Assembly: GCF_050624435.1 (NCBI RefSeq)
Contig: NC_134541.1
Span: 99,320,805 to 99,384,804 of the forward strand
Direction: 5' to 3'
DNA length: 64,000 bases
DNA from: Tenrec ecaudatus
Taxonomy: Eukaryota > Chordata > Mammalia > Afrosoricida > Tenrecidae
The notes beneath the pieces are model-generated. The model made no database searches, was not told the origin of the DNA, and saw only the letters and a program-made list of their open reading frames with translations. A program made the position numbers and the translations under genes. How positions within the stretch are numbered: position 1 is the stretch's first letter; the number at the start of each line of letters is the position of its first letter. Below, piece after piece: positions 1 to 64,000 of this stretch.

Positions 1-112
1 AGAGGGACACAGTGGCTACAATGAGAGGAGGGTGCAGGATCAGGCACTGTTTTGTCCCGTCGGGCACGTGATCCCTATCGGTCAGAACCAACTCAACGCC
101 ACCTAACAACTC
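1..112 (+). repeat. RTE (BovB-like) LINE, 3' end fragment
   Basis: The stretch reads like the sense 3' end of the RTE element seen elsewhere in the window: 'acagtggctacaatg', 'caggatcaggcactgtttt', then 'aaccaactcaacgccacctaacaac'. The same order of blocks occurs at 15780-15910 and 41020-41150. The element runs in from before base 1. Confidence 0.75.
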
Positions 113-878
113 GTTTTTTCACATTCATCTGAGCGACGGTATATTTAAAGAACCAGTAATGAAGTCCATTCAGTCCAAAGTTATAAATTAGAACGATGCT
201 TTTGATATTTATTTACTATTTTCATAAACCTCCTTAGACGTTTCATGAAATACTACATTTTTATTCCCTTGTATTTGTGACTTCAGTAAACGAACATATA
301 AATTAAAGAGAAAAAGTGCCAAACAACCAGAGGGTGACACACTGTCATTCATTCCGACTTTGCATTGCACCCAAATTCCCACGAGTTATTGTGACTGGAT
401 TATGCAACTCCTGAAAGTGTTCAAAGAACTTAAGTTATTGTCAGAAAAAGTTGCTGTAAGTTTAGCAGAAAGGGGTTTTTCCAAGATGAACATAATATTT
501 TCAGAGAAGAGAAGTCACCTGTTTCTAATCTATCAGATACAATGGCTACTGTCTAACTGGCTTACCTCTAAAGGAACAGGACCCTATTTCGACAGTGAAA
601 AGGTTGTTAAGGATCCATCACACAGCGCATGATGCTCAGATAAAAGCGAAGAATATTACAAGTGAGGACACCCATGGAGAAGAACATGGAAATATCTTTA
701 ATAACAATTTTACTGCTTTTTGTCAAGTACTTAATATTTTTCACTAATATTTCAAAACACTAAGATCATAATCAAATTTTGAATAATATTCTTATGGAAT
801 AATAAATTACCTTTGGGCACATCTTTTTCATACTTTAAAATAGTCACTAGGACAGCGAACAAGTTCTTTGAATCCCCC
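113..878. other. AT-rich sequence, no feature recognised
   Basis: Low-GC DNA with no repeat or exon that I recognise. The open frame at 360-632 has no recognisable domain, no splice context and ordinary AT-rich composition, so I do not call it a gene. Confidence 0.5.
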
Positions 879-1060
879 CAGTGCCCAAATCCACTGCCAC
901 AAAGTCCATTTTGACTCCCAGTGACTCTACAGGACAGGGCAGAACTGCTCCGTTCTGGGTTCCCAAAGCCGTAAGTCTCCATGGGACCAGACAGCTTCAT
1001 CCTTCTCCGTCAGAGCGGACAGTGGGCGTGACCTGCTGGTGTACAGTGCGCAGCTCCACT
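879..1060 (-). repeat. AfroSINE, antisense
   Basis: The antisense AfroSINE order is present: 'ccactgccacaaagtcc', then 'caggacagggcagaactgctcc', then 'ccgtaagtctccatgggacc'. The tRNA-like head is degraded. Confidence 0.75.
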
Positions 1061-1289
1061 CTAAATCCACTGCTCCGCCAGGGTTCAGTTACAGCAACAG
1101 ACACGGGACCCACCCAGCAGCGGAATGCAGTGGGTGAGGCAGAATTGAGAAATCTTCCAAGGGCACACGCTTTGAGTCAGGCCGGGCTGGGTTTTACCTT
1201 CTGAACATGAGGGTCTGTATTTAGGACAACAGCAATAGGAGTACCTGCTGGGGGTAATGGTGTGATGCGGGGTAAGTCTTTTGACCCTG

Positions 1290-1735
1290 TGTGGGCGAGG
1301 GCGAGGGCGAGGGAGGGCGTGAACAGGAGGATGTGCTCGGGGAGAAAGCGACTTCAGAAAGATGGAGTGGCACAGAGAGTGACTGTGGGAGGGAGAGGGA
1401 GGAAGGGAGACTAGGAGAAGCCTGCAGAGGTCCGGAAGAAGGGAGGGAGAAACAATGTGACAGGAGATAGGATGAAGTAGAAGTGAGAGGGAGAGAGAGA
1501 GGGAGAAATGGGGTAGATGGGGGGTGGGGGGGAGTGAGATGCAAAGAAAGGGTGGAGGTGAAGATACAGAGGCAGTTCCAGAAGGAAGTGAGAGAGGAGG
1601 GACTGGGAGACTGGGAGAGGCCGGGAGGGGAAGAAAAGCAAAGGTAGTGGCCACCTGGCCACCCCCGTGCAGGTGTCCTGAAGTGGATGAAGAGACCAGG
1701 GAGGATAGACAGAGAGGGAAAAGCAAGATAAAAGA
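1290..1735. repeat. Purine-rich (GGGAGA)n-like low-complexity tract
   Basis: About 450 bases are almost entirely A and G on the plus strand, with blocks such as 'gagggcgagggcgagg' and 'gagagagagagggagaa'. The bias opens long Pro/Ser/Leu-rich frames on the minus strand that are artefacts of composition. The flanking bases to 2324 show nothing else I recognise. Confidence 0.8.
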
Positions 1736-2324
1736 TGCTGGGAGAGGAACAGGTCGGCCCCAGCCCCTGCCGGGCTGCTCAGACAAGCTTCTCACTCCTT
1801 AATCAGCAGCTCTTCCGGAGACACACTGCCTTGGGCCACTGCTACTGCCCCACGAGCAGGCTTGTGCACAAGGAGCCCGAAGGGACTGCTCCTCCATCAA
1901 GGAGCCCAGAGCTCTCCCTTCGCCTGCAAGGTGTCCATCTACTAAGGTTTCTCAGGGAAGCTCCAGAAGCAGGACGCTTGATATCATGTCAGGAGGACTG
2001 GTTCTGGGCGACATGATTAAACAGGAAGGCTCTCCAGTAATTGCTGAGCAGCCAGCGCCCGGCAGATGATGAATAGGCAATCAGTCTATTCTTGGGTCTG
2101 CTCCTACTGCCCTTCTAATTGGGTGCCTCCAAGTCCCCAGGGGCCCATCAACCACAGTCATGTTCCCAGAGGTGCCGACTTGCCACCATAATGACCCATA
2201 TCAAACGTTCTGACGAGAACTGGGGACGATTCTGGAAGCAGTGACAAGCTGCCCTGTTGCCTTTCGTCCCCTCTTCCCAAGATCCGCTGTGAACCCTGGA
2301 CATGAAAGGTTCTTGAGATTTCTT

Positions 2325-2545
2325 CAGACTTGGGTTTGAATCCTGGACCTGCCAATTCCTAACTGCATAGCTTTGGGTGAATCAGTGTCCTGCCTCAAGC
2401 CTTCATTCCCTCATCTAATATTAGGGTTCACAGTACCCACCTAATATGATTCCCCCCCACCCGCAGAGACTCATGCTAATGTATGCAAATTGCCTGGCAT
2501 ATAGTAGACTTTCAATAAAGGATAGCTATTAGTATTATTATTAGA
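2325..2545 (+). repeat. MIR SINE
   Basis: Matches MIR in order: 'gggtttgaatcctgg', 'ctgccaattcctaactgcatagc', 'ccctcatctaat', then 'gcctggcatatagtagac' and 'tcaataaaggatagctatta'. This is a nearly full-length old mammalian SINE. Confidence 0.85.
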
Positions 2546-3059
2546 GAGGGCATTTCTGGCCAGGATGCAGAGGACTGGCAGCTTGACAAGCAAGACGCCA
2601 GAGCCCCATTTCGAAACCTCCCATCAAAGTGTGCAGTTGCCCTCATTAGAATTCTCATTAAAGCTCCGATAATGAGAAATGTGCCAGAAGACGCTGCTCC
2701 AGCCCCCAGGAGAAAACAGGAAGTGGGAGGACAAAAAACAAAGCACAGCAAGGAAAGGGGACTTTGCCCAGCAGCGGGGGCTCTCTTCTTGTTCTTGGTG
2801 GGAGTCCAGTAGGATTGGGTGAACCCTCCCTCCCTCCTGTGCTCTCCAGCTGACCTCACGGGCATGGGGTTTCAGAGTCCTCTTGTCCAAAGGTAATCGG
2901 TCCCTGCCCAAGGGGATCTAGTTTTCCTCCCTGCTTCGGAACTGATGGACGTCAGGAGACGGAGTGTACCAGGAGGACGCATGGTGTTAGTGGGTGGCTT
3001 CAGACAAGAGGTTCCGGATCGAGGTTGTGAATGTCAGCATCGCTCAGGTAACCAACAAA

Positions 3060-3200
3060 CAGCCAAGTCAGTTGCCACTGCGGGGGCCTACCAGTGGAGC
3101 TCTGGGCACCTGGGGTTTCCATACTTTTTAGAAGTAGATGTCCAGGTTCTTCTTACAAGGCACCTCTAGGTGGACTCAAACCAGCACCATTTGTTTACTA
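3060..3200 (-). repeat. AfroSINE fragment, antisense
   Basis: Contains 'agaagtagatgtccaggttc' and 'cacctctaggtggactcaaacc', the head-side blocks of the AfroSINE variant also seen at 19130-19318 and 48415-48535. Confidence 0.6.
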
Positions 3201-3396
3201 GCTGGGCAAGCGATCTGTCCCCACAACCTGGGGATTCCCCTTCCTATGGGGTTTGCCACACGGCAGTGGCACAAGGTGGAAACTTAAAAGGACAAGCCAG
3301 GCTGAGTATCATGATGGCAGGGCCATGGACTTCTGCATTGACACCAGGCCATAGGAGTCTGTCTGTGGGAAAAGCATATGCCTTTGTTCCCATGTA

Positions 3397-3595
3397 GGAT
3401 CCCTGGTGGTGCAGGGGGTTAAACATCAGGCTGCTAACCAAGAGCTCCGAGGCTCAAACTTACCCCCAGTGGATCCACAGGGAAAAGATGAGGCTGTCTG
3501 CTTCTATAAGGCTGTCCAGGCGCAGAGTGCCTACAGAGCAGTCCTCCTCGGTCCTAAGGGAAACTATGAGTTAGAATCAGCTCAAGGGGAGTGAG
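3397..3595 (+). repeat. AfroSINE, sense, near full length
   Basis: Starts at 'gatccctggtggtgcag', runs through the box A region 'ggttaaacatcaggctgcta', box B-like 'gaggctcaaactta', 'aagatgaggctgtctgcttc' and ends 'actatgagttagaatcagc'. The stretch 2546-3060 before it holds nothing I recognise. Confidence 0.85.
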
Positions 3596-3829
3596 TGTGG
3601 ATTTTTTTAATAACTTACTTTTGTTTTACGTTAAAGTGTAGCAGAGAGCTGTCCACAGAATCCAGTCATAGCTAAAGGTACAGGCTGATTTAAAGACGCG
3701 ATGGAAGCCCCTCTGCTGCCATGTCTAGTGACTATGCATCTTAGAACAAATGTCCCCAAAGTGTTGATGACACAGGTATGAGGGGAGGGGAGGAGGGTAC
3801 TTCATGATCCCCGCCCTGAAATCACTGCC

Positions 3830-3960
3830 CTCCATGCACTTTCAGCCACTCCTTATTGAGGGTGCCCTCTGTGCCAGGCGCTGCAGTCAGTGTTGAGAAC
3901 AGCAGTCATCAAAGGCTTGACAACTCATGGAGCTCCTAGCCTGCTGAGTGGACATGCATG
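3830..3960 (-). repeat. L2 LINE 3' end, antisense
   Basis: 'cactccttattgagggtgcc' followed by 'tctgtgccaggcgctgcagt' and 'catggagctcctagcct' is the reverse complement of the L2 3' end. Confidence 0.7.
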
Positions 3961-4199
3961 ATAGGGGTAAAACATCAGAAAATGCACCAAATCACATGTT
4001 GGAAAGAGCTAAGTGCTGTTTGAGACGCGGAGGGGTGTGTGCAGAGGTGAGGTAGGTGGTGGGGACATTGGCAAGACAGGGGGTGCAGCCCTATGGAGAG
4101 GCTGCTAGGAGAAGCCTCACTGAGAAGGTGAAAGATGAGTCAAACCCTGCAGAGGGAGAGAAGGAGCAGGAGAGAAAGGGAGTTTTCAGAAGGGGGTCC

Positions 4200-5330
4200 T
4201 CAGAGTTTCTTGGCCTCGCTATGAGAGATGTGTGGTGACAGCAGCCCTGGCCTTTCCTTGGCACCAGGTGGGCTGGATCAGGGCACCACTGGCCTTTCCT
4301 TGGCACCACTGCCCAAGGGCTCAGAAGAAGGCATGTTTGGAGGGCTTCTGGAACCAGCAGGGTGGGCGTGGGGGCAGAGGTCATAGGATGAGGCCCCTCT
4401 GCCTTGGGGTGCAATGGGAGCGGACGAGGAAGGCAGGAGAGTGTCACTTTTGGTCTCGGGGGCAAGAGAGAGCTGTTAGACATGGTGAGGAGAACTTTAC
4501 CCAAAGCTGGGGTTCTCTCTCTCCGAAAGCTGGAGGTCTACTTACTTCCTGAAAACCAGCCACTGAAATCCCAGGGGGATCCAGGGAGACCCGGGACAGC
4601 CCTGGAGTGCCCTCAATGGCAACCAGTTTGGGTTTGGTTCTCTATGGCCAAGCAGGGAGTGGACAGGCCACAAGCCCTGTCACTGCCTGACGTGGTCACT
4701 AAGTAGGCGGTCCCCTGGATAACTCTTCAGACTGAAGATGCCACTGGAGATCCATGCTGGGCTTAGCAAGGGAGCCAGTCTGGGGGCTCTCTCCATCAGA
4801 ATTGAGACCAGGGGCTGCATGCAGGTGGTTATTATGGGAAATAAGACCGAGGAAAAGGAGGGGGCAACAGGAATGTCTGAAGCAACAGAAGGAGCAGAGT
4901 CCATGTAGGCACCTTATGGAGAGGTGGCCACCATGTTCTTGCCTGGAGCCCACCAAGAGCATTGGGAAGGACTCCTCGAATCGAGAGCACAAAGCAGGGG
5001 CTGTGCACCTCACTGGCCAAGGAGTGCACGCAGGTCAGACAGGCCGAGAAGGCTCCTGATGCCAGAGCCCATGTCAGAGGCAGAGCAGAGCCACAAAGCC
5101 TACCAAGCCTGAGTGCTCTCTGTCTCCACTTGAATAGCTGGTTGTCATAGCAACAGATGAACTATAAAAAGAGGAGGTGAGGGGCAAGAGGTACCAGAGG
5201 TCAAAGTGGTCACTGGGCATTCTCTGTCTGGGGACTCTTTGCCTCTGTGCACCAAGAGGTGGCAATTTGGGAATGGTGAGTCTCCCCCACCAAGGCCATT
5301 ACCTTGTGCAGTCTCAACCTTTTCCCACCT
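4200..5330. other. No feature recognised; small tandem duplication near 4250-4310
   Basis: No exon or named repeat seen. 'ctggcctttccttggcacca' occurs twice about 41 bases apart (near 4248 and 4289). Several overlapping open frames are short and have no recognisable domain. Confidence 0.45.
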
Positions 5331-5470
5331 GCCACTTACGTGGTTCTCAGAACAGTCTTGCAGGAAGACAGAACCTGGGTAGAGAGGCCTAGAGTGCAGA
5401 CAAAGGGAGATGTTCAGGGACCTTACACAGCTAGGTTAAAGCCACATAGCGTGTAGGTACCTGAGTCACG
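5330..5470 (-). repeat. MIR SINE fragment, antisense
   Basis: 'ttctcagaacagtcttgcagg' leading to 'acacagctaggttaaagcc' fits antisense MIR, 'ctcacaacagtcc...cacacagctag'. Divergent. Confidence 0.5.
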
Positions 5471-5789
5471 TCAAGGTCTATGCATGGGAGTCTCAAAGGA
5501 TGGTCCAGCAGCCGCCTGCATCAGCAACTCTGGTATGTGTGCCTCTGAAAGTGCAGACTCCCAGCCCTCCTCACTCCTAACCTCTGGTCACAGGATTCAT
5601 CCAAGTCACCCTCTCCCTCTGCAGCAGCTGCCTCTCCTGCTCCGTCCAATGTCCATGTGGAAGCCAACCATGTTACCACTCCCCTGGGCAGAGACCGTGC
5701 TCAGCCCAAAGCGAATCCTCTCCCGAGTCCTGGAAAGAAAACAGCACACGGGGTTAAACTACATGCATTTAAACCCAAGGCATTCCTTC

Positions 5790-6040
5790 TTGTGTGAATT
5801 GCCATCGAGTGGACTCTGACTCCTGGCGACCTTGTGTCCAGCAAGACAAAACGCCCTCTAGTCCCACGTCATTCTCACAACTACTGGCAGAGCTGAATCC
5901 ATTGTTGAGGCTCCTGTGATCGATTCATCTTGCTAAGGTCTCCTTTGCCATGGGGGCCCTCAACTTCGCCAGCAAGACGCCCTCCTCGAGTTTCACCTTT
6001 CTCGTGACATGCCCAACGCAAGAAAGTTGGGATCCGCAGG
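5790..6040 (-). repeat. RTE LINE fragment, antisense
   Basis: Antisense RTE blocks: 'attgccatcgagtggactctg', 'cattctcacaactactggc', 'cattgttgaggctcctgtg', then 'gccagcaagacgccc' and 'ctcgtgacatgcccaa'. Compare 37830-38235. Confidence 0.7.
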
Positions 6041-6104
6041 ATTTGTTGTGGCAACTTTCCCCAAGTGGATCACTGCAGAAGAAGCTCACAAAAGCAAAAG
6101 TCTT

Positions 6105-6285
6105 TTCGTCCTAGTCTGTCTTAGCCTAGACGCTCCACTGAATTCTGCCCCCCATGGGAAACCCTCCTGGTGGTTGAAACACTAGCCGCATAGCTTCCAG
6201 CTCTAGAGCCGTATCGAAGTCATCGCCGATAGACGGGGAAGACAACATGCGCACCTAGTTTGGACCATGCCCAGTATCCGGCAAA
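6105..6285 (-). repeat. tRNA-Gly-like SINE fragment, antisense
   Basis: 'tcctagtctgtcttagcct' and 'agacgctccactgaa' match the middle of the second SINE family of this window (compare 34480-34825). The tRNA part is poorly kept. Confidence 0.5.
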
Positions 6286-6764
6286 ATGGGGAGAAGTGGA
6301 AGCCACTTAAGAAGGGAGAGTTCTGGACCAAGAGAGCTGATTCTAAAGGTTTCCTGGACGTGGCCTCAACCTCATAGGGGTGAGGGAACCACCTCCAAGT
6401 GCATGCTGCTAGTTCCAGAACTGGAATGAAAGCTATGCATTGCCTGGGCTGGACCAGGGCTCCTATGAGGCTGCCATATGCAAAGACGCAGGCAATTCAT
6501 CTCTGCTGTCCGCATCACCAGCACAATTAGCGTGACTTCTACTTCCCTCTCCTCACCCTGCTTCATGCACTCCAGTTAAACCCTGAGTGGTTTCCCAGGA
6601 TCTCCAAGATACCCTTATCCCTCCTGAGGTTCTGGGTGGAAGTGGAGACCCCGGGCCATCACAGACACTTGCCATCTTCAGAGGAGCTGTTGGCATTGGG
6701 CCTTGAAGGAGACAGGGACTTGAAGGTTCCTAACTCCTAACTGATCTGAAACTTTCGACTGTGG

Positions 6765-6950
6765 TGGGGGTTGTTGTTATGTGCCCATTACTCTGCCCTC
6801 TAGTGACCCCGCATGATAATGGAACTGCCCCCAGGGGGTTTCCTAGACTATAATCTTTATGGGAGGACCTTTCTCCCGTGGAGTCACTGGTGGATTGAAC
6901 CATTGACTTCTCGGTTGGCATCCAAGTATTGAAGCATGCGCCACTAGGTT
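6765..6950 (-). repeat. AfroSINE, antisense
   Basis: Begins with the (GTT)n tail 'gttgttgtta', then 'ggaactgcccccaggg', 'ctataatctttatggga' and 'gtcactggtggattgaacc'. It abuts the next copy in the same orientation. Confidence 0.75.
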
Positions 6951-6954
6951 AATG

Positions 6955-7145
6955 GGGTCTCACCAGTTCCAATTCATAGTGCCTGTACAGAACGCAGTAG
7001 AACTGTCCTGGTGGGTCACCTAGGCTGTAATCTTCACAGAAACAGATCGCGAGGTCTTTTCTCCTATGGAGTCACTGGTGGGTTTAAAGTGCCAACCTTG
7101 AAGTTAGCGACTGAGAGTCTAACCAGTGTACCATCAGGGCTCCTT
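6955..7145 (-). repeat. AfroSINE, antisense
   Basis: 'ccaattcatagtgcctgtac', 'agtagaactgtcctgg', 'tcactggtgggtttaaagtg' and the terminal 'accatcagggctcctt', which is the antisense 5' end of the SINE. Confidence 0.8.
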
Positions 7146-7469
7146 GCAATAAGGTAGGCAGCTGGGAGACAAGAATACGGACAGAAAGTAAAACAAGGAA
7201 GGAACGCCAAGACCAAACCCATGGACACCGAGAATATTCTGACTCAGAGAGAGCATCTCATAGCCTGTAAATCTCTATGGGAGTAGACAGCTTCATCTGT
7301 CTCCAGTGGAGCAACTGGTGCCCAAAGCCAAACCCGCAGTGCCACCAGAGCTCTGACAAGGAAGGAAGTGAGGTGAAAAGAAGAGGCTCCAGAGTCAAAG
7401 ACAGAGCAGAGGGGGACAAAGAAGGAGAGAGCCTACTGGATTCCAAAGGAAGGACAGTACCTACGATTT

Positions 7470-7605
7470 ACGGCCTCCTCTCTAAATGCCACCATCCTGG
7501 AAGGCAGGACTGTGCCTGATTCATTTCTGTGTTCTGGTACCTAGCCCTGAGTCTGGCATATAACAGATGCTCAGTATATATTTGTCAAATAAATCATAGC
7601 TCATA
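7470..7605 (+). repeat. L2 LINE 3' end, sense
   Basis: 'aggcaggactgtgcctgatt', 'ctggcatataacagatgctc' and 'agtatatatttgtcaaataa' follow the L2 3' end closely. Confidence 0.8.
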
Positions 7606-7944
7606 AAGATATCTCAGCCCAGAACAAACAGACACAAGGGGCACTGTGATTGTTACAGGAAGAAACTCAATTTGGACAGGCAACCCTGGTTGCCAAGGTG
7701 ACACGAGCTATGAAGAGTGGCCAGGCATCTTACCTTAAACCATGCAGGCCCCAAAGACAAGCCACAAGGTCACCAGCCACATCTTCACAGGGAAATTATC
7801 CAAGATATCTTCATGAGGGTGGGGGGGGGGGGCAAGGAGATCCTTGTCATTCCCCGGGCTCATCGAACCAGGGCTATCATCCCACAGAAGGTCGGCATTG
7901 GATATCCAGCTCATGTGGTTTCTGGTTTCCCAGGGCTCCTTATA

Positions 7945-8022
7945 ACTCATTTCCTTTTCCACCCAGCCCACTGGGTTACCAGCTCAATGCTTAACCACTA
8001 TGACACCACGGTCCCTTTGCAT
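7945..8022 (-). repeat. AfroSINE 5' fragment, antisense
   Basis: 'cttaaccactatgacaccac' ahead of 'ggtccctttg' is the antisense AfroSINE head; the rest has decayed. Confidence 0.45.
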
Positions 8023-8309
8023 TATCCATACTTACCTTAAGTATGAAAACCTGCGTCTCTTGCTTGGGATGGGTATGCATTCTAAGAACTAGCATATTCC
8101 AGGGTGAGCCTTTGTGGGACATTATCTGAAATTGCCCCTTTGCTTGGCTTTTCCGGGTCCCTTCCCACCAATTTCTCCTTGGATCCCTTCCTTCCTTGCA
8201 CATGCATCTGTTTCTGGATAATCCAACCCACACAAAAGTTCATGTACCCCATTAGCTTGGTTTCCAAGGGGTTGGATCAGTGAGAAACAGATGCATTATA
8301 TTAATACCA

Positions 8310-8510
8310 GCTTCAACTTATCCATCACTCAGTTTTGTGCACGACTCATCTCAAATCCTCAGCAAGTCTTCAAGGCAGTTAGGTTTGTGTCCATTCTACA
8401 GGTGAGAACACTTAAGCTTTGAGCCCAGTAATTTCCCCTAAAGTCACATATCTGTGACAAGGGCTGAAGCAAGGAATTCATACCCAAAGCTCTCTCATTT
8501 CCTGCCTCTC
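8310..8510 (-). repeat. MIR SINE, antisense
   Basis: 'tgtccattctacaggtgaga', 'aagctttgagcccagtaa' and 'aagtcacatatctgtgac' follow antisense MIR ('ccattttacagatgagg...aaggtcacacagct'). Confidence 0.65.
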
Positions 8511-8739
8511 TATATGGCATCTTGAAAAATCCATTTTTCTTTCCTCTGTCTTCCATCAACTGGTTATTTTAGAAGGTGGTGGGAGGGGCTGGTCTCTCTT
8601 CAAGGGCTCAGCACAATGCCTGCCACAGTAGGTGCTTCGGATTTGCTAAGCGAATGACTAACTGAGGTGCTTTGAGTCGCTTCAAGGATTCAGAACGTCC
8701 TCTAAATTTTCTCCCCAAATTCTGTTGACCCCATGTTGA

Positions 8740-9862
8740 AAAAACATAAGATACACAGGAGGCAGATTCCCCTGGAGAACAAAGACATCCAGAACAAAGG
8801 CTTTAGCACCAGCCTGGTGTTGACTTCTGTGACCTTCAATCTAGGGGGTCAGCAGCTGACACCCGACTGACAGCATTCTGGTACATAAAACTCAGGTCTC
8901 TTCCTTTGATACGGGGACTGCAAAATATGACAACAAAATTACAGCACCAAAAATGCTTCAATCACCAGCAAGTCACATAAAAGAAAACATAAGAGGTACG
9001 GCTTCAAGACCTAGTTTTCAACAACGGATGCTCAGAAGTTAGACTCTGAAAGCATTAGCAACAGAGTACCAAATCAGTGCAATGGACCGTCTCAAATGTA
9101 AAACTGTTAGTTCAACAAAGAAGATATAAAATGACCAACAAGGACTTGAAAAACGCTCCCTGTCGTTGCCATTAAACCCACTGCCATCAAGTCCATTCCA
9201 AATCATAGTGGCTCCACGGGGCAGGGCAGAATTGCGCATTGGGATTTCTGAGACAACATTATGGGAGCAGACAGACTTATTTCTCCTACAGACTGACTGT
9301 GAGTTAAAACTGCTGACCTTGCCATCGGCAGCTCTCTGCTCATCTCCAAAAACACAACGAGATGCCGCTTCACCACCATTAAGATGACGAATAGTTGAAA
9401 ACTCAACAACAACACAAGCAAAAGGTGACAAAAGTTGGCGAGGACGTGGATGACTGTCAGAGAATGCATTTCTGTTCCAGGAAGCCATGCACTTGGGCTA
9501 TTTCTATAATAGCAGCACTCACCTGCCTACGATGCCAAGAGTCCATCAACAGATGAACCAAGACAGACAATATGGGACAGACGTCTGACGGAAAGCTATG
9601 CTTACAGCAAGGGAAAGGAAGTCCTGATTTGCTACAACATGGATGAATATATATGAATATATATTAAGTGAAGCCAGTCAATAGCAAAAAGATAGTGTAT
9701 GATCTCACTGATATGAGCTATCAAGAATAAGCAATTAAGCAAATACGTTTGTTAGTGTTTACCAAGGGCTAGTAAGGGAAGGGGGATCATTTAAATGATG
9801 AGTACTGTGTATGGTGATGGGAAAGGCATCGATTATTATTGATAAAGGTTAAAATACATCAC
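8740..9862 (+). repeat. Old L1 (L1M-type) 3' ORF2 and tail, split by an AfroSINE
   Basis: Past the SINE, 'acaacgagatgccgcttcac', 'gttggcgaggacgtggatga', 'tccatcaacagatgaacc', 'acaacatggatgaatatata' and 'gaagccagtcaatagc' are the familiar blocks of the last part of L1 ORF2 in order. Bases 8900-9160 are probably the preceding part. No frame is intact. This is a dead, 5'-truncated copy. Confidence 0.8.
9168..9352 (-). repeat. AfroSINE, antisense, inserted in L1
   Basis: 'aaacccactgccatcaagtc', 'ggggcagggcagaattgcg', 'ttatgggagcagacagac' and 'aaactgctgaccttgcc' are the antisense AfroSINE blocks. It interrupts the L1M element, so it is younger than that L1. Confidence 0.8.
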
Positions 9863-10389
9863 TGATATAAGTAATATTAAAAAAGTGAGAAAGCATTGAC
9901 TTGGCAAGTGAGCCTACAAAAATGGCAAAAGAATGTAGAATAATCAACAAAGAGGAGAAAATCAGCCACCAACACATTGTAATTGCTTCTTTGGGGTCTG
10001 CTCATTATGTGACACTTAGGGTGAAGACAATTTACTTGGATATTAAGATTTCTTAAAACGAGGTGCTTGTTATCCTATTTGAAAAGGAGCATTATCACAC
10101 TGGAATATAATTCAAACCTCTGAACTTGAAAAGGGGGAAAATTCAAGAGGATGTGACCAAATTATTTTAGAAACCATGACATTTCTTGATGTGACATGCT
10201 TTCTTTGAACTACACAATGAAGCCAGAGTTAGGATTTGGAATGTGATAAGAAACTAAGCAATATGCCAAGCTGATGATTCAGACATGCTTCTTCTCTTGC
10301 AAATGTTTAACCATGAGGATTGGATCCAGAGAGTACCAGCAATTTGGGGCAAGTTAAGTGGAATGGAGGTCCTTGGAGGGGGGGGGCAG

Positions 10390-10578
10390 TGGTACACAAT
10401 TGGCTATGAAAATTAAGGTTGGGGGGTGCAAACCCCCTCAGTAGTACCATGAAAGAGAAGTCCTGGGGATCTGCTTCAGGATTACAGTCAAGAAAGCTCT
10501 ATAGGCAGTCCTACTCTGTAACATATGGGGTGGCCATGCGTTGGAATTGCTTCAACACAACTAAGAGCAACAAATGGG
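10390..10578 (+). repeat. AfroSINE, sense
   Basis: 'gcaaaccccctcagtagtac', 'gcttcaggattacagtcaag', 'gcagtcctactctgtaacat' and 'ggtggccatgcgttggaatt' are the middle and 3' blocks of the SINE. The 400 bases before it (9990-10390) show nothing I can name. Confidence 0.7.
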
Positions 10579-10689
10579 ATGGTAAAAATGGTAGGACAAA
10601 CAAATCCAGTGCATCCTCTGTGACATTGAGTAATTAATAATATGACTTCTAAGTGTGCATATATATCAAATGAGATTACTATGCCATTC

Positions 10690-11622
10690 GGGGTTACTAG
10701 AAAAATTAAAGATCAGCTTCTTTGCTCAGCGTTTGCCCTCATGAAGAAATATGGGTGCTATAGCTAAGTGTGGTGAAGAAAGCAGATGGTGCCTGGCTAT
10801 CAAAAAGAATTGCGTCTGGGGCCTTAAAGGCTTGTCTCCACACAAGTAGCAACCTAAGTGAGTTGTCCGCTAAGTCCACATGAAAGAAGCACACACGCCT
10901 GTTTGAGCCGAAGAAGAAATAAAGTCCAAATCCAAAGGAGGAAATGGTATCAGAGCTAAAAGTGTGAACGCCCAATTTACAAAAGGCAGTGGATAATAGT
11001 AGAAACTCCAAGTCCATTTGCAGGGTCCCTTCATGGATGAAGGGAGAAAGACAGCGCTTTCTGTCCGACTCGCATAAAGACGTAGTTTCAGAAACCCAGC
11101 ACGGCACTTCTATCCTGTTCGACTTGGTGGCGGTGGATTTGGTTTTGGGTTGACGTGGACTAAGTCTCTGAGGAATCCCCTCTGGACATAGTTGAGAGGT
11201 GTGAATACCCTTGCTATCAGACAGAGAGTCTTGTCAATGTGATCATGGAAGACGTAATTAAGTTAAAATGTGATACCTGATCGTTTGATCTTCCTTTTGA
11301 CCCATTTAAATTTTGTCCTGGTTTTTAGTACTTCCTGTTTTTCTTTATTTGTTCTTTTTCTCTGGTTTATTTTGTTATTGTTGTTGGTCTTTTGATGTTG
11401 TTGTTGTATGTTTTCCAAAATATGAAGTCCAGGATGGGTGAGCTATAAAGACAGTAACTGGATTAAGGACTTATTGTGGGCACGGAGAGTGGACAGAATG
11501 GGGAACTAATAATGAATGCAAGAGGGAAGGAAGTGATCCGGAACGGATTGTTGGGATGATTGTACGATTCCTTTTAATTCGACTGAACTATGCCATGTGA
11601 AGCGTATGTCAATAAAACCACA
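10690..11622 (+). repeat. L1-type 3' UTR, lineage-specific LINE (type A)
   Basis: Non-coding sequence that recurs in the window. 'gatggtgcctggctatcaa' is shared with 14750, and the T-rich 'ttttgacccattt', 'agtccaggatgggtgagcta' and 'gagacagtaactgg-like' blocks are shared with 33660-33900. It ends in 'gtcaataaaacc'. I infer it is the 3' UTR of a lineage-specific L1; no coding part is present. Confidence 0.6.
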
Positions 11623-11624
11623 TG

Positions 11625-12165
11625 CAATCAACAATAGAGAAGATCAGGATCTGCAAGTTGCCAATGAAGTCATCCGGCAATTAGTGTCAAGAGTTATTGT
11701 CTATGGAGGCATCGTCAGGAAGTCTAACGATGTATTTCACGGGGCAAGTTTCCTGCAGAAGACGTTGCTAGAGATTTTAAAAGCACGTCATCATGTGGAG
11801 GACTAAGGTGTGCCTTACTCAAGACACAGTCTTTTGAATTACCCCCAATGAAAAGGAAAAGAGACATAGAATGATGTGCTCCAACGGTGTTGCTGCCGAA
11901 GAAGATGAACACATTGCACATTTCCAGAAGGATGGACAGTTAAGACTTTGAATAAGTACAATCAGAATGTTCCTGACAAGTGAAGGTCATGGACCATGGC
12001 CATGCTTACTTTGAACACATCTTCGGGAAAGATCAATTGCTGAAAAGGCCATCCTGGTTGATAAAGTAGAGGATCAGAGAAATGAGAGAAGTCCTCAAAG
12101 GGATGGACTATAGCTATCAACCAGGTACTGTATTGCGTTGTAGGTGTTAAAAGAGATTCTAACTA
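11625..12165 (+). repeat. RTE LINE fragment, sense
   Basis: Sense RTE 3' coding blocks: 'agatcaggatctgcaagttg', 'gtctatggaggcatcgtc', 'ggactaaggtgtgcctta', 'aagtacaatcagaatgttcc' and 'gataaagtagaggatcag'. Frameshifted throughout. Confidence 0.7.
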
Positions 12166-12319
12166 TTGCAAAAGATAAATCCGGAAATCTCGCAGTGTGA
12201 CACACTAGAAGATTATTTCTTGCTCATGAAGTCTCACTAGTGGTGGGAAGTCAGTGCTCCACAGCTATTCACAGATTCGCCATTTTCAGCCTGTGGCTTC
12301 TTTCCAAGGCTCACTTGGG

Positions 12320-12895
12320 TGTGTTAGAGAGGGTTCTCTAGAGAAACAAAACCAGGGCACTTATGATTTTATATATATAGATATGTACAACACGAAGAAA
12401 TAAACAGCTAATTAGTCCACAGAGCAGTACAAATGGCTCAGTTCAATGCACTTCCGTGAGACAGTTAATTCACTGGAAGTCCTTCGCTCATGAGGGCTGC
12501 TGGGTGCAAGTCAAGGAAGCAGACAGCTGAGTCTTCTGTAGAGCAATTCAGGCAGTATGGTCACAGGCAGCAAATAGCAGGGCAGATCACCAACAGTCAG
12601 CCAGATGACAGAGTCCGACAGTCCCCAGCTCAAGAGATGTATACACTAGTAGAGTGGGGAAGTAGGTCTCGAAGGAACCTCAAACTATAGCAACACGGTC
12701 CACAGGTTAGGTGACACACAGGTAGTTGAGGCGGAGAACTAGCTAAGGCAGCCGCCCACTGGTCTGATCATCAGAGAGCAAGAGAGAAAGGCGAGCCTCG
12801 TTGAGCCATTTATCTCTTTGCCCATCAATTAAATGGAAACCTTATTAATGCCATGTGTGTTTATTGACCAGGTTGGCACAATCCAGCAGATAGAG
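12320..12895 (-). repeat. MaLR-type LTR, antisense
   Basis: Opens with 'tgtgttagagagggttctct' and 'agagaaacaaaacc', which is the reverse complement of the MLT1-like LTR end. It closes near 'gaccaggttggcacaatcc', the reverse complement of the LTR start as seen at 18504. Solo LTR, no internal region seen. Confidence 0.7.
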
Positions 12896-13189
12896 AAAGT
12901 GGAGAAGATACGCTGGAGGGGGCTTTTACAGGCCAGGGCTAAAAGCGGTCTGCATCACTTCCACCATAATTGGCAAAAACTCAGTCACATGGTCCCCCTC
13001 TGGATTAAAATGGAGAAGGGCTAGAAGGCAGAATTCTTGTCTGGAAATCTACAGCTCCCTAGTTGACTGTATATCAACTGTCCTTGCCATGCATCACTTA
13101 TACGTTCCATAATGCAAGCTACACACAACGACCGGGGGCTGGATGTGATCAGTGCCGGATTGCCCAAACAACAAAGTAAACCCAGGCTT

Positions 13190-13430
13190 GTTCTCAGGTG
13201 CCATTGAGGTGGTTCCAACCCACGGGAACCTGTGAATAACAGAACGAAACACCGCTCAGTCCTGTGCCATCCTCACAATTGTTCCTATGCTTGAGGCCAT
13301 GTTGAAGCCACCATGTCAATTCATCATGTGAGGGCCTGCCTCCTTTTCATTGCCCCGCTACTTTACCAGGTCTCTCCTGATCACTTCCTTACTAACATGT
13401 AGTGGGCAATTTCATGTCTTTCCATCACAT
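13190..13430 (-). repeat. RTE LINE fragment, antisense
   Basis: 'cagaacgaaacaccgctcag', 'tcctgtgccatcctcacaat' and 'ctttaccaggtctctcctg' match antisense RTE. Confidence 0.75.
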
Positions 13431-13531
13431 CAAAGATTCTGCTTCTAGGTATGGCTGGCATCTGATTCTCTCTCCTAAGCCCACAGCACCTTTCTACAGT
13501 GATAGATGCCACAAGTCTGCTAAGGATCCTC

Positions 13532-13560
13532 CCCCCCACACACACACATACACACACCCC
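13532..13560. repeat. (CA)n microsatellite
   Basis: Short interrupted run 'cacacacacatacacacacc'. Confidence 0.8.
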
Positions 13561-14059
13561 TCAGACTGAGGACATTTCAAGATACTATTAATGGTAGAAA
13601 GTGTCCAAGATGTCCCCAAATAATCTCCTGACATCTTGTTTTCATAGACCTATGAAAGACATTCCCCTGGAACAACTTACTTCAAACCCATAGAATGCAG
13701 AAAGATGCCACTTCCAGCATTAGGTTGAAAAGATTGTGCCTTCTGTCTTACTAGCAGACCCTCTCCCTTGTGCTGACTTTGAGGAAGCAAACTAGCAAAT
13801 CGGAGATGGCCAGGTGGCAAGAAACTAAGGGTGGTCTGCTCATCAATCAGACAGGAACTGTAGATTGTCAACTATGTAATTGAACTTTAAAACAGATTCT
13901 TTTCCAGTTGATCCTTCAGATGAGATCCCAGGCCTGGCCAACACCTTCACTGGAGCCCCTGTAGGGGATAATAAAACAGAAAACCCAGCTATGCTGCGCT
14001 CAGATTTCTGACTCACAAAAACTGTGAGACAACTAAAATGTTATTTTAATCACTAACCT

Positions 14060-14358
14060 TCAATGCGCACATGACACAACCTTGCTTGCTGAAAGTGAGG
14101 AGGACCCGAAGCACTTGCTGATGAAGATCAAGCATTGAAGCCATCGGTGTGGAATACAACTTGATATAAAAAGAACCAAAATCCTCATAAATGGACCAAG
14201 AGTTAACATCATGACAAATGGAGAAAAGGTTCAAAATGTCAAGAAGTTGGTCTTGCTTGGCTCCACAATCAATACTCCTGGAAGCAGCAACTAAGAGGTC
14301 AAAAGATGAGTTGCATTATGTAAGTCTACTGCACAAGACCTCCTTCGAGTATTTAAAA
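14060..14358 (+). repeat. RTE LINE, left part of a split copy
   Basis: 'gacacaaccttgcttgctga' encodes the DTTLLAE stretch that follows the reverse-transcriptase YADD core; the ADD itself is mutated here. 'gcacttgctgatgaagatca' and 'ctgcacaagacctccttcga' follow. It resumes at 15531. Confidence 0.8.
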
Positions 14359-15530
14359 GTGTGGGGGGCGTAGGATGTCTGGTGGGGCTTGATCAAGGGC
14401 AATGTAGCTGAGAGGAATTACTGAAACTCAAATGAAGGCCGAACATGATAATGGGACAAGAGGAAAGTCAAAGGAAATAGAGTAAACAACTAGTAGTCAA
14501 AGGGCATTTATAGAGGTCTAAATACAGGCATGTACATATGTAAATATATTTATATAAAATGATAGGGAAATAGATCTATGTGCGTATACTTATATGTTAA
14601 GGCAGCAGATGAACATCGGGCCTCTACTCAAGTACTCCCTCAATGCAAGAACACTTTGTTCTAATCACCGGCATTCTGCGATGCTCACCTTCCCAACATG
14701 ATCGCTGAAGATAAAATGGGTGCATAAGCAAATATGGTGAAGAAAACTGATGGTGCCTGGCTATCAAAAGATATACTGTCTGAGGTCTTATAGGCTTGAA
14801 GATAAACACATAGCCATCTAGCTGAGATGCATCTAAGCCCACATGGAGGAAGCATGTGATCATGAGGTGTCGATAAGACCAGGTATCAGGCATCAAAGCC
14901 CCAGAACAAAAATATATATATATATCAATATGAAAAAGGGGGAGTGAAGAGTGGAGACCCAAACCCCATCTGTAGACAATTGGACATCCCCTTACATAAG
15001 AGTAACAAACAAGAGATGAGCTAGTCAGGGTATAGTATGACACTGATGAAACATACAACTTTCCTCTAGTTTTTTAATGCTTCCTACCCCCCACTATCAT
15101 GACCCCAATTTTACCTTACAAATCTGGCTAGACCATAGTATATAGACCGGTACAGATAAGGGCTCCAAACACAGGGAATCCAGGACAGATAGACTCCTAC
15201 CAATAATGAGAGTAGCAATATCAGGAGAGTAGGGGGAAGGTGGGGGAAGAAAGAAGGAGCTGATCACAATGATCAGGGGGACAAACAATAGAAGGTGAAG
15301 GGAAACAGTGGATGATTTCAGATATAAAAATATTAATTTATAATTTATCAAGGGTTCATGATGGAGGGAAGGAGGGGAAAATGAGGAGCTGATACCAAGA
15401 GCTCAAGTAGAAAAAATATTTTGAAAATAATGATGGCAACATAAGTACAAAAGTGCTTGACACAATAGATGGATGTATGAATTGTGATAAGAGCTATAAG
15501 AGCCACCAATAAAATGATTTTTTAAAAAAA
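14359..15530 (+). repeat. L1-type 3' UTR insertion (type B) inside RTE
   Basis: About 1.2 kb interrupts the RTE copy. It holds 'gatggtgcctggctatcaaa' and 'agcccacatggaggaagc', then the blocks shared with 16022-16484 ('aaacacagggaatccagga', 'atttatcaagggttcatga', 'ttgtgataagagctataag'). It ends 'caataaaatga' plus A-rich tail, as a polyadenylated LINE would. I see no clean target duplication. Confidence 0.7.
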
Positions 15531-15915
15531 GATGTTACTTTGAGAACTAAGGTGCACCTGACCCAAGCCATGGTATTCTCCATTGCCTCACGTGCATGTG
15601 AGTGTTGGACATTGAATAAAGAGGACTGTCTTGGAAGAATTATGGCCACAGCGCTCTTTAGAGGCAAGGATAGAGAACTTAGTACATGTTGTCAGAAGAG
15701 ACCAGTCCCTGGAGAAAGGCACCGTGTTTAGTAAAGCAGAAGGGCAGTGAAGGAGAGGAAGGCCTCAAGGAGATGGATTGACACAGTGGCTGAAACCATG
15801 GGCTCAATCCCAGGAACAATTGTGAGGATGGTGCAGAAATGAACAGGATTTCCTTCTGTTGTGCCAGGGGTCGCTATGAGCTGAAACCAACTCTATGGCA
15901 CCTAACAACAAGAAG
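15531..15915 (+). repeat. RTE LINE, right part of the split copy, to the 3' end
   Basis: Resumes at 'gatgttactttgagaact', 'ctgacccaagccatggtatt', then 'agaccagtccctggagaaag' and the 3' end 'tggcacctaacaacaagaag'. Its uninterrupted 'ccatggtattctccattgcc' is the empty-site reference for the SINE-head insertion at 60645. Confidence 0.85.
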
Positions 15916-15919
15916 CAGC

Positions 15920-16590
15920 AGCAACATGGGTGTAATTATGTAGCTATCCAGCACCAGATCATATGCCATCTAACTTGGGAGAAAGATGAGGTAGTATGAT
16001 CCTATAAAGATACAGACTTGGCTGGCTAGACCAGAGCATGTACACTGGTACAGATAGGAACTGGAAACACAGGGAATCCAGAACACATGATCCCTTCAGG
16101 ACCTGGGGTGTGAGTGGCGATACTGGGAGGGGTAGAGGGAGGGTGGATTGGAAAGGGGGAATACATTACAAGGATCTACATGCGCCCTCCTCCCTGGGGG
16201 ATGGACAACAGAAGAGTGGGTGAAGGGAGACGTCGGACAGGGCAAGATGTGACAAAATAATCATTTACAAATTATCAAGAGCTCACGAGGGAGGGGTGAG
16301 CGGGGAGGGAGGGAAAAATGAGGACCTGATGCCAGGGGCTTAAGTGGAGAGCAAATGTTTTGAGAACGATGAGGGCAATGAATGTACAAATGTGCTTTAC
16401 ACAATTGATGTATGTATAGATTGTGATAAGAGGTGTATAAGCCCCTAATAGAATGATTACAAAAGAAAGAAAAAGACAAAAAAAACAGACTTGGAAAAAC
16501 TACAGAGCAGCTCTACTACTCTGGATTGTATTGTATAGGGTCACTAGGAAGCTGAATCAACCTGACAGCCATGGCGGATTTTATACCACC
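15920..16590 (+). repeat. AfroSINE, sense, split by an L1 3' end
   Basis: The left part, 'gagaaagatgaggtagtatg' and 'cctataaagatacagacttgg', continues after 16484 as 'acagacttggaaaaactaca' and 'gagcagctctactactctgg'. Rejoining the two parts restores the AfroSINE order. Confidence 0.8.
16022..16484 (+). mobile_element. 5'-truncated L1-type element with target duplication
   Basis: The insert runs from 'ctggctagaccagagcatg' to an A-rich tail after 'ctaatagaatgatta'. It is flanked by 'acagacttgg' at 16012-16021 and again at 16485-16494, a 10-bp target-site duplication inside an AfroSINE. This identifies the recurring non-coding 3' sequence as a LINE moved by target-primed reverse transcription. 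Related 3' ends lie at 14359-15530 and 34137-34280. Confidence 0.8.
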
Positions 16591-16599
16591 TAAAGTCAA

Positions 16600-16775
16600 G
16601 GGGATTCGCTTCTATAGTGGGCTACCTGCTGAACTGCTAACTGCAATGTCCGAAGTTTGACACCTCCAGCTGCTCTATGAGAGAAAGATGCGGATTTCCA
16701 CTCCCATCATGACTTACAGTTCTACCCTGTCCTATGGGGCCACTGAGTCAGAATCAACTTGATGGCCGTGAGCTT
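16600..16775 (+). repeat. AfroSINE, sense
   Basis: 'ggctacctgctgaactgcta', 'cacctccagctgctctatga', 'ttctaccctgtcctatgggg' and 'gtcagaatcaacttgatgg' are the sense AfroSINE blocks. Confidence 0.8.
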
Positions 16776-17136
16776 GTTTTTTTTGAAAACCAAGGAGTCG
16801 CAAACTTGTTCACTACCATGGACTTCATTGATTATAATTTCCCTGTTATAAATAAAATCCTTTCATCTGAGCATGTCATATTCAGTACACTATCATTAAT
16901 TTTCTTTACCATTATTTTAAAAAATACATTTTTTCAGGAGTGTTTTCCAAACAGCAGGTGTGTGTTTTGGCTCTATTTGTTATGTTTTGTGCATGGTAAA
17001 AGCATTATTCTGCGAAGGGATCCAAAGGCTTCAGTAATAGCACAATAAGGTAAGAGTCATCATATTAGTACTTGGCTGCTAAATAAAAGGGAAGACTTTC
17101 ACATAAATCTTAGATGCCTACTACTTAGAAAATACT

Positions 17137-17650
17137 TGTGGTAGTTAGATAGTATGCCAACTAGATGCTCCTGACTAGGGACAGAGTTCATCCTGTCAGC
17201 CAAGTGGTCACTGGATGCCATCTCCTTGGGGGTGTGGTTTTTGGTATAAGAGCAAGATCAAACAGAGGCAATTCCTCTCTGGCACACTAGACCTTCCTCC
17301 ACGTGGAACTTCACTGTAACTCTACGTTGGCCTCCAGGGTGGTCCCATGGGTGCTACCCAACCCTGAGCGCAGTCTGGGCCCTGCCAGCCTTCCACTGAC
17401 CTTGGGTACCTGTCACTCTGCACTCACTGGCTTGGCTTGCCATCTCCCTGCTTCCCACTTCACCTTTCAGTGTCACTGGCCTGCAGCTACGCGAATCTGA
17501 ATAGAGCCTGGTTAGCATCAGACATAAGAACTTGAGTTAGACTTGGCTGGGGTGTCTTCTTGATGAAAAATTGCTTCTTGATATAAAGTTCTTTCTTATA
17601 TATAGATGAGATACTGATTTGTTTCTCTCTCTAGACAACCCAGCCTAGCA
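17137..17650 (+). repeat. MaLR-type LTR (MLT1-like), sense
   Basis: Starts 'tgtggtagttagatagtatg' and ends near 'tttgtttctctctctagaca' and 'cccagcctagca'. These are the classic MLT1 ends (TGTGGTAGTTA ... GTTTCTCT ...). Solo LTR. The next 450 bases (17651-18100) hold nothing I recognise. Confidence 0.7.
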
Positions 17651-18104
17651 TAGTGCTCAAGGCATAGAAGCCAATACTATAGTGATTATTTTACAGCCAG
17701 TAAAATCCTGGTCACCCAAGAGCAAATTGCAAGTAGCTAGGGAGCTGTTCCCATTGACTACACTACATTTCATAGTGATGGGGAGGAGAAAGGTTCAACC
17801 AAGTATGAGATCAGGATTAGATATGATATACTGCAACCCCTTCCTTCTGAGGTTGGGGAAATGGGGTGTCACAGAGGGCTAGTTTCCGGCTCCAGGGTTC
17901 ATGGACACAGGAGCCAGTATGGCTATCCAGGTCTTCTGGAGTCTACCCTCCTTTCCATCAGAAAACATGACTTCCCACACAAGACATGAAGCTAGAAGGG
18001 TGAGACTCCCTCTCTCTGGAAGCACACCTCTCCATACCATCTCCTCCTACTTCCTGGGATCCACACGATGACCTAAACCCAAACTCAGCTCCCCAACCCA
18101 ACCC

Positions 18105-18240
18105 AACCCATGGCCGTCAAATCAACTCCAAGTCAGTGATGAGCCACTTGTGACTCAGAATCGCTCCACAGGGTTTTCCTTGTTGTACTCACCATGGATT
18201 CAGATTGCCAGGCCTTTCTGCTGCTGGATGTGCTTGGGCC
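18105..18240 (-). repeat. SINE fragment, antisense
   Basis: 'ccgtcaaatcaactccaagt' and 'gattgccaggcctttctgc' match the antisense SINE middle. Badly degraded. Confidence 0.45.
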
Positions 18241-18503
18241 ACCACCTTTTTATAAGCAGCAAAGTATAAACATTTTGCATCACCTGGGGACCTAAGATAA
18301 GCCCACCGATGTTGGATGATCAGGTGATGTGGCATCCACCAGGCACATCTTCTCCAAGTTTATCTTGCATTGTGACGATGGTGTGCTTGTTACAAACTCT
18401 GAGTCTTGGGCCCTTATTCAGAGTTACCACGCTGGAGTCTCTGTGAGAGAAGCTTGGGAATCAGTATTTTAACCAAGCTTCTCCACTGATGCACATGCGC
18501 ACC

Positions 18504-18999
18504 TGAGTTAGTTTATTGTGCCAATCTGGTCGATAAACACATGTGGGGTTAATTGAGGGGCGGAGGGATAAATGGTTCAGTGAGCTTCACCTTTCTAGTT
18601 CTCGGGTCTCTTGCTTTGTGATGGTCGGACCAGGGTGCAGCTGCCTTAGCCAGTTCCTTGCTTCAGCTGTCAAGGCTAACTTCCTGCAAGGCATCCCTGA
18701 GGAGAAGCCGATGTAGCCCTGGGTGCTGGAGCTGCCGTGTGGAGACCCCTGCCAGTGCTGAGATGCTTACACGCTCACTGATTTGGCTTTCCTCCTGCAG
18801 TCAGCATCATAGTGTGTGTTTTGTGAGACTGAGGAGGACTTTCTGGTTTGGTGTCAGATATATGGGTTAATGTTGGACTTGTGGGCTTGGGGAGCACTGG
18901 GTTGGGATGTTTTCTTGATGTGCATGTACCCTTTGTACAAAACTCTCTCTTATACATATGCGTTTCGGTGGATTTCTCTAATGTACCCAGACTAACACA
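18504..18999 (+). repeat. MaLR-type LTR, sense
   Basis: TG...CA element of 496 bases from 'tgagttagtttattgtgcc' to 'cccagactaacaca'. Flanks are 'gcacc' and 'tcacc', a 4/5 match to a 5-bp duplication. Internal blocks 'ggagacccctgccagtgctg' and 'gagatgcttac' are shared with 28882-29465. Confidence 0.75.
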
Positions 19000-19129
19000 T
19001 CACCCAACTGAGAGCTATAAGCAATATTGTTTAGCCTCTGGAAACCAAATACTAATTCTGCCACTCACTAGTGCGTTATTTTGTGCAAGTTTCAAATTTT
19101 ATATAGCTCCCTCATCTCCAAAAATAATG

Positions 19130-19318
19130 ACATGGATTAAACCCATTGCCATCAAGTCAACTCTGAGACTCATGGCAACCCCTGCCCCATGGGGTTTCCA
19201 AGATTGTAACCTCCAAGAAGCAGATAACCAGGTTTTTCTTCTGAGGTGTCTGTTGGGGTTTGAACCTCCAGCCTGTCAGTCAGTAGTCAAGTGCTCAATT
19301 GTTTGCTCCACCTAGGAA
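19130..19318 (-). repeat. AfroSINE variant, antisense
   Basis: 'aaacccattgccatcaagtc', 'catggggtttccaagattgt', 'cttctgaggtgtctgttggg' and 'tttgaacctccagcctgtca'. The 'ttcttctgaggtg' block marks the variant also seen at 48415 and 61115. Confidence 0.75.
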
Positions 19319-19324
19319 CTTACC

Positions 19325-20600
19325 TTATAAATTTGGGAAGATCAAATGCAGCAATGCACAGTCTTCAGCAATGTGTGGCCCACCGTGAGTGCCCTTGTCA
19401 GTTTATACGATGGCTCTTGTTATGAGTTGCAGCCAACCAGTGTCCTTAAGGGCTATCTGTCCTACCCCTGACCCCAACAGTGGCAGATTCTCTGCTCTTC
19501 TGTTTCCATGAAAAGGAGTGTAAGCTGCTCGGCCACTCCAGCCCTGAGCAGTTGCTGGACACGACAGAACATCCCTGCCTTCCAGATTCCTCCAATTGTG
19601 CCACGGAACACCCTGGAGATTGACTTTAGGAAAGACCAAGTGAACCCTAGCTACGAAAGGTCTCCACGTCCCGGGGATTGCAGACGGCAGCCCACGCTCT
19701 TTTAATTCAATACTGAAGACACCGCTAGCCGAAGCTTCATTCCCAGAGAGCTCATACCGCTCATCCCTTGTCCCTCTATGACTCGACTGCACAAGAACTG
19801 GCTTCCAACTGCCGGCAGGTGCACTGCTTGCTATGTCTGTGGCTCTGTCTGACACCGTAGAGTCCTCTTGACGCCAGCCTGGGAGTGCCCAGCACATTAG
19901 TATCCCCTGGAAACAATTCTCAGCTGATGTCTGGTGAGAGGTGAGGTGTAAATTAATTCTCCAGCTCCCTCACTGCCTAGGTGAGCTAATTCTGATGTGT
20001 GTAATCTCTACCATTTCCCAACCTTCTCTGCACTCTTCACCCCTTCCTCCCACCCACGAGAACACTAAGCCCATTCCCCACAGTGGCAGCCGGCTTGATA
20101 CAGTGCCTTTATTGATTGCCCCACTTCAACATCTTCCTTCCTAGGAAACCCTCTCAGTCTTCTCCAATTCTCAAATAAGCTTCTTATATGAAAACCTGCA
20201 TCCTGGGCCTCTTTCTTGAAGAACCATATTAAGACAGGTCTCTCCCTGCGAGATCAAGCCCAATGGGAACTAAGGCCAGGCAGGAACTACAATTTAATAA
20301 ACAGGGGAAGAATCCAATTTCCCACACTTTCAACATTTGTGGCTTTTCAAACCCTGGCCACTGGGCACATAAAAAAATGCAAGCTCAGCCAGTTCCTTGC
20401 CTCTTATAAATTTAGTGGACGATGCGCTCCAACCCAAGTACGTGTCTTAAGGCAGGGAAGTGATCTCAACTCCTATCAAAAAGGCTCCAGGAACATCTGT
20501 CTTTCCTTCTGGTCATCAGAAGTCTCCTTTCCCGGTGCATTGCAAGCATTAAGGGTTAAATTCGTTGTGCCCGGGGAGCTTAGGGTGTAAGGTCTTGGAA
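19325..20600. other. No feature recognised; probable intergenic DNA just 3' of SHISA9
   Basis: A repeat-poor stretch of about 1.3 kb with scattered short open frames on both strands, none with a recognisable domain. It lies immediately beyond the inferred SHISA9 cleavage site. Confidence 0.45.
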
Positions 20601-20637
20601 AGATACATGTCAGCCCAGCAGCATCACATATAATCAG

Positions 20638-20643
20638 TTTTAT
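20638..20643 (-). terminator. SHISA9: Candidate poly(A) signal AATAAA for SHISA9
   Basis: On the minus strand 'cctggcaataaaactgatta' is followed within 10-30 bases by the GT-rich 'tatgtgatgctgctgggctg', a good signal plus downstream element. The sequence just upstream is AT-rich and repeat-free. Confidence 0.55.
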
Positions 20644-21679
20644 TGCCAGGTAAGAAATTCATATTAATATAGTGAATACATATGTTTACAAATAAACATT
20701 CTTAGAAAACAAACAAATGTTTTGTTTTTTCTTCAGTGTAGGAAGTATTATTGGTATCATAAACTCTGCAGTTGTTGACAAGTATTAACACAGGTTTACT
20801 TGCAGAACATACGCTTACTAAAATATTCACACATAAAATAGGCTCCATTTACACAAAAAACTAGGGAGGAGGGTGGGTGGGGGTGCCAGGCGGAGCCCAA
20901 GGCAGATGAAGGCTGAGACACTTGAGGGCAAAGAGAATCAGACAATGGTCCCTTTGGGCTGAAAGTTGGGGACGGCAAAAGGCAAGAAGTAGACATTAGT
21001 GCCAGGGCCCGGGATGGGGAGTGGACGGTTTCGGCTTTGTTCTGGCTTCTCTTCTTCCTCTCCTCCCTGCTAGCCAGAGGGTCTTTCCTTGGTACATGAA
21101 ATAAACCGTCTCATAGCCCCACCCTCCCCCTTCCCCAATTGCCACTTTCAGTATCATGAGGTCATTCAACTTTCCCAAGATGCCTAAGAGTAAAGAAAGC
21201 TTCCTTGTCCAACCCTCACCTCTGAAGTCCAACTTCCATGGTGAACTGGAAGACCATGAGGCTGTCTTCACTGCTACACCAGACATGGGCCAGGCTGGCA
21301 CCCTTGTCACCACCACTGTCAATGCAAATCCAAAGTAGCCAAGTTCAGTAGATGAAATTCACTCCACAGAAGAAAGGCATGGAGAAGACCTAAAACACCA
21401 CCGATGCAGAAGCCAAGAGAGGCCCTCCGTCCAGGCTGGACTGCGGATGAGATGAAGTGGGCTGAAGGCAGGGGACAGAGTGGAGCTAAAAGGGGTGCTG
21501 GAAATCGAGTTCTGAGCGGGAGAGGACCCCACGGACAGGCCGCTCCAGTATTAGTGTACCACTAATGGACGCAGAAGGAACTAAGTCCATGGCGCAGCAC
21601 TAGTTAACACTGAGGAAATGACTCCCGTTTAAAGTATGTTTCAGTCCAACTGATTTTTTCTAGGAAAAGTCTATTGGGT

Positions 21680-21903
21680 GCTAGCCTGTCTTCAACACCA
21701 GTTGGTCCTGGGTGCCATCTAGTCCAATGCATAGCATGTCAGATGTTACAGAGTGGAACTGATTCATCGGGTTTCTGGCCTATAGCATGTACAGAAGCTA
21801 ATACAGGGTCCTTTTCCTATAGAGCCACTGTGGTGTTAGAACTGCCCACCTATGGCTGGTTAGCAGTTGAGTATTTCACTGCAGCCATGAAGGCTCCTTT
21901 AAT
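21680..21903 (-). repeat. AfroSINE, antisense, inside the 3' UTR
   Basis: 'gggtgccatctagtccaatg', 'agagtggaactgattcatcg', 'ctatagagccactgtggtgt' and 'ggttagcagttgagtatttc'. It ends at 'aaggctccttt', head to head with the next SINE. Confidence 0.7.
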
Positions 21904-21904
21904 A

Positions 21905-22095
21905 CAGATTGGTGTGTTACATGTGGGGCAGCTAACCACAAGATCAGAGACTTGAACCCACCAGGCGATCCTGGGGAGAACCAGGAAGCACTCTGGCCCC
22001 ATCATCAGTTACAACCTGCGAGACCCTCTGGAGCAATTGTGCTTTGTCCCAGAGGGGTGCTGTCTGTCAGAATCGCCTCCATGGCAGTGGGACCT
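21905..22095 (+). repeat. AfroSINE, sense, abutting an inverted copy
   Basis: 'gtggggcagctaaccacaag', 'acttgaacccaccaggcgat', 'cagttacaacctgcgaga' and 'gtctgtcagaatcgcctcc'. Divergent, but the order of blocks is intact. Confidence 0.65.
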
Positions 22096-22107
22096 CTTTT
22101 AGCCAGA

Positions 22108-22137
22108 CAGAGAGAGAGAGAGAAAGAGAGAGAGAGG
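22108..22137. repeat. (GA)n run
   Basis: Interrupted 'agagagagagagaaagagag' in the inferred 3' UTR, CU-rich in the transcript. Confidence 0.85.
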
Positions 22138-22829
22138 CAGGCTTTAGCTTCAGACTCCTTCCATACCTAACGATATCAAGCTAGAATTTAATAATGCTTA
22201 TTTGTTTCCTTTGTAATTATTCTTGAACTTACTGCCCATTTGTGGCAAGTACTACTGGTTTGCCATTTGTGGTGACGGTATAAAGTTCTTCCTTAAAAAT
22301 TGAATTTGTTAAAAATGAATTTACTTCAACACAAATGTAATGAAGGTAATGCATAAACATTCCCAGGGTGCTGGGCAAGTGGGTGAATAACTGATGTCGA
22401 GGCCACATTGACCAGGTCCCTTGGTGTTTACTGGTACGGTGGGGATGCTGGGTTTTAAACACCCCACCCTCTTGATGAAGCTCAGTGTGTCCATGTGAAT
22501 AGGGGTCTTATAAGTGGATTGTACAATTTTATTTTGTTTGTTTTCAAATGGGCAGAGGTCTTGCTACTTCAAAAGTTTGATCTAACTCCCCATTGTTTTA
22601 GATAGGGAGTAAGGCCCACAGAGCTCAGTGACACACTGGGAGTAAGCAGCAGAATAAATACTTGACTGCCCTGAATCCATGACATCAGGGAAGAGACGGG
22701 CAAGACTGAGAGGGAGAGACGAGAGTCACGACTCTCAGCATTCTGAGGAAATCTCTGTTCCATCTGGCCCTTGGCCGCTTCCGACCTAAGAGAAGCCGGC
22801 AGTCTTATGATGGTTCCTCTTAGATACTA

Positions 22830-23040
22830 AGACCTTTGTTGTTGTGAGGTGATGCCACGCCAATTTCAACTCTTGGAGACCCCTGTGACAGGGTAGAACT
22901 CCCTCTGAGGGTTTTCCAGGTTGTAATCCTTTAGGGAGATCAGTTGGTCTTTCTCCTACGAAGCAGTTGAGTGGATTTGAACTGAAAACCTTTCTGTTCG
23001 TTGCTGAGTACTGAACCTCTGTCCCACCAGGGTTCCTTAG
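22830..23040 (-). repeat. AfroSINE, antisense
   Basis: 'gttgttgtgaggtgatgcca' (tail), 'gggtagaactccctctgagg', 'tttctcctacgaagcagttg' and 'cccaccagggttcctta' (antisense head). In the same sense as the SHISA9 transcript. Confidence 0.8.
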
Positions 23041-24625
23041 CTTAGATCCTTAGGGAATGACTGAAAGATGCTCATCTTGGCTGAAAGTCCTCCCTCTCAA
23101 TTCCCCTCTTTAGGCTTCCACCAAACTAACACAACTAGTAGGAAAATGGTCATTCTTGGAACAAGCAAGGGCTATTGATCCCCCCAGGAATTTCTAGATG
23201 AGAGACAATGTGTTGATGTACTTCGGGGGGTGGGGGGTGGCTTGCAGGGGCTATGGAACGACAGGGCTCTGAGGCTACAAAATGGCCAGCATCGGATGCT
23301 TACAGGGTGGAGAGGAGGCAGACGGTCTTCTCCTTCGGTACCCCTGGCTTTGCAGCAGCCCCCTTAGAGGGTGGATAGGTAGGCTCACCTCAGGGAGGAA
23401 GTATGGACATGGCACACCTGCTAACTGCAGAAAAACAGAATGGGGGAAGGCTGGGAAACACAGGTTGCACTTGGGAAACAAGACTGTCATAAACAACAGT
23501 AACACATTGAAGGCACCACCCACGCTTAAGCCATCTTCAGTCCAAAGCAGGTGAAGTTCGGCAGCAGCGGCAGCAATGCGCTGAGGGGAAGAAAAGTCGG
23601 GACAGTTCGGAGAGGACGCGCGTCTGTGTCTGTGTCCTGTGTCCTGTGTCCTGTCTCGGAGGTGAGGGAAATCCACTGGAAACCCAACCCTTGCCTCAGG
23701 GCCCTCAGCCCACCTCCGGGAGACTTTTCCCACTAAGGACTTTTGTTGTTTTGATGACACGGTTAAATTTTAATGTCTTCAAGTTCTTGGACATCGTGTC
23801 TATACTTATTTTGTTGTGGGTATATCATTTTCTATTCCTTCAATTCCCCCCCCCCTTTTATACCCACTGGGCCCTCACTCCACCAGAGAAGCCCATCCCT
23901 CCCTGATCCAGGGTCATGGTCTTTCTGGGAGATCTCCTTTCCTTCCTTTCCTTGCTGGGTTCAGGGTTATGTTATGTTTGGAATTCATGTCTCTGTGTTG
24001 TTTTTTTGCTTTCAACGTGGATGAAGAGTTCTGTGAAGAGGATGGTTGGGGGTCCAGTGACTGTCTCACGTGATAAATCTGTCTGCTTGCGTCTCGGATT
24101 AGAAGATGCATCTATGTGCACACACCTTCCTCCTTAAATAAGGATTCTTCCGGAGGAAATTCTTGCTTTGCATTCCGCCTGTGGTCACGCCCCCGAAATT
24201 GACAGGCATGGCCAACAGTGCATGTGCTCAACTGGTCAATTTCTCTAAATTGTGCTACTTTTGTGTGTTTGTTTTTCATCATGGATTTTGCTTTCCAGTT
24301 AGAAGAAAAAAAAACCAAGCCCCACAGTCTGAGCATGTGTGCGGCCGCCTCGGGCCTGAAGCTGAAAGGGTGTGCTTCAGTCTCCCCTTTGCTGTATTGC
24401 TGAATGCCCTTGCTTCCATCTGCCTCGGCTACCCACCGGCCTGTGTCCGTCAGGCATGACGCAGGAAAAGCATGATTCCGTATCCTCAGCAGGTCTGCGA
24501 TCGGTCCAGGTGGAGAGTGAGTGTGTGGGTGCATGTGTGGGGTGAGGGCAGGGAGGGTGTGGGCAGGGGATTTTTTGCCTCTCTCAGTTGAGTGTGGTCT
24601 CCAGGATGGTCCCCTTAAGGAAAGC

Positions 24626-25008
24626 TCAGACAGTCACTTCTGTTTTGCTATTGGTGATGAAGTATGGCTGTGGGGGCGGGTAGTGCTGGGCGCGAGGTCC
24701 CAAGGGATCGCTGGAGCCTGACTCAGCCGTGCCCAGCTTGCCCTTGTTGCCGTAAGCCTGCCGCCGGAGGGACTGCTCGTTGGGGTCCCAGCCCTTAAAG
24801 TTGGCGGTGGTGGTGTTGTAGGCTAGCGGGTGTGCCGGCATCTTATTGACGCGGGACTTCTGTCCATTCTGTTTAGCTGGACCGTGCTCTGGGCTGAAGG
24901 GCCGAGGCTCATCCTCCACTCTCACAGGGTGCAGAGGGAGGTTCCCCTTGGCAGCCAGCTCGGCCAGGTGCCGACGCTTGGAGTAGAAGTCGTCATTGAC
25001 CTTGTCGG
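24626..25008 (-). CDS. SHISA9: SHISA9 terminal coding exon (C-terminal tail, PDZ ligand)
   Basis: SHISA9 (CKAMP44) is a single-pass membrane auxiliary subunit of AMPA receptors that slows recovery from desensitisation at synapses; its cytoplasmic C-terminus binds PDZ scaffolds. This exon encodes about 126 complete residues of that tail. It starts in ADKVNDDFYSKRRHL, passes through basic and proline-rich stretches (PFSPEHGPAKQNGQK, EQSLRRQAYGNKGKLG, QHYPPPQPYFITNSK) and ends in EVTV, the class-II PDZ ligand, then TGA. The acceptor is a long CU tract ending 'ttctatacag' at 25009-25010. The first two bases (CC) complete an alanine codon with the G left by the exon at 57320, so the frame across the 32-kb intron is exact. 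I recognise the family from the conserved tail. No frameshift or stop is seen, so the gene looks functional. Confidence 0.95.
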
Positions 25009-25784
25009 CTGTATAGAAGGAAGGGTGGATAAAGAAGTGGGGAAGAGAAGGAGAGAGAAAGGAGAGAGTTAAGGATTAACAGGGAAAGCTGAAAACAGCA
25101 TAAGTGGGCGGGGGGCAACAGTTCAAACAAGACATACAGGAGAATCTGCAGCTGGAATAAGACAGGGAAGTCAGGCTCACACCCCGTGTGCAAACCAGGC
25201 CAGGAGGGTGAGGGCATCCCTCTACAGCTTCCACCCAATGCCACTGAGTCCATGCCAATCCAGGACGACCCCACGATTGTGTTTTCTCCACTCACAGAAT
25301 ACCACGCCCGCCTTCCACAGTGGGTCCTCACCACCAACCTCCCAGTTAGTAACCCATGAAACTAGGAGAATCTTTACACCCTCCCAGCCCATTACTTCTC
25401 CCCATACAGCCCCACGGATGTCTCTGAGATCTGTTGCTTTCTTATCAAGAGGGTAGATTGATTCTATCTGCTGGGCTCTGGCAGATATTTATCAAGCAAG
25501 GGACAGATTACCAGCTAGCATGTGTATTCACTAAGCCAACCATCTTTTTCTCCCTTATTCCTGTCCCCCATCTGCCATGATTAATGAGCATTTGTGACTG
25601 GGCATCATGAGAAGTGGGCCCTTTCCTGACATCTGAATGGGAAGAATCACAAAGAAATTGGGCGTGCCCATTGCTGAAATCTGAATGAGAAGGGTCACAC
25701 AAAAAATTCCTGTGTAAGGTTGCAAAATGGTAGTTCCTTTCATCCAGAAGTGGTGTCCATTTCCTTGCCCTTGAAGATGGAAAC

Positions 25785-25990
25785 AGGAGCCGTGGTGGCA
25801 TAGTGCTTATACATTGGGCTGCTAACTATCAGGTCAGCAGTTCGAAGTCACCAGCTACTCCTTGGGGGAGGAGTTGGGGAAGGCGGGGATTTCTACTCCC
25901 ATAAAGAGTTACAGTCTCAGAAACTCACAGGGCCCGTTCTTACTGTCTTATAGGTTTGCTATGAGTTGGCATCGACTCGATCACAGTGAA
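25785..25990 (+). repeat. AfroSINE, sense, near full length
   Basis: 'gagccgtggtggcatagtgc', 'attgggctgctaactatcag', 'gtcagcagttcgaagtcacc', 'taaagagttacagtctcaga' and 'atgagttggcatcgactcga'. Well kept, so it serves as a local reference copy. Just before it, at 25625-25722, a 48-bp unit beginning 'gacatctgaatggg' is repeated once. Confidence 0.9.
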
Positions 25991-26317
25991 CTTGGGTCCT
26001 TGAATATGGAATGGCCTTGGGGCTGCCTTTGGCCAGTACAGTGTGGCAGAAGCCCCGCATCCAGGCTTTTCGAGCCTCTGCAGCCTCAGCCAACATGCTA
26101 TCAGAACCCTGCATCTCCAGATGAAGCAAGCTAGTTGCCACCTCTACCTTCACCACCAGCCTGTTAACTGGAATGAGATCATGCAGTCACCACTCAGCCT
26201 GCCAGCTGACCACAGGCCCCGAGCAAGCCCATCTGGAGGCAGCTAGTGCAGAACTGTCTAGCTGATACAGAGGAAGGGTCTCAGAGGTGGTCGGCAGGTT
26301 CAGCCACGAAGAGTCTC

Positions 26318-26475
26318 TGGCTGGTACAGTTGGGGCACTCAGTTGTTAACTGAAAGGTTGGAGGTTCGAGCTCACCTAGTGCGTCTCAGAAGCAAAGCCT
26401 ACTAATTTCTTCATCTCGGGCACACACAGGGCTACATGGCTTAATGTCAACTGCTGTGTAGTTTGGTTTTGATGT
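26318..26475 (+). repeat. AfroSINE variant, sense, partial
   Basis: 'cactcagttgttaactgaaa', 'ggttggaggttcgagctcac' (box B-like) and the tail 'tgtagtttggttttg'. The middle is shortened. Confidence 0.65.
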
Positions 26476-26709
26476 TAAGCCACAGAGGCAGGGGCAGCAG
26501 GGAAGTCTCAGAGCAGCATGAGGGTCCATCCTGAGAAAGAAGGGTGCCATTTCAAGGGCAGTGAAGGAAGCAGGGGCTGTTCCAGATCACCCGCTGTGGG
26601 ACTACCCACGCCTACAAGTCAACCAGCCCCAGGCTGTCTAGGGAGTGCGAGACAGGCACAGATTTCAAGTCTGGGACCAGAAACTATTCTTCAAAGAGCT
26701 TTAAACAAA

Positions 26710-26914
26710 CAAAAAGCCAAACTCACTGTCATCGAGTAGATTCTGACTCCCAGGGACCCTGTAGGACCGAGTGCAACTGCCCCTTCAGAGATTGCAACTC
26801 TTTACAGGAATAGAAAGTCTCTTTTTCCTCTGGTGGAGCGGCTGGTGGTTTTGAACTGCTGACCTCGAGGTTAGCAGTCCAATGAGTAACCGCAATACCA
26901 CCAGGACTGCTCCA
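26710..26914 (-). repeat. AfroSINE, antisense
   Basis: 'ccaaactcactgtcatcgag', 'ggctggtggttttgaactgc', 'tgacctcgaggttagcagtc' and 'aataccaccaggactgctcc'. Confidence 0.85.
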
Positions 26915-28069
26915 AAGAGCTTTAGTCAAGATAATGTCAGCAGCAAGGGAGTCGGCAGTCAAGTGGATGGACTTCCGCTGAGACCAGGAAATGTAATTTG
27001 TAATATTTGTAAAATGTAATATTTCTGGTTCTCTGTGATTTGGATTCAGGACAGGAGTCCCTGGCCATTCTTGGCTCTGACTAGTGTGGTCCCTGTCTTA
27101 CTATATTAAAAAGCTCCTTGTGCAAGAAAGAGTGGATTCACTGAACAGCCTTGTAAGTCCCATTAATAAATGCATTAACCTAATCAGCCCTGGTACCTCG
27201 TAGGCAGATGGTTGACAAGCTGACCAAGAAACAGATGTTTAAGTTTTTCAACAACACTGGCCCTCTCTGTTTGATTTTCCATCATTGAAAAAGAGGAAGA
27301 AGGAAAGAAAAAGGTGCCTTCTTTCCAATAAGCCTAATTGCTTTGAAGGAATCAGGGCTGTAAAATTAAACTGTACCTGCCTCCATCTGTGTCTTTCTTA
27401 ATTAGTAGCAGACACTTGTACAGGTGCATGGCAGGATGGAGCCACACTTCCGTGGAAATGGAGTGAGACAAGGTAATAACCAGTTTTCCAGACAGGCTGC
27501 ACATTTGAGGGTCGCGGCAGGCAGTCTCCCCTCCACCTTCTTTCCTCAGCCCAAAGACACCTTAAGGGTGATATTCTTGGGTCTCCACTCAGGTGATGGA
27601 TTCCTCCTGGTAAGTGAAGTTCCGATCAAAGCTCCACCTCTGCTCAGCCACCTCTGCCTTTGAGTAACAAATACGATCACAGGGACTGATCAATCTTCCC
27701 CTTAAGATCAAGTGGTCTAGAAGATCTCCTGCCATTGCCTGAACTCTAGCTCGATGCCCACCCTCCCCCAGAGCTACCTTCTTCCTATTCCTGAGCCTAC
27801 CAAGTTCTTCCCCTCCGTCTCCCGGCCAATTGTGGCCCCAAAAGGGGCTCTTATTTTGGGCTGCATATCTGGACCCCTCTGTTGCTTGTTCCTCAGACCC
27901 AGTGACCCATTCCATGGAGCCTTACTCCAAAGCGCTCTTATTTTTATAGGTCCAGTGCCTGTATCCCTACAGGGAATGATCCTTCCAAGTTACTGGGTGC
28001 TGGATGAGGCTTGACTAGACTGTGAGTTTTAAGGAGGACCAGGATCTTCTCTGCTCTTGCTGTCTCCAA

Positions 28070-28640
28070 ACAACTAACTCGTGGCCTGTCGTGCCTCACA
28101 GCGTCGTTGTTAGCTGCCAGATAGCAGGCCCCAGTACGTGGTGACCCCATGCCCCAGGGACAGAAATGCAGTCCAGTCCTGAGTCGCCCCCATGAGGACT
28201 TGCAGACTAAGCCATGGTGAGTCAGAGGGTTTCCCTGGCTGCTGTTCAGAAGCAGACTGCCAGGCCTTTCTCCTTAGTCCAGCAGTTCTCAACCTTCCTC
28301 ATGCAGCGACCCTTCCATACAGTTCCTCATGTTGTGGTGAACCCACAACCACAAACTTATTTTCGTTGCTACTTCATAACTGTCATTTTGCTACTGTTAT
28401 GAATCGGGCGACCCCTGTGAAAGGTGACCCACAGGTTGAGAACTGTTAGTCAATCTTAGTCTGGAAGCTCCACCGAAACCTGTTCCTCACCATTGTAAAA
28501 CACCCTCCCGCTTTCCTGACAGACGGTGGGTGCTGGGTATGCATGTACACTCGCTAGGAACCAAACCCAAGTCTCCTGCATGGAGCATGAGAGGGCTACC
28601 CCAGAACCACTGACCCATCATGAGTACACCAGTGGGAGAG
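28070..28640 (-). repeat. tRNA-Gly-like SINE, antisense, split by a SPIN element
   Basis: The left part ends 'gactgccaggcctttctcct'. The right part resumes 'aatcttagtctggaagctcc', 'acctgttcctcaccattg' and 'caagtctcctgcatggagca'. The block order equals 34480-34825. Confidence 0.7.
28280..28445 (-). mobile_element. SPIN-type non-autonomous hAT transposon
   Basis: From 'cagcagttctcaaccttcct' to 'ccacaggttgagaactg', with the diagnostic interior 'cttcataactgtcattttgc' and 'gaatcgggcgacccctgtga'. Ends are inverted (cagcagttctcaacc / ggttgagaactg). Flanks 'ccttagtc' and 'tgttagtc' look like an imperfect 8-bp duplication. Orientation is relative to the copy at 29813. Confidence 0.85.
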
Positions 28641-28881
28641 GGCTTCAGGGACATGGGTTTGAAGAAGTATGGCAGGCAATGAAAGTATCCCAATGCCAAG
28701 GGCATCTCTAAAATGTTAGACATGGGCAGGGTGTTTTCATCTTCAGTCACCTACTCTACATACATTGTAAAAGGTAGTGAAGGGGTGGGGATCCAGGTTA
28801 AGTGCCTAGTTCTCAGGCAAGGAAACCAGGCTGCTGGCCCAGCCTCAGCCCCTACTTGAAAACTTGAAAGGTCTGGGTGTT

Positions 28882-29465
28882 TGTGGTAGTTACATAATCT
28901 GGTGTCAATTTTGGACTTGAGAGGATTAAGAGTGAAGGGGTAGAGTCTAGTCTATCAATCAGGTCATAGTCAATGAGTGGGTGGGCATGGCCTTCCCCCT
29001 GAGCATTCTGGGAATTCCTGAATTTCCTCCTTGGAGGCAGGAGAGACTTGCTCTCTCTGCTCACTTCTTTGGAGACTCTCTACTAACAAGGCTAACTTCC
29101 AGCAAGGCATCTCTAAGAAGAAGCCACATGGACCTACCCTGATGCAGCTAGAACTTTGGACCTGGAGAATCCACATGGAGACCCCTGCCAGTGCTGAGAT
29201 GCTTACAATGCCACTGGACCCACAAGACTTCCCACCCACTGGCCTGGGATCTTCCTACATTCAGCGTCATTGCATCTGTTTCATGAATCTGAAGAGCACT
29301 TCATAGATTGGTATCGGACATACGAGCTAATATCAGACTTATAGACTTGATATGGACTGGGCTGGATGTTTTCTCAATATTCAACTGATCTTGTAGATAA
29401 ACCTCTTTCTTACACAGAGATGTGTGTCCATGAATTTGTTTCTCTAGTCTACTCAGACAAACACA
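28882..29465 (+). repeat. MaLR-type LTR with perfect 5-bp target duplication
   Basis: 584-base TG...CA element from 'tgtggtagttacataatctg' to 'tctactcagacaaacaca'. The five bases before it (28877-28881) and after it (29466-29470) are both 'gtgtt'. It carries 'gtagataaacctctttctta' near the end, as MLT1-type LTRs do. Solo LTR. It is the empty-site reference for the U6 insertion at 42188. Confidence 0.85.
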
Positions 29466-29599
29466 GTGTTCTTTGGCCATTCCTAGCTGAGGGGAGGTTG
29501 AATGAAGTCTAGTGAAGGGGCAAGGGTGGGTTAGAGTCTGAAAGTAGACTGGTCTCCTCCGCTCATCTCCTTAAAATTAGTGTGAAACCACAGTGGCCT

Positions 29600-30060
29600 C
29601 CTGTACAGGCAATCAAAACTTTGCATGGCCCTCCACCATCTTCACAGCTGGTGGTTCAAGTTCATTGTTGAAGTCACTCTATTCTGAGCTCTTTCCAACT
29701 TACGAAGCTCCTTTTCCAGCACTCTATCAGGAAATGGTCCGTGGGAATCTAAAGGGATTTCAATTTTCAGAAACAGACCACCAAGCCTATCTTCCTAATC
29801 TGCTTTAGTCTACAGTAGTTCTCAACCCATGGGTTGCGACCCCTTTGGGGGTCGAACGACCCTTTCACAGGGGTCGCCCGATTCAGTAGCAAAATTACAG
29901 TTATGAAGTAGCAACAAAAATAATTTTATGGTTTGGGGGGGGTCACCACAACATGAGGAACTAATTAAGGTCGAGATCCACTGGGCTAGAAGCGCTGCAG
30001 GAACCTGTGCACTGTGATGCTGCATGTGGAATCTGAAACGCTGAGCCTTAGCTTTCAGTA
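29600..30060 (-). repeat. tRNA-Gly-like SINE, antisense, split by a SPIN element
   Basis: The left part is 'tttcagaaacagaccaccaa', 'gcctatcttcctaatctgct', 'ttagtcta'. The right part resumes 'ggctagaagcgctgcaggaa'. Without the SPIN copy these read as the SINE block 'ttagtctagaagctctgc'. Confidence 0.65.
29813..29983 (+). mobile_element. SPIN-type non-autonomous hAT transposon
   Basis: Begins 'cagtagttctcaacccatgg', continues 'ttgcgacccctttgggggtc' and 'gaacgaccctttcacagg', and ends 'tcgagatccactg'. The left flank is 'gtcta', the right 'ggctagaa', consistent with the TCTAGA-type target that SPIN prefers. Confidence 0.9.
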
Positions 30061-30149
30061 GTCTATCAGTAAGTGAAGGCTACCCCAATACGACACATGG
30101 ACAGCTCACCACTTTGCCTGGCGATGCTCTTTGCCAGGAGCTGAATAGG

Positions 30150-30290
30150 ATCGCTAGGATGTTTACATTTGTCGTGCTTCTCAACATTCTAAGAAGTGGG
30201 TCCCACCTTATAAGTAGGAAACTTGAGGCTCAGGAGGCTTGTCCAATTGATAAAGATGGAATTTGAGTGAGGGTTACCATGAACACAACA
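30150..30290 (-). repeat. MIR SINE fragment, antisense
   Basis: 'ataagtaggaaacttgaggc' then 'tcaggaggcttgtccaattg' fit antisense MIR. Divergent. Confidence 0.45.
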
Positions 30291-30639
30291 CTTACCATTC
30301 ATTTAACCATTTACCTGCCTGGAAGAAGATAAGGCTACCTCTGTGGGGAAGGATTAATCTGCAGAAACTTTTCCTCCTAAACTGAATAAAATATAGTAGG
30401 TATTATATAGGACAAATACGCTTTCTTGATTCTTCCTCTTAAAATATCAGGGCTTGGGGCATGGTACACATGTAAACAGCATATTCCACTTCAAAATGGG
30501 TCAAAAGGAAGATCAAATGCTAGGGTCTTACATTAAAACCGAACTACGTCTGCCATCTTGACTTTATCCACATCCCTTGACTATAGTGAGAAGGATTCTC
30601 TAGAGGCTTTAATCCATGTTGGGACCTTGCAAACTGAGC

Positions 30640-30970
30640 GCGGACTTAGCCGCCATCCACAGTCTTCTGCAAATGGGGTGTCCACAATGTGAGCTCTCTC
30701 CTGCAGATGTGAGTTTTATGCTGTACAGTCTTTGGGTCACGTAGGTTGGTGTGCTTCTTCCATGTGAACTTAGTTGATGTGTCAATTAGATGGCTCCTTG
30801 TTTTTAAAAAGCCATTACGACCCCATACTCTATTCTTTCTGAAAGCTGGGCACCAGGTGGTTTCTTCATCTCCCCACTTTGCTATAGCTCTCCTATCTTC
30901 AATGAGCTCTTCAAAGGGGCAAGCCTCAGGATCAAACATCAAAATGCCACAGCTGCAAGACTGATGGTGC
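30640..30970 (-). repeat. L1-type 3' UTR fragment, antisense
   Basis: 'cttcttccatgtgaacttag', 'gctgggcaccaggtggtttc' and 'tttgctatagctctcctatc' are the reverse complement of the blocks at 10740-10880 and 14700-14850. Bases 30970-31500 beyond it hold nothing I recognise. Confidence 0.55.
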
Positions 30971-31504
30971 CCCAAACACTCCCCGGGAAATGTGGGACAG
31001 GTGACAGGAGCTGGTGGTGACACGGGGCCTCCCACCAGCTTCTTCCACATGCAGGTTGGCTACTGTGAAGCTAGGTCTCAAACTCCTCTGGAGAGGCGGC
31101 CAGCCTCAGTTACAGAGCTGGGCTGCACAAAGACACCCTCCTACAACTGAGAGGGGGGCTAGGGTTCTTCATCTGGCAGGTGTCTGCCAGGTAGTTGTTC
31201 AGCTGAACGGCATTTTGTCGACTCCCGATGCCAATGAGGTAGATGTGGTTGCCTGGCTTCCTCACACTATACCACATTAATTCTATTCCTAGCAATATAG
31301 TAGGGTCACAGTTTGAGACACTCCCCAATACCTCTCCTGCTGTGCTTCCTCTACCTCTCTCCATCACGCTAGACATGGGCCAAGAGCCTTTACGTGGTGC
31401 AAACCCACCCGCTGCTCTGGAGACCCTGTAGGTCAGCTTTACTCTGTCTTAAAGGGAAGCTTGGCTAGCAACTCAACAGGCTTTATTACTAGGAGCCATA
31501 AGGA

Positions 31505-31665
31505 AGCAGTGGCGGCTCAGTAGCTGAACTCTCATCTTCTCTTAGGTGACCCGGGCTCCATTCCTGGCCATCGCATCTCAAGCACAGCCATCATATTGGT
31601 TTGGAATCCCACACTAGCCTTCTAGAAACCAATAGAAGAGCTCCTAAGTCTTGAAAGGCAAGACC
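31505..31665 (+). repeat. tRNA-Gly-like SINE, sense
   Basis: The head reads 'agtggcggctcagtagctga', 'actctcatcttctcttaggt' and 'gacccgggctccattcctgg', recognisably a decayed tRNA-Gly with box A and box B in place. 'aagcacagccatcatat' follows. The family is a SINE rather than a tRNA gene because a long non-tRNA body follows. Confidence 0.6.
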
Positions 31666-31829
31666 CTGTAAAATTAGAAAATGTTGAGAAAGGAGGATGT
31701 AGAACTATAGCCCAAAGCTTGAAAGATTCCGTGCACAAGGTTTACGCTGTCTGCAAGACTATTTGTATGAACTGCATCCCTGACTTTTGTGGCCGTGAAA
31801 TCTTTTTTATAATATCAGGCAGAGTAGAT

Positions 31830-32035
31830 GGATCTAAGATCACATCCCAGTTCTTCCACTTACAAACCAAAGAAAGTGGTCTAACCTCTCTGAGTCTCAA
31901 CTGCACAATGGAAAATAACTATATGCTACATAACAGGGGACTGAGAATGTTAAAGAGAATTCTGTAAAACACGAGCAATGCCTTTGCCTCAGAGTAGATT
32001 CTACAGATGGTAGCTACTGTTATCGTTATTAGAAA
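31830..32035 (+). repeat. MIR SINE, sense
   Basis: 'atcacatcccagttcttcca', 'cttacaaaccaaag', 'taacctctctgagtctcaac' and 'agatggtagctactgttatc' follow MIR. Confidence 0.75.
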
Positions 32036-32139
32036 ATAAAAAGAATATAAAACGAGGGTAAGGAAATCTACCTTTCAGAATGTTGGGGAGACATAACGAA
32101 GAGAAGGGGCATAAAAGCACAAATGAGGCACGTAGTAGT

Positions 32140-32500
32140 GTTGTTGTCGGCTGTCATTGAGTGTGCCCCGGTTCATGCTGATCCATGCAAAACGGAACGC
32201 GACAGAATGCTGCCCGGTCCTGCTCTGTCCTCATGTCAGTTGCAGACTGAGCTCAACACTTCTTAGCTCTTCTTTATACCCATAGGGTTTTCACTGACTA
32301 GTTTTTGGAAGTAGATTTCCAGGCTTTCCACCTAGTCCATCTTACTCTGGAAGCTCCACTGAAACCTGTCCAGTGTACAGTAACATCCAAGCTTCCACTG
32401 ACAGATGGGTGACAACTGTGCTTGATTTGAGATGCAATGGCAGGGATGGTCTCCTAAACAGAATATGGGGGTTCTAGGACTGAAACACCACTACTTCATA
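32140..32500 (-). repeat. tRNA-Gly-like SINE, antisense
   Basis: 'ttgttgtcggctgtcattga' (RTE-like tail), 'agggttttcactgactagtt', 'aagtagatttccaggctttc', 'tggaagctccactgaaacct' and 'gacagatgggtgacaactgt'. Confidence 0.75.
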
Positions 32501-32509
32501 TGACTTGCA

Positions 32510-32615
32510 GCAATAAAACCTGTTGAGTCCAATTCATAGCGACCCTCTAAGAGAGTAGAACTGCCTGATAGGGTTTCCAGAGCAGCTGGTGAGTTTGAAC
32601 CACTGCTCTGTTAGA
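32510..32615 (-). repeat. AfroSINE, antisense, partial
   Basis: 'ccaattcatagcgaccctct', 'agagtagaactgcctgatag' and 'agcagctggtgagtttgaac'. Confidence 0.65.
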
Positions 32616-32624
32616 TGAGTACTT

Positions 32625-32805
32625 GAGCTAGGTTTGTTGTGCCAACTTGGCCTCCAGAGGAACATCTGGGTGGCGGTTAATCAGGTTGCAACTTGATCAA
32701 AGGTTGACCTAGATAAATGCTTTCTCAGGTCTGCTTTTCTCTTGTTCTCCCTGGTGATCAGACCAGCTTGCTGCTGCTTGAGCTAGTTCTTTGCGTCAAC
32801 CGTGT
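32625..32805 (+). repeat. MaLR-type LTR, 5' fragment
   Basis: 'gttgtgccaacttggcctcc', 'ggcggttaatcaggttgcaa' and 'ctctggtgatcagaccagc-like' blocks match the first third of the LTR at 18504. It stops where the RPL18 copy begins. Confidence 0.55.
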
Positions 32806-32814
32806 GCTCTACTA

Positions 32815-33213
32815 CCTAGTTGATGGTGAGGATCTTGTCCCCGGCCTTGAGGATGCAGCTATGGGTCTGGCTGCTCACTCACAGGGCACACACCTTCAGC
32901 TTGGGCTATCTCCACCCACACATCATCTGTCATGGTCCCCATGACCACAAATGTCTTCTTGGCGCATCTAGGAAGTTTCATCGTCTGGATCATCCAAAGG
33001 AAGGAGCAGGTGGGGCCAGTTGAACAGCCTCTTCAGCACAATCTGGTTGAAGGTGGAGTTGATCTACCAGGCCAGAAAGCTGTACAGTTTGACCAGAAGG
33101 CACAGGTCAATGTCCTGGCTCTTGGGTTCCTTGAAGTCAATCTTTGGGTCCTTGTTGTGGTGGATGTCAACTCCCATGATGGCACCTCCCGCTCAGCCAA
33201 GGCCAGAAAGAGG
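32815..33213 (-). pseudogene. RPL18: RPL18 processed pseudogene, 3'-truncated
   Basis: An intronless copy of the first part of ribosomal protein L18 (large-subunit protein) mRNA. It starts at a 5' terminal oligopyrimidine-like 'ctctttctggccttggctga', then 'gcgggaggtgccatcatggg', and reads [20 protein letters not shown] and [17 protein letters not shown] before an in-frame TAG at codon 38. Downstream, in shifted frames, 'acctccaccttcaaccaga-like', 'ctgaagaggctgttcaa', 'ctagatgcgccaagaag' and 'aagatcctcacc' keep the mRNA order up to about codon 120 of roughly 188. The C-terminal third and poly(A) tail are missing. Non-functional: stop, frameshifts, no introns. It lies in SHISA9's last intron, on the same strand as the gene. 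Confidence 0.9.
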
Positions 33214-33241
33214 GAACCAGAATGGATATCCCTTTCCTTAT

Positions 33242-33450
33242 CTGGAGCCCTGGTGGCATAGTGGTTATGCATTGGGCAGCTAACTGCAAGGTCAGCAGTA
33301 CGAAACCACTAGCTACTCCCCGGAAGAAAGACAGAACTGTCTACTCTGGTAAAGAGTTCTAGTCTCTGAAGCCCACAGGGCAGTTCTACCCTGTCCTATA
33401 GGGTTACTATGAGTAGGTATCTACTCAATGGCGTTGATTTGGTGTGAGTT
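33242..33450 (+). repeat. AfroSINE, sense, full length
   Basis: 'ggagccctggtggcatagtg', 'gttatgcattgggcagctaa', 'aggtcagcagtacgaaacca', 'aaagagttctagtctctgaa', 'agttctaccctgtcctatag' and the tail 'cgttgatttggtgtgag'. One of the best-kept copies. Confidence 0.9.
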
Positions 33451-33454
33451 CCTT

Positions 33455-33983
33455 ATCTGACAACATGAAACCCTGTGGTTTTTGGCCCCCACCCCCACAC
33501 CCCAATTCACTCTTTCTTTTTTCCTTAGGTGAACAGACAAGAATCCAAACTAGTGTCCACACATGGATTAAGCCTCCAGTGAACCCCCTCTGATCATGGT
33601 TGAAGGATGTGAACAGCCTTGTTATAAGGCAGAGAGCATGATAAAGTCGATTATGACAGACACAGCGAGGCTACAATGTAATATCATTTGATCTCCCTTT
33701 TGACCCATTTTAAAGTTGTTTTGGTTTTTAAAAGTGTTGTTTTTTGATGTTTTTCTGTATATCAAATCCAGGCTAGGTAAATCTATAGAGACAGTAGCTA
33801 CATTAATAGTTTCTTAGAGGTATGGCAGGGGAGGTTGGGCAAAAGTGGAGAAACTAATGAGTACAAAACTGTTCTAAAATTAATTGTGGTACAACTCTTT
33901 TTGATGTGACTATTAAATCATATGATATATTAATTATATGCCAATTAAACTATTTGTTTGTTTTCTAAAAAAAAAAAAAAAGA
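33455..33983 (+). repeat. L1-type 3' UTR (type A) with poly(A) tail
   Basis: 'tgatctcccttttgacccat', 'atcaaatccaggctaggtaa', 'atctatagagacagtagcta' and 'ttctaaaattaattgtggta' mirror 11280-11560. It ends in an uninterrupted run of about 15 A. Confidence 0.65.
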
Positions 33984-34094
33984 TGCCAAACTAGACTTCC
34001 TAGCCTTCCTAGAAGCGAAATTTGGCCATGTGACTGAACTCTCACCAATGGAATGACAGGATAAGTGAACTATCCAATTTCCACTTCCCCTCAC

Positions 34095-34280
34095 TCCCTT
34101 GAAGGAAGGAAGGAAGGGAGGAAAGAAAGAAAGAAAAGTTTTGAGAGTGATTAGGGGAAAGAATGTACAGATGTGCTTTATACAACTGATGTATGTATAT
34201 GTGTGGATTGTGATGAGTTGTATGAGCCCCTAATAAAATGTAAAAAAAGGAAAAAAAAAGAAAGAAAGAAAGAAAGAAAC
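34095..34280 (+). repeat. Short L1-type 3' end between GAAA-rich tracts
   Basis: A 5'-truncated LINE end, 'gtacagatgtgctttataca', 'actgatgtatgtatatgtgt' and 'gagcccctaataaaatgta', is preceded by a (GGAA)/(GAAA) run and followed by A-rich (GAAA)n. Only about 110 bases of the element remain. Confidence 0.7.
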
Positions 34281-34479
34281 TTTGCCTTGGTTTCTTCTCT
34301 TTCCCTTTGCCATAGGCCAGAATGACAGCCCACAGTCCAGATGACAACTGTATGGCAGGGGTGGTGGAGCAATAAAGTCCCTGAGAGACCACTTAGAGCA
34401 GAGCGGCCCCAACCTGCCCACTCACCTTGTGGCTATTGCGTGAACAAGAAATATATGTCTATCTTCCTGGTTGCTGCTG

Positions 34480-34825
34480 TTGTTAGCTGTCACCACGTTG
34501 CTCTGGACCCCTGCTGACCCCGGGCAGCAAGGAGCAAAAGGCAGCCCAGACCTGCACCCTTCCCAAGTTCAGTTGCAGGGCAAATCATTGTAACCCATAG
34601 AATGTCACTGGTTGATTTTCAAAAATAGCTCACCAGCTCTATCTTTCTAGCTCACTTGAGTCTGGAAGCTCTATTGGAACCTGTTCAGCATCATAGCAAC
34701 CCCAAGCCTACACTGATGAATGGGTAGTGGCTGCGCATGAGCCCTTTGGCTAGGAAATGAATCTGGGTCTCCCACATGAATGGTGAGAATTTTACCACTC
34801 TATGAATTAACCCACTGTATTTGGG
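34480..34825 (-). repeat. tRNA-Gly-like SINE, antisense, most complete copy
   Basis: 'ttgttagctgtcaccacgtt' (tail), 'cactggttgattttcaaaaa', 'gagtctggaagctctattgg', 'tagtggctgcgcatgagccc', then antisense box B 'gaatctgggtctcccacatg' and box A 'gagaattttaccactctatg'. The head resembles tRNA-Gly. Confidence 0.8.
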
Positions 34826-35174
34826 GCTTGTTGCTACAGTAGAGCAGGATTTACCTAGGAATTTTTTTGAGTCTGTTTTTAAAAATCTCACTTTCTCCCA
34901 ATTTTTCCTGTTTTCATCCCTCCTTCTTACCTAACCCTTTGTCCTTGGAGAAATGCTGCCGTTCAGATCTCAAATCGTTGATTATCCTAGCATGGTAGGG
35001 GGTGGGGAGAAGTTCATTTCCAAACCTGAGGAGTAAGTAAGGGTCATAGTCTTGGGAGGCCCAACAGTCTTGCTGACTAATAAGCCTGGTCTTTTTTTTT
35101 AAATGTGGTTCCACATTTTTCTGGCAGGACTTTCTAATGCGATCCTTTGCAGAGCAGTTGAAGGAGGTAGCTGG

Positions 35175-35540
35175 GAACCATCTAGTTTTTTATGATCTCA
35201 GGGTTTTGGAGACTGATGTTTGCAGGGACCATTAATCCGTTGGACCCATTGTTTCCATGTCTTTCAATTGCATCAGTCTTCTCTCTTCTGGATGGGGAGA
35301 CCCCAAATATGCACCTTAGATGGCTGCTCATAAGCTTTTAAAGACTTCAGCCACTACTCGCCAAAGAAAGATGCAGAACGTTGTTTTTATGAACTGTTTT
35401 ATGCCAGTTGACCTGAGAGTCCCTGGAGTCTGTGGTTGTGCTTCCCCCAGGCCCACTGACTCAGTCCCTCAAGGTATTTGGTAGTGTCTAAGAAGTCTCT
35501 ACTTCCATTGTTTCCTTCATGAGTTTAATTAAAAATTAAA
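35175..35540 (-). repeat. Possible L1-type 3' UTR fragment, antisense
   Basis: 'ttagatggctgctcataagc' with 'gactgatgtttgcagggacc' resembles other antisense LINE 3' pieces in the window, but the match is loose. It could be old unique sequence. Confidence 0.35.
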
Positions 35541-36369
35541 GTAGGGAGGGAATTGCAACCCATATCACAAAACAAAATGGGTATGAAATGTTGAATGGAA
35601 AATGAATTTTCTCTGTAAAATTTTAGCCAAACCACAAGAAAAGTTAGAAATGGAAAAAAAAAAAAGGCATGCTGTTTTAAAAAAAAAACACACAAAACCC
35701 CAGCTATTTCTCTCTGCCTTTGAAATCTCTGTTATAAAGGATTCCTGAGGCTGTCTCACTAGGCAGAAACAAGAAAGGAAGGGCGAGAGTGAAGGCTAGA
35801 TTTCAACGTAAGATAGGATTAGGCAGGAGAAGGTTTTTCTTTATGATGAATTAGCCTCTTTTCAACTTATTCCAGAGCCTTGCTGCAGAGACACAGAGAG
35901 GGACATCGTATTTGAGTCAGGTCCTAATGAAGTATGGGCCCCAGTGGCTCCCCACGGGTGGCTCAAATCAGCCCTGAAGCCACAGTTTTGAAAGAGGGAA
36001 CACTGGGAAGGGGAGAACAGAGCCTGGCTCTTTTTGGTCTTCGTGCCAAGGGCTAGGGACAAGAAGCAGCACTGCCATGGCTGGGGAGGGCCCTGAGCAC
36101 ATCCAGCTTGGGCTTGGCAATCAAAGCTGCCCAGACTTCCATACTGACGTCTGAGCTGCTGGGCCCTCTGTCAACTCTGCTGCTGGCAGCTCTTTTAAAC
36201 TTCAGGTCCCTGGTCCCCATTCCCTGAAAGCTGTTGAACAAAAGCAGGTGGGCTGGTGCTCCCCTCCTTACCAGGTTCCAGATGGAGCTCACGTGCTGTC
36301 ACCATCTCCAGCTACCACACATTGCTCTTCGTGTTCCTATTATATATTTCACTGAACTGACTCAGACTC

Positions 36370-36535
36370 GTAACAGCCATGTAAACCCCAAACCCAAGCC
36401 CTCTGACACCGAGTCAATTCCAAGCATAGCAACCCTATGTAGGGTTTCCCAGATTTTGTGTAATGTTTAGTGGCTGGTCGCTTTGAACTGCCAACCTTGT
36501 GGTTAACAGTCAGTGATTACCAAAAAGTTCCACCA
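36370..36535 (-). repeat. AfroSINE, antisense
   Basis: 'aaacccaagccctctgacac', 'ccctatgtagggtttcccag', 'gtcgctttgaactgccaacc' and 'accaaaaagttccaccagt'. Confidence 0.7.
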
Positions 36536-36554
36536 GTGGTTCTCATAATCTTAT

Positions 36555-36850
36555 AACTTCCAAAAACCCAACTCAGTGCCGTTGAGTCCATGCCAACTCA
36601 TAGTGACCCTACAGCAAGCCCAAAGGACAGGGTAAACCTGCTCCTGTGGGTTTGAGACTATAATCCTTTATGGGAGTAGAAAACTCTATCTATAAGACAG
36701 AGCCAAACTACCCACGGAATTTCCCAGGCTGTAACCTCCATGAACCCAGAGAATCAGATTTTTTTCCCTGCAGACTTACTGTGGGCTTTGAAAAGCTGAC
36801 CTCTGAATCGAGGCCAGTGCTTAACCAGTGCACCACCACGACTCCTTTGC
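36555..36850 (-). repeat. Two overlapping or nested AfroSINEs, antisense
   Basis: The first carries 'gccgttgagtccatgccaac', 'ggacagggtaaacctgctcc' and 'ctataatcctttatgggagt'. The second carries 'aatttcccaggctgtaacct', 'cagacttactgtgggctttg' and 'gtgcaccaccacgactcctt'. The first lacks its head and the second its tail, so one may have inserted into the other. Confidence 0.65.
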
Positions 36851-37074
36851 TGGTCTACAGACGGAAGCATCTCTTTAAGGCATTCCAGATTTCATTTGCC
36901 TTCTGATCAAGCACTGAGCTGATGAAGTTTTATACAACTGGTGGTTTGGTAAGTGAAGGAAGGTAAGCTTAGAAATTGTGGGCCCTACTCATCGATTCCC
37001 CTTTTGGTGTGTAGCTTTCTTGGGCCCTCTAACAGTAGATTTTGATGAGATTTGTGGCCCGATGCTCAATTAAA

Positions 37075-37262
37075 GGAATCCCTGGATGGTGTAAATGGCT
37101 AACAGGCTAGCTACTAAACCAAGGTTAGCTATTGGAGTGCACCCAGAGGCTCCTGAGAAGACAGGACCCCAAGTCTACTGAAAGCCCAACCAAACCCAGC
37201 CCGGGCAGCGCGATGGAGCACAGTTCTACTGGGACACATGAGACAGAACTGATTCATCAGCA
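37075..37262 (+). repeat. AfroSINE, sense, scrambled
   Basis: 'ggaatccctggatggtgtaa' and 'acaggctagctactaaacca' are the head. The body is rearranged ('cacagttctactgggacaca'). Confidence 0.5.
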
Positions 37263-37829
37263 ACTGGTGGTTGGTGGGTAGATTCCATGCAGCAATGGAC
37301 TCCACTTTCCACTCCACCCTTCTCTGTATCTCTCACTCTATATCTTTCAACTCCTCCAAAATAGGACTTTGATTCTCCACTACTGGATTCTGAATTCATC
37401 CATGTGATTAATGAATAGTAGCAGATATGCCACAGGCAACGTTTGGGACCCCGCTTGCTGGGTTTCGGTTACTCTCTTGCCTCCCTGGGAGCATCCTGAG
37501 ACAACATCTGGAGCGCCTCTCTGAGGGTGAGGCCTGGGAAGCCCAGCCGAGTCATGATATCCAGCCAGTGTCCAGACAAAGGGGTGAACCCAAATTAGAG
37601 CAGAGAACCTCTCCGCTCAACCCCAAGTCACAGACGCACAGCTGCTTGATCTCCATCAATGCTGACTCAATAAAATCTAAGCTGTAACATTTGAGGTTGG
37701 TTGATACACAGCATTACCGAAGCTGGCTGATAAAAATACTTCATTCATTGACCTCCTCTTTCAGGTATAAAAATAAGCAAATACACTTCCATAAAGTCAG
37801 TTCTGACTCATCACAACTTTTGGTAGGAA

Positions 37830-38235
37830 CTGGTTGTTAGGTGCTGTCACTCACAGTGACCCTGTGTGTCACAAATTCAAACAGTGCCCAGTCCTGTGCC
37901 ATCTTCACAATTGTTACTATGTCAGAGCCCATTGTTTCAGCCACTGTATCAATCCATCTTGTCAAGCGCTGGCCTCTTTCCCACTTCCCTTCTGCTTTGC
38001 CAAGCATGATGTCCTTCCCTAGGGACTAGTTTCTCTTGACAACATGTCCAAAGTACATGAGATGAAATCTCACCATCCTTGCCCTTAAGGATCATTCTGG
38101 CTGTACTTCTTCCAAGACAGATTTATTAGTTCTTTCTAAAATCCCTGGTACTTTCGATATTCTTTGCCAACTCCATAATTCAAAGGCATCAATTCTTCTG
38201 TCTTTCTTATTCATAAAATACCCAACTTTACATGC
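37830..38235 (-). repeat. RTE LINE fragment 1, antisense
   Basis: 'ggtgctgtcactcacagtga', 'cagtcctgtgccatcttcac', 'tttgccaagcatgatgtcct', 'caacatgtccaaagtacatg' and 'attctggctgtacttcttcc', about 400 bases of the 3' coding end. Confidence 0.85.
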
Positions 38236-38640
38236 ATGTGTTGTTCGTTGCCATCAAGATAGTTTGAAGTCATAGCTACCCTATGCACAACCAAACAAAA
38301 CACCACCCGGTCCCGCATCATCTTGACAATTTTTCTTATGCTGAGCCCACTGTTGCAGCCACTGAGTCAGTCCATTTCGTAGAGGACTTTCCTCTTTCGC
38401 TGCCCCTCCACTTTACCCAGCAGGATGCCCTTCTGCCAGGACTGAGGGGCTCTCCTGACAACATGTCCGAAGTATGTGAGACCAAGTCTCACCATCCTTG
38501 CCTCTAAGGAACTCTGGCTGTATTCCTTCCAAGGCAGATTTGTTTTTCCCTTTGTTTGTACCTTGCAGTCTATGGTACTTTCAATATTCCTCGCCAGCAC
38601 CATAATTCAAATGCATATGACGTGAATGAAAACACCATGC
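38236..38640 (-). repeat. RTE LINE fragment 2, antisense, directly following fragment 1
   Basis: Starts again at the tail-side block 'ttgttcgttgccatcaagat', then 'cacccggtcccgcatcatct', 'tttacccagcaggatgccct', 'caacatgtccgaagtatgtg' and 'aactctggctgtattccttc'. It covers the same part of the element as fragment 1. Confidence 0.85.
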
Positions 38641-38659
38641 TCGGGTCCAACCCAAAACA

Positions 38660-38880
38660 AACATACAAACAAACAAAAATCGCACTGTCATAGAGTTGAT
38701 TCCACCTCATGGTGACCCCATAGGGCACGGTAGAAATGTTCCTGTGGGTTTCTGAGACTGTAATTATGTAGAGGAGTAGAAAGCCTCCTCTTTCTCCCTT
38801 GGAGTGGCTGGTGGTTCCGAACTGCTGAACTTGAGGTTCTCAGCCCAATGTGTAACCACTATACCACCAGGGCTCTGATA
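38660..38880 (-). repeat. AfroSINE, antisense
   Basis: 'aaaaatcgcactgtcataga', 'catagggcacggtagaaatg', 'ggctggtggttccgaactgc' and 'ctataccaccagggctctga'. Confidence 0.85.
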
Positions 38881-38889
38881 GCTCAAGCC

Positions 38890-39115
38890 ACACCCATTTA
38901 ATTGTGCTCATGCAGAAGCTATACATGGATCAAGAGGCCATTGTGCAAACAGAACTAGGGACTGCTGCATGTTTTAAAATCAGAACAGACGTGTGGCAGG
39001 GTTGTATCCTTTCACCATAGTGTTCAAGCTGGATGCTGAGTTCATAATCCTGGAAGCTGGATTAGATGAAAAAAAAAGTGGCATCCGGATTAAGGAAGTT
39101 GATATGTGGAGTCTA
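38890..39115 (+). repeat. RTE LINE reverse-transcriptase fragment, sense
   Basis: 'gctatacatggatcaagagg', 'acgtgtggcagggttgtatc', 'ctttcaccatagtgttcaag' and 'gaagctggattagatgaaaa' lie in the reverse-transcriptase domain (GCILSP-type motif). Degenerate. Confidence 0.75.
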
Positions 39116-40689
39116 CCTCTCCCCTATTCTTAAACCATGTGGTTTGGATGGCCCAACCCTCCTTCTGCTTTCCACCACCTGTCATTCTTCAGACAACGCA
39201 TCTCTTTGTCTTCAGGAGAATGATTAGTTAAGAGGTAGGTACATAATAAGACTAGCCCAGCAGTGCCAAGCCTGGGGGTGGGGGGGGGGGTTCTTGTAGA
39301 GGGGTCCAGAGAGATCAGTTATCCCAAATGTTCTGTTGAATAGCGAAAGCTGTTCCCATTATGGGATCAGACTCACAGCTGGTGGAAGCAACATGAGGTC
39401 TAGAACATAGGTCCCCTGACCCACCTGGTGGGTTTTCTGCTATTTCCCAGAGTCTTTGCCGAAAAGCCAGCAAGACTTGCTTTAAATGGTATTCCTGGTT
39501 TGATTTAATAATTTAGTCACAAGGTATCCGTGAGGAGTGCACACTGTGTGCTATGCCATCACACAAAGGGCTGCAGAAAGGTGCCATGAATGGGATCTAG
39601 CTGACTCACCTCGGAGAGGCTTCCTTTCAAATGGATAAGATGTCTCCACTGCAATGTCAGTGCAACAGCATTTGCTCTCAAGCTGAGAACCTCATCGGTG
39701 ACCTGCCCTATGGTCACCCCCAAAGTTCATCGAGACCCCCATGCTTGCGGAGGGTTTTCAAAAGGGACTGTGTGCAAGGGCTGGTGCGATTTGGTTTTTA
39801 TTAAAAACATCACCTTATATCACCCTCCTCCCTTCCACCTGCTCACCACCAAACCAGGAACTCAGCCCAGGAAATTACAAAAGCCCAAATTTCATAAAGC
39901 AGTGTTCTCAAACAGCTTATAGGTGGGTGTTTCCCAGATCAGCTCTGGATGTGTTCACCCCAAGAGAACTGCCACCCAAATTATATATTTTCTATTGACT
40001 TGTGCCTTCCGCACTGTCTCTCAGATGAAAATTTCCCACCATGCTACATCAATTTTCTTAGAAGAGAGAGAATAGCATTTATTTCATCCCACTGTGCACA
40101 GGGTCACCACGTGTCAGCGCTGACTCGGTGACTAACAAAAACAAATACGTTTGTAAGCGACCACTAGTCACGAAGTCTCTATTTACTACTTCAGCTTTAG
40201 GCGGAATCCTGAGTCACCATGGTAGGGTCCCTCAGAATGTAAAGGACGGGGCCTACTAGGTGTGAGAACCCAGTGCTCTCCATTTCATCTGCACCCTCTC
40301 CTGGACATCTTCCCAAAGGACAGAATGTCCTTCCATGTGACAGGCCTGAGGAGAACCCTGTCTGCTAAGGTCACACAGTGGCAGAGAAAGCCACCCAGTC
40401 CAAGACTGTCCATCTCCAATATTCTCACTTTTCTAGAACAAGCAGCAACTAGGATAGCACTTTTACTTAAGCCAGTAGTAAACAAAACAAAAATCCTCCT
40501 GTTGGGATGGAGGCTGGCACGTGGAAGCTGGTACTCTGAGAAGAAGGATGTTTGCATGCAGGGTTGGGTGCCAAGATCCAGCTTCAGTGGTCACATAAGA
40601 ATGATGCTGGTTTTGATTTTGAGAAGTAGTATGTTGGGGGTTTCTGTAAGATTTTTTAGTGGATAATTACTAAGAAATGGACATCTTAT

Positions 40690-40850
40690 TATTTTTTGTT
40701 TTTGTAGTCTGCTCTTGGTCTAGAAGCTCTGCTGAAACTTGTTCATTTGGGGGTGACCCTGCTGGCATTTGAAATATAGGTGACATAGCTTCCAGTTTCA
40801 CCGCAACACACAAACCCCTACCATGGCGTCTTGAAAGATGTACCCCCACC
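40690..40850 (-). repeat. tRNA-Gly-like SINE, antisense, middle part
   Basis: 'tcttggtctagaagctctgc' and 'tgaaacttgttcatttgggg'. Confidence 0.5.
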
Positions 40851-40854
40851 ACTC

Positions 40855-41150
40855 TGTCTTGAAAGAAGTAGAGCCTGACTGTTTCTTAGAGGCAAGATGA
40901 CAACAAAACTTTGTCTCACAGACTTTGGACATGTTGTCAGGAGAGACCAGTCCCTGGAGAAGGGCATCATGCTCGATAATGTAACAGGGCAGTGAGAAAG
41001 GGGGGAACCTTCCACACTAGGGATGGACACAGTGGCTGCAACAATGGGCTCAAACCTAAGGACAATTGTGTGGGTGACACAGTGTTTCCTTCTGTTGTAC
41101 ACAGGGTTGCTACGAGTTGGAGCAGACTCCAGGGCTCCTGAACACAACAA
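40855..41150 (+). repeat. RTE LINE 3' end, sense
   Basis: 'tttggacatgttgtcaggag', 'agaccagtccctggagaagg', 'ggacacagtggctgcaacaa' and 'tccttctgttgtacacaggg'. Confidence 0.85.
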
Positions 41151-41708
41151 CATGTTGAGGCCCAGGTCTAAAGGTTTCAGTTCCTTCAGAGTGAATTCAT
41201 TCCAGGGTTTCCATTTGCAATTAGCATCTCAATAGATTCCGAGTCAAGTCCTTTGAGCATGCTTTGAAGTCCAGGAACTGGTTGTCAGTCGGATGGAACT
41301 TCCCTCTGCGACTTTGGGCGAACTCATTCAGCGCAAGGAAGCGGAACGCCGTCATCTGTCAATTAAGCAGAGGTTTCATTTGCCATTCTGAAGGACTCTA
41401 CCATGTTGACTTGGCAGGATCTCTGAAGCTGCGCTAACTGAAGGTCTAGTGTGAGGGTTAACTTGATACAGTGTCAACTTGGTGGGGCTAGTATTCTCAG
41501 TGGTTTGGCAGTGAGAGCTGCCCCATAATGTGACCTAACCTACTGTAAACAACTCCATGGGAATTAGGGTACTTGTGCATCCTTAGTCACATAAAAGTCC
41601 CATGATGTCTCCTTGGGGTGTGGCCTACTTCATAGCTATAATTAGATGCTGTGGAGAACTGTCTCTCATATGTTTGCTGGGTTGCATGCTGCATCTGGCT
41701 TCCTGGGT

Positions 41709-42275
41709 TGTGTTAGTCTGGGTGGACTACAGAAACAAATTCATAGACACTCATATGTGGATAAGAAAGAGCTTTATATACAAGAGCAATTGAATATTGA
41801 GAAAACATCCCAGCCCAGTCCAGATCAAGTCCATAAGTTAGGTTTTAGCCCATGTGTCTGATACCAATCTATAAATTCCTCTTCAGACTCATGAAACATA
41901 TTCAATGATGCCGAATGCAGGATCATCAGAGGCCACTGGGTGGAAAGTCTTATGGATCCAGTGGTGGTATAACCACCTCAGCACTGGCAGGAGTCTCCAC
42001 ACGGCTTCTTCAGCTCCAAGGCTCTGGCTGCCATCAGCCTGTCTCCATGTGGCTTGTCAACAAGAATGTCTCACAGGGACTGAGCATGTGTCCCACCTCA
42101 AGCAAGCTATTTATCTCCTTAGCAGCTCCAAATGAGGTCATCTAGCTGCCACCTGATTGACAGGCTACACTCCACGCCTTCACTCTTTTTTTTAGTGTAT
42201 GTGCTGCCAAAGCAAGCACTCCATGCCTTTACTCTTAATCCTCTCAATTTGACACCAGATTATGCAACTACCACA
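41709..42275 (-). repeat. MaLR-type LTR, antisense, nested, carrying a U6 fragment
   Basis: From 'tgtgttagtctgggtggact' to 'gcaactaccaca', the exact reverse of the LTR at 28882. Shared blocks include 'tggcaggagtctccacacgg' and 'tcttaatcctctcaatttga'. Flanking 5-mers do not match. Confidence 0.8.
42188..42217 (-). pseudogene. U6 snRNA 5'-end retrocopy, 3'-truncated
   Basis: On the minus strand the insert and the adjoining target bases read 'tgcttgctttggcagcacat' then 'acactaaaa', the first ~29 bases of U6 snRNA with three changes. Flanking direct repeats of 19 bases (42169-42187 and 42218-42236, 17/19 identical) are a target-site duplication. The LTR copy at 28882 has this point uninterrupted. 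Too short to be functional. Confidence 0.85.
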
Positions 42276-42674
42276 GTGGAACTTGTGCGAAGTGGCCTGC
42301 AGACCCTGATAGCTATCAGTACCCTGCCATGTTGCCCATTAATCTGGGATCCACTTGACTCTGCCTCCACTTGCCTGTGGTCTTCCCACCTCTTGCTTGG
42401 TTCTCCTGTGTCCTATGCCGTTGGCCCTGCAGCTTCTTGAGTCAAGAAGAACCTCCAGCAAAGTATCTGACCTCCAAACTTGTGCCTGTCTGAGCTTGCC
42501 TGCTCTGCCGTGGGTGGCTCATTCTCTTGATATGAATGGCTTTCTGATCAATATATAAGTATCACTGGTTTTCCTTCTCCGAAAACACATTTAGTGACTA
42601 TTGTTCTCCTTTAAATTTATCTGTTGTTGCCAGTTTCCATAGTAACCTGAGCACAATGAAATGAGATGCTGCCT

Positions 42675-42905
42675 GGTCCACTGTCATCCCTATAGTCGGC
42701 TGTCAGTTAGAATGCTGGAACCCACATGGTGCTCACTGGCTGATATTCCGAAGTAGGCTGCCAGGCCTTTTCCCTAGTCTGCCTTAGTCTGGAAGCTCTG
42801 CTGAAAATTATTCATTATCACAGCGACGCACAGCCTATCTACTCACAGGGTGGTGGCTGCTCAGGAGGGGCATTTTCTCTGATCTCCTGCTTTTAATTCT
42901 ACCAC
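42675..42905 (-). repeat. tRNA-Gly-like SINE, antisense
   Basis: 'ggctgccaggccttttccct', 'ccttagtctggaagctctgc' and 'aattctaccaccgagcaacc' (antisense box A). Confidence 0.75.
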
Positions 42906-42914
42906 CGAGCAACC

Positions 42915-43127
42915 AAACCAAAATTGCAAACTCACTGCCACTGAGTCGATGCCAACTCACAGTGACCCTATAGGACAGGGTAGAACTGCCCCTGTGAGTT
43001 TCCAAAATTCTGATTCTTCACAGGAGCAGGAAGACCCAGCTTTCTCCCAGTAGTGGCTGATGGCTTTGAACTACTGACCTTGTAGTTAGCAGCCCAACAC
43101 ATAACCATCACACCACCTGGGCTCCTC
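42915..43127 (-). repeat. AfroSINE, antisense, full length
   Basis: 'gcaaactcactgccactgag', 'tataggacagggtagaactg', 'ttgaactactgaccttgtag' and 'atcacaccacctgggctcct'. Confidence 0.9.
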
Positions 43128-43154
43128 TACCACTGGCCACATTTACCTCTACTT

Positions 43155-43365
43155 AAAGAAAAAACAAATTCACTGCCATCAAGTTTATTCCAACTCATAA
43201 GTCCCCTATTGGACAGTGGAACTGCTTCTTAGGGATTCTGAGATTCTTAAGGTGCAAGAGAGCAGACAGACTCTTCTTTTTCCCACTGAACAGCTGGTGG
43301 ATTTGAACAGCCAACCGTCCTGCAGCAATGCAAGACTTAGCCCATGGTGCCACCTTAGCACCTAT
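43155..43365 (-). repeat. AfroSINE, antisense
   Basis: 'caaattcactgccatcaagt', 'ttggacagtggaactgcttc', 'tggtggatttgaacagccaa' and 'cccatggtgccaccttagca'. Confidence 0.8.
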
Positions 43366-43474
43366 TATATAGCTAGTGCTTTGCTAAGAACTAGGAGCGC
43401 TGGCAGTACTGAGATTAATATGCCTGGCTTTTAACCAAACAGAACACAGAACTCATGGTTGCTTCGAGGAAGGA

Positions 43475-43605
43475 AGATGTGGCGGTCGTCTGCCCTGAAG
43501 ACTACACCTTTGGAAACCCTCCAGAGCAGTTCCACTTGGCTCGAGAGGGTTGCTGTGAGTCAGACTGACTTGATGTCTGTGGATTTGGGGCTTTGTAGCT
43601 AAGAA
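43475..43605 (+). repeat. AfroSINE 3' part, sense
   Basis: 'gtggcggtcgtctgccctga', 'ccagagcagttccacttggc' and 'gctgtgagtcagactgactt'. Confidence 0.65.
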
Positions 43606-43914
43606 CGTACATCCACTGGCGCACCCTGTATGGAGTGCGGGGACTGTGAGCACTCCAAGTTGGCCATGAAGACGTGGAAGTCCACGGAGTGTAGAGAGGA
43701 TGAGAACACACAGCCTTGTCCCTGCCAGAACAAGAGCAATCCCGTCACAGTCCTTTCCCAGGCTCAGGGTCTCATTGTAGACCAAGGGACTGGACAGAGT
43801 CCCAAAGTCATAGATTTGTCTTGATTAGGATGCTAGGCTTGAGGTGGTTTCTTCTGCCGGGTTTTAAATAAATATGCAAGAAGTCAAGTCCCCAAGGTAG
43901 GGCATCAATGAATC

Positions 43915-44127
43915 AATGATAGCCACCAGTCGGGGAAGTCGCACACCAAATCCATTGTCTACAGGACAGAGTAGAACAGAAATGCTCCTAAGTGTTTCTA
44001 AGACAAGATGGTTTTACAGAACCCAACTGCTCTTTCTACCTCAGAGCCTTTAGTGGGTTCGAACTTCTGACCTTTTAGTTAACAGCCCAGTGCTTAACCC
44101 ACTATACCACAGGTGCAGGCTCCTGTG
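43915..44127 (-). repeat. AfroSINE, antisense
   Basis: 'cagagtagaacagaaatgct', 'gtgggttcgaacttctgacc' and 'cccactataccacaggtgca'. Confidence 0.75.
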
Positions 44128-44149
44128 GTGTGATGTATTGTCTTTTCCT

Positions 44150-44350
44150 AGCCCTGGTGGCATAGTACTTAACGTGTTGGGCTCCTAACCACAAGGTCAA
44201 CAGTTTGAAATCATCAGCTGCTCTGTGGCAGAAAGATGAGACTTTGTATGTTCATAAAGAGTAATGGCCTTGGAAACCACAGGGGCAGATCCACCTTGTC
44301 CTATAGGATTCCATGAGTTAGGATCAACTTGACGGCATGAAGTTTTCAGG
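44150..44350 (+). repeat. AfroSINE, sense, head to head with the previous copy
   Basis: 'tagccctggtggcatagtac', 'ttgggctcctaaccacaagg', 'tcaacagtttgaaatcatca' and 'cttgtcctataggattccat'. Confidence 0.85.
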
Positions 44351-44589
44351 AGCCCAGACCATAAAATCAGGGCTCAGAGAGGTAGCATTACTGGAATGAC
44401 TTGAAGGGGACAAGATGAACAACTGTCAGATTCCAGGATTGGGACCCAGATGGGTCTGGTTCTAAGCCCACTGCATCTTGCTTGAACCTCTCCACGAGGG
44501 AGGCGACACGGTTAGGGAGGATGGAGCCTGCCAACCTAATGTTGTTAGCATCTTCCTGCACACTCAATCTGCAGGGTAGGTGGTGTTTG

Positions 44590-44930
44590 TTGCTGTTAGT
44601 TGTTGAGTCATCTCACAATGACCCCATACAAAACATGGCCAAATCCTGTAGGATCCTGGCTATTTTGTGTGACTTCCAATTTGTGGGGTTCAACTTCCAG
44701 TCCTATATCTCTAGTATGACCCATAGGGTTCTCACTGGCAGATCTTCAGAAATAGATAGCCAGGCCTTCCTTCCTAGTCTGGGTAAATCTGGAAACTCTA
44801 CTGACACCTGTCTACCATTTGAAAAACTGCTGGCATTTAGAATCCCAGTAGTATCACTCTCAGCATGACAGCAACACCCAAGTCAACGTACTGACAGATG
44901 AAGGCAGGGAGGCTGCATAGAGAGCCCTGA
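44590..44930 (-). repeat. tRNA-Gly-like SINE, antisense
   Basis: 'ttgctgttagttgttgagtc', 'agggttctcactggcagatc', 'agatagccaggccttccttc' and 'tctggaaactctactgacac'. Confidence 0.7.
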
Positions 44931-45499
44931 AAGAAGGTAAGGAAATGAGCCTAGCTTTCTAAGGTCTTTTCTAAGACCCTTCAACCCTCCCCAGAGACGC
45001 CCATGTAAACCAAGATGTGTTCTGCAGTACAGGTAAGGAAAGCCTGCTTTGAGCAGAAAAGCAGCTTCCATGCACAGCTGCTGACCTGTCCTAGAACATT
45101 TTCTAAATGCATCAGACAACAGGACAGGGCTGCTGACTGCTTCTGAGTGCTGTCACGGGAACATAATGGCTTTGTTTTCACGAGGGAGAGAGGAAGGCAA
45201 AAGTTTATGCCTCAAATTAGTAGGTCTGTCATGTTCCAAATTATTTGCTTTTCTAAAAATGGACTTTGACATGTGAACAGTTAGTATCTAATGCAAGACC
45301 TGAAAATCTGTCTCTCTCCAGACAGCAGGCAGACAATAGCTAGGGGAGCTTTCCCTGTCCCTCTCAGTGCGAGGGTACAGTGGTCTCCCAGAGCACACGT
45401 CCTTCCTGCACCTCCATGATCCGTGGCAGACCTTCAGCCCACAGGAAGACCCCTGGAGCCCTACCAAAGGGTCTTAGCACCCACGGCTGTGGTCCTCAG

Positions 45500-45690
45500 A
45501 GGATGGTGCCCTAGCCAGCACCATCGGCATCACCGGGGAACCTGTGAGAATGGTAGAGTCTCAGCCCTACCCCAGGACAGCTGAATCAGGTGTGGGATGG
45601 AGTATGCTCATCTACGTGTTCACAAGGCCTCCAGGTGATTCTGACGTGCCGCATATAGAGCAGAAGGAAGAACCACTGGTCTACAGCAGC
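45500..45690. repeat. MER5A-like hAT (Charlie) fragment
   Basis: 'accatcggcatcaccgggga' (compare 'gcatcacctgggg'), 'aggacagctgaatcaggtgt' and 'ccaggtgattctgacgtgcc' are the two arms of MER5A in order. Confidence 0.65.
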
Positions 45691-45794
45691 TTTGCCTCCT
45701 CTTTCTATCCCTCTCCTCCATCCTCTCCCCCCTCCCCAGCTCAGAGCACCACCCACCTGATAACTAAGATCCTCCCACCAGATGTCTCCAACTC

Positions 45795-45970
45795 CACCCA
45801 TCACAGGGACCCTTTAGGACAGTGTAGAACTGCCCCACAGGCTTTCCAGGATTGGACTCCTGATGGAAGCAGACCGTGAGATCTTTTCTCCTGCAGAGCT
45901 GCTGGTGGGTTCACACGGCCAGCCTGTCAGTTAATAGCCAGTGTTTAACCACTGCCATCAGGCCCGGCCT
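45795..45970 (-). repeat. AfroSINE, antisense
   Basis: 'aggacagtgtagaactgccc', 'tttctcctgcagagctgctg' and 'gtgtttaaccactgccatca'. Confidence 0.75.
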
Positions 45971-46257
45971 AAAGCCTTGAAGTATCCACTGACTTCTCTC
46001 ATTTCAAGCTCATTAAAGAGGCTCCTCCCACCTCTTTGGACTGGTGCAGTCTCCCACCACTAAATCCAACCAAGTTTTAAGAAAGGAAGACAGAAGAGAA
46101 CTGAATGAGGTTACAGTTCGCTCTGCAGAGAACAACTCTCAATGTGCCTTTGATAAGTGACAGCAATGTCGTCCTCTCTAAATGGCTGTGACCAGTACAG
46201 CATGGTTGTCAGGGAACCCACCAGTAAGACACACCGGGAGGACCAAGCAGGATGCCT

Positions 46258-47200
46258 GCTGCTGGTTGTTGTTGTTGGCCATTAAGTTGGCCCAGACGCA
46301 TAGCGATCCTGTGCACAGCAGAACAAACACTGCCCATGATAGGTTCAGGATCAAACTACGGAGCCCCCCAGTTTTCATTTGTTGACTGTTTAGAATTAGA
46401 GAGCCAGCCAACTCTCTCTTTTTGGCAGCCACTGTGTCACTTCATCGCACTGAAGATATTTTTCTTCTGCTGTGGATCCTTTACTCTACCAAGCATGGTG
46501 TCTTTCTCCACAGATGGTTCCTCCGGATGACATGCCCACAGCATGAGAAACGGAGTCACACTGCCTTGCTTCTAAAGAGCATTGTAGTCGCACTTCCTCC
46601 AAGACACGTACGGTTCTGCCGACAGGCCATGATCTGGTTAAGGCTCTTTGCCACCATCATCATGCACAGGCATCGATTCTTCTTCGGCCTTCCTTACTCA
46701 CTGCCCTGCTCTGGCAGACAGATGAGGCGAATGAGAGCGCCTGACTCGGAGCAGGCGCCCCTTAGCCCTCAAGGTGACACCTTTGATCCGCAGCACGCTC
46801 ACCAGGCCCTTTGCAGCAGTGTGCCATTTGATTCCTAAATCCTTCTGACTTCAATCTTTTCTCCATTGATCACGGTATTGCCTATTAGTCCCGTTGTGAA
46901 GAACTGTGTTTTCTTTATGTTGAGGTATAATCCACGCTGAAGGCTCGGGTCTGTGATCCTCATCAGAATCACTTCAAATCCCGCTGGCTTTCAGCAAGCA
47001 AGGTTGTGTCATCTGCACATCGGTGGCTGCTAACGAGCCTCTTTCCAATCCTGATGTCTCTTTCTTCTTCAGGAAACCCAGCATCTCGGATTACTGGCTC
47101 AGCACACAGACTGAAGAAGTCTGGAGAAAGGATACAGGCCTGATGCACACCTTTCCTGATTTCAATCTATTAGAGGGCTAATAAATTGTATCTAGTGCCT
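46258..47200 (-). mobile_element. RTE (BovB-like) LINE, 0.9 kb, reverse-transcriptase region, dead
   Basis: The longest RTE copy here. It begins with the (GTT)n 3' tail 'ggttgttgttgttggc', then the tail block 'cccagacgcatagcgatcct', and reads back through the C-terminal region into the reverse transcriptase. The catalytic core is readable on the minus strand at 47019-47008 as C-A-D-D followed by TTLLAE (the Y of YADD is Cys here). 'atgatctggttaaggctctt' and 'aggtataatccacgctgaag' are further consensus blocks. Stops and frameshifts break it, and the 5' end is missing. RTE supplies the 3' tail shared with the SINEs of this window. Confidence 0.85.
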
Positions 47201-47969
47201 GGATCCAATTCAATCAGGCTACAGCTGACCAACTCCATAACGTTTGTGACTCACCAAATGAAAAAGTGGAAAAAGGGTTAATGATTGAGAGGACCCCTGG
47301 CCGATACCTCCCCTCTTTCTCTCTCTCTCCCATGGGTGTGTTCTCATCCACCACATCGATTCACTTCATACTTTGCTGTTTACCTTTGTAGCTTCCTAAG
47401 GGAAACACACATGTCCTGCATGTCTTACCTGGGACGGTGTCCTACAGTGGTTGTTCCCTCAGGCAGCGGGAATCAGGCATGAGGCAGAGCACCGTCTTCA
47501 ACAACTGGTCAAAGGCTTGGCTCACGTGAGCACACACTGCACCAGACCACACACAACACCTACATGCTTGAACTTGGACGAACTTGCATGTGCCATCAAA
47601 CAGGGACACACATGTACACTGGGTCACACACGGACACCAGGATGTCCCCACGCCTTGCTTACACCCAACAACAGAAGAACTACAAAGAAGCCATACGGTA
47701 CCTTTGGGTGACTTAAGTGTCGCCACTGCCCAGTCACCATCACAACTTCCTAAAAAAATAACAATCAAGAGATGCTGATCTGTTGGCTGGATCCCCAGGA
47801 TCGTGCGCCCTCATCCCATGTGGCTGCCCCAGTCGCCTCCAAGGAGGACAGACCCCAGGGGACAGGTGTGCAGTCCTTCCTGTCTAAAGTGGTGACCCGT
47901 CAAAGATCAGCACATGTCTCCAGCCACATGAACCAGAGAGTGAACTCTTCAGCAGTCGGTAAGAGTCTA

Positions 47970-48172
47970 AGGAAGCCTGGCGGTGCGGCGATTAAGAGCT
48001 CAGAGGCTACCCCAAAGATATGTGGCTCAAACCCGCCAGCTGCTCCCTGGGAGAAAGGTGTGGCAGTCTGCTGCCCCAAAGACAATGGCCTTAGATGCCC
48101 TCCCCTACCGGACAGCTCCACTGAGTCCTACAGAGTCACCATGAGTTAGAATCTCCTCGAAGACAACGAAAT
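47970..48172 (+). repeat. AfroSINE, sense
   Basis: 'gaagcctggcggtgcggcga', 'gtggctcaaacccgccagct', 'ggtgtggcagtctgctgccc' and 'accatgagttagaatctcct'. The less decayed CpGs suggest a relatively young copy. Confidence 0.85.
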
Positions 48173-48189
48173 AGGTGAAATCTGACTCT

Positions 48190-48405
48190 AAAACTGCACT
48201 GGTAGGAAAGTGGTTATGTGTTGGGCCAATAACAGACAGGCCAACAGTTCAAAACCACCAGCTGCTCCTCAGGAGAAAGACAACGCTTTCTATATCCATT
48301 GGGAGTTACAGTCTCGGAAACCCACCCAGGCAGCTTTTCCCTGTCCCTGTCCTGTAGGGTGGCTATGAGTCAGAATCAAGCTGATGCCAGTGAGGTCTTG
48401 GTTTT
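48190..48405 (+). repeat. AfroSINE, sense
   Basis: 'gtggttatgtgttgggccaa', 'aacagttcaaaaccaccagc', 'gggagttacagtctcggaaa' and 'atgagtcagaatcaagctga', tail 'ggtcttggtttttt'. Confidence 0.85.
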
Positions 48406-48414
48406 TTAGGGGGT

Positions 48415-48535
48415 TACTGATCTTTTAGGGATTCGATGGCCAAGCCTTTCTTCTGAGGTGCTTCTGGGTGGACTCAAACCTCCAACCTTTCTTTTAACAG
48501 CCAAGCCCACTAACTACCTGCTTACACCAAGCCTG
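48415..48535 (-). repeat. AfroSINE variant, antisense, partial
   Basis: 'gccaagcctttcttctgagg', 'tgcttctgggtggactcaaa' and 'cctccaacctttcttttaac'. Confidence 0.7.
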
Positions 48536-48539
48536 TGTC

Positions 48540-48712
48540 TGTGCAGTGAGGTCTGACGCCTACGGACCCTCTAGGGCCGAGCATGACTTTCGATCGGTAC
48601 TGAAGCATATGGGCATGTGTTTCTCCCATGGAGCAGCTAGGGGGTCCCAGCCACCAACCTTGTGGATAGAAACTGAGCACTTAACCACTGTGTCACCAGC
48701 ATTCACCTGTGG
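48540..48712 (-). repeat. AfroSINE, antisense
   Basis: 'agtgaggtctgacgcctacg', 'gtttctcccatggagcagct', 'ccaccaaccttgtggataga' and 'taaccactgtgtcaccagca'. Confidence 0.7.
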
Positions 48713-48724
48713 TATCCCCCACAC

Positions 48725-48916
48725 CAGCGGTTCTCAACCTTCTTCATGCCTCGACCCTTTCATACAGTTCCTTATGTTGGGGTGACCCCCAACCAGAAAA
48801 TTATTTTCATTGATACTTCATAACTGTCATTTTGTTGCTGTTATGAATCAGGCGACCCCTGTGAAAGGATCGTTTGACCCCCAATGGGTTTGTGACCCAC
48901 AGGTTGAAAACCACTG
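48725..48916 (-). mobile_element. SPIN-type hAT transposon with 8-bp target duplication
   Basis: 192 bases from 'cagcggttctcaaccttctt' to 'acaggttgaaaaccactg', with 'acttcataactgtcattttg', 'aatcaggcgacccctgtgaa' and 'ccaatgggtttgtgaccc'. The flanks, 'ccccacac' (48717-48724) and 'ccctacac' (48917-48924), are an 8-bp duplication with one change. Confidence 0.92.
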
Positions 48917-49546
48917 CCCTACACACTATTGGGCTCCAGCTAGCTGTTTCATAATCCCACAACGCCTTGCTTTACTGACCAGATGTGCACCTGGCATTTT
49001 GGCAGTAAATCCGTTCTCCAAATTTAATTCCATGTCTGATGCATAGAATGAGCCCTGCAGGGAGTCTCCCTTTATGAGAAGAACCCTGTGGTGACCCCTC
49101 TCAGGTAGCAAAGGAGGGTGAGTGTGACTGAGGGGCACAAGCTCCTTGCAAAGCCTCCCCCAGAGGATTGGGTTTTACCTAAAGTGAAGCAAACCAGCCC
49201 AAATCTCTGCCCATTGGGTGGAGACTTGGCCAATCAGCATGTGCTACTAGCCCTTGTTTCCTTTCTTAGGAATCTACCTAGAACGGCTCAGTCTCACATT
49301 CTGCATTGTTTCCACACACACCAGGCTGCAGCAAAAGGGCTGTGGACGGAATGATTCCAGAGCCCAGAGCCAGCCCCAGTGAACCACTTCTGGTTGGCCT
49401 CCCAGGCATTCCCTGCTCAGCCCTCATGGGACAGGGGAGACTGCAGTGAGAGGGAGACAGCGAGAGCAAGTTCAAATTGAGAGGCAGCCTCCTTCCCCCT
49501 CCTCTTCCACCCACGGAGCAGGGTCACAGTCACCTGTAAATAGTGA

Positions 49547-49641
49547 GGCAGCCCAGTACTTCCTGTGGGCATCTCTGACCCTCCCTAAGGATGTGGCAGC
49601 CCAGAACTTCCTGTGTGGGCATCTCTGACCCTAAGGATGCC
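49547..49641. repeat. Two-copy 48-bp tandem duplication
   Basis: 'ggcagcccagtacttcctgt' (49547) and 'ggcagcccagaacttcctgt' (49595) begin two near-identical units that each continue 'gggcatctctgaccct...aaggatg'. Confidence 0.85.
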
Positions 49642-49794
49642 ATCCTCACCCAAAGCAAAGTCCTCACTGTGAGGGCTAATGGCAGGGGCCAAGCCACTGT
49701 CATCTCTTGTCTTAGACTGGCCAGAATGTTAGTCAGGACGCTTGTTAAGCAAGCCACGGGCAACTGAATGTGGACTTGGGGGTTTCACTCCCTG

Positions 49795-50012
49795 TGGGTG
49801 GCACTGTCCTGATTGCTGGGGGCTGCCTGGAGTCGATCCCCACTCATGGTTAGGGTCCCACGTGCTGAGAGTACCATTGCACCCTGGGGTTTTCCTGGCT
49901 TTAATCATTAAGGATGCAGTTCACCAGGCCTTCCCTCTGGGGAGCACCGAGGTGGGTTCACACCATCATCCTCTGGGTTAAGCATCCAGCTGCAAACCAC
50001 TCTCCCACCAGC
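49795..50012 (-). repeat. AfroSINE, antisense
   Basis: 'ctgcctggagtcgatcccca', 'ccctggggttttcctggctt', 'gttcaccaggccttccctct' and 'gcaaaccactctcccaccag'. Confidence 0.65.
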
Positions 50013-50019
50013 TAAAACA

Positions 50020-50222
50020 ACAACAAAAACCTCACTGCTATTGAGTGGATTCCATCTCATCAACCCTACAGACGGGGTAGAACTTCCCCCAGTGGGTTCT
50101 GAGACTGGAACTCTTTATGAGAGTAGAAAGCCTCATCCTCCTGAGGAGCAAGTGGTAGCTTCGAACTGCTGGCCTTTCAGTTTGCAGCCCAAAGCATAAC
50201 CCACTCCACCAGCAGGGCTCCT
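50020..50222 (-). repeat. AfroSINE, antisense, full length
   Basis: 'cctcactgctattgagtgga', 'tttatgagagtagaaagcct', 'tagcttcgaactgctggcct' and 'ctccaccagcagggctcctt'. Confidence 0.85.
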
Positions 50223-50309
50223 TGCACCACTCGCACACCTCAAATAAATGCTTGCTGGGGGAAAGGTTAAATGCCTCCCAAATCTAGCTTTTGCCTTTTA
50301 TATAGCCTC

Positions 50310-50465
50310 TGGCAGCCAAGAGTTGAATCTCTTTGGAAGAATGTAGGTAGGATTCCTATCAGGTGACCTTGCGTGTGACTCGTGGATTTGCTATTTACTG
50401 ATGAGTGACAAGGAGCCACAGCTTTACAATCTGCAAATCTGTGGAACTAATACCACCCTCCCTTG
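50310..50465 (+). repeat. Probable MIR SINE, sense
   Basis: 'ggtaggattcctatcaggtg', 'gactcgtggatttgctattt' and 'caatctgcaaatctgtggaa' loosely follow MIR. Bases 50470-51010 hold nothing else I recognise. Confidence 0.4.
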
Positions 50466-51014
50466 CTCCCTCCCTCCCTTGGATGTATACTGCTTGGGCT
50501 TCTATGATTCCATGTCCCTGTCTGTCCTAACTTTTCTTTAAACTAGCAGCCATCTATCCATCCCTATGGATGGCCTAAGGTACCTTGTGGGCTTTTCAAG
50601 CACAGTCGCTGATGCAGAGTGAAGAAGGAATGTGTTCATGTTGAAGCACAGGGGAAAGAGAAGACGCAAAGGAAACTAACTCATGCTGGCGAGCTGATAA
50701 TCTACAAGCCAGCAAATCAGCCTCTGGTGGCTCCTTGGTCTAGTGCCCGAGAGACAGCACAGCTCCGATCCAGTGAGGCTCCATGCCCAGGCGCAGGCCA
50801 CCTCCCCGGCCATGTCCCTTAAGCCAGAGACCAAACAGATGGAGGCAGGAGTCAGCCCTTTCTGAGTCACCAGGGGACGCCGAAAAAGGTTTTGCCAGGC
50901 TCCTCGGTCCTGTAGACACTGAGAGTGGAGAAGCCCCAAAGTGGGTTTTTAAGAGGGACAACGCCCATCGCCCAGGGCCCTGGCCAGGGGCTCATGTTGC
51001 CCAGGATTGCGGAT

Positions 51015-51175
51015 CAGGTAAGGGCTGCTAACCTCAAAGTCAGCTGTTTGAACCCACTGGCTGCTCCAAGGGAAGACAATGAGGCTTTCTGCTCCTGTTA
51101 AGATTTGCAGCCTCAGAAAACCAAAGGGCAGTTCAACTCTGTCCTATAGAGTCATTATGAGTATATGCAAGTTAG
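51015..51175 (+). repeat. AfroSINE, sense, head truncated
   Basis: 'aagggctgctaacctcaaag', 'cagctgtttgaacccactgg', 'atttgcagcctcagaaaacc' and 'cagttcaactctgtcctata'. Confidence 0.75.
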
Positions 51176-51286
51176 TGTTTACTATGGACCCTGCCATGAA
51201 AGGGGCCGGGCATACACTGATGAATAGACAGGCCTGGGTCACGCCTCAGTGAAACATCTGGGACGCCAGACTGAATGGTTGGAAAA

Positions 51287-51330
51287 TGAATGAATGAGTG
51301 AATGAATGAATGAATGAATGCACTTTAGCC
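51287..51330. repeat. (GAAT)n microsatellite
   Basis: About ten imperfect units, 'aatgaatgaatgaatgaatg', beside an old repeat tail. Confidence 0.85.
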
Positions 51331-51839
51331 CCTAACATGTACCCCCTTTTCCCTGGAGCCAGGTAGTGAACCCTTTGGGAAGAGTACCCATTTGGAGGAG
51401 GAAGAGTTAGGGAAGGGGGATTGTCACAGGCTGTGTATGACCAGATGTTACAGCCCACACAGAGAAAGGAGCCCTCTTGAAACACAATTGAGAGTGGTTT
51501 CATCACACAAGCTAAAGGTCAACGAGGGGCAGTAGGAAGACAGACAGGTTTGGGGGGGCAAGGGCTGGGAGACAGATGAGTACAGCCCTTTCCTTCCAGA
51601 GGTGCATCTCTCATTCTGCTAGAGAGACTGGGCCAGGGACCCTGAGTGAGAATGCTTCGTTCTCTCATTTAAAATGGAGATTGGTGCTTGGAGATCAAGC
51701 CTTTGACTCCTCATGAAGAAATGAAGGTCCAGAAGGAATCAGTAACTGGCTCAAAGTCACAGGTCACTAAGGACAGAGGCAAGCTGAGGCAGAGTATCCG
51801 ATCCCTCCAATGTTTTGAACAGTAAAGCCACGGAGGAAC

Positions 51840-51985
51840 TCATGGAGCCCTGGGCATGCGGGGGTTAAGCACTAGGCTGCTAACTCAAAGGTCGCAGTTG
51901 GCTCTGCAGGAGAAAGACAGGCCAGCACTGCTCTGGCCTATGGGGTGGCTAGGAGCTGGAATCGACTCTGCAGCAGAGGGCAGAG
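51840..51985 (+). repeat. AfroSINE, sense, internally deleted
   Basis: 'ggagccctgggcatgcgggg', 'gcactaggctgctaactcaa', then a gap to 'ctggcctatggggtggctag' and 'gagctggaatcgactctgca'. Confidence 0.8.
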
Positions 51986-52489
51986 GAGCTTATTAAGAGG
52001 GTTCTTGTCTGGGGGGCTTTCTAAATGGGTGGCTGACCCTAACAGCTGGCCAACCCGACTTGGAGGCCCTCAATTGCACTTTTGGAAAATGCGTCTGGTT
52101 AGTTGAGGATGTGGAGCTTTTATCAACAAACCATTTTTAAACAACTTTTCTCCTGGGTGGTAATGATTTCATTAATGGAATACATTTCATCATTCACACC
52201 GTGATCACATTATGCCTTAATAAAGAACCCTTGAAAGAGCGTTTATTAAGGGATTTGCATTTCATTTGTGCGTTCAGATGCCAGACTCCTGGATAAGCCA
52301 CCACTGGGTCAAGCAGGCCCTCACAGGCCCCTTCACTCACTACAGACGGACGTGCCCGTCTGTGACCCAGCCCCTGGAGTCCACAACAGAGAGAAGTTTG
52401 GAGAGGTGAGGGGTTCACCCGCCACATCCAGGGCTGGGGATCCTGGCAGGTTTCGGAAGAAATAGAGGTGCCACTTCCTTAGGGTTGTG

Positions 52490-52702
52490 TTCTTAGGGGC
52501 CCTCCCTCGAACTGAGTCCGACTCGCGGTGACCCCATGTGACAGAGTGCATCTGCCCGGTTGAGTGTTCCTGGCTGGAGAGAGACCTCATAGGAGCAGTC
52601 CTCTAGGTCTTTCTCCCACAGGGCTGTTGGGGGGAGGATGGGGAGGCTCAAACCACCAACCTTTGAGTTAGCAGCTTAACCACTGTGCCACCAGGATCCT
52701 TA
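52490..52702 (-). repeat. AfroSINE, antisense
   Basis: 'cgaactgagtccgactcgcg', 'gacagagtgcatctgcccgg', 'tcaaaccaccaacctttgag' and 'actgtgccaccaggatcctt'. CpGs are partly retained. Confidence 0.85.
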
Positions 52703-53156
52703 ACAACCAAGCTACTCCCAATTCTCCCGAGGGAAGCTCATTCAACTGTTCGATAAACAGTTCAGAAGTTTTCTGAAGTTTCCTATAGGTGGTAGAAAGG
52801 TTTACTCAAAAGGTGTCTGCCCTCTCGCCACACTGCAAATTTAATCCAGACCACACTGCAGATGTTTGCCGGCTAACGGAGCCTGCCCAACGCTTGAAAG
52901 CGTCCAGGTGCTCTGCTGGAATCTCCGTCTGTCGGGTATCCAGGGCCCCACGCGGAAGGAAGCTCACAGGAAGCACGCAGCAGAGTGCAGGGGCTGGGCT
53001 GCTGAGTGTAGTGAGACCCATCAGAGAAGGAAAAGGCGTCTGGGCTCACCTGGGTTTACACCACAAGAAAAATCAAATCTGACTGTCACCTAAAAGAAAA
53101 GCTGTAGAATGGGAGGGGCCAGCCAAAGGTGCCCCTCAACAAGACAACAGCCCATG

Positions 53157-53440
53157 CCAGCTCCTGCTACCTCATGGGGCACGTGTCACCTCAGGGTGCA
53201 TGTGCTAACATTGGGGGGGGTGTGCTACCTTGTGGGGCATGTGTCACCTCGGGGTGTATGTGTCACCTCGGGGTGTATGTGTTAACCTTGGGGTACATGT
53301 GTCACCTCGGGGTGTATGTGTCACCTAGGTGTGTATGTGTTAACCTTGGGGTACATGTGTCACCTCAGGGTGTATGTGTCACCTAGGGGTGTATGTGTTA
53401 ACCTTGGAGTACATGTGTCACCTCGGGTACATGTGGATAC
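53157..53440. repeat. Minisatellite with a 58-bp higher-order unit
   Basis: Monomers of 19-20 bases ('gtgtcacctcggggtgtat', 'gtgttaaccttggggtacat') are arranged three to a unit. 'ttaaccttgg' recurs at 53282, 53340 and 53398, exactly 58 apart. The open frame across it is a by-product of the repeat. Confidence 0.9.
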
Positions 53441-53669
53441 ACTTGTATGCAGAATGGTCACAGACAGACAACATGAAGTGAGAAATGGTTGTATGAGGGT
53501 TAAGATAGGCTCAGGTTATCAGCAAACCCTAGGGAGTCTTTGGGCTTAGCATCTGTCAGTCTGTATACCTGTGTCTGTAAGCAGGTGGCTCCAGACCCTC
53601 AGGACTCCATCTGGAAATCCTCAGAGGTAGTGTGAATTCCTTACAAGACTTCGCGTACAAACACTTATT

Positions 53670-53850
53670 AAGCTGAAAACTAATCTCGCTGCATCAATTC
53701 AGACTCGTAGTGACTCTCTATACGGTTTCTGAGGGTGTACATCTCTACAGAAACACACAGCCTCATCTTACTCCTAAAGAGTGACTCATGGATTTGAACC
53801 ACCAACCTCTGGTTAGCAGTATTTAATCCACAGTACCACGAGGGCTCCTT
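53670..53850 (-). repeat. AfroSINE, antisense
   Basis: 'tcaattcagactcgtagtga', 'tcatggatttgaaccaccaa' and 'agtaccacgagggctcctta'. Confidence 0.75.
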
Positions 53851-53869
53851 ATACAATCACATATGTAAC

Positions 53870-54000
53870 AAAACAAAAACCAAGCCCGTTGCTGTCAAGT
53901 TGCTTCTGAGTCATACCGAGGATCAGCTGGTGCGTTTGAGCTAGTGACTTGTGCTTAGTAGGCCAATATTTGCTGACCAATGCCATCAGTGATCCAGAAA
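53870..54000 (-). repeat. AfroSINE, antisense, degraded
   Basis: 'aaccaagcccgttgctgtca', 'gcttctgagtcataccgagg' and 'taggccaatatttgctgacc'. Bases 54060-54490 after it hold nothing I can name. Confidence 0.55.
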
Positions 54001-54501
54001 CAGTAGTGTCCAAAGAAGGGCTTGAACCCTGGACTCTCAGAGTAGATGTCCGATGCTCTACCTACTGACCTCTTGTGTGCTTGCCAGTACCCTAGATGCC
54101 CAAGCTTGTCTGTGAATCTGTTTTCCGTGGGTCGTGGCCACCACAATCACCACAGTGCTTTGGGCTCCTAACATCAGTTGGAGAGAATTAGTGTATCTCA
54201 CACCAGAATCCCATCTGCAAGTGTCTCCCACGCCATCTCTAAAGAGGGGCTTGGCAGAGGAGGAAGAGGGGATGGGTAGCTGACAAGAAATGGAAGCCCG
54301 GTATCTGTGGGGTGCTCTGCTCACTCCAGGAACCAGGTGCAGGGGGAGAGTACTGTTCCTACCTCCTGCTAACTAGCAGCAGTACTTTGGGGTCCTCCCA
54401 GAGTGAATGGGGGCTCCGCTCATGGGGCCAACATGCTTGAGAAGGGAGTTAAAGGCTCATGGAAGCAACGTCCTTCCCTGAGTCCTGAGCATACTCTAGA
54501 G

Positions 54502-54695
54502 CAGTGGTTTTCAACCTTCCTGACCTTGAGACCCTCTAATACAGTTCCTCGTGTTGTGGTGACCCCCCCAACCATAAAATTGTTTTTGTTGCTACCTCAT
54601 CACTGTCATTTTGCTCCTGTTATGAATCGGGCAACATTGGTGAAAGGGTCCTTCAACCCCCAAAGGGGTTGAGCCCTACAGTTTGAGAACGGCTG
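54502..54695 (-). mobile_element. SPIN-type hAT transposon with TCTAGA target duplication
   Basis: 194 bases from 'cagtggttttcaaccttcct' to 'gtttgagaacggctg', with 'acagttcctcgtgttgtggt', 'actgtcattttgctcctgtt' and 'gaatcgggcaacattggtga'. Flanks are 'ctctagag' (54494-54501) and 'ctctagat' (54696-54703). NTCTAGAN is the known SPIN target preference. Confidence 0.95.
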
Positions 54696-54769
54696 CTCTA
54701 GATGGAGACTGTGACTCACACGCTAGCTGTGAGTCACAGGGCGATGAGGCCGTGGACAAGGGGGCTCAT

Positions 54770-54900
54770 ATGCCTCTTTGCCTTCATGCTATGGGCCATC
54801 TCACCATACATGCCCTCCTGGGCACTTGCATGTCTATTTTATAGATGACAAAACTACACAGATGGGAAGTAGCTGAGCCAGGATTTGAAATCACCCCACC
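54770..54900 (-). repeat. MIR SINE fragment, antisense
   Basis: 'tctattttatagatgacaaa', 'agatgggaagtagctgagcc' and 'aggatttgaaatc'. Confidence 0.6.
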
Positions 54901-55059
54901 CCACCCCCCAGAAGCAGGCTCAGTGAAGGGACATATTAAGTAGAAAGTCTGGTTTAACACTCTCTTATGAGACTGGTGATGATAACAGGACTCCTGGGAC
55001 CAGTGAGGAGGAGAGGCGAGGAAATCGCCCTCTGGTGCTGAGACTACACAGGAGCCGCT

Positions 55060-55545
55060 CATTCACTGCAGGTGGGAATGGACCCTGATGCTACTGCCAA
55101 GGACATCAGTTCCCTGGTTTCTGCACAAGGGGGCCCTGGGACCCGTCTGACCCACTGACCCCAACCCTGGCCCATGCCAGCCTGCTGACCAATGTCCACT
55201 GTAGCGCTTGCCACTACAGGAAAATGCCCTTCAGCAGGTGAATGGGGAAGCACAGTGTGGAATCCACTCAGAGAGAAAAGACATCCCGGTGCACGCCACT
55301 GGCTGGATGGGCCCTGAGCAGCATGTTCAGCAGAGAGCTAATACCATATGATCCCACACCTATAAAACGCATAGACACCTATGATGATGCGGGGGGTGGG
55401 GTACAGGGAAAGGGGCATTTGGGGCCTGATGAAGTTATGTGAATGGAGGTAGAATCGGTTGGAAAAGGACAGTTAAGACAGTTGCACAACACCAAGAATG
55501 GAATCAATTTCACTGAATTATACTCATGCATGTAGAAAACGCGTT
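55060..55545 (+). repeat. Old L1 (L1M-type) 3' region, sense
   Basis: 'cactgcaggtgggaatggac', 'cccttcagcaggtgaatggg', 'ccatatgatcccacacctat', 'gacagttgcacaacaccaag' and 'tttcactgaattatactcat' are late ORF2 and 3' L1 blocks in order. Dead. Confidence 0.75.
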
Positions 55546-55680
55546 GCTGTTCCTCTTTCCCTGCATTTAAAAATAGTGCGCCTGGAATAGCAGGGCACAG
55601 CAAGGTCTGGAGAAGAACCTTCAGATGGGCACTGGAGACGAGGGTGGTTTTCCTGCATGTTGACCTGGCCAAGCGGTTTT

Positions 55681-55862
55681 CCACCAGTGGCTCTCAACCA
55701 ACGCTTCACTTTGGAGCCATCTAGAAGGCTCTGAAAAAAATGCCGACGTCTAGGCCTCATCCGAGGTCAATTCAATCCCAATCGCTCAGTGGGGCCTGGA
55801 CCAATAAGATCTTCGGACCACTTTCCAGGTGATCCTAAGAACACCCGTCCACAGGTCTCTGG
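55681..55862. repeat. MER5A-type hAT (Charlie) element
   Basis: 'ccagtggctctcaaccaacg', 'aaaaaaatgccgacgtctag', 'gcctcatccgaggtcaattc' and 'ccaggtgatcctaagaacac' match MER5A from end to end. Confidence 0.8.
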
Positions 55863-56084
55863 TTCAGCGGCCTCTGGGCTGCGGCAGCCCATCAGGAGCA
55901 AGGGATGACTGGCTTCACTGGGGCTGCTGTGTGTCCGTCCAATAGCACTCCTCTAAGGAGAGCACCAGGGCAGGACGCGGAGCACTGCCGGGTCCCTGTC
56001 ACACCCATGTGGATGAACGGGAAAGTGGACTGGCTACGAGCTCTGGGATATCACCAGTAGCCTCAAATCTGGAGTGATGACAAG

Positions 56085-56220
56085 AGGGTTCCGGGCTCCA
56101 CTCTGTCACTTACAGGCCGCTTGATTTGGGGCCCATGAAGTTAGCCTCTTGGAGTCTCGGCTTCCCAATCTGAAACTGGGCTCCTAGTGTGCCTTCCTCT
56201 TTGGATGCTGTGAGAAGAGG
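56085..56220 (+). repeat. MIR SINE, sense
   Basis: 'ggttccgggctccactctgt', 'cacttacaggccgcttga' and 'cggcttcccaatctgaaact'. Confidence 0.65.
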
Positions 56221-56394
56221 GAACAGTATTCTTATCCCAATAATTTGGATGTTATATATTTTTTGCTCATCATGCTCTCCCCTCACCAGGGATTTTCATA
56301 AAGGTACTAGGCTGCATGTAAAAAAAAACACAGTAGTGCTTATGAAAATACTTTGAGTGGGGAGGACATGGAAGACCAATATACCATGTACCAA

Positions 56395-56592
56395 AAAACA
56401 AGCTCACTGCCATAGAGTTGATGCTGACTCATAGTGACCCACAGGTAGAACTGTCCTTGTGAGTTTCTGAGACTATACTGTTTCTAGGAGTAGAAAACCC
56501 TATATTTCTCCTGTAGAGCAGCTGTGGTTTCAAACTGAGGATCCTGTGGATCATAGCTCAATGGATAACAACTATGCCACCAGACTCCTTAC
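56395..56592 (-). repeat. AfroSINE, antisense
   Basis: 'caagctcactgccatagagt', 'cctgtagagcagctgtggtt' and 'actatgccaccagactcctt'. Confidence 0.8.
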
Positions 56593-57006
56593 TGTCATGA
56601 AAAGACTGTAGTGTCTCCTCCTTGCTAAGTACTAGATCTCTAGAAGTCCCAGACGGCCCCTCCTAGTAACTGCTGACAACACAAAGAGCAAGGGCTACAT
56701 GGGGTCAGGTGTGCAGGGTTTACTGTCTCCTCAGAATGAAGTAAAACCGGGGTGATGGGTATTATACACTAAAGGCCACGATTTTTTATTTTTTTAGGCT
56801 GAGACCTGGATTTCAGGCCTAGTTTCTCCCTGAGAACTCAAGAGGGGAGAGAGTGGCTGTGTGGGTGGCATCCAGACCCTCCCCAGGAAACAGCTCTCGT
56901 GTGCCGCTGCCGCCACCCCGCTTTTCCCCGACACCCCAAAGACAGGGCTTGACCTGGGCCTGAAAAAGAAGCTGGGGGACTCTGGTCCTTAGTAGCTGGG
57001 ATCCCA

Positions 57007-57015
57007 GGGGGGGGG

Positions 57016-57080
<65 letters not shown>
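57007..57080. repeat. (G)12 plus (AG)31 microsatellite, followed by a GA-rich flank
   Basis: Twelve G (57007-57018), then 62 bases of uninterrupted AG (57019-57080), then GGAA/GAGA-rich sequence to about 57260. In the SHISA9 pre-mRNA this is a (CU)31 C(12) tract starting 240 bases after the donor of the 156-base exon. Confidence 0.95.
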
Positions 57081-57084
<4 letters not shown>

Positions 57085-57319
57085 AAGAAGACTAAAGAAA
57101 AGAGGGAGAGAGACAAAGGGAGAGAGAAAGGAAGGGAGGAAGGAGGTCATCTGCCACAAAGAAAGATGGAAGGAAGGAAAGAAGGGGGAGAGAGTGAGAG
57201 AGGAGAATGGGAGACAGAAGGAGGGGGAGCAGGGGCGGAGCCAGAAAGAGAGTGTTCTAGAAGGAGCAGAGGCAACGAGGTGAAGGAAACTGGAGGGCGG
57301 CACATGCAGGAGCCCTTAC

Positions 57320-57475
57320 CGACTGCCTTTAAGGAGGCGTATTTGTTGAGCTCTTTCCCCGGCGGCTGCTGCTCATAGGGGTTGGAGATCTGGCCCAGGT
57401 TAGGGTATGAGTGTGGATGGCCCATCTGCTGGAGCAGGGGAGAGGTGGGCACTGCGTTGTTCATCTGGGTGGGAT
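57320..57475 (-). CDS. SHISA9: SHISA9 internal exon (cytoplasmic tail)
   Basis: Encodes part of the intracellular tail of the AMPA-receptor auxiliary protein SHISA9. After two bases (AT) that finish a codon begun upstream, it reads PTQMNNAVPTSPLLQQMGHP, HSYPNLGQISNPYEQQPPGK and ELNKYASLKAV, then one G. The acceptor is 'cttcattttcag' (AG at 57477-57476). The donor is G|GTAAGG (GT at 57319-57318). Length 156, phase 1 at both ends, so removal would not shift the frame. The next exon in the window (25008) supplies CC to complete GCC (Ala) and continues ADKVNDDF. No stop or frameshift. The first ATG seen inside is an internal Met, not a start. The rest of the protein (signal peptide, cysteine-rich Shisa domain, membrane segment) is encoded beyond 64000. 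Confidence 0.95.
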
Positions 57476-58489
57476 CTGAAAATGAAGAGACAGAGCGAGA
57501 GGGTCACACCCAGGGCAGAGCCTTCTACCCGACACATGACCACCAGACCCCTCGAGAGCAGACATCTCCCCCGGCTTTGGGGATGACAGCTGCAACACAG
57601 ATACATCAGCCACAGCAATGGCATCATCCTGCCTGCAGATCAAGACAAGATGGACATGGCGTGCTTGCAATGCCACCTGCCAAGACAAAGTCCACATGTC
57701 TCCCCTCCCTCCTAAATGAGCGCATTAAAGTTCTCTCGTTTCAGGAATTACTTTTGTGTTCACAACATAGGTATAAAAAGTTATTCAGCCCTTAGTGATG
57801 GTCAAGGGAAAGCAAGTAAGAACAATGAGAAGTCATTCCTTTGACAAGACTGAAGGGACCAGCACTGGAAACACGTGTGGAGTTGGCTTCTGCAGAATTC
57901 TGGGGAATGGTGGAGAGCGCAGGCCAGGGGCCAAAGGAGCCCTCAAGGATGTATACATCAACTCTCATAAATCACTGATCGAGAGCAGCTATAAGGAGAC
58001 ATGACTGCCTCAGCACTCCCAGCTGGCCAAACCCTGAGGCAGAGTTGGAAGGGTTGGCAGTTTGCACTCAGGCCAATGTGCACAGAAACAGTGAAGGTGT
58101 CCTGGGTCTCTGGCAAGTGATCCAAGTCAGACCAAGAGGTGAGCACTTGACCTAGGCTGGGCCAATCCAAGTTCTACCATGGATTTTTCTATGTAGAGCT
58201 GCTGGAGTCAAGCAGTTGGGAGAGCATCGAGTCAAGCGGTGTTGACTCTAAAGTGGGAAGAGTCTATTTCTTCATTGTGGCAGAGAACGGGCAATACAAG
58301 AGATGCATGCTGGGTGGTATTCATTGAGGTTCCTGTCAAACTGAATTCCCTCTGGGAAACTAGAACTGACCAAAATGGAAGTTGTCCTTGGGGAAGTAGT
58401 GAGGAAGACATGGCTTTGGGGATTGCATTGATATGGGAAAAGTCACTTCCCTTTGGTTTTCCAGACTTCCAGAGATATTCCAGTAGCTC

Positions 58490-58665
58490 TGGAGGGGTTC
58501 ATGCACGCAGCTGCTCAATACAAGGTTAGCTTGTCAAACCCACCAGCTGTTCCAAGGGAGAAAAATATGGCTATTCACTTTAGTAGGTATGACAGCCTTG
58601 GGACCCAACGGAGCCATGTACTCGGTGCCATGGGGTTGCTCTGTGCTGCGAATAGGAACCAATGG
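58490..58665 (+). repeat. AfroSINE, sense, head degraded
   Basis: 'aaacccaccagctgttccaa', 'aaaaatatggctattcactt' and 'ggttgctctgtgctgcgaat'. Confidence 0.65.
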
Positions 58666-58725
58666 ATTTGCTCCACAGAAATTTTGGACTACAAATGGGC
58701 TTAAAAATGCAGAGACCATCAAGAA

Positions 58726-58948
58726 CAGGGGTCTTGAAACTATAGCCCGCGGGCCACGTACAGCCCGCCGAGGACATTTGTCCGGCTCGCCGGGTGTTTT
58801 TGCCCCATTTGTTTTTTTACTTCAAAATAAGATATGTGCAGTGTGCATAGGAATTTGTTCATAGTTTTGTTTTAAACTATAGTCCGGTCCTCCAATGGGT
58901 CTGAGGGACAGTGAACTGGCCCCTGTGTAAAAAGTGTGAGGATCCCTG
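58726..58948. mobile_element. Non-autonomous hAT transposon, OposCharlie3-like
   Basis: 223 bases with inverted ends 'caggggtcttgaaa' and 'tgtgaggatccctg'. The interior has 'tatagcccgcgggccacgta', 'aaaataagatatgtgcagtg' and 'tctgagggacagtgaactgg'. Flanks are 'atcaagaa' (58718-58725) and 'atcgagac' (58949-58956), an 8-bp duplication with two changes, as expected of hAT elements. I recall this interior from the OposCharlie3 family, another horizontally transferred hAT; the family name is from memory. Confidence 0.8.
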
Positions 58949-59804
58949 ATCGAGACCATTCGTATACTAATTAACTAACATGTTTGTGGCAGGTCTTTTT
59001 GGCTTTCCTCCTGGAAATGCTGTCTAAACACTAGCCCGTCTAGTTAAAGAGCTGACTCCTCCAAAGTCCAGTCTTCGGCCAAAGGTGTTCTCCCACTTCC
59101 CTTCTCGCCCAGCCCCAACCCCTACTCACCACACTCACCCAGCAGGACTTCATTCAAGAAAAAGAAGTGTCTGCACAAATGCTCTCCGCCTCTTGGGACG
59201 GCCTTGTGCATTATTAAACACAACATGTAATATTCCATCAGGCAGTATTTGCTGTGGGATTACTTCTCCCAAGTCCTGAGCTACCTCAAGGGCAAGACTA
59301 CTTACTTCAAGTGGCCATGAGCGAGGGACCTGACAAAGTAATCCCTCGCAAAAAGAAGAGGAAAGAAGAGACCACCCTAGAGTTACGTCCTGGCTTCCAC
59401 ACCTAGAACCCCAGAAAGCACTTCCGGCTGTGTGAGAAAGCCATTCCAGCCTGGCTTCCAGGCGCCCAACAGTCGGTAATACTGGAACACAGTCTCAGGC
59501 AGCTGTCAAGAATGACTAAACAGACATTTGGGAGTGGGCTTTTACAATGTTATTTATATTTTACCAGACAGAAATCTGGAGCAGGTCTGGCAACACAGTG
59601 GCCTGGGGATCTCCGCCCCCCTCACCCTAACCCTAATGGCCTGGGGATTGTTACACAGCTAAGGAGGAGGTACAAAGACATAGGTGGATGTTAAGCCCAG
59701 GTTGACATCCAAGAAAAGTTGAGAAGTATCAGGTAGTAAGTGAAGTGCAGAGTGGATAGGATCTAGGTGATAATCTGCCAACTGGAGAGGTGGCGCATGC
59801 ACAA

Positions 59805-59827
59805 ACACACACACACACACACACACA
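59805..59827. repeat. (CA)n microsatellite
   Basis: Eleven or so uninterrupted CA units. Confidence 0.9.
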
Positions 59828-59949
59828 TTTTGTGTACAGCCATGACCACAAAGGAATCCCTGGGGCCAATAATATCTTGCTCACAAAGGGATGGTTACTC
59901 CTCTAGACACATTCACACCTATAGATGTTACCTTGGCATTAAGCCGCCA

Positions 59950-60155
59950 AGTTAAACTCACTGTAACCGAGTCTATTCCATCTCACAATGATCCCATTGG
60001 ACAGATTAGAACTTCCCCCATGGGGTTCCAGGGCTGTGACTCTCTACAAGTGTGCACAGCTTCAACTCTCTCCCTTGGAGTGACAGCTAGGTTTGAACCA
60101 CCAACCTATGGTTCAGAGTCTGACGTTTAACTTGCTGTGCCACCAGGGATCCCTC
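59950..60155 (-). repeat. AfroSINE, antisense, full length
   Basis: 'ttaaactcactgtaaccgag', 'attagaacttcccccatggg', 'aggtttgaaccaccaaccta' and 'gctgtgccaccagggatccc'. Confidence 0.85.
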
Positions 60156-60199
60156 AGGAGTAAAGTACTCCTTTAATATAAAACCATCTCCTCCAGAGG

Positions 60200-60432
60200 A
60201 TGCTGACAGGTGGTGTCCTACTACTCCATGGGATTTTCAATTGTTGTAATCTTTCAGAATATAGAGATGCCCCTGTGGGCTTCCATGGCTTTCCATCTTG
60301 GGTTTATAGACTGTAAATTTGTATGTGAATAGAAACGCCCATCTTTCTCTCAAGCAGCAGCTGGTGGTTTCAAACTGCTGACTTTGTGCTTAGCAGCCCA
60401 AAGCATACCACACTGAGCCCCCGAGGCTCCTA
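60200..60432 (-). repeat. AfroSINE, antisense
   Basis: 'gatgcccctgtgggcttcca', 'ctggtggtttcaaactgctg', 'actttgtgcttagcagccca' and 'gagcccccgaggctcctagg'. Confidence 0.75.
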
Positions 60433-60434
60433 GG

Positions 60435-61110
60435 TAACGTCATGAGCAGTGGAGGAAAGACAGCAGTTGTCAAGGATTCCATCTTGCTTGGATCCACAAG
60501 CAATGCTCAGGAAAGCAGCAGTCGAGAGGTCACATGGGACACTGCATTGGGTAAATCTGCTGCACAAGACATCTTTAGAGTATCGAAGAGCAAGGATGTT
60601 ACTTTGAGGACTAAAGTGTGTCTGACCCAAGCCATGGTATTTTTGGTTAACAGCCTAACACTTACATCACTGTGCTATCTGAGCTCCTTGTAAAGCCATG
60701 GTATTTTTAATTGCCTCACGTGCACATGAAAGTTGGGTATTGAATAAGGAAGACTGAAGAAGAATCAGTGCATTTGAATGGTGTGCTGGTGAAGAACATT
60801 GATAAAGTCCGGGGACTGCCAAAAGGACAAATCAAACTGTCTTGGAAGAAGTACTGCCAGAATGCTCCTTAGAGGCAACAATGGTGAGACTTTGTCTCAT
60901 GTGCTTTGAACAGGTTATCAGCAGAGACCAGTTCCAGGAGAAGGGCATCTTGCTTGGTAAAGCAGAGGGGCAGCGAAAAAGAGGAAGGCTTGTGACCAGA
61001 TGGATCGATGCTGCAACAATGGGCTCGAACGTAAGAACTCTGGTGAGGACGGCCCAGGACTGGTCCGTGTTCTGTTCACTCTAAGTTGGAGCTGATTCGA
61101 CAGCACCAAG
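60435..61110 (+). repeat. RTE LINE 3' portion, sense, carrying a SINE-head insertion
   Basis: 'gcttggatccacaagcaatg', 'aaatctgctgcacaagacat', 'tctgacccaagccatggtat', 'cttggaagaagtactgccag', 'cagagaccagttccaggaga' and the end 'gattcgacagcaccaagtaa'. Apart from the insert at 60645-60692 it is collinear with 14300-14358 plus 15531-15915. Confidence 0.9.
60645..60692 (-). mobile_element. 3'-truncated AfroSINE head with perfect 16-bp target duplication
   Basis: A 48-base insert reads on the minus strand 'caaggagctcagatagcaca' and 'gtgatgtaagtgttaggctg', then 'ttaacc': the first ~45 bases of AfroSINE, stopping just after box A. 'aagccatggtattttt' lies directly on both sides (60629-60644 and 60693-60708). 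There is no SINE body and no tail. The target on the minus strand is TT|AAAA, the L1-type nick site. Confidence 0.9.
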
Positions 61111-61114
61111 TAAC

Positions 61115-61215
61115 AATCATTCAGAATAGACCGCCAGGCCTTTCTTCTGAGGTGCTTCTAGGTGGATTCAGAGCACCTTTGTGGTGAGCAGCCAAGCGCT
61201 TAGTCCCAATGTCAG
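61115..61215 (-). repeat. AfroSINE variant, antisense, partial
   Basis: 'gaccgccaggcctttcttct', 'gaggtgcttctaggtggatt' and 'gtgagcagccaagcgcttag'. Confidence 0.75.
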
Positions 61216-61264
61216 AAGAAAACTTCCCTACTCTTCCTATAATTTTGGGCCGCTTTATGATCTC

Positions 61265-61447
61265 TGAGGAGCCCTGGTAACAGTAATTAAACACTAGGCT
61301 ACTAAACAAAAGGCCAGCAGTCCAAACCTGCCATCTGCTCCAGGGGACAAAGATGTGCCAGTCTCCTCCCATAGAGATGCACGGTGTTGGAAACGCTTTG
61401 GGGCAGTTTTACTCTAGCTTATGAGTCAGAATCAACTTGACCCCAGT
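61265..61447 (+). repeat. AfroSINE, sense, full length
   Basis: 'gaggagccctggtaacagta', 'aaggccagcagtccaaacct', 'agatgtgccagtctcctccc' and 'gagtcagaatcaacttgacc'. Confidence 0.85.
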
Positions 61448-61934
61448 GGTGACCTTTAGACCTTCCCAATGAAGAACTGCAGGATGGCATCCTGTTGTTG
61501 GCTTTCCCAAGACCAAAAAGGGGTCACAAGTATTTGAGAAGTATTTTAAAAGAAAATTAAAATACAATAATAGCTGTAATGGAAAGTACCTGACAGCCTT
61601 ACAGCAAAGTGACCCCCAGATAGGGTCCATTATTCTGTTGTATCTCTTAGTCACAACAAAGAAAAATAAAATGGATGTGGTTCAGAAAGAGTCAGTTAGG
61701 GTGAGAACGCCAGGAAGATGCTTCAGGTGCTCGGAGACAAGTTGCAGCGACCAGGACGACACCCGCTCGGTCATCTCATTGGAGAGACAACTCAAGTTAC
61801 TCCTCTAAGACCAGCCGCAAATAAGAATTGCCAAGAGACACTCCACGCCAAATGTTGTTTGTGGGTCATAATACAGCAAGTGCCAGGCACTTAGTATCTC
61901 CTTCAATCCTCACAACGGCCATAATAATCGTATA

Positions 61935-62545
61935 CACGCACATACCATACACGTACAGCACACACACTATACACACACCACACATATCACACACAGGAAC
62001 ACACCATACACACACAACCACACACACCACACATACACATCACATATCACACACATATATCACGCATACCACATATATACCAAACACACCACAGATCACA
62101 CACACCCAAGCACACACATACCACACACATGCACATCATACACACACACCACACACAAACCACACACCATACACATACAACACGGACACCACACACACAC
62201 ACCACACACATATATCACACATACCATATATATACCAAACACACCACAGATCACATACACCCAAACACACACATACCACACACATGCACATCATACACAC
62301 ACACCACACACAAACCACACACCATACACATACAACACGGACACCACACACACACCACACACATATATCACACATACCACATATATACCAAACACACCAC
62401 AGATCACACACACACCACACACAGCCAAACATACACATACCACACATACGCACATCACACACACACACCACACACCATACACATACATACACCACACAGA
62501 CACACAATACATAACCCCCCACACATACACGCATATCACATCACA
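61935..62545. repeat. CA-rich satellite with a ~154-bp higher-order unit
   Basis: About 600 bases of degenerate CACA/CATA motifs. A longer unit marked by 'ccacagatcaca' starts at about 62092, 62247 and 62400 (spacing 155 and 153). The first two units are almost identical, even at 'acaacacggacacc' and 'ataccaaacacacca'. Long His/Thr frames on the plus strand and Val/Cys frames on the minus strand are products of the repeat. Confidence 0.9.
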
Positions 62546-62799
62546 CATCAGAGGCACTCAAAAATGTGTGGGAAATGGAATTAAAAAAATAATGGATAAT
62601 TTCCACAAATTCTCTATAGTCCCCTAGTATGATTGGTAATATATGCCCAGTACCATTGAAACCATCACTGTGGAGGTGCAATTCCTTTTAATTCATTCAG
62701 AACTATAAGCAAATCAAGTCACATAAACAGTAAGGTCGCACGGAGTATACTACTCAGGTTAGAAAGAAATGTACCTCCTTTGAATAGCTACTACAACCC

Positions 62800-62918
62800 G
62801 ATTGGACAGATAAGAGGACTAAAGGCAAGAGAGATTGAGTGGCTTGCCCACAGTCACACAGCATGTTGGGAACTGTACAAAGATTTGATTCGGGATTTGT
62901 CCTATGACAAGACTGGTT
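62800..62918 (-). repeat. MIR SINE fragment, antisense
   Basis: 'gagagattgagtggcttgcc' and 'cacagtcacacagcatgttg' are antisense MIR. Confidence 0.75.
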
Positions 62919-63479
62919 CTTCCTCCAGGAAGCTAGGCTGCCACTTGGATGGATCAGGAGGGAGACTGGAGGTCAGAAAGGGGTATTCTCCATGGAGGGG
63001 CCTTGATCTTGGTGACCCTCTTTCTCCCTGTAAAATGCCCCACTCAGATAAGGAATGGATTCCTATGGTAGTATGTCCTCCTACCTGTCATAGGTCACTG
63101 CTCTACACCAAGAGAATGAGCGGCCCTCTCCACCCTGAGACAATCTCCTTGACGATCTGTAGCGCTTACCTGCTCACTGAGCTCCACAACTTCATCCATC
63201 CCATCATCCTTTTTACGCATCCGAGCACCAAAAGGCAGGCATTGCACTTGGCTGGCAAGTCCAAAATCGTCTACCACTTACCCCAAAGAGTTCTTAAAGC
63301 ATCTCCATAGCTCTTTCAACAAGACACTGGCCCTCCCTCATCTCCACTCTTCCTAACACACTCTCTGCGCCCCACGAGGCAGCCTCAACAGTCTCCCTCT
63401 GTGGACAACACCCCTGGAAACACAAGGAAATCAGAACAGGATGCATTCTAGAATCAAATGCTTCCATCTGTCAACTGCC

Positions 63480-63543
63480 TCTTTCGAGGTATTCAGTGGT
63501 TGCCATGAGTCAGAATTGACTAGACCGCAATTAACAACAATAG
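63480..63543 (+). repeat. AfroSINE/RTE 3' tail fragment, sense
   Basis: 'ggttgccatgagtcagaatt' followed by 'gactagaccgcaattaacaa' is the shared 3' tail. Bases 63545-64000 hold nothing I recognise. Confidence 0.6.
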
Positions 63544-64000
63544 AAGTTAGACTTTCTGAATATCATTAATCTCAGGCCGGACACCAGGACCATCACAGCC
63601 CTCTCTTGAGCTTCCTATGAGGTTGAAGGAGACCGCGTATACCATGCTTTCTCATCATCCTTGAAATTGAACAAGCAGCCGAAACTTGGCCACTGAAATT
63701 TCTTCATTTCCAAACACTCCAGGAGACCAGACGGGCGTAATCACATGGCCATGGAAGGGGGAGGAAGACAAAGGGAACTGGATTTCCAGGAAGCCCTGCC
63801 TTGGTTTAGATTCCTTGGGCATATCCGGATGGTTCCATGTGGCACCGAATTCTCCTAACTAAATGATGAGAGATTCTCAGAAATGATAAGAGAGCTCTAG
63901 CTTTTCACTCCATATTCCTTTTTACCCTTTCCCCAGCCTTAGTACTCAGCCTCCATCTGAAGGGGCAACTTGAAAAGGATCATTGTAAAAGCCATGCTGA

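Follow-up and report, generated by a model that had tools for sequence, protein, structure and literature searches.

A probable tailless retropseudogene of an AfroSINE-type SINE inside an RTE-type LINE fragment of Tenrec ecaudatus

Results

A 48-bp insert between perfect 16-bp repeats in an RTE copy

Within the window, by which we mean the whole 64,000-nucleotide stretch of Tenrec ecaudatus DNA analyzed here, the 3′ fragment of an RTE-type LINE is interrupted by a 48-bp segment that corresponds, on the minus strand, to the head of a SINE (Table 1). The true start of this host fragment may lie to the left of position 60590 and, with the 48-bp segment omitted, its sequence agrees with the consensus of the RTE copies of the window at 348 of 405 bases. 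The segment is the spacer between two copies of the 16-mer AAGCCATGGTATTTTT, which is present exactly twice in the window; the two copies are identical at 16/16 positions and cannot be extended to the left or to the right. Read on the minus strand, the insert runs from TACAAGGAG to CTGTTAACC and can be written as TACAA followed by GGAGCTCAGATAGCACAGTGATGTAAGTGTTAGGCTGTTAACC. These exact and nonextendable repeats bear out a preliminary description of this DNA, which had claimed a 48-base insert between perfect 16-bp duplications.

Table 1. Positions of the insert, its flanks, and the RTE-type copies in the window
Feature	Position	Strand	Basis
Target-site duplication copy 1, AAGCCATGGTATTTTT	60629..60644	+	Exact 16/16 repeat
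48-bp insert	60645..60692	-	Repeat pair, masked-locus profile, shuffle test
SINE head, consensus 1-42 (GGAG...AACC)	60645..60687	-	Alignment; profile match 1-50 extends into the A-run of the duplication
5′ junction bases TACAA	60688..60692	-	CAA common to L002, TA extra; alignments
Target-site duplication copy 2	60693..60708	+	Exact repeat
Putative first-strand nick TTTTT/AA (minus strand TT/AAAAA)	60704..60710	+	Sequence; motif as quoted from Kojima 2010 and Noll 2015
Host RTE-type LINE 3′ fragment holding the insert	60590..61107	+	Profile match to window RTE copies; genome-copy alignments from 60590
Paralogous RTE copy, site uninterrupted	15566..15902	+	Profile match and alignment across the site

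On its own, the 16-mer pair is only suggestive, since the window contains 56 exact direct-repeat pairs of at least 16 bp at spacings of 20-2000, most of them in simple repeats or tandem arrays; what decides is the presence of empty paralogues. Besides the 16-mers of the insert, pairs outside simple repeats are located at ~4247, 15167, 38068, and 49564. The first of these (4247-4311) is a 20-bp exact pair at a distance of 42, called as a weak 20-bp tandem, and the last (~49564-49633) is a 19-bp exact pair at a distance of 50 that looks like a local duplication of ~50 bp. The window also holds a minisatellite at 53183-53435 (58-bp unit, 4.4 copies) and a CA-rich array at 62036-62506 (155-bp unit, 3.1 copies). 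The preliminary description had itself named two findings that would speak against an insertion. The first, an origin of the flanking 16-mers in a larger tandem duplication, was rejected: nothing but the 16-mers is repeated, tandem-array detection gave nothing at the site, and a single 16-mer-like stretch is present in other RTE copies.

The second, that most RTE copies carry the segment, was rejected on the RTE paralogues. Three other RTE copies of the window span the insertion point without the insert, at 15540, 11790, and 46790 (minus strand), and all six genome loci retrieved through their resemblance to the flanking sequence score higher for the joined-flank (empty) version than for the filled one. 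The empty form is clear across the site in four of these loci (L005-L008); the alignment of L003 stops two bases past the duplication, and that of L004 is gapped soon after it. Furthermore, five places in the genome, one of which is L005, match both flanks with coordinates overlapping by 15-20 bases, as is the case for the empty form, and among the 40 of 1085 candidates that were scored, no listed place except the window has a SINE head at that RTE position. The 48-bp form is an insertion, a point settled by the empty paralogues. The RTE copy at 15531-15915, previously singled out as uninterrupted, is indeed one of the three empty window copies. The accompanying statement that pre- and post-insertion states are both visible applies to RTE copies with an empty site, which are paralogues and not the ancestral or orthologous allele.

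The insert covers the first 42 positions of a SINE model

We built the SINE family de novo from 182 matched segments in 264 kb of sequence, the window together with twenty pieces of 10 kb from contig C1; the alignment comprises 143 sequences from these 264 kb, and the resulting model has 200 positions. The family, which we take to be AfroSINE, is composed of a tRNA-like head plus a body common to many copies. A SINE profile from which the insert locus was masked still finds the insert (E=5.6e-4 over 64 kb), and its score in the alignment to the consensus was equaled by 0 of 20,000 shuffles. The insert covers model positions 1-42 and agrees with the consensus at 33 of 42 aligned bases plus one gap, as derived from the alignment score; positions 43-200 are missing. 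It ends ~20 nt past box A, where the tRNA-like head has its anticodon-like hairpin, and the first 2-5 bases of the insert (TA or TACAA) fall outside the SINE consensus. The earlier identification of the insert as the start of AfroSINE ending just past box A is correct as to the SINE head and needs amending on these last two points. Box B, body, and tail are all absent from the product, a dead-on-arrival copy.

Other small RNAs were considered as direct sources and rejected. No match in the window exceeds an Rfam gathering score, and no tRNA match at E≤5 exists at the site, where only a chance-level match to nuoG appeared and where the SINE copy L002 described below is a far better match. ARAGORN (bacterial settings) found no tRNA gene in the window.

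A full-length SINE copy as the probable source

In the 3.9-Gb assembly, a 24-nt pattern taken from the head, with ≤2 mismatches allowed, has three matches, and these were recovered, with no others, when 60 nt were searched at E≤10. They are the window, a locus on C41 (L002), and a locus on C55 (L053); match counts of this repeat search are lower bounds, and an unlisted sister copy is possible. L002 (C41:191961403-191961584, minus strand) is a full-length SINE (model 1-195, 97 bits) with which the insert shares 44 of 46 bases, or 41 of 43 within the SINE part. The best of 84 sampled SINE heads reaches 32/43 against the insert, and none of 3486 pairs of heads reaches 41 (best, 38). L053 has some of the same states as the insert, with more differences. 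Given a match of 44/46 compared with at most 32/43 in the sampled heads, the insert would derive from L002 or from a lost twin of it. L002, a full-length old SINE, is thus the probable source, with copying presumably directed from donor to insert.

The target site is of the L1 type, and the duplication differs from those of full-length SINEs

On the minus strand, the site reads AATT/AAAAATACC, which corresponds to TTTTT/AA on the primer strand. The targets given for L1 and for tailless retropseudogenes are TT/AAAA and TT/WAAAAWW (Noll 2015, PMC5322556), and the site TT/AAAAATA conforms to the latter, in support of the L1-type target TT/AAAA proposed in the preliminary description.

As a yardstick for ordinary insertions of the family, we looked for target-site duplications (TSDs) around 61 full-length SINEs of the 264 kb; eight of these SINEs have one that scores ≥9, compared with 0.2 expected by re-pairing. 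The TSDs of these eight copies are 9-14 bp long and begin with T in six cases, with C in one, with G in one, and with A in none. A T-stretch ~10 nt upstream of the TSD has been described as the RTE-type signature (PMC13295347). Five of the eight controls have a run of ≥3 T within 22 nt before the TSD, four of them at the ~10-nt place. No run of three T is present within 22 nt before the TSD of the insert; this is true of the remaining three controls as well, and two controls are poorer in T over this interval than the insert is. Measured by this yardstick of n=8, the insert displays neither the upstream T-stretch nor the RTE-type TSD of RTE-style AfroSINE insertions.

Priming inside the source RNA or a later deletion

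For the family head, both consensus versions are predicted to fold such that AAAA or ACAA, the tetranucleotide following ..AACC, makes up the loop of a hairpin (z -3.6 and -4.3, respectively, for the two versions). In one predicted fold of the L002 RNA, which overall is no better than shuffles (z 0.8), the endpoint is located inside a 14-nt unpaired stretch (AACCCAAAACUCAG). On predicted folds only, then, the insert ends in a single-stranded, A-rich region of its source. An A-run of ≥4 after AACC occurs in 11 of 110 SINE copies, while the consensus more often has ACAA or GCAA; since so few copies carry the run, pairing with a T-run depends on the parent copy. L002 has such a run.

We propose the following course of events. 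RNA would have been transcribed from one old SINE copy, likeliest L002 or a lost twin, and an L1 ORF2-type protein would have introduced a nick into the host RTE copy on the plus strand, at 5′-TTTTT/AA-3′. The freed T-run, that is, the T5 end of duplication copy 1 (60629-60644) as the putative primer, would then have annealed to the internal A-run after ..GCUAACC of the SINE RNA, a stretch without predicted base pairing, and from there reverse transcription would have proceeded to the 5′ end of the RNA. Finally, two or so bases may have been added at the 5′ junction, and a second cut 16 bp away would have given rise to the duplication. With the donor AACCCAAAAC, TTTT would pair with AAAA, the last T would be placed opposite C (a T.C mismatch), and extension from the next C would produce the GG seen at the junction. 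L1 reverse transcriptase tolerates such a terminal mismatch. Among published insertions, 14.6% of 5′-truncated L1, 11.7% of 5′-truncated Alu, and 12.4% of full-length Alu are reported to carry additional bases at this junction (PMC2912911).

Both the enzyme and the RNA intermediate are inferred. We consider it likely that an AfroSINE-type SINE has here given rise to a tailless retropseudogene, by target-primed reverse transcription of the L1 type with priming internal to the RNA of a degenerate copy. The insertion, its taillessness, and the tailless-retropseudogene route had all been part of the preliminary description, and they are supported by the TSD, the empty paralogues, the endpoint, and the target motif. 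The 3′-truncated source RNA that it had invoked is not needed: because the endpoint coincides with A-containing sequence inside the RNA that should be unpaired according to the fold predictions, an intact RNA primed internally is the better fit, in line with the internal priming at single-stranded, A-preferring sites, with a TT/WAAAAWW target and no A tail, described in Noll 2015 (PMC5322556).

Alternatively, a full-length L002-like SINE might have inserted with the 16-bp TSD and have lost its body and tail later, by microhomology-mediated deletion between its internal A-run and the A-run with which the 3′ TSD starts. The same A-run is indeed present at both would-be break points, and recombination between internal and terminal A-stretches has been found hard to separate from internal priming in Alu (Noll 2015, PMC5322556). 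Truncated copies without a clear TSD also occur, as the 264 kb contain seven 5′-complete SINE copies that end before position 125, three of which, the insert included, end at consensus 42-44, and a clear TSD is seen only in the present insert. However, such a deletion would have had to end exactly at the TSD, and the 16-bp TSD would have had to start with A, which none of the eight TSD-bearing full-length copies does. Moreover, the tails of these SINEs are T/G-rich rather than A-rich, and a deletion derivative of L002 would keep three Cs ahead of the A-run, barring a further change at one C, where the insert has two. We therefore regard a later deletion as unlikely.

A search for sister cases

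The preliminary description had suggested a search for further TSD-flanked heads, and this search, run on the 264 kb and on 20 of 26 matches to a genome pattern, returned no second clear case. By region, a clear TSD accompanies one of three 5′-complete truncated copies in the window and none of four in the independent 200 kb; the unbiased count is 0/4, because the window was chosen for the present case. The nearest candidate (L028) is a weak 10-nt TSD with one mismatch, located 20 nt past the end of the copy. Two SINE heads stop at positions 43-44, at 7972-8011 of the window and at L011:2338-2381; neither shows a clear TSD, and both were kept out of the count of sister events. The genome pattern, GGGCTGCTAACC followed by AAAAA and C/T, gave 26 matches, and a TSD was found in none of the 20 inspected (best score, 6); judged by eye, all of these 20 but about two (L034 and L048) run on into the SINE body. 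The pattern would miss the present insert itself, since it demands exact GGGCTGCTAACC plus five As.

Relative ages of the families and the likely machinery

AfroSINEs were taken to rely on L1 in a 2007 paper (PMC1764860) and were assigned to RTE in later ones (PMC3747384, table; Noll 2015, PMC5322556). For the L1 ORF1 domain, all 150 scored matches (of 15,428 candidates) lie over the cut-off and are stop-free inside the match, mostly in open frames of 423 codons. A 36-nt stretch of the SINE consensus has one exact match in the genome, which is a rough sign of age only, given that the stretch contains several CpGs and comes from a sample consensus. Pairwise identity among the host and the RTE copies L003-L008 ranges over 68-79% (21 pairs), and a 35-nt RTE stretch has 921 exact matches in the genome, so that some RTE sequence is less decayed or has been amplified. 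This 35-nt stretch recurs dozens of times, tens to hundreds of kilobases apart, at C1:288.3-295.6 Mb and also on C6, C7, and C8; the matches on C1 are mostly on one strand, as if a large RTE-bearing segment had been amplified as an array (921 counted, ~100 listed). The insert and its donor differ at 2 of 46 bases, too few sites for a precise date and far below the family spread. Overall, the insertion appears to postdate the spread of AfroSINE and would belong to a period in which L1 was the more probable machinery. Taking the target motif together with the relative ages of the families, L1 most likely made the insert. The idea that L1-type machinery can mobilize AfroSINE, put forward in the preliminary description, gains one head fragment, probably made by L1; as a wider claim it has no second TSD-flanked case among the sequences searched.

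Conceivably, the insertion was instead the work of the usual partner of AfroSINE, RTE-type machinery that stopped or started short on the RNA. The later assignment of AfroSINEs to RTE mobilization would agree with this, and the 921 exact matches leave room for late RTE activity. Against it, the length and first base of the TSD are unlike those of the eight RTE-style cases and the upstream T-stretch is missing; AfroSINE and the RTE copies compared are old, yet the insert and the donor differ at so few positions. In addition, a 3′-truncated template would not have the shared 3′ tail that RTE probably needs. An RTE origin is, in our view, very unlikely. Repair of a staggered double-strand break with a DNA fragment from the L002 locus (templated insertion), to which we give hardly any weight, would equally leave a single identifiable donor locus, but the copied stretch runs from the SINE 5′ end (±3 bases) to the A-rich RNA stretch, RNA boundaries that a DNA patch is not expected to respect, and the break has the L1 motif.

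Discussion

Tailless retropseudogenes of tRNAs and tRNA-related SINEs have been known since 2004 (Schmitz 2004, via PMC3747384 and PMC2912911; Noll 2015, PMC5322556), and SINE-derived tailless copies have already been published (PMC3747384; PMC5322556). The insert resembles the members of this class in several respects. It is 5′ complete, starting at consensus position 1 with 5 junction bases, where the class shows a near-complete 5′ end (overhang of ≤5 nt, more for tRNA sources). It has a perfect TSD, whose 16/16 exact bases fall within the 8-35 nt of the class, and a TT/AAAA-like target. With 48 bp, it is longer than the 30 nt that is the minimum for the class and has no A tail, and its 3′ truncation, far above 10 nt, is located at a predicted single-stranded, A-containing stretch. 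Its identity to the source consensus is above 69%, and bases of the source RNA can pair with the target T-run. In contrast to the published tailless retropseudogenes, its source SINE is now assigned to RTE and not to L1, and a probable individual source copy can be named, which we have not seen in the literature compared.

The insert is likewise similar to internally primed Alu monomers (PMC5322556; PMC5059674), which are 3′-truncated SINE copies whose synthesis was primed internally, within A-rich sequence; Alu depends on L1, whereas the source SINE here is assigned to RTE. With ordinary AfroSINE/RTE1 insertions (PMC13295347), it shares the SINE family and the 5′ end, but it differs in TSD length, first base of the TSD, and target motif and in having no body, box B, or tail. 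No title reporting a tailless copy of AfroSINE was found in the literature searched, a body of work that leaves most subscription papers outside. What is new here is the combination of an RTE-assigned SINE as the source and a nameable probable parent, while the type of event itself is known.

It is tempting to speculate that, after the spread of AfroSINE and RTE had ended, decayed single copies were still transcribed and were caught by L1, giving rise to head-only offspring with nameable parents, a scenario to which we assign somewhat less than an even chance. If it is true, such parent-offspring pairs would be dated records of dead SINE loci that were transcribed in the germ line. As one case of a class known since 2004, the insert leaves the general picture unchanged by itself. 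Its value is that the target site, the priming site, and the probable parent can all be read from the sequence, in a genome where the usual partner of the SINE is RTE. Should head-only copies at TT/AAAA sites with nameable parents recur, the trans-activity of L1 would become separable from RTE activity, and the copies would report on the germ-line transcription of individual old SINEs.

Other retroposon insertions are present in the sampled sequence. Two A-tailed insertions were found, one of which (836 bp, L011:2391-3268, A15) has a 15-bp TSD at ATT/AAAAG, while the other is located at AAC/AGAAGG and not at TT/AAAA. The 3′ end of an A-tailed retroposon, with AATAAA just before the tail, has 39 copies in the 264 kb, among them the 836-bp insertion and those at 16336-16458 and 15400-15519 of the window, and is possibly the 3′ end of the local L1.
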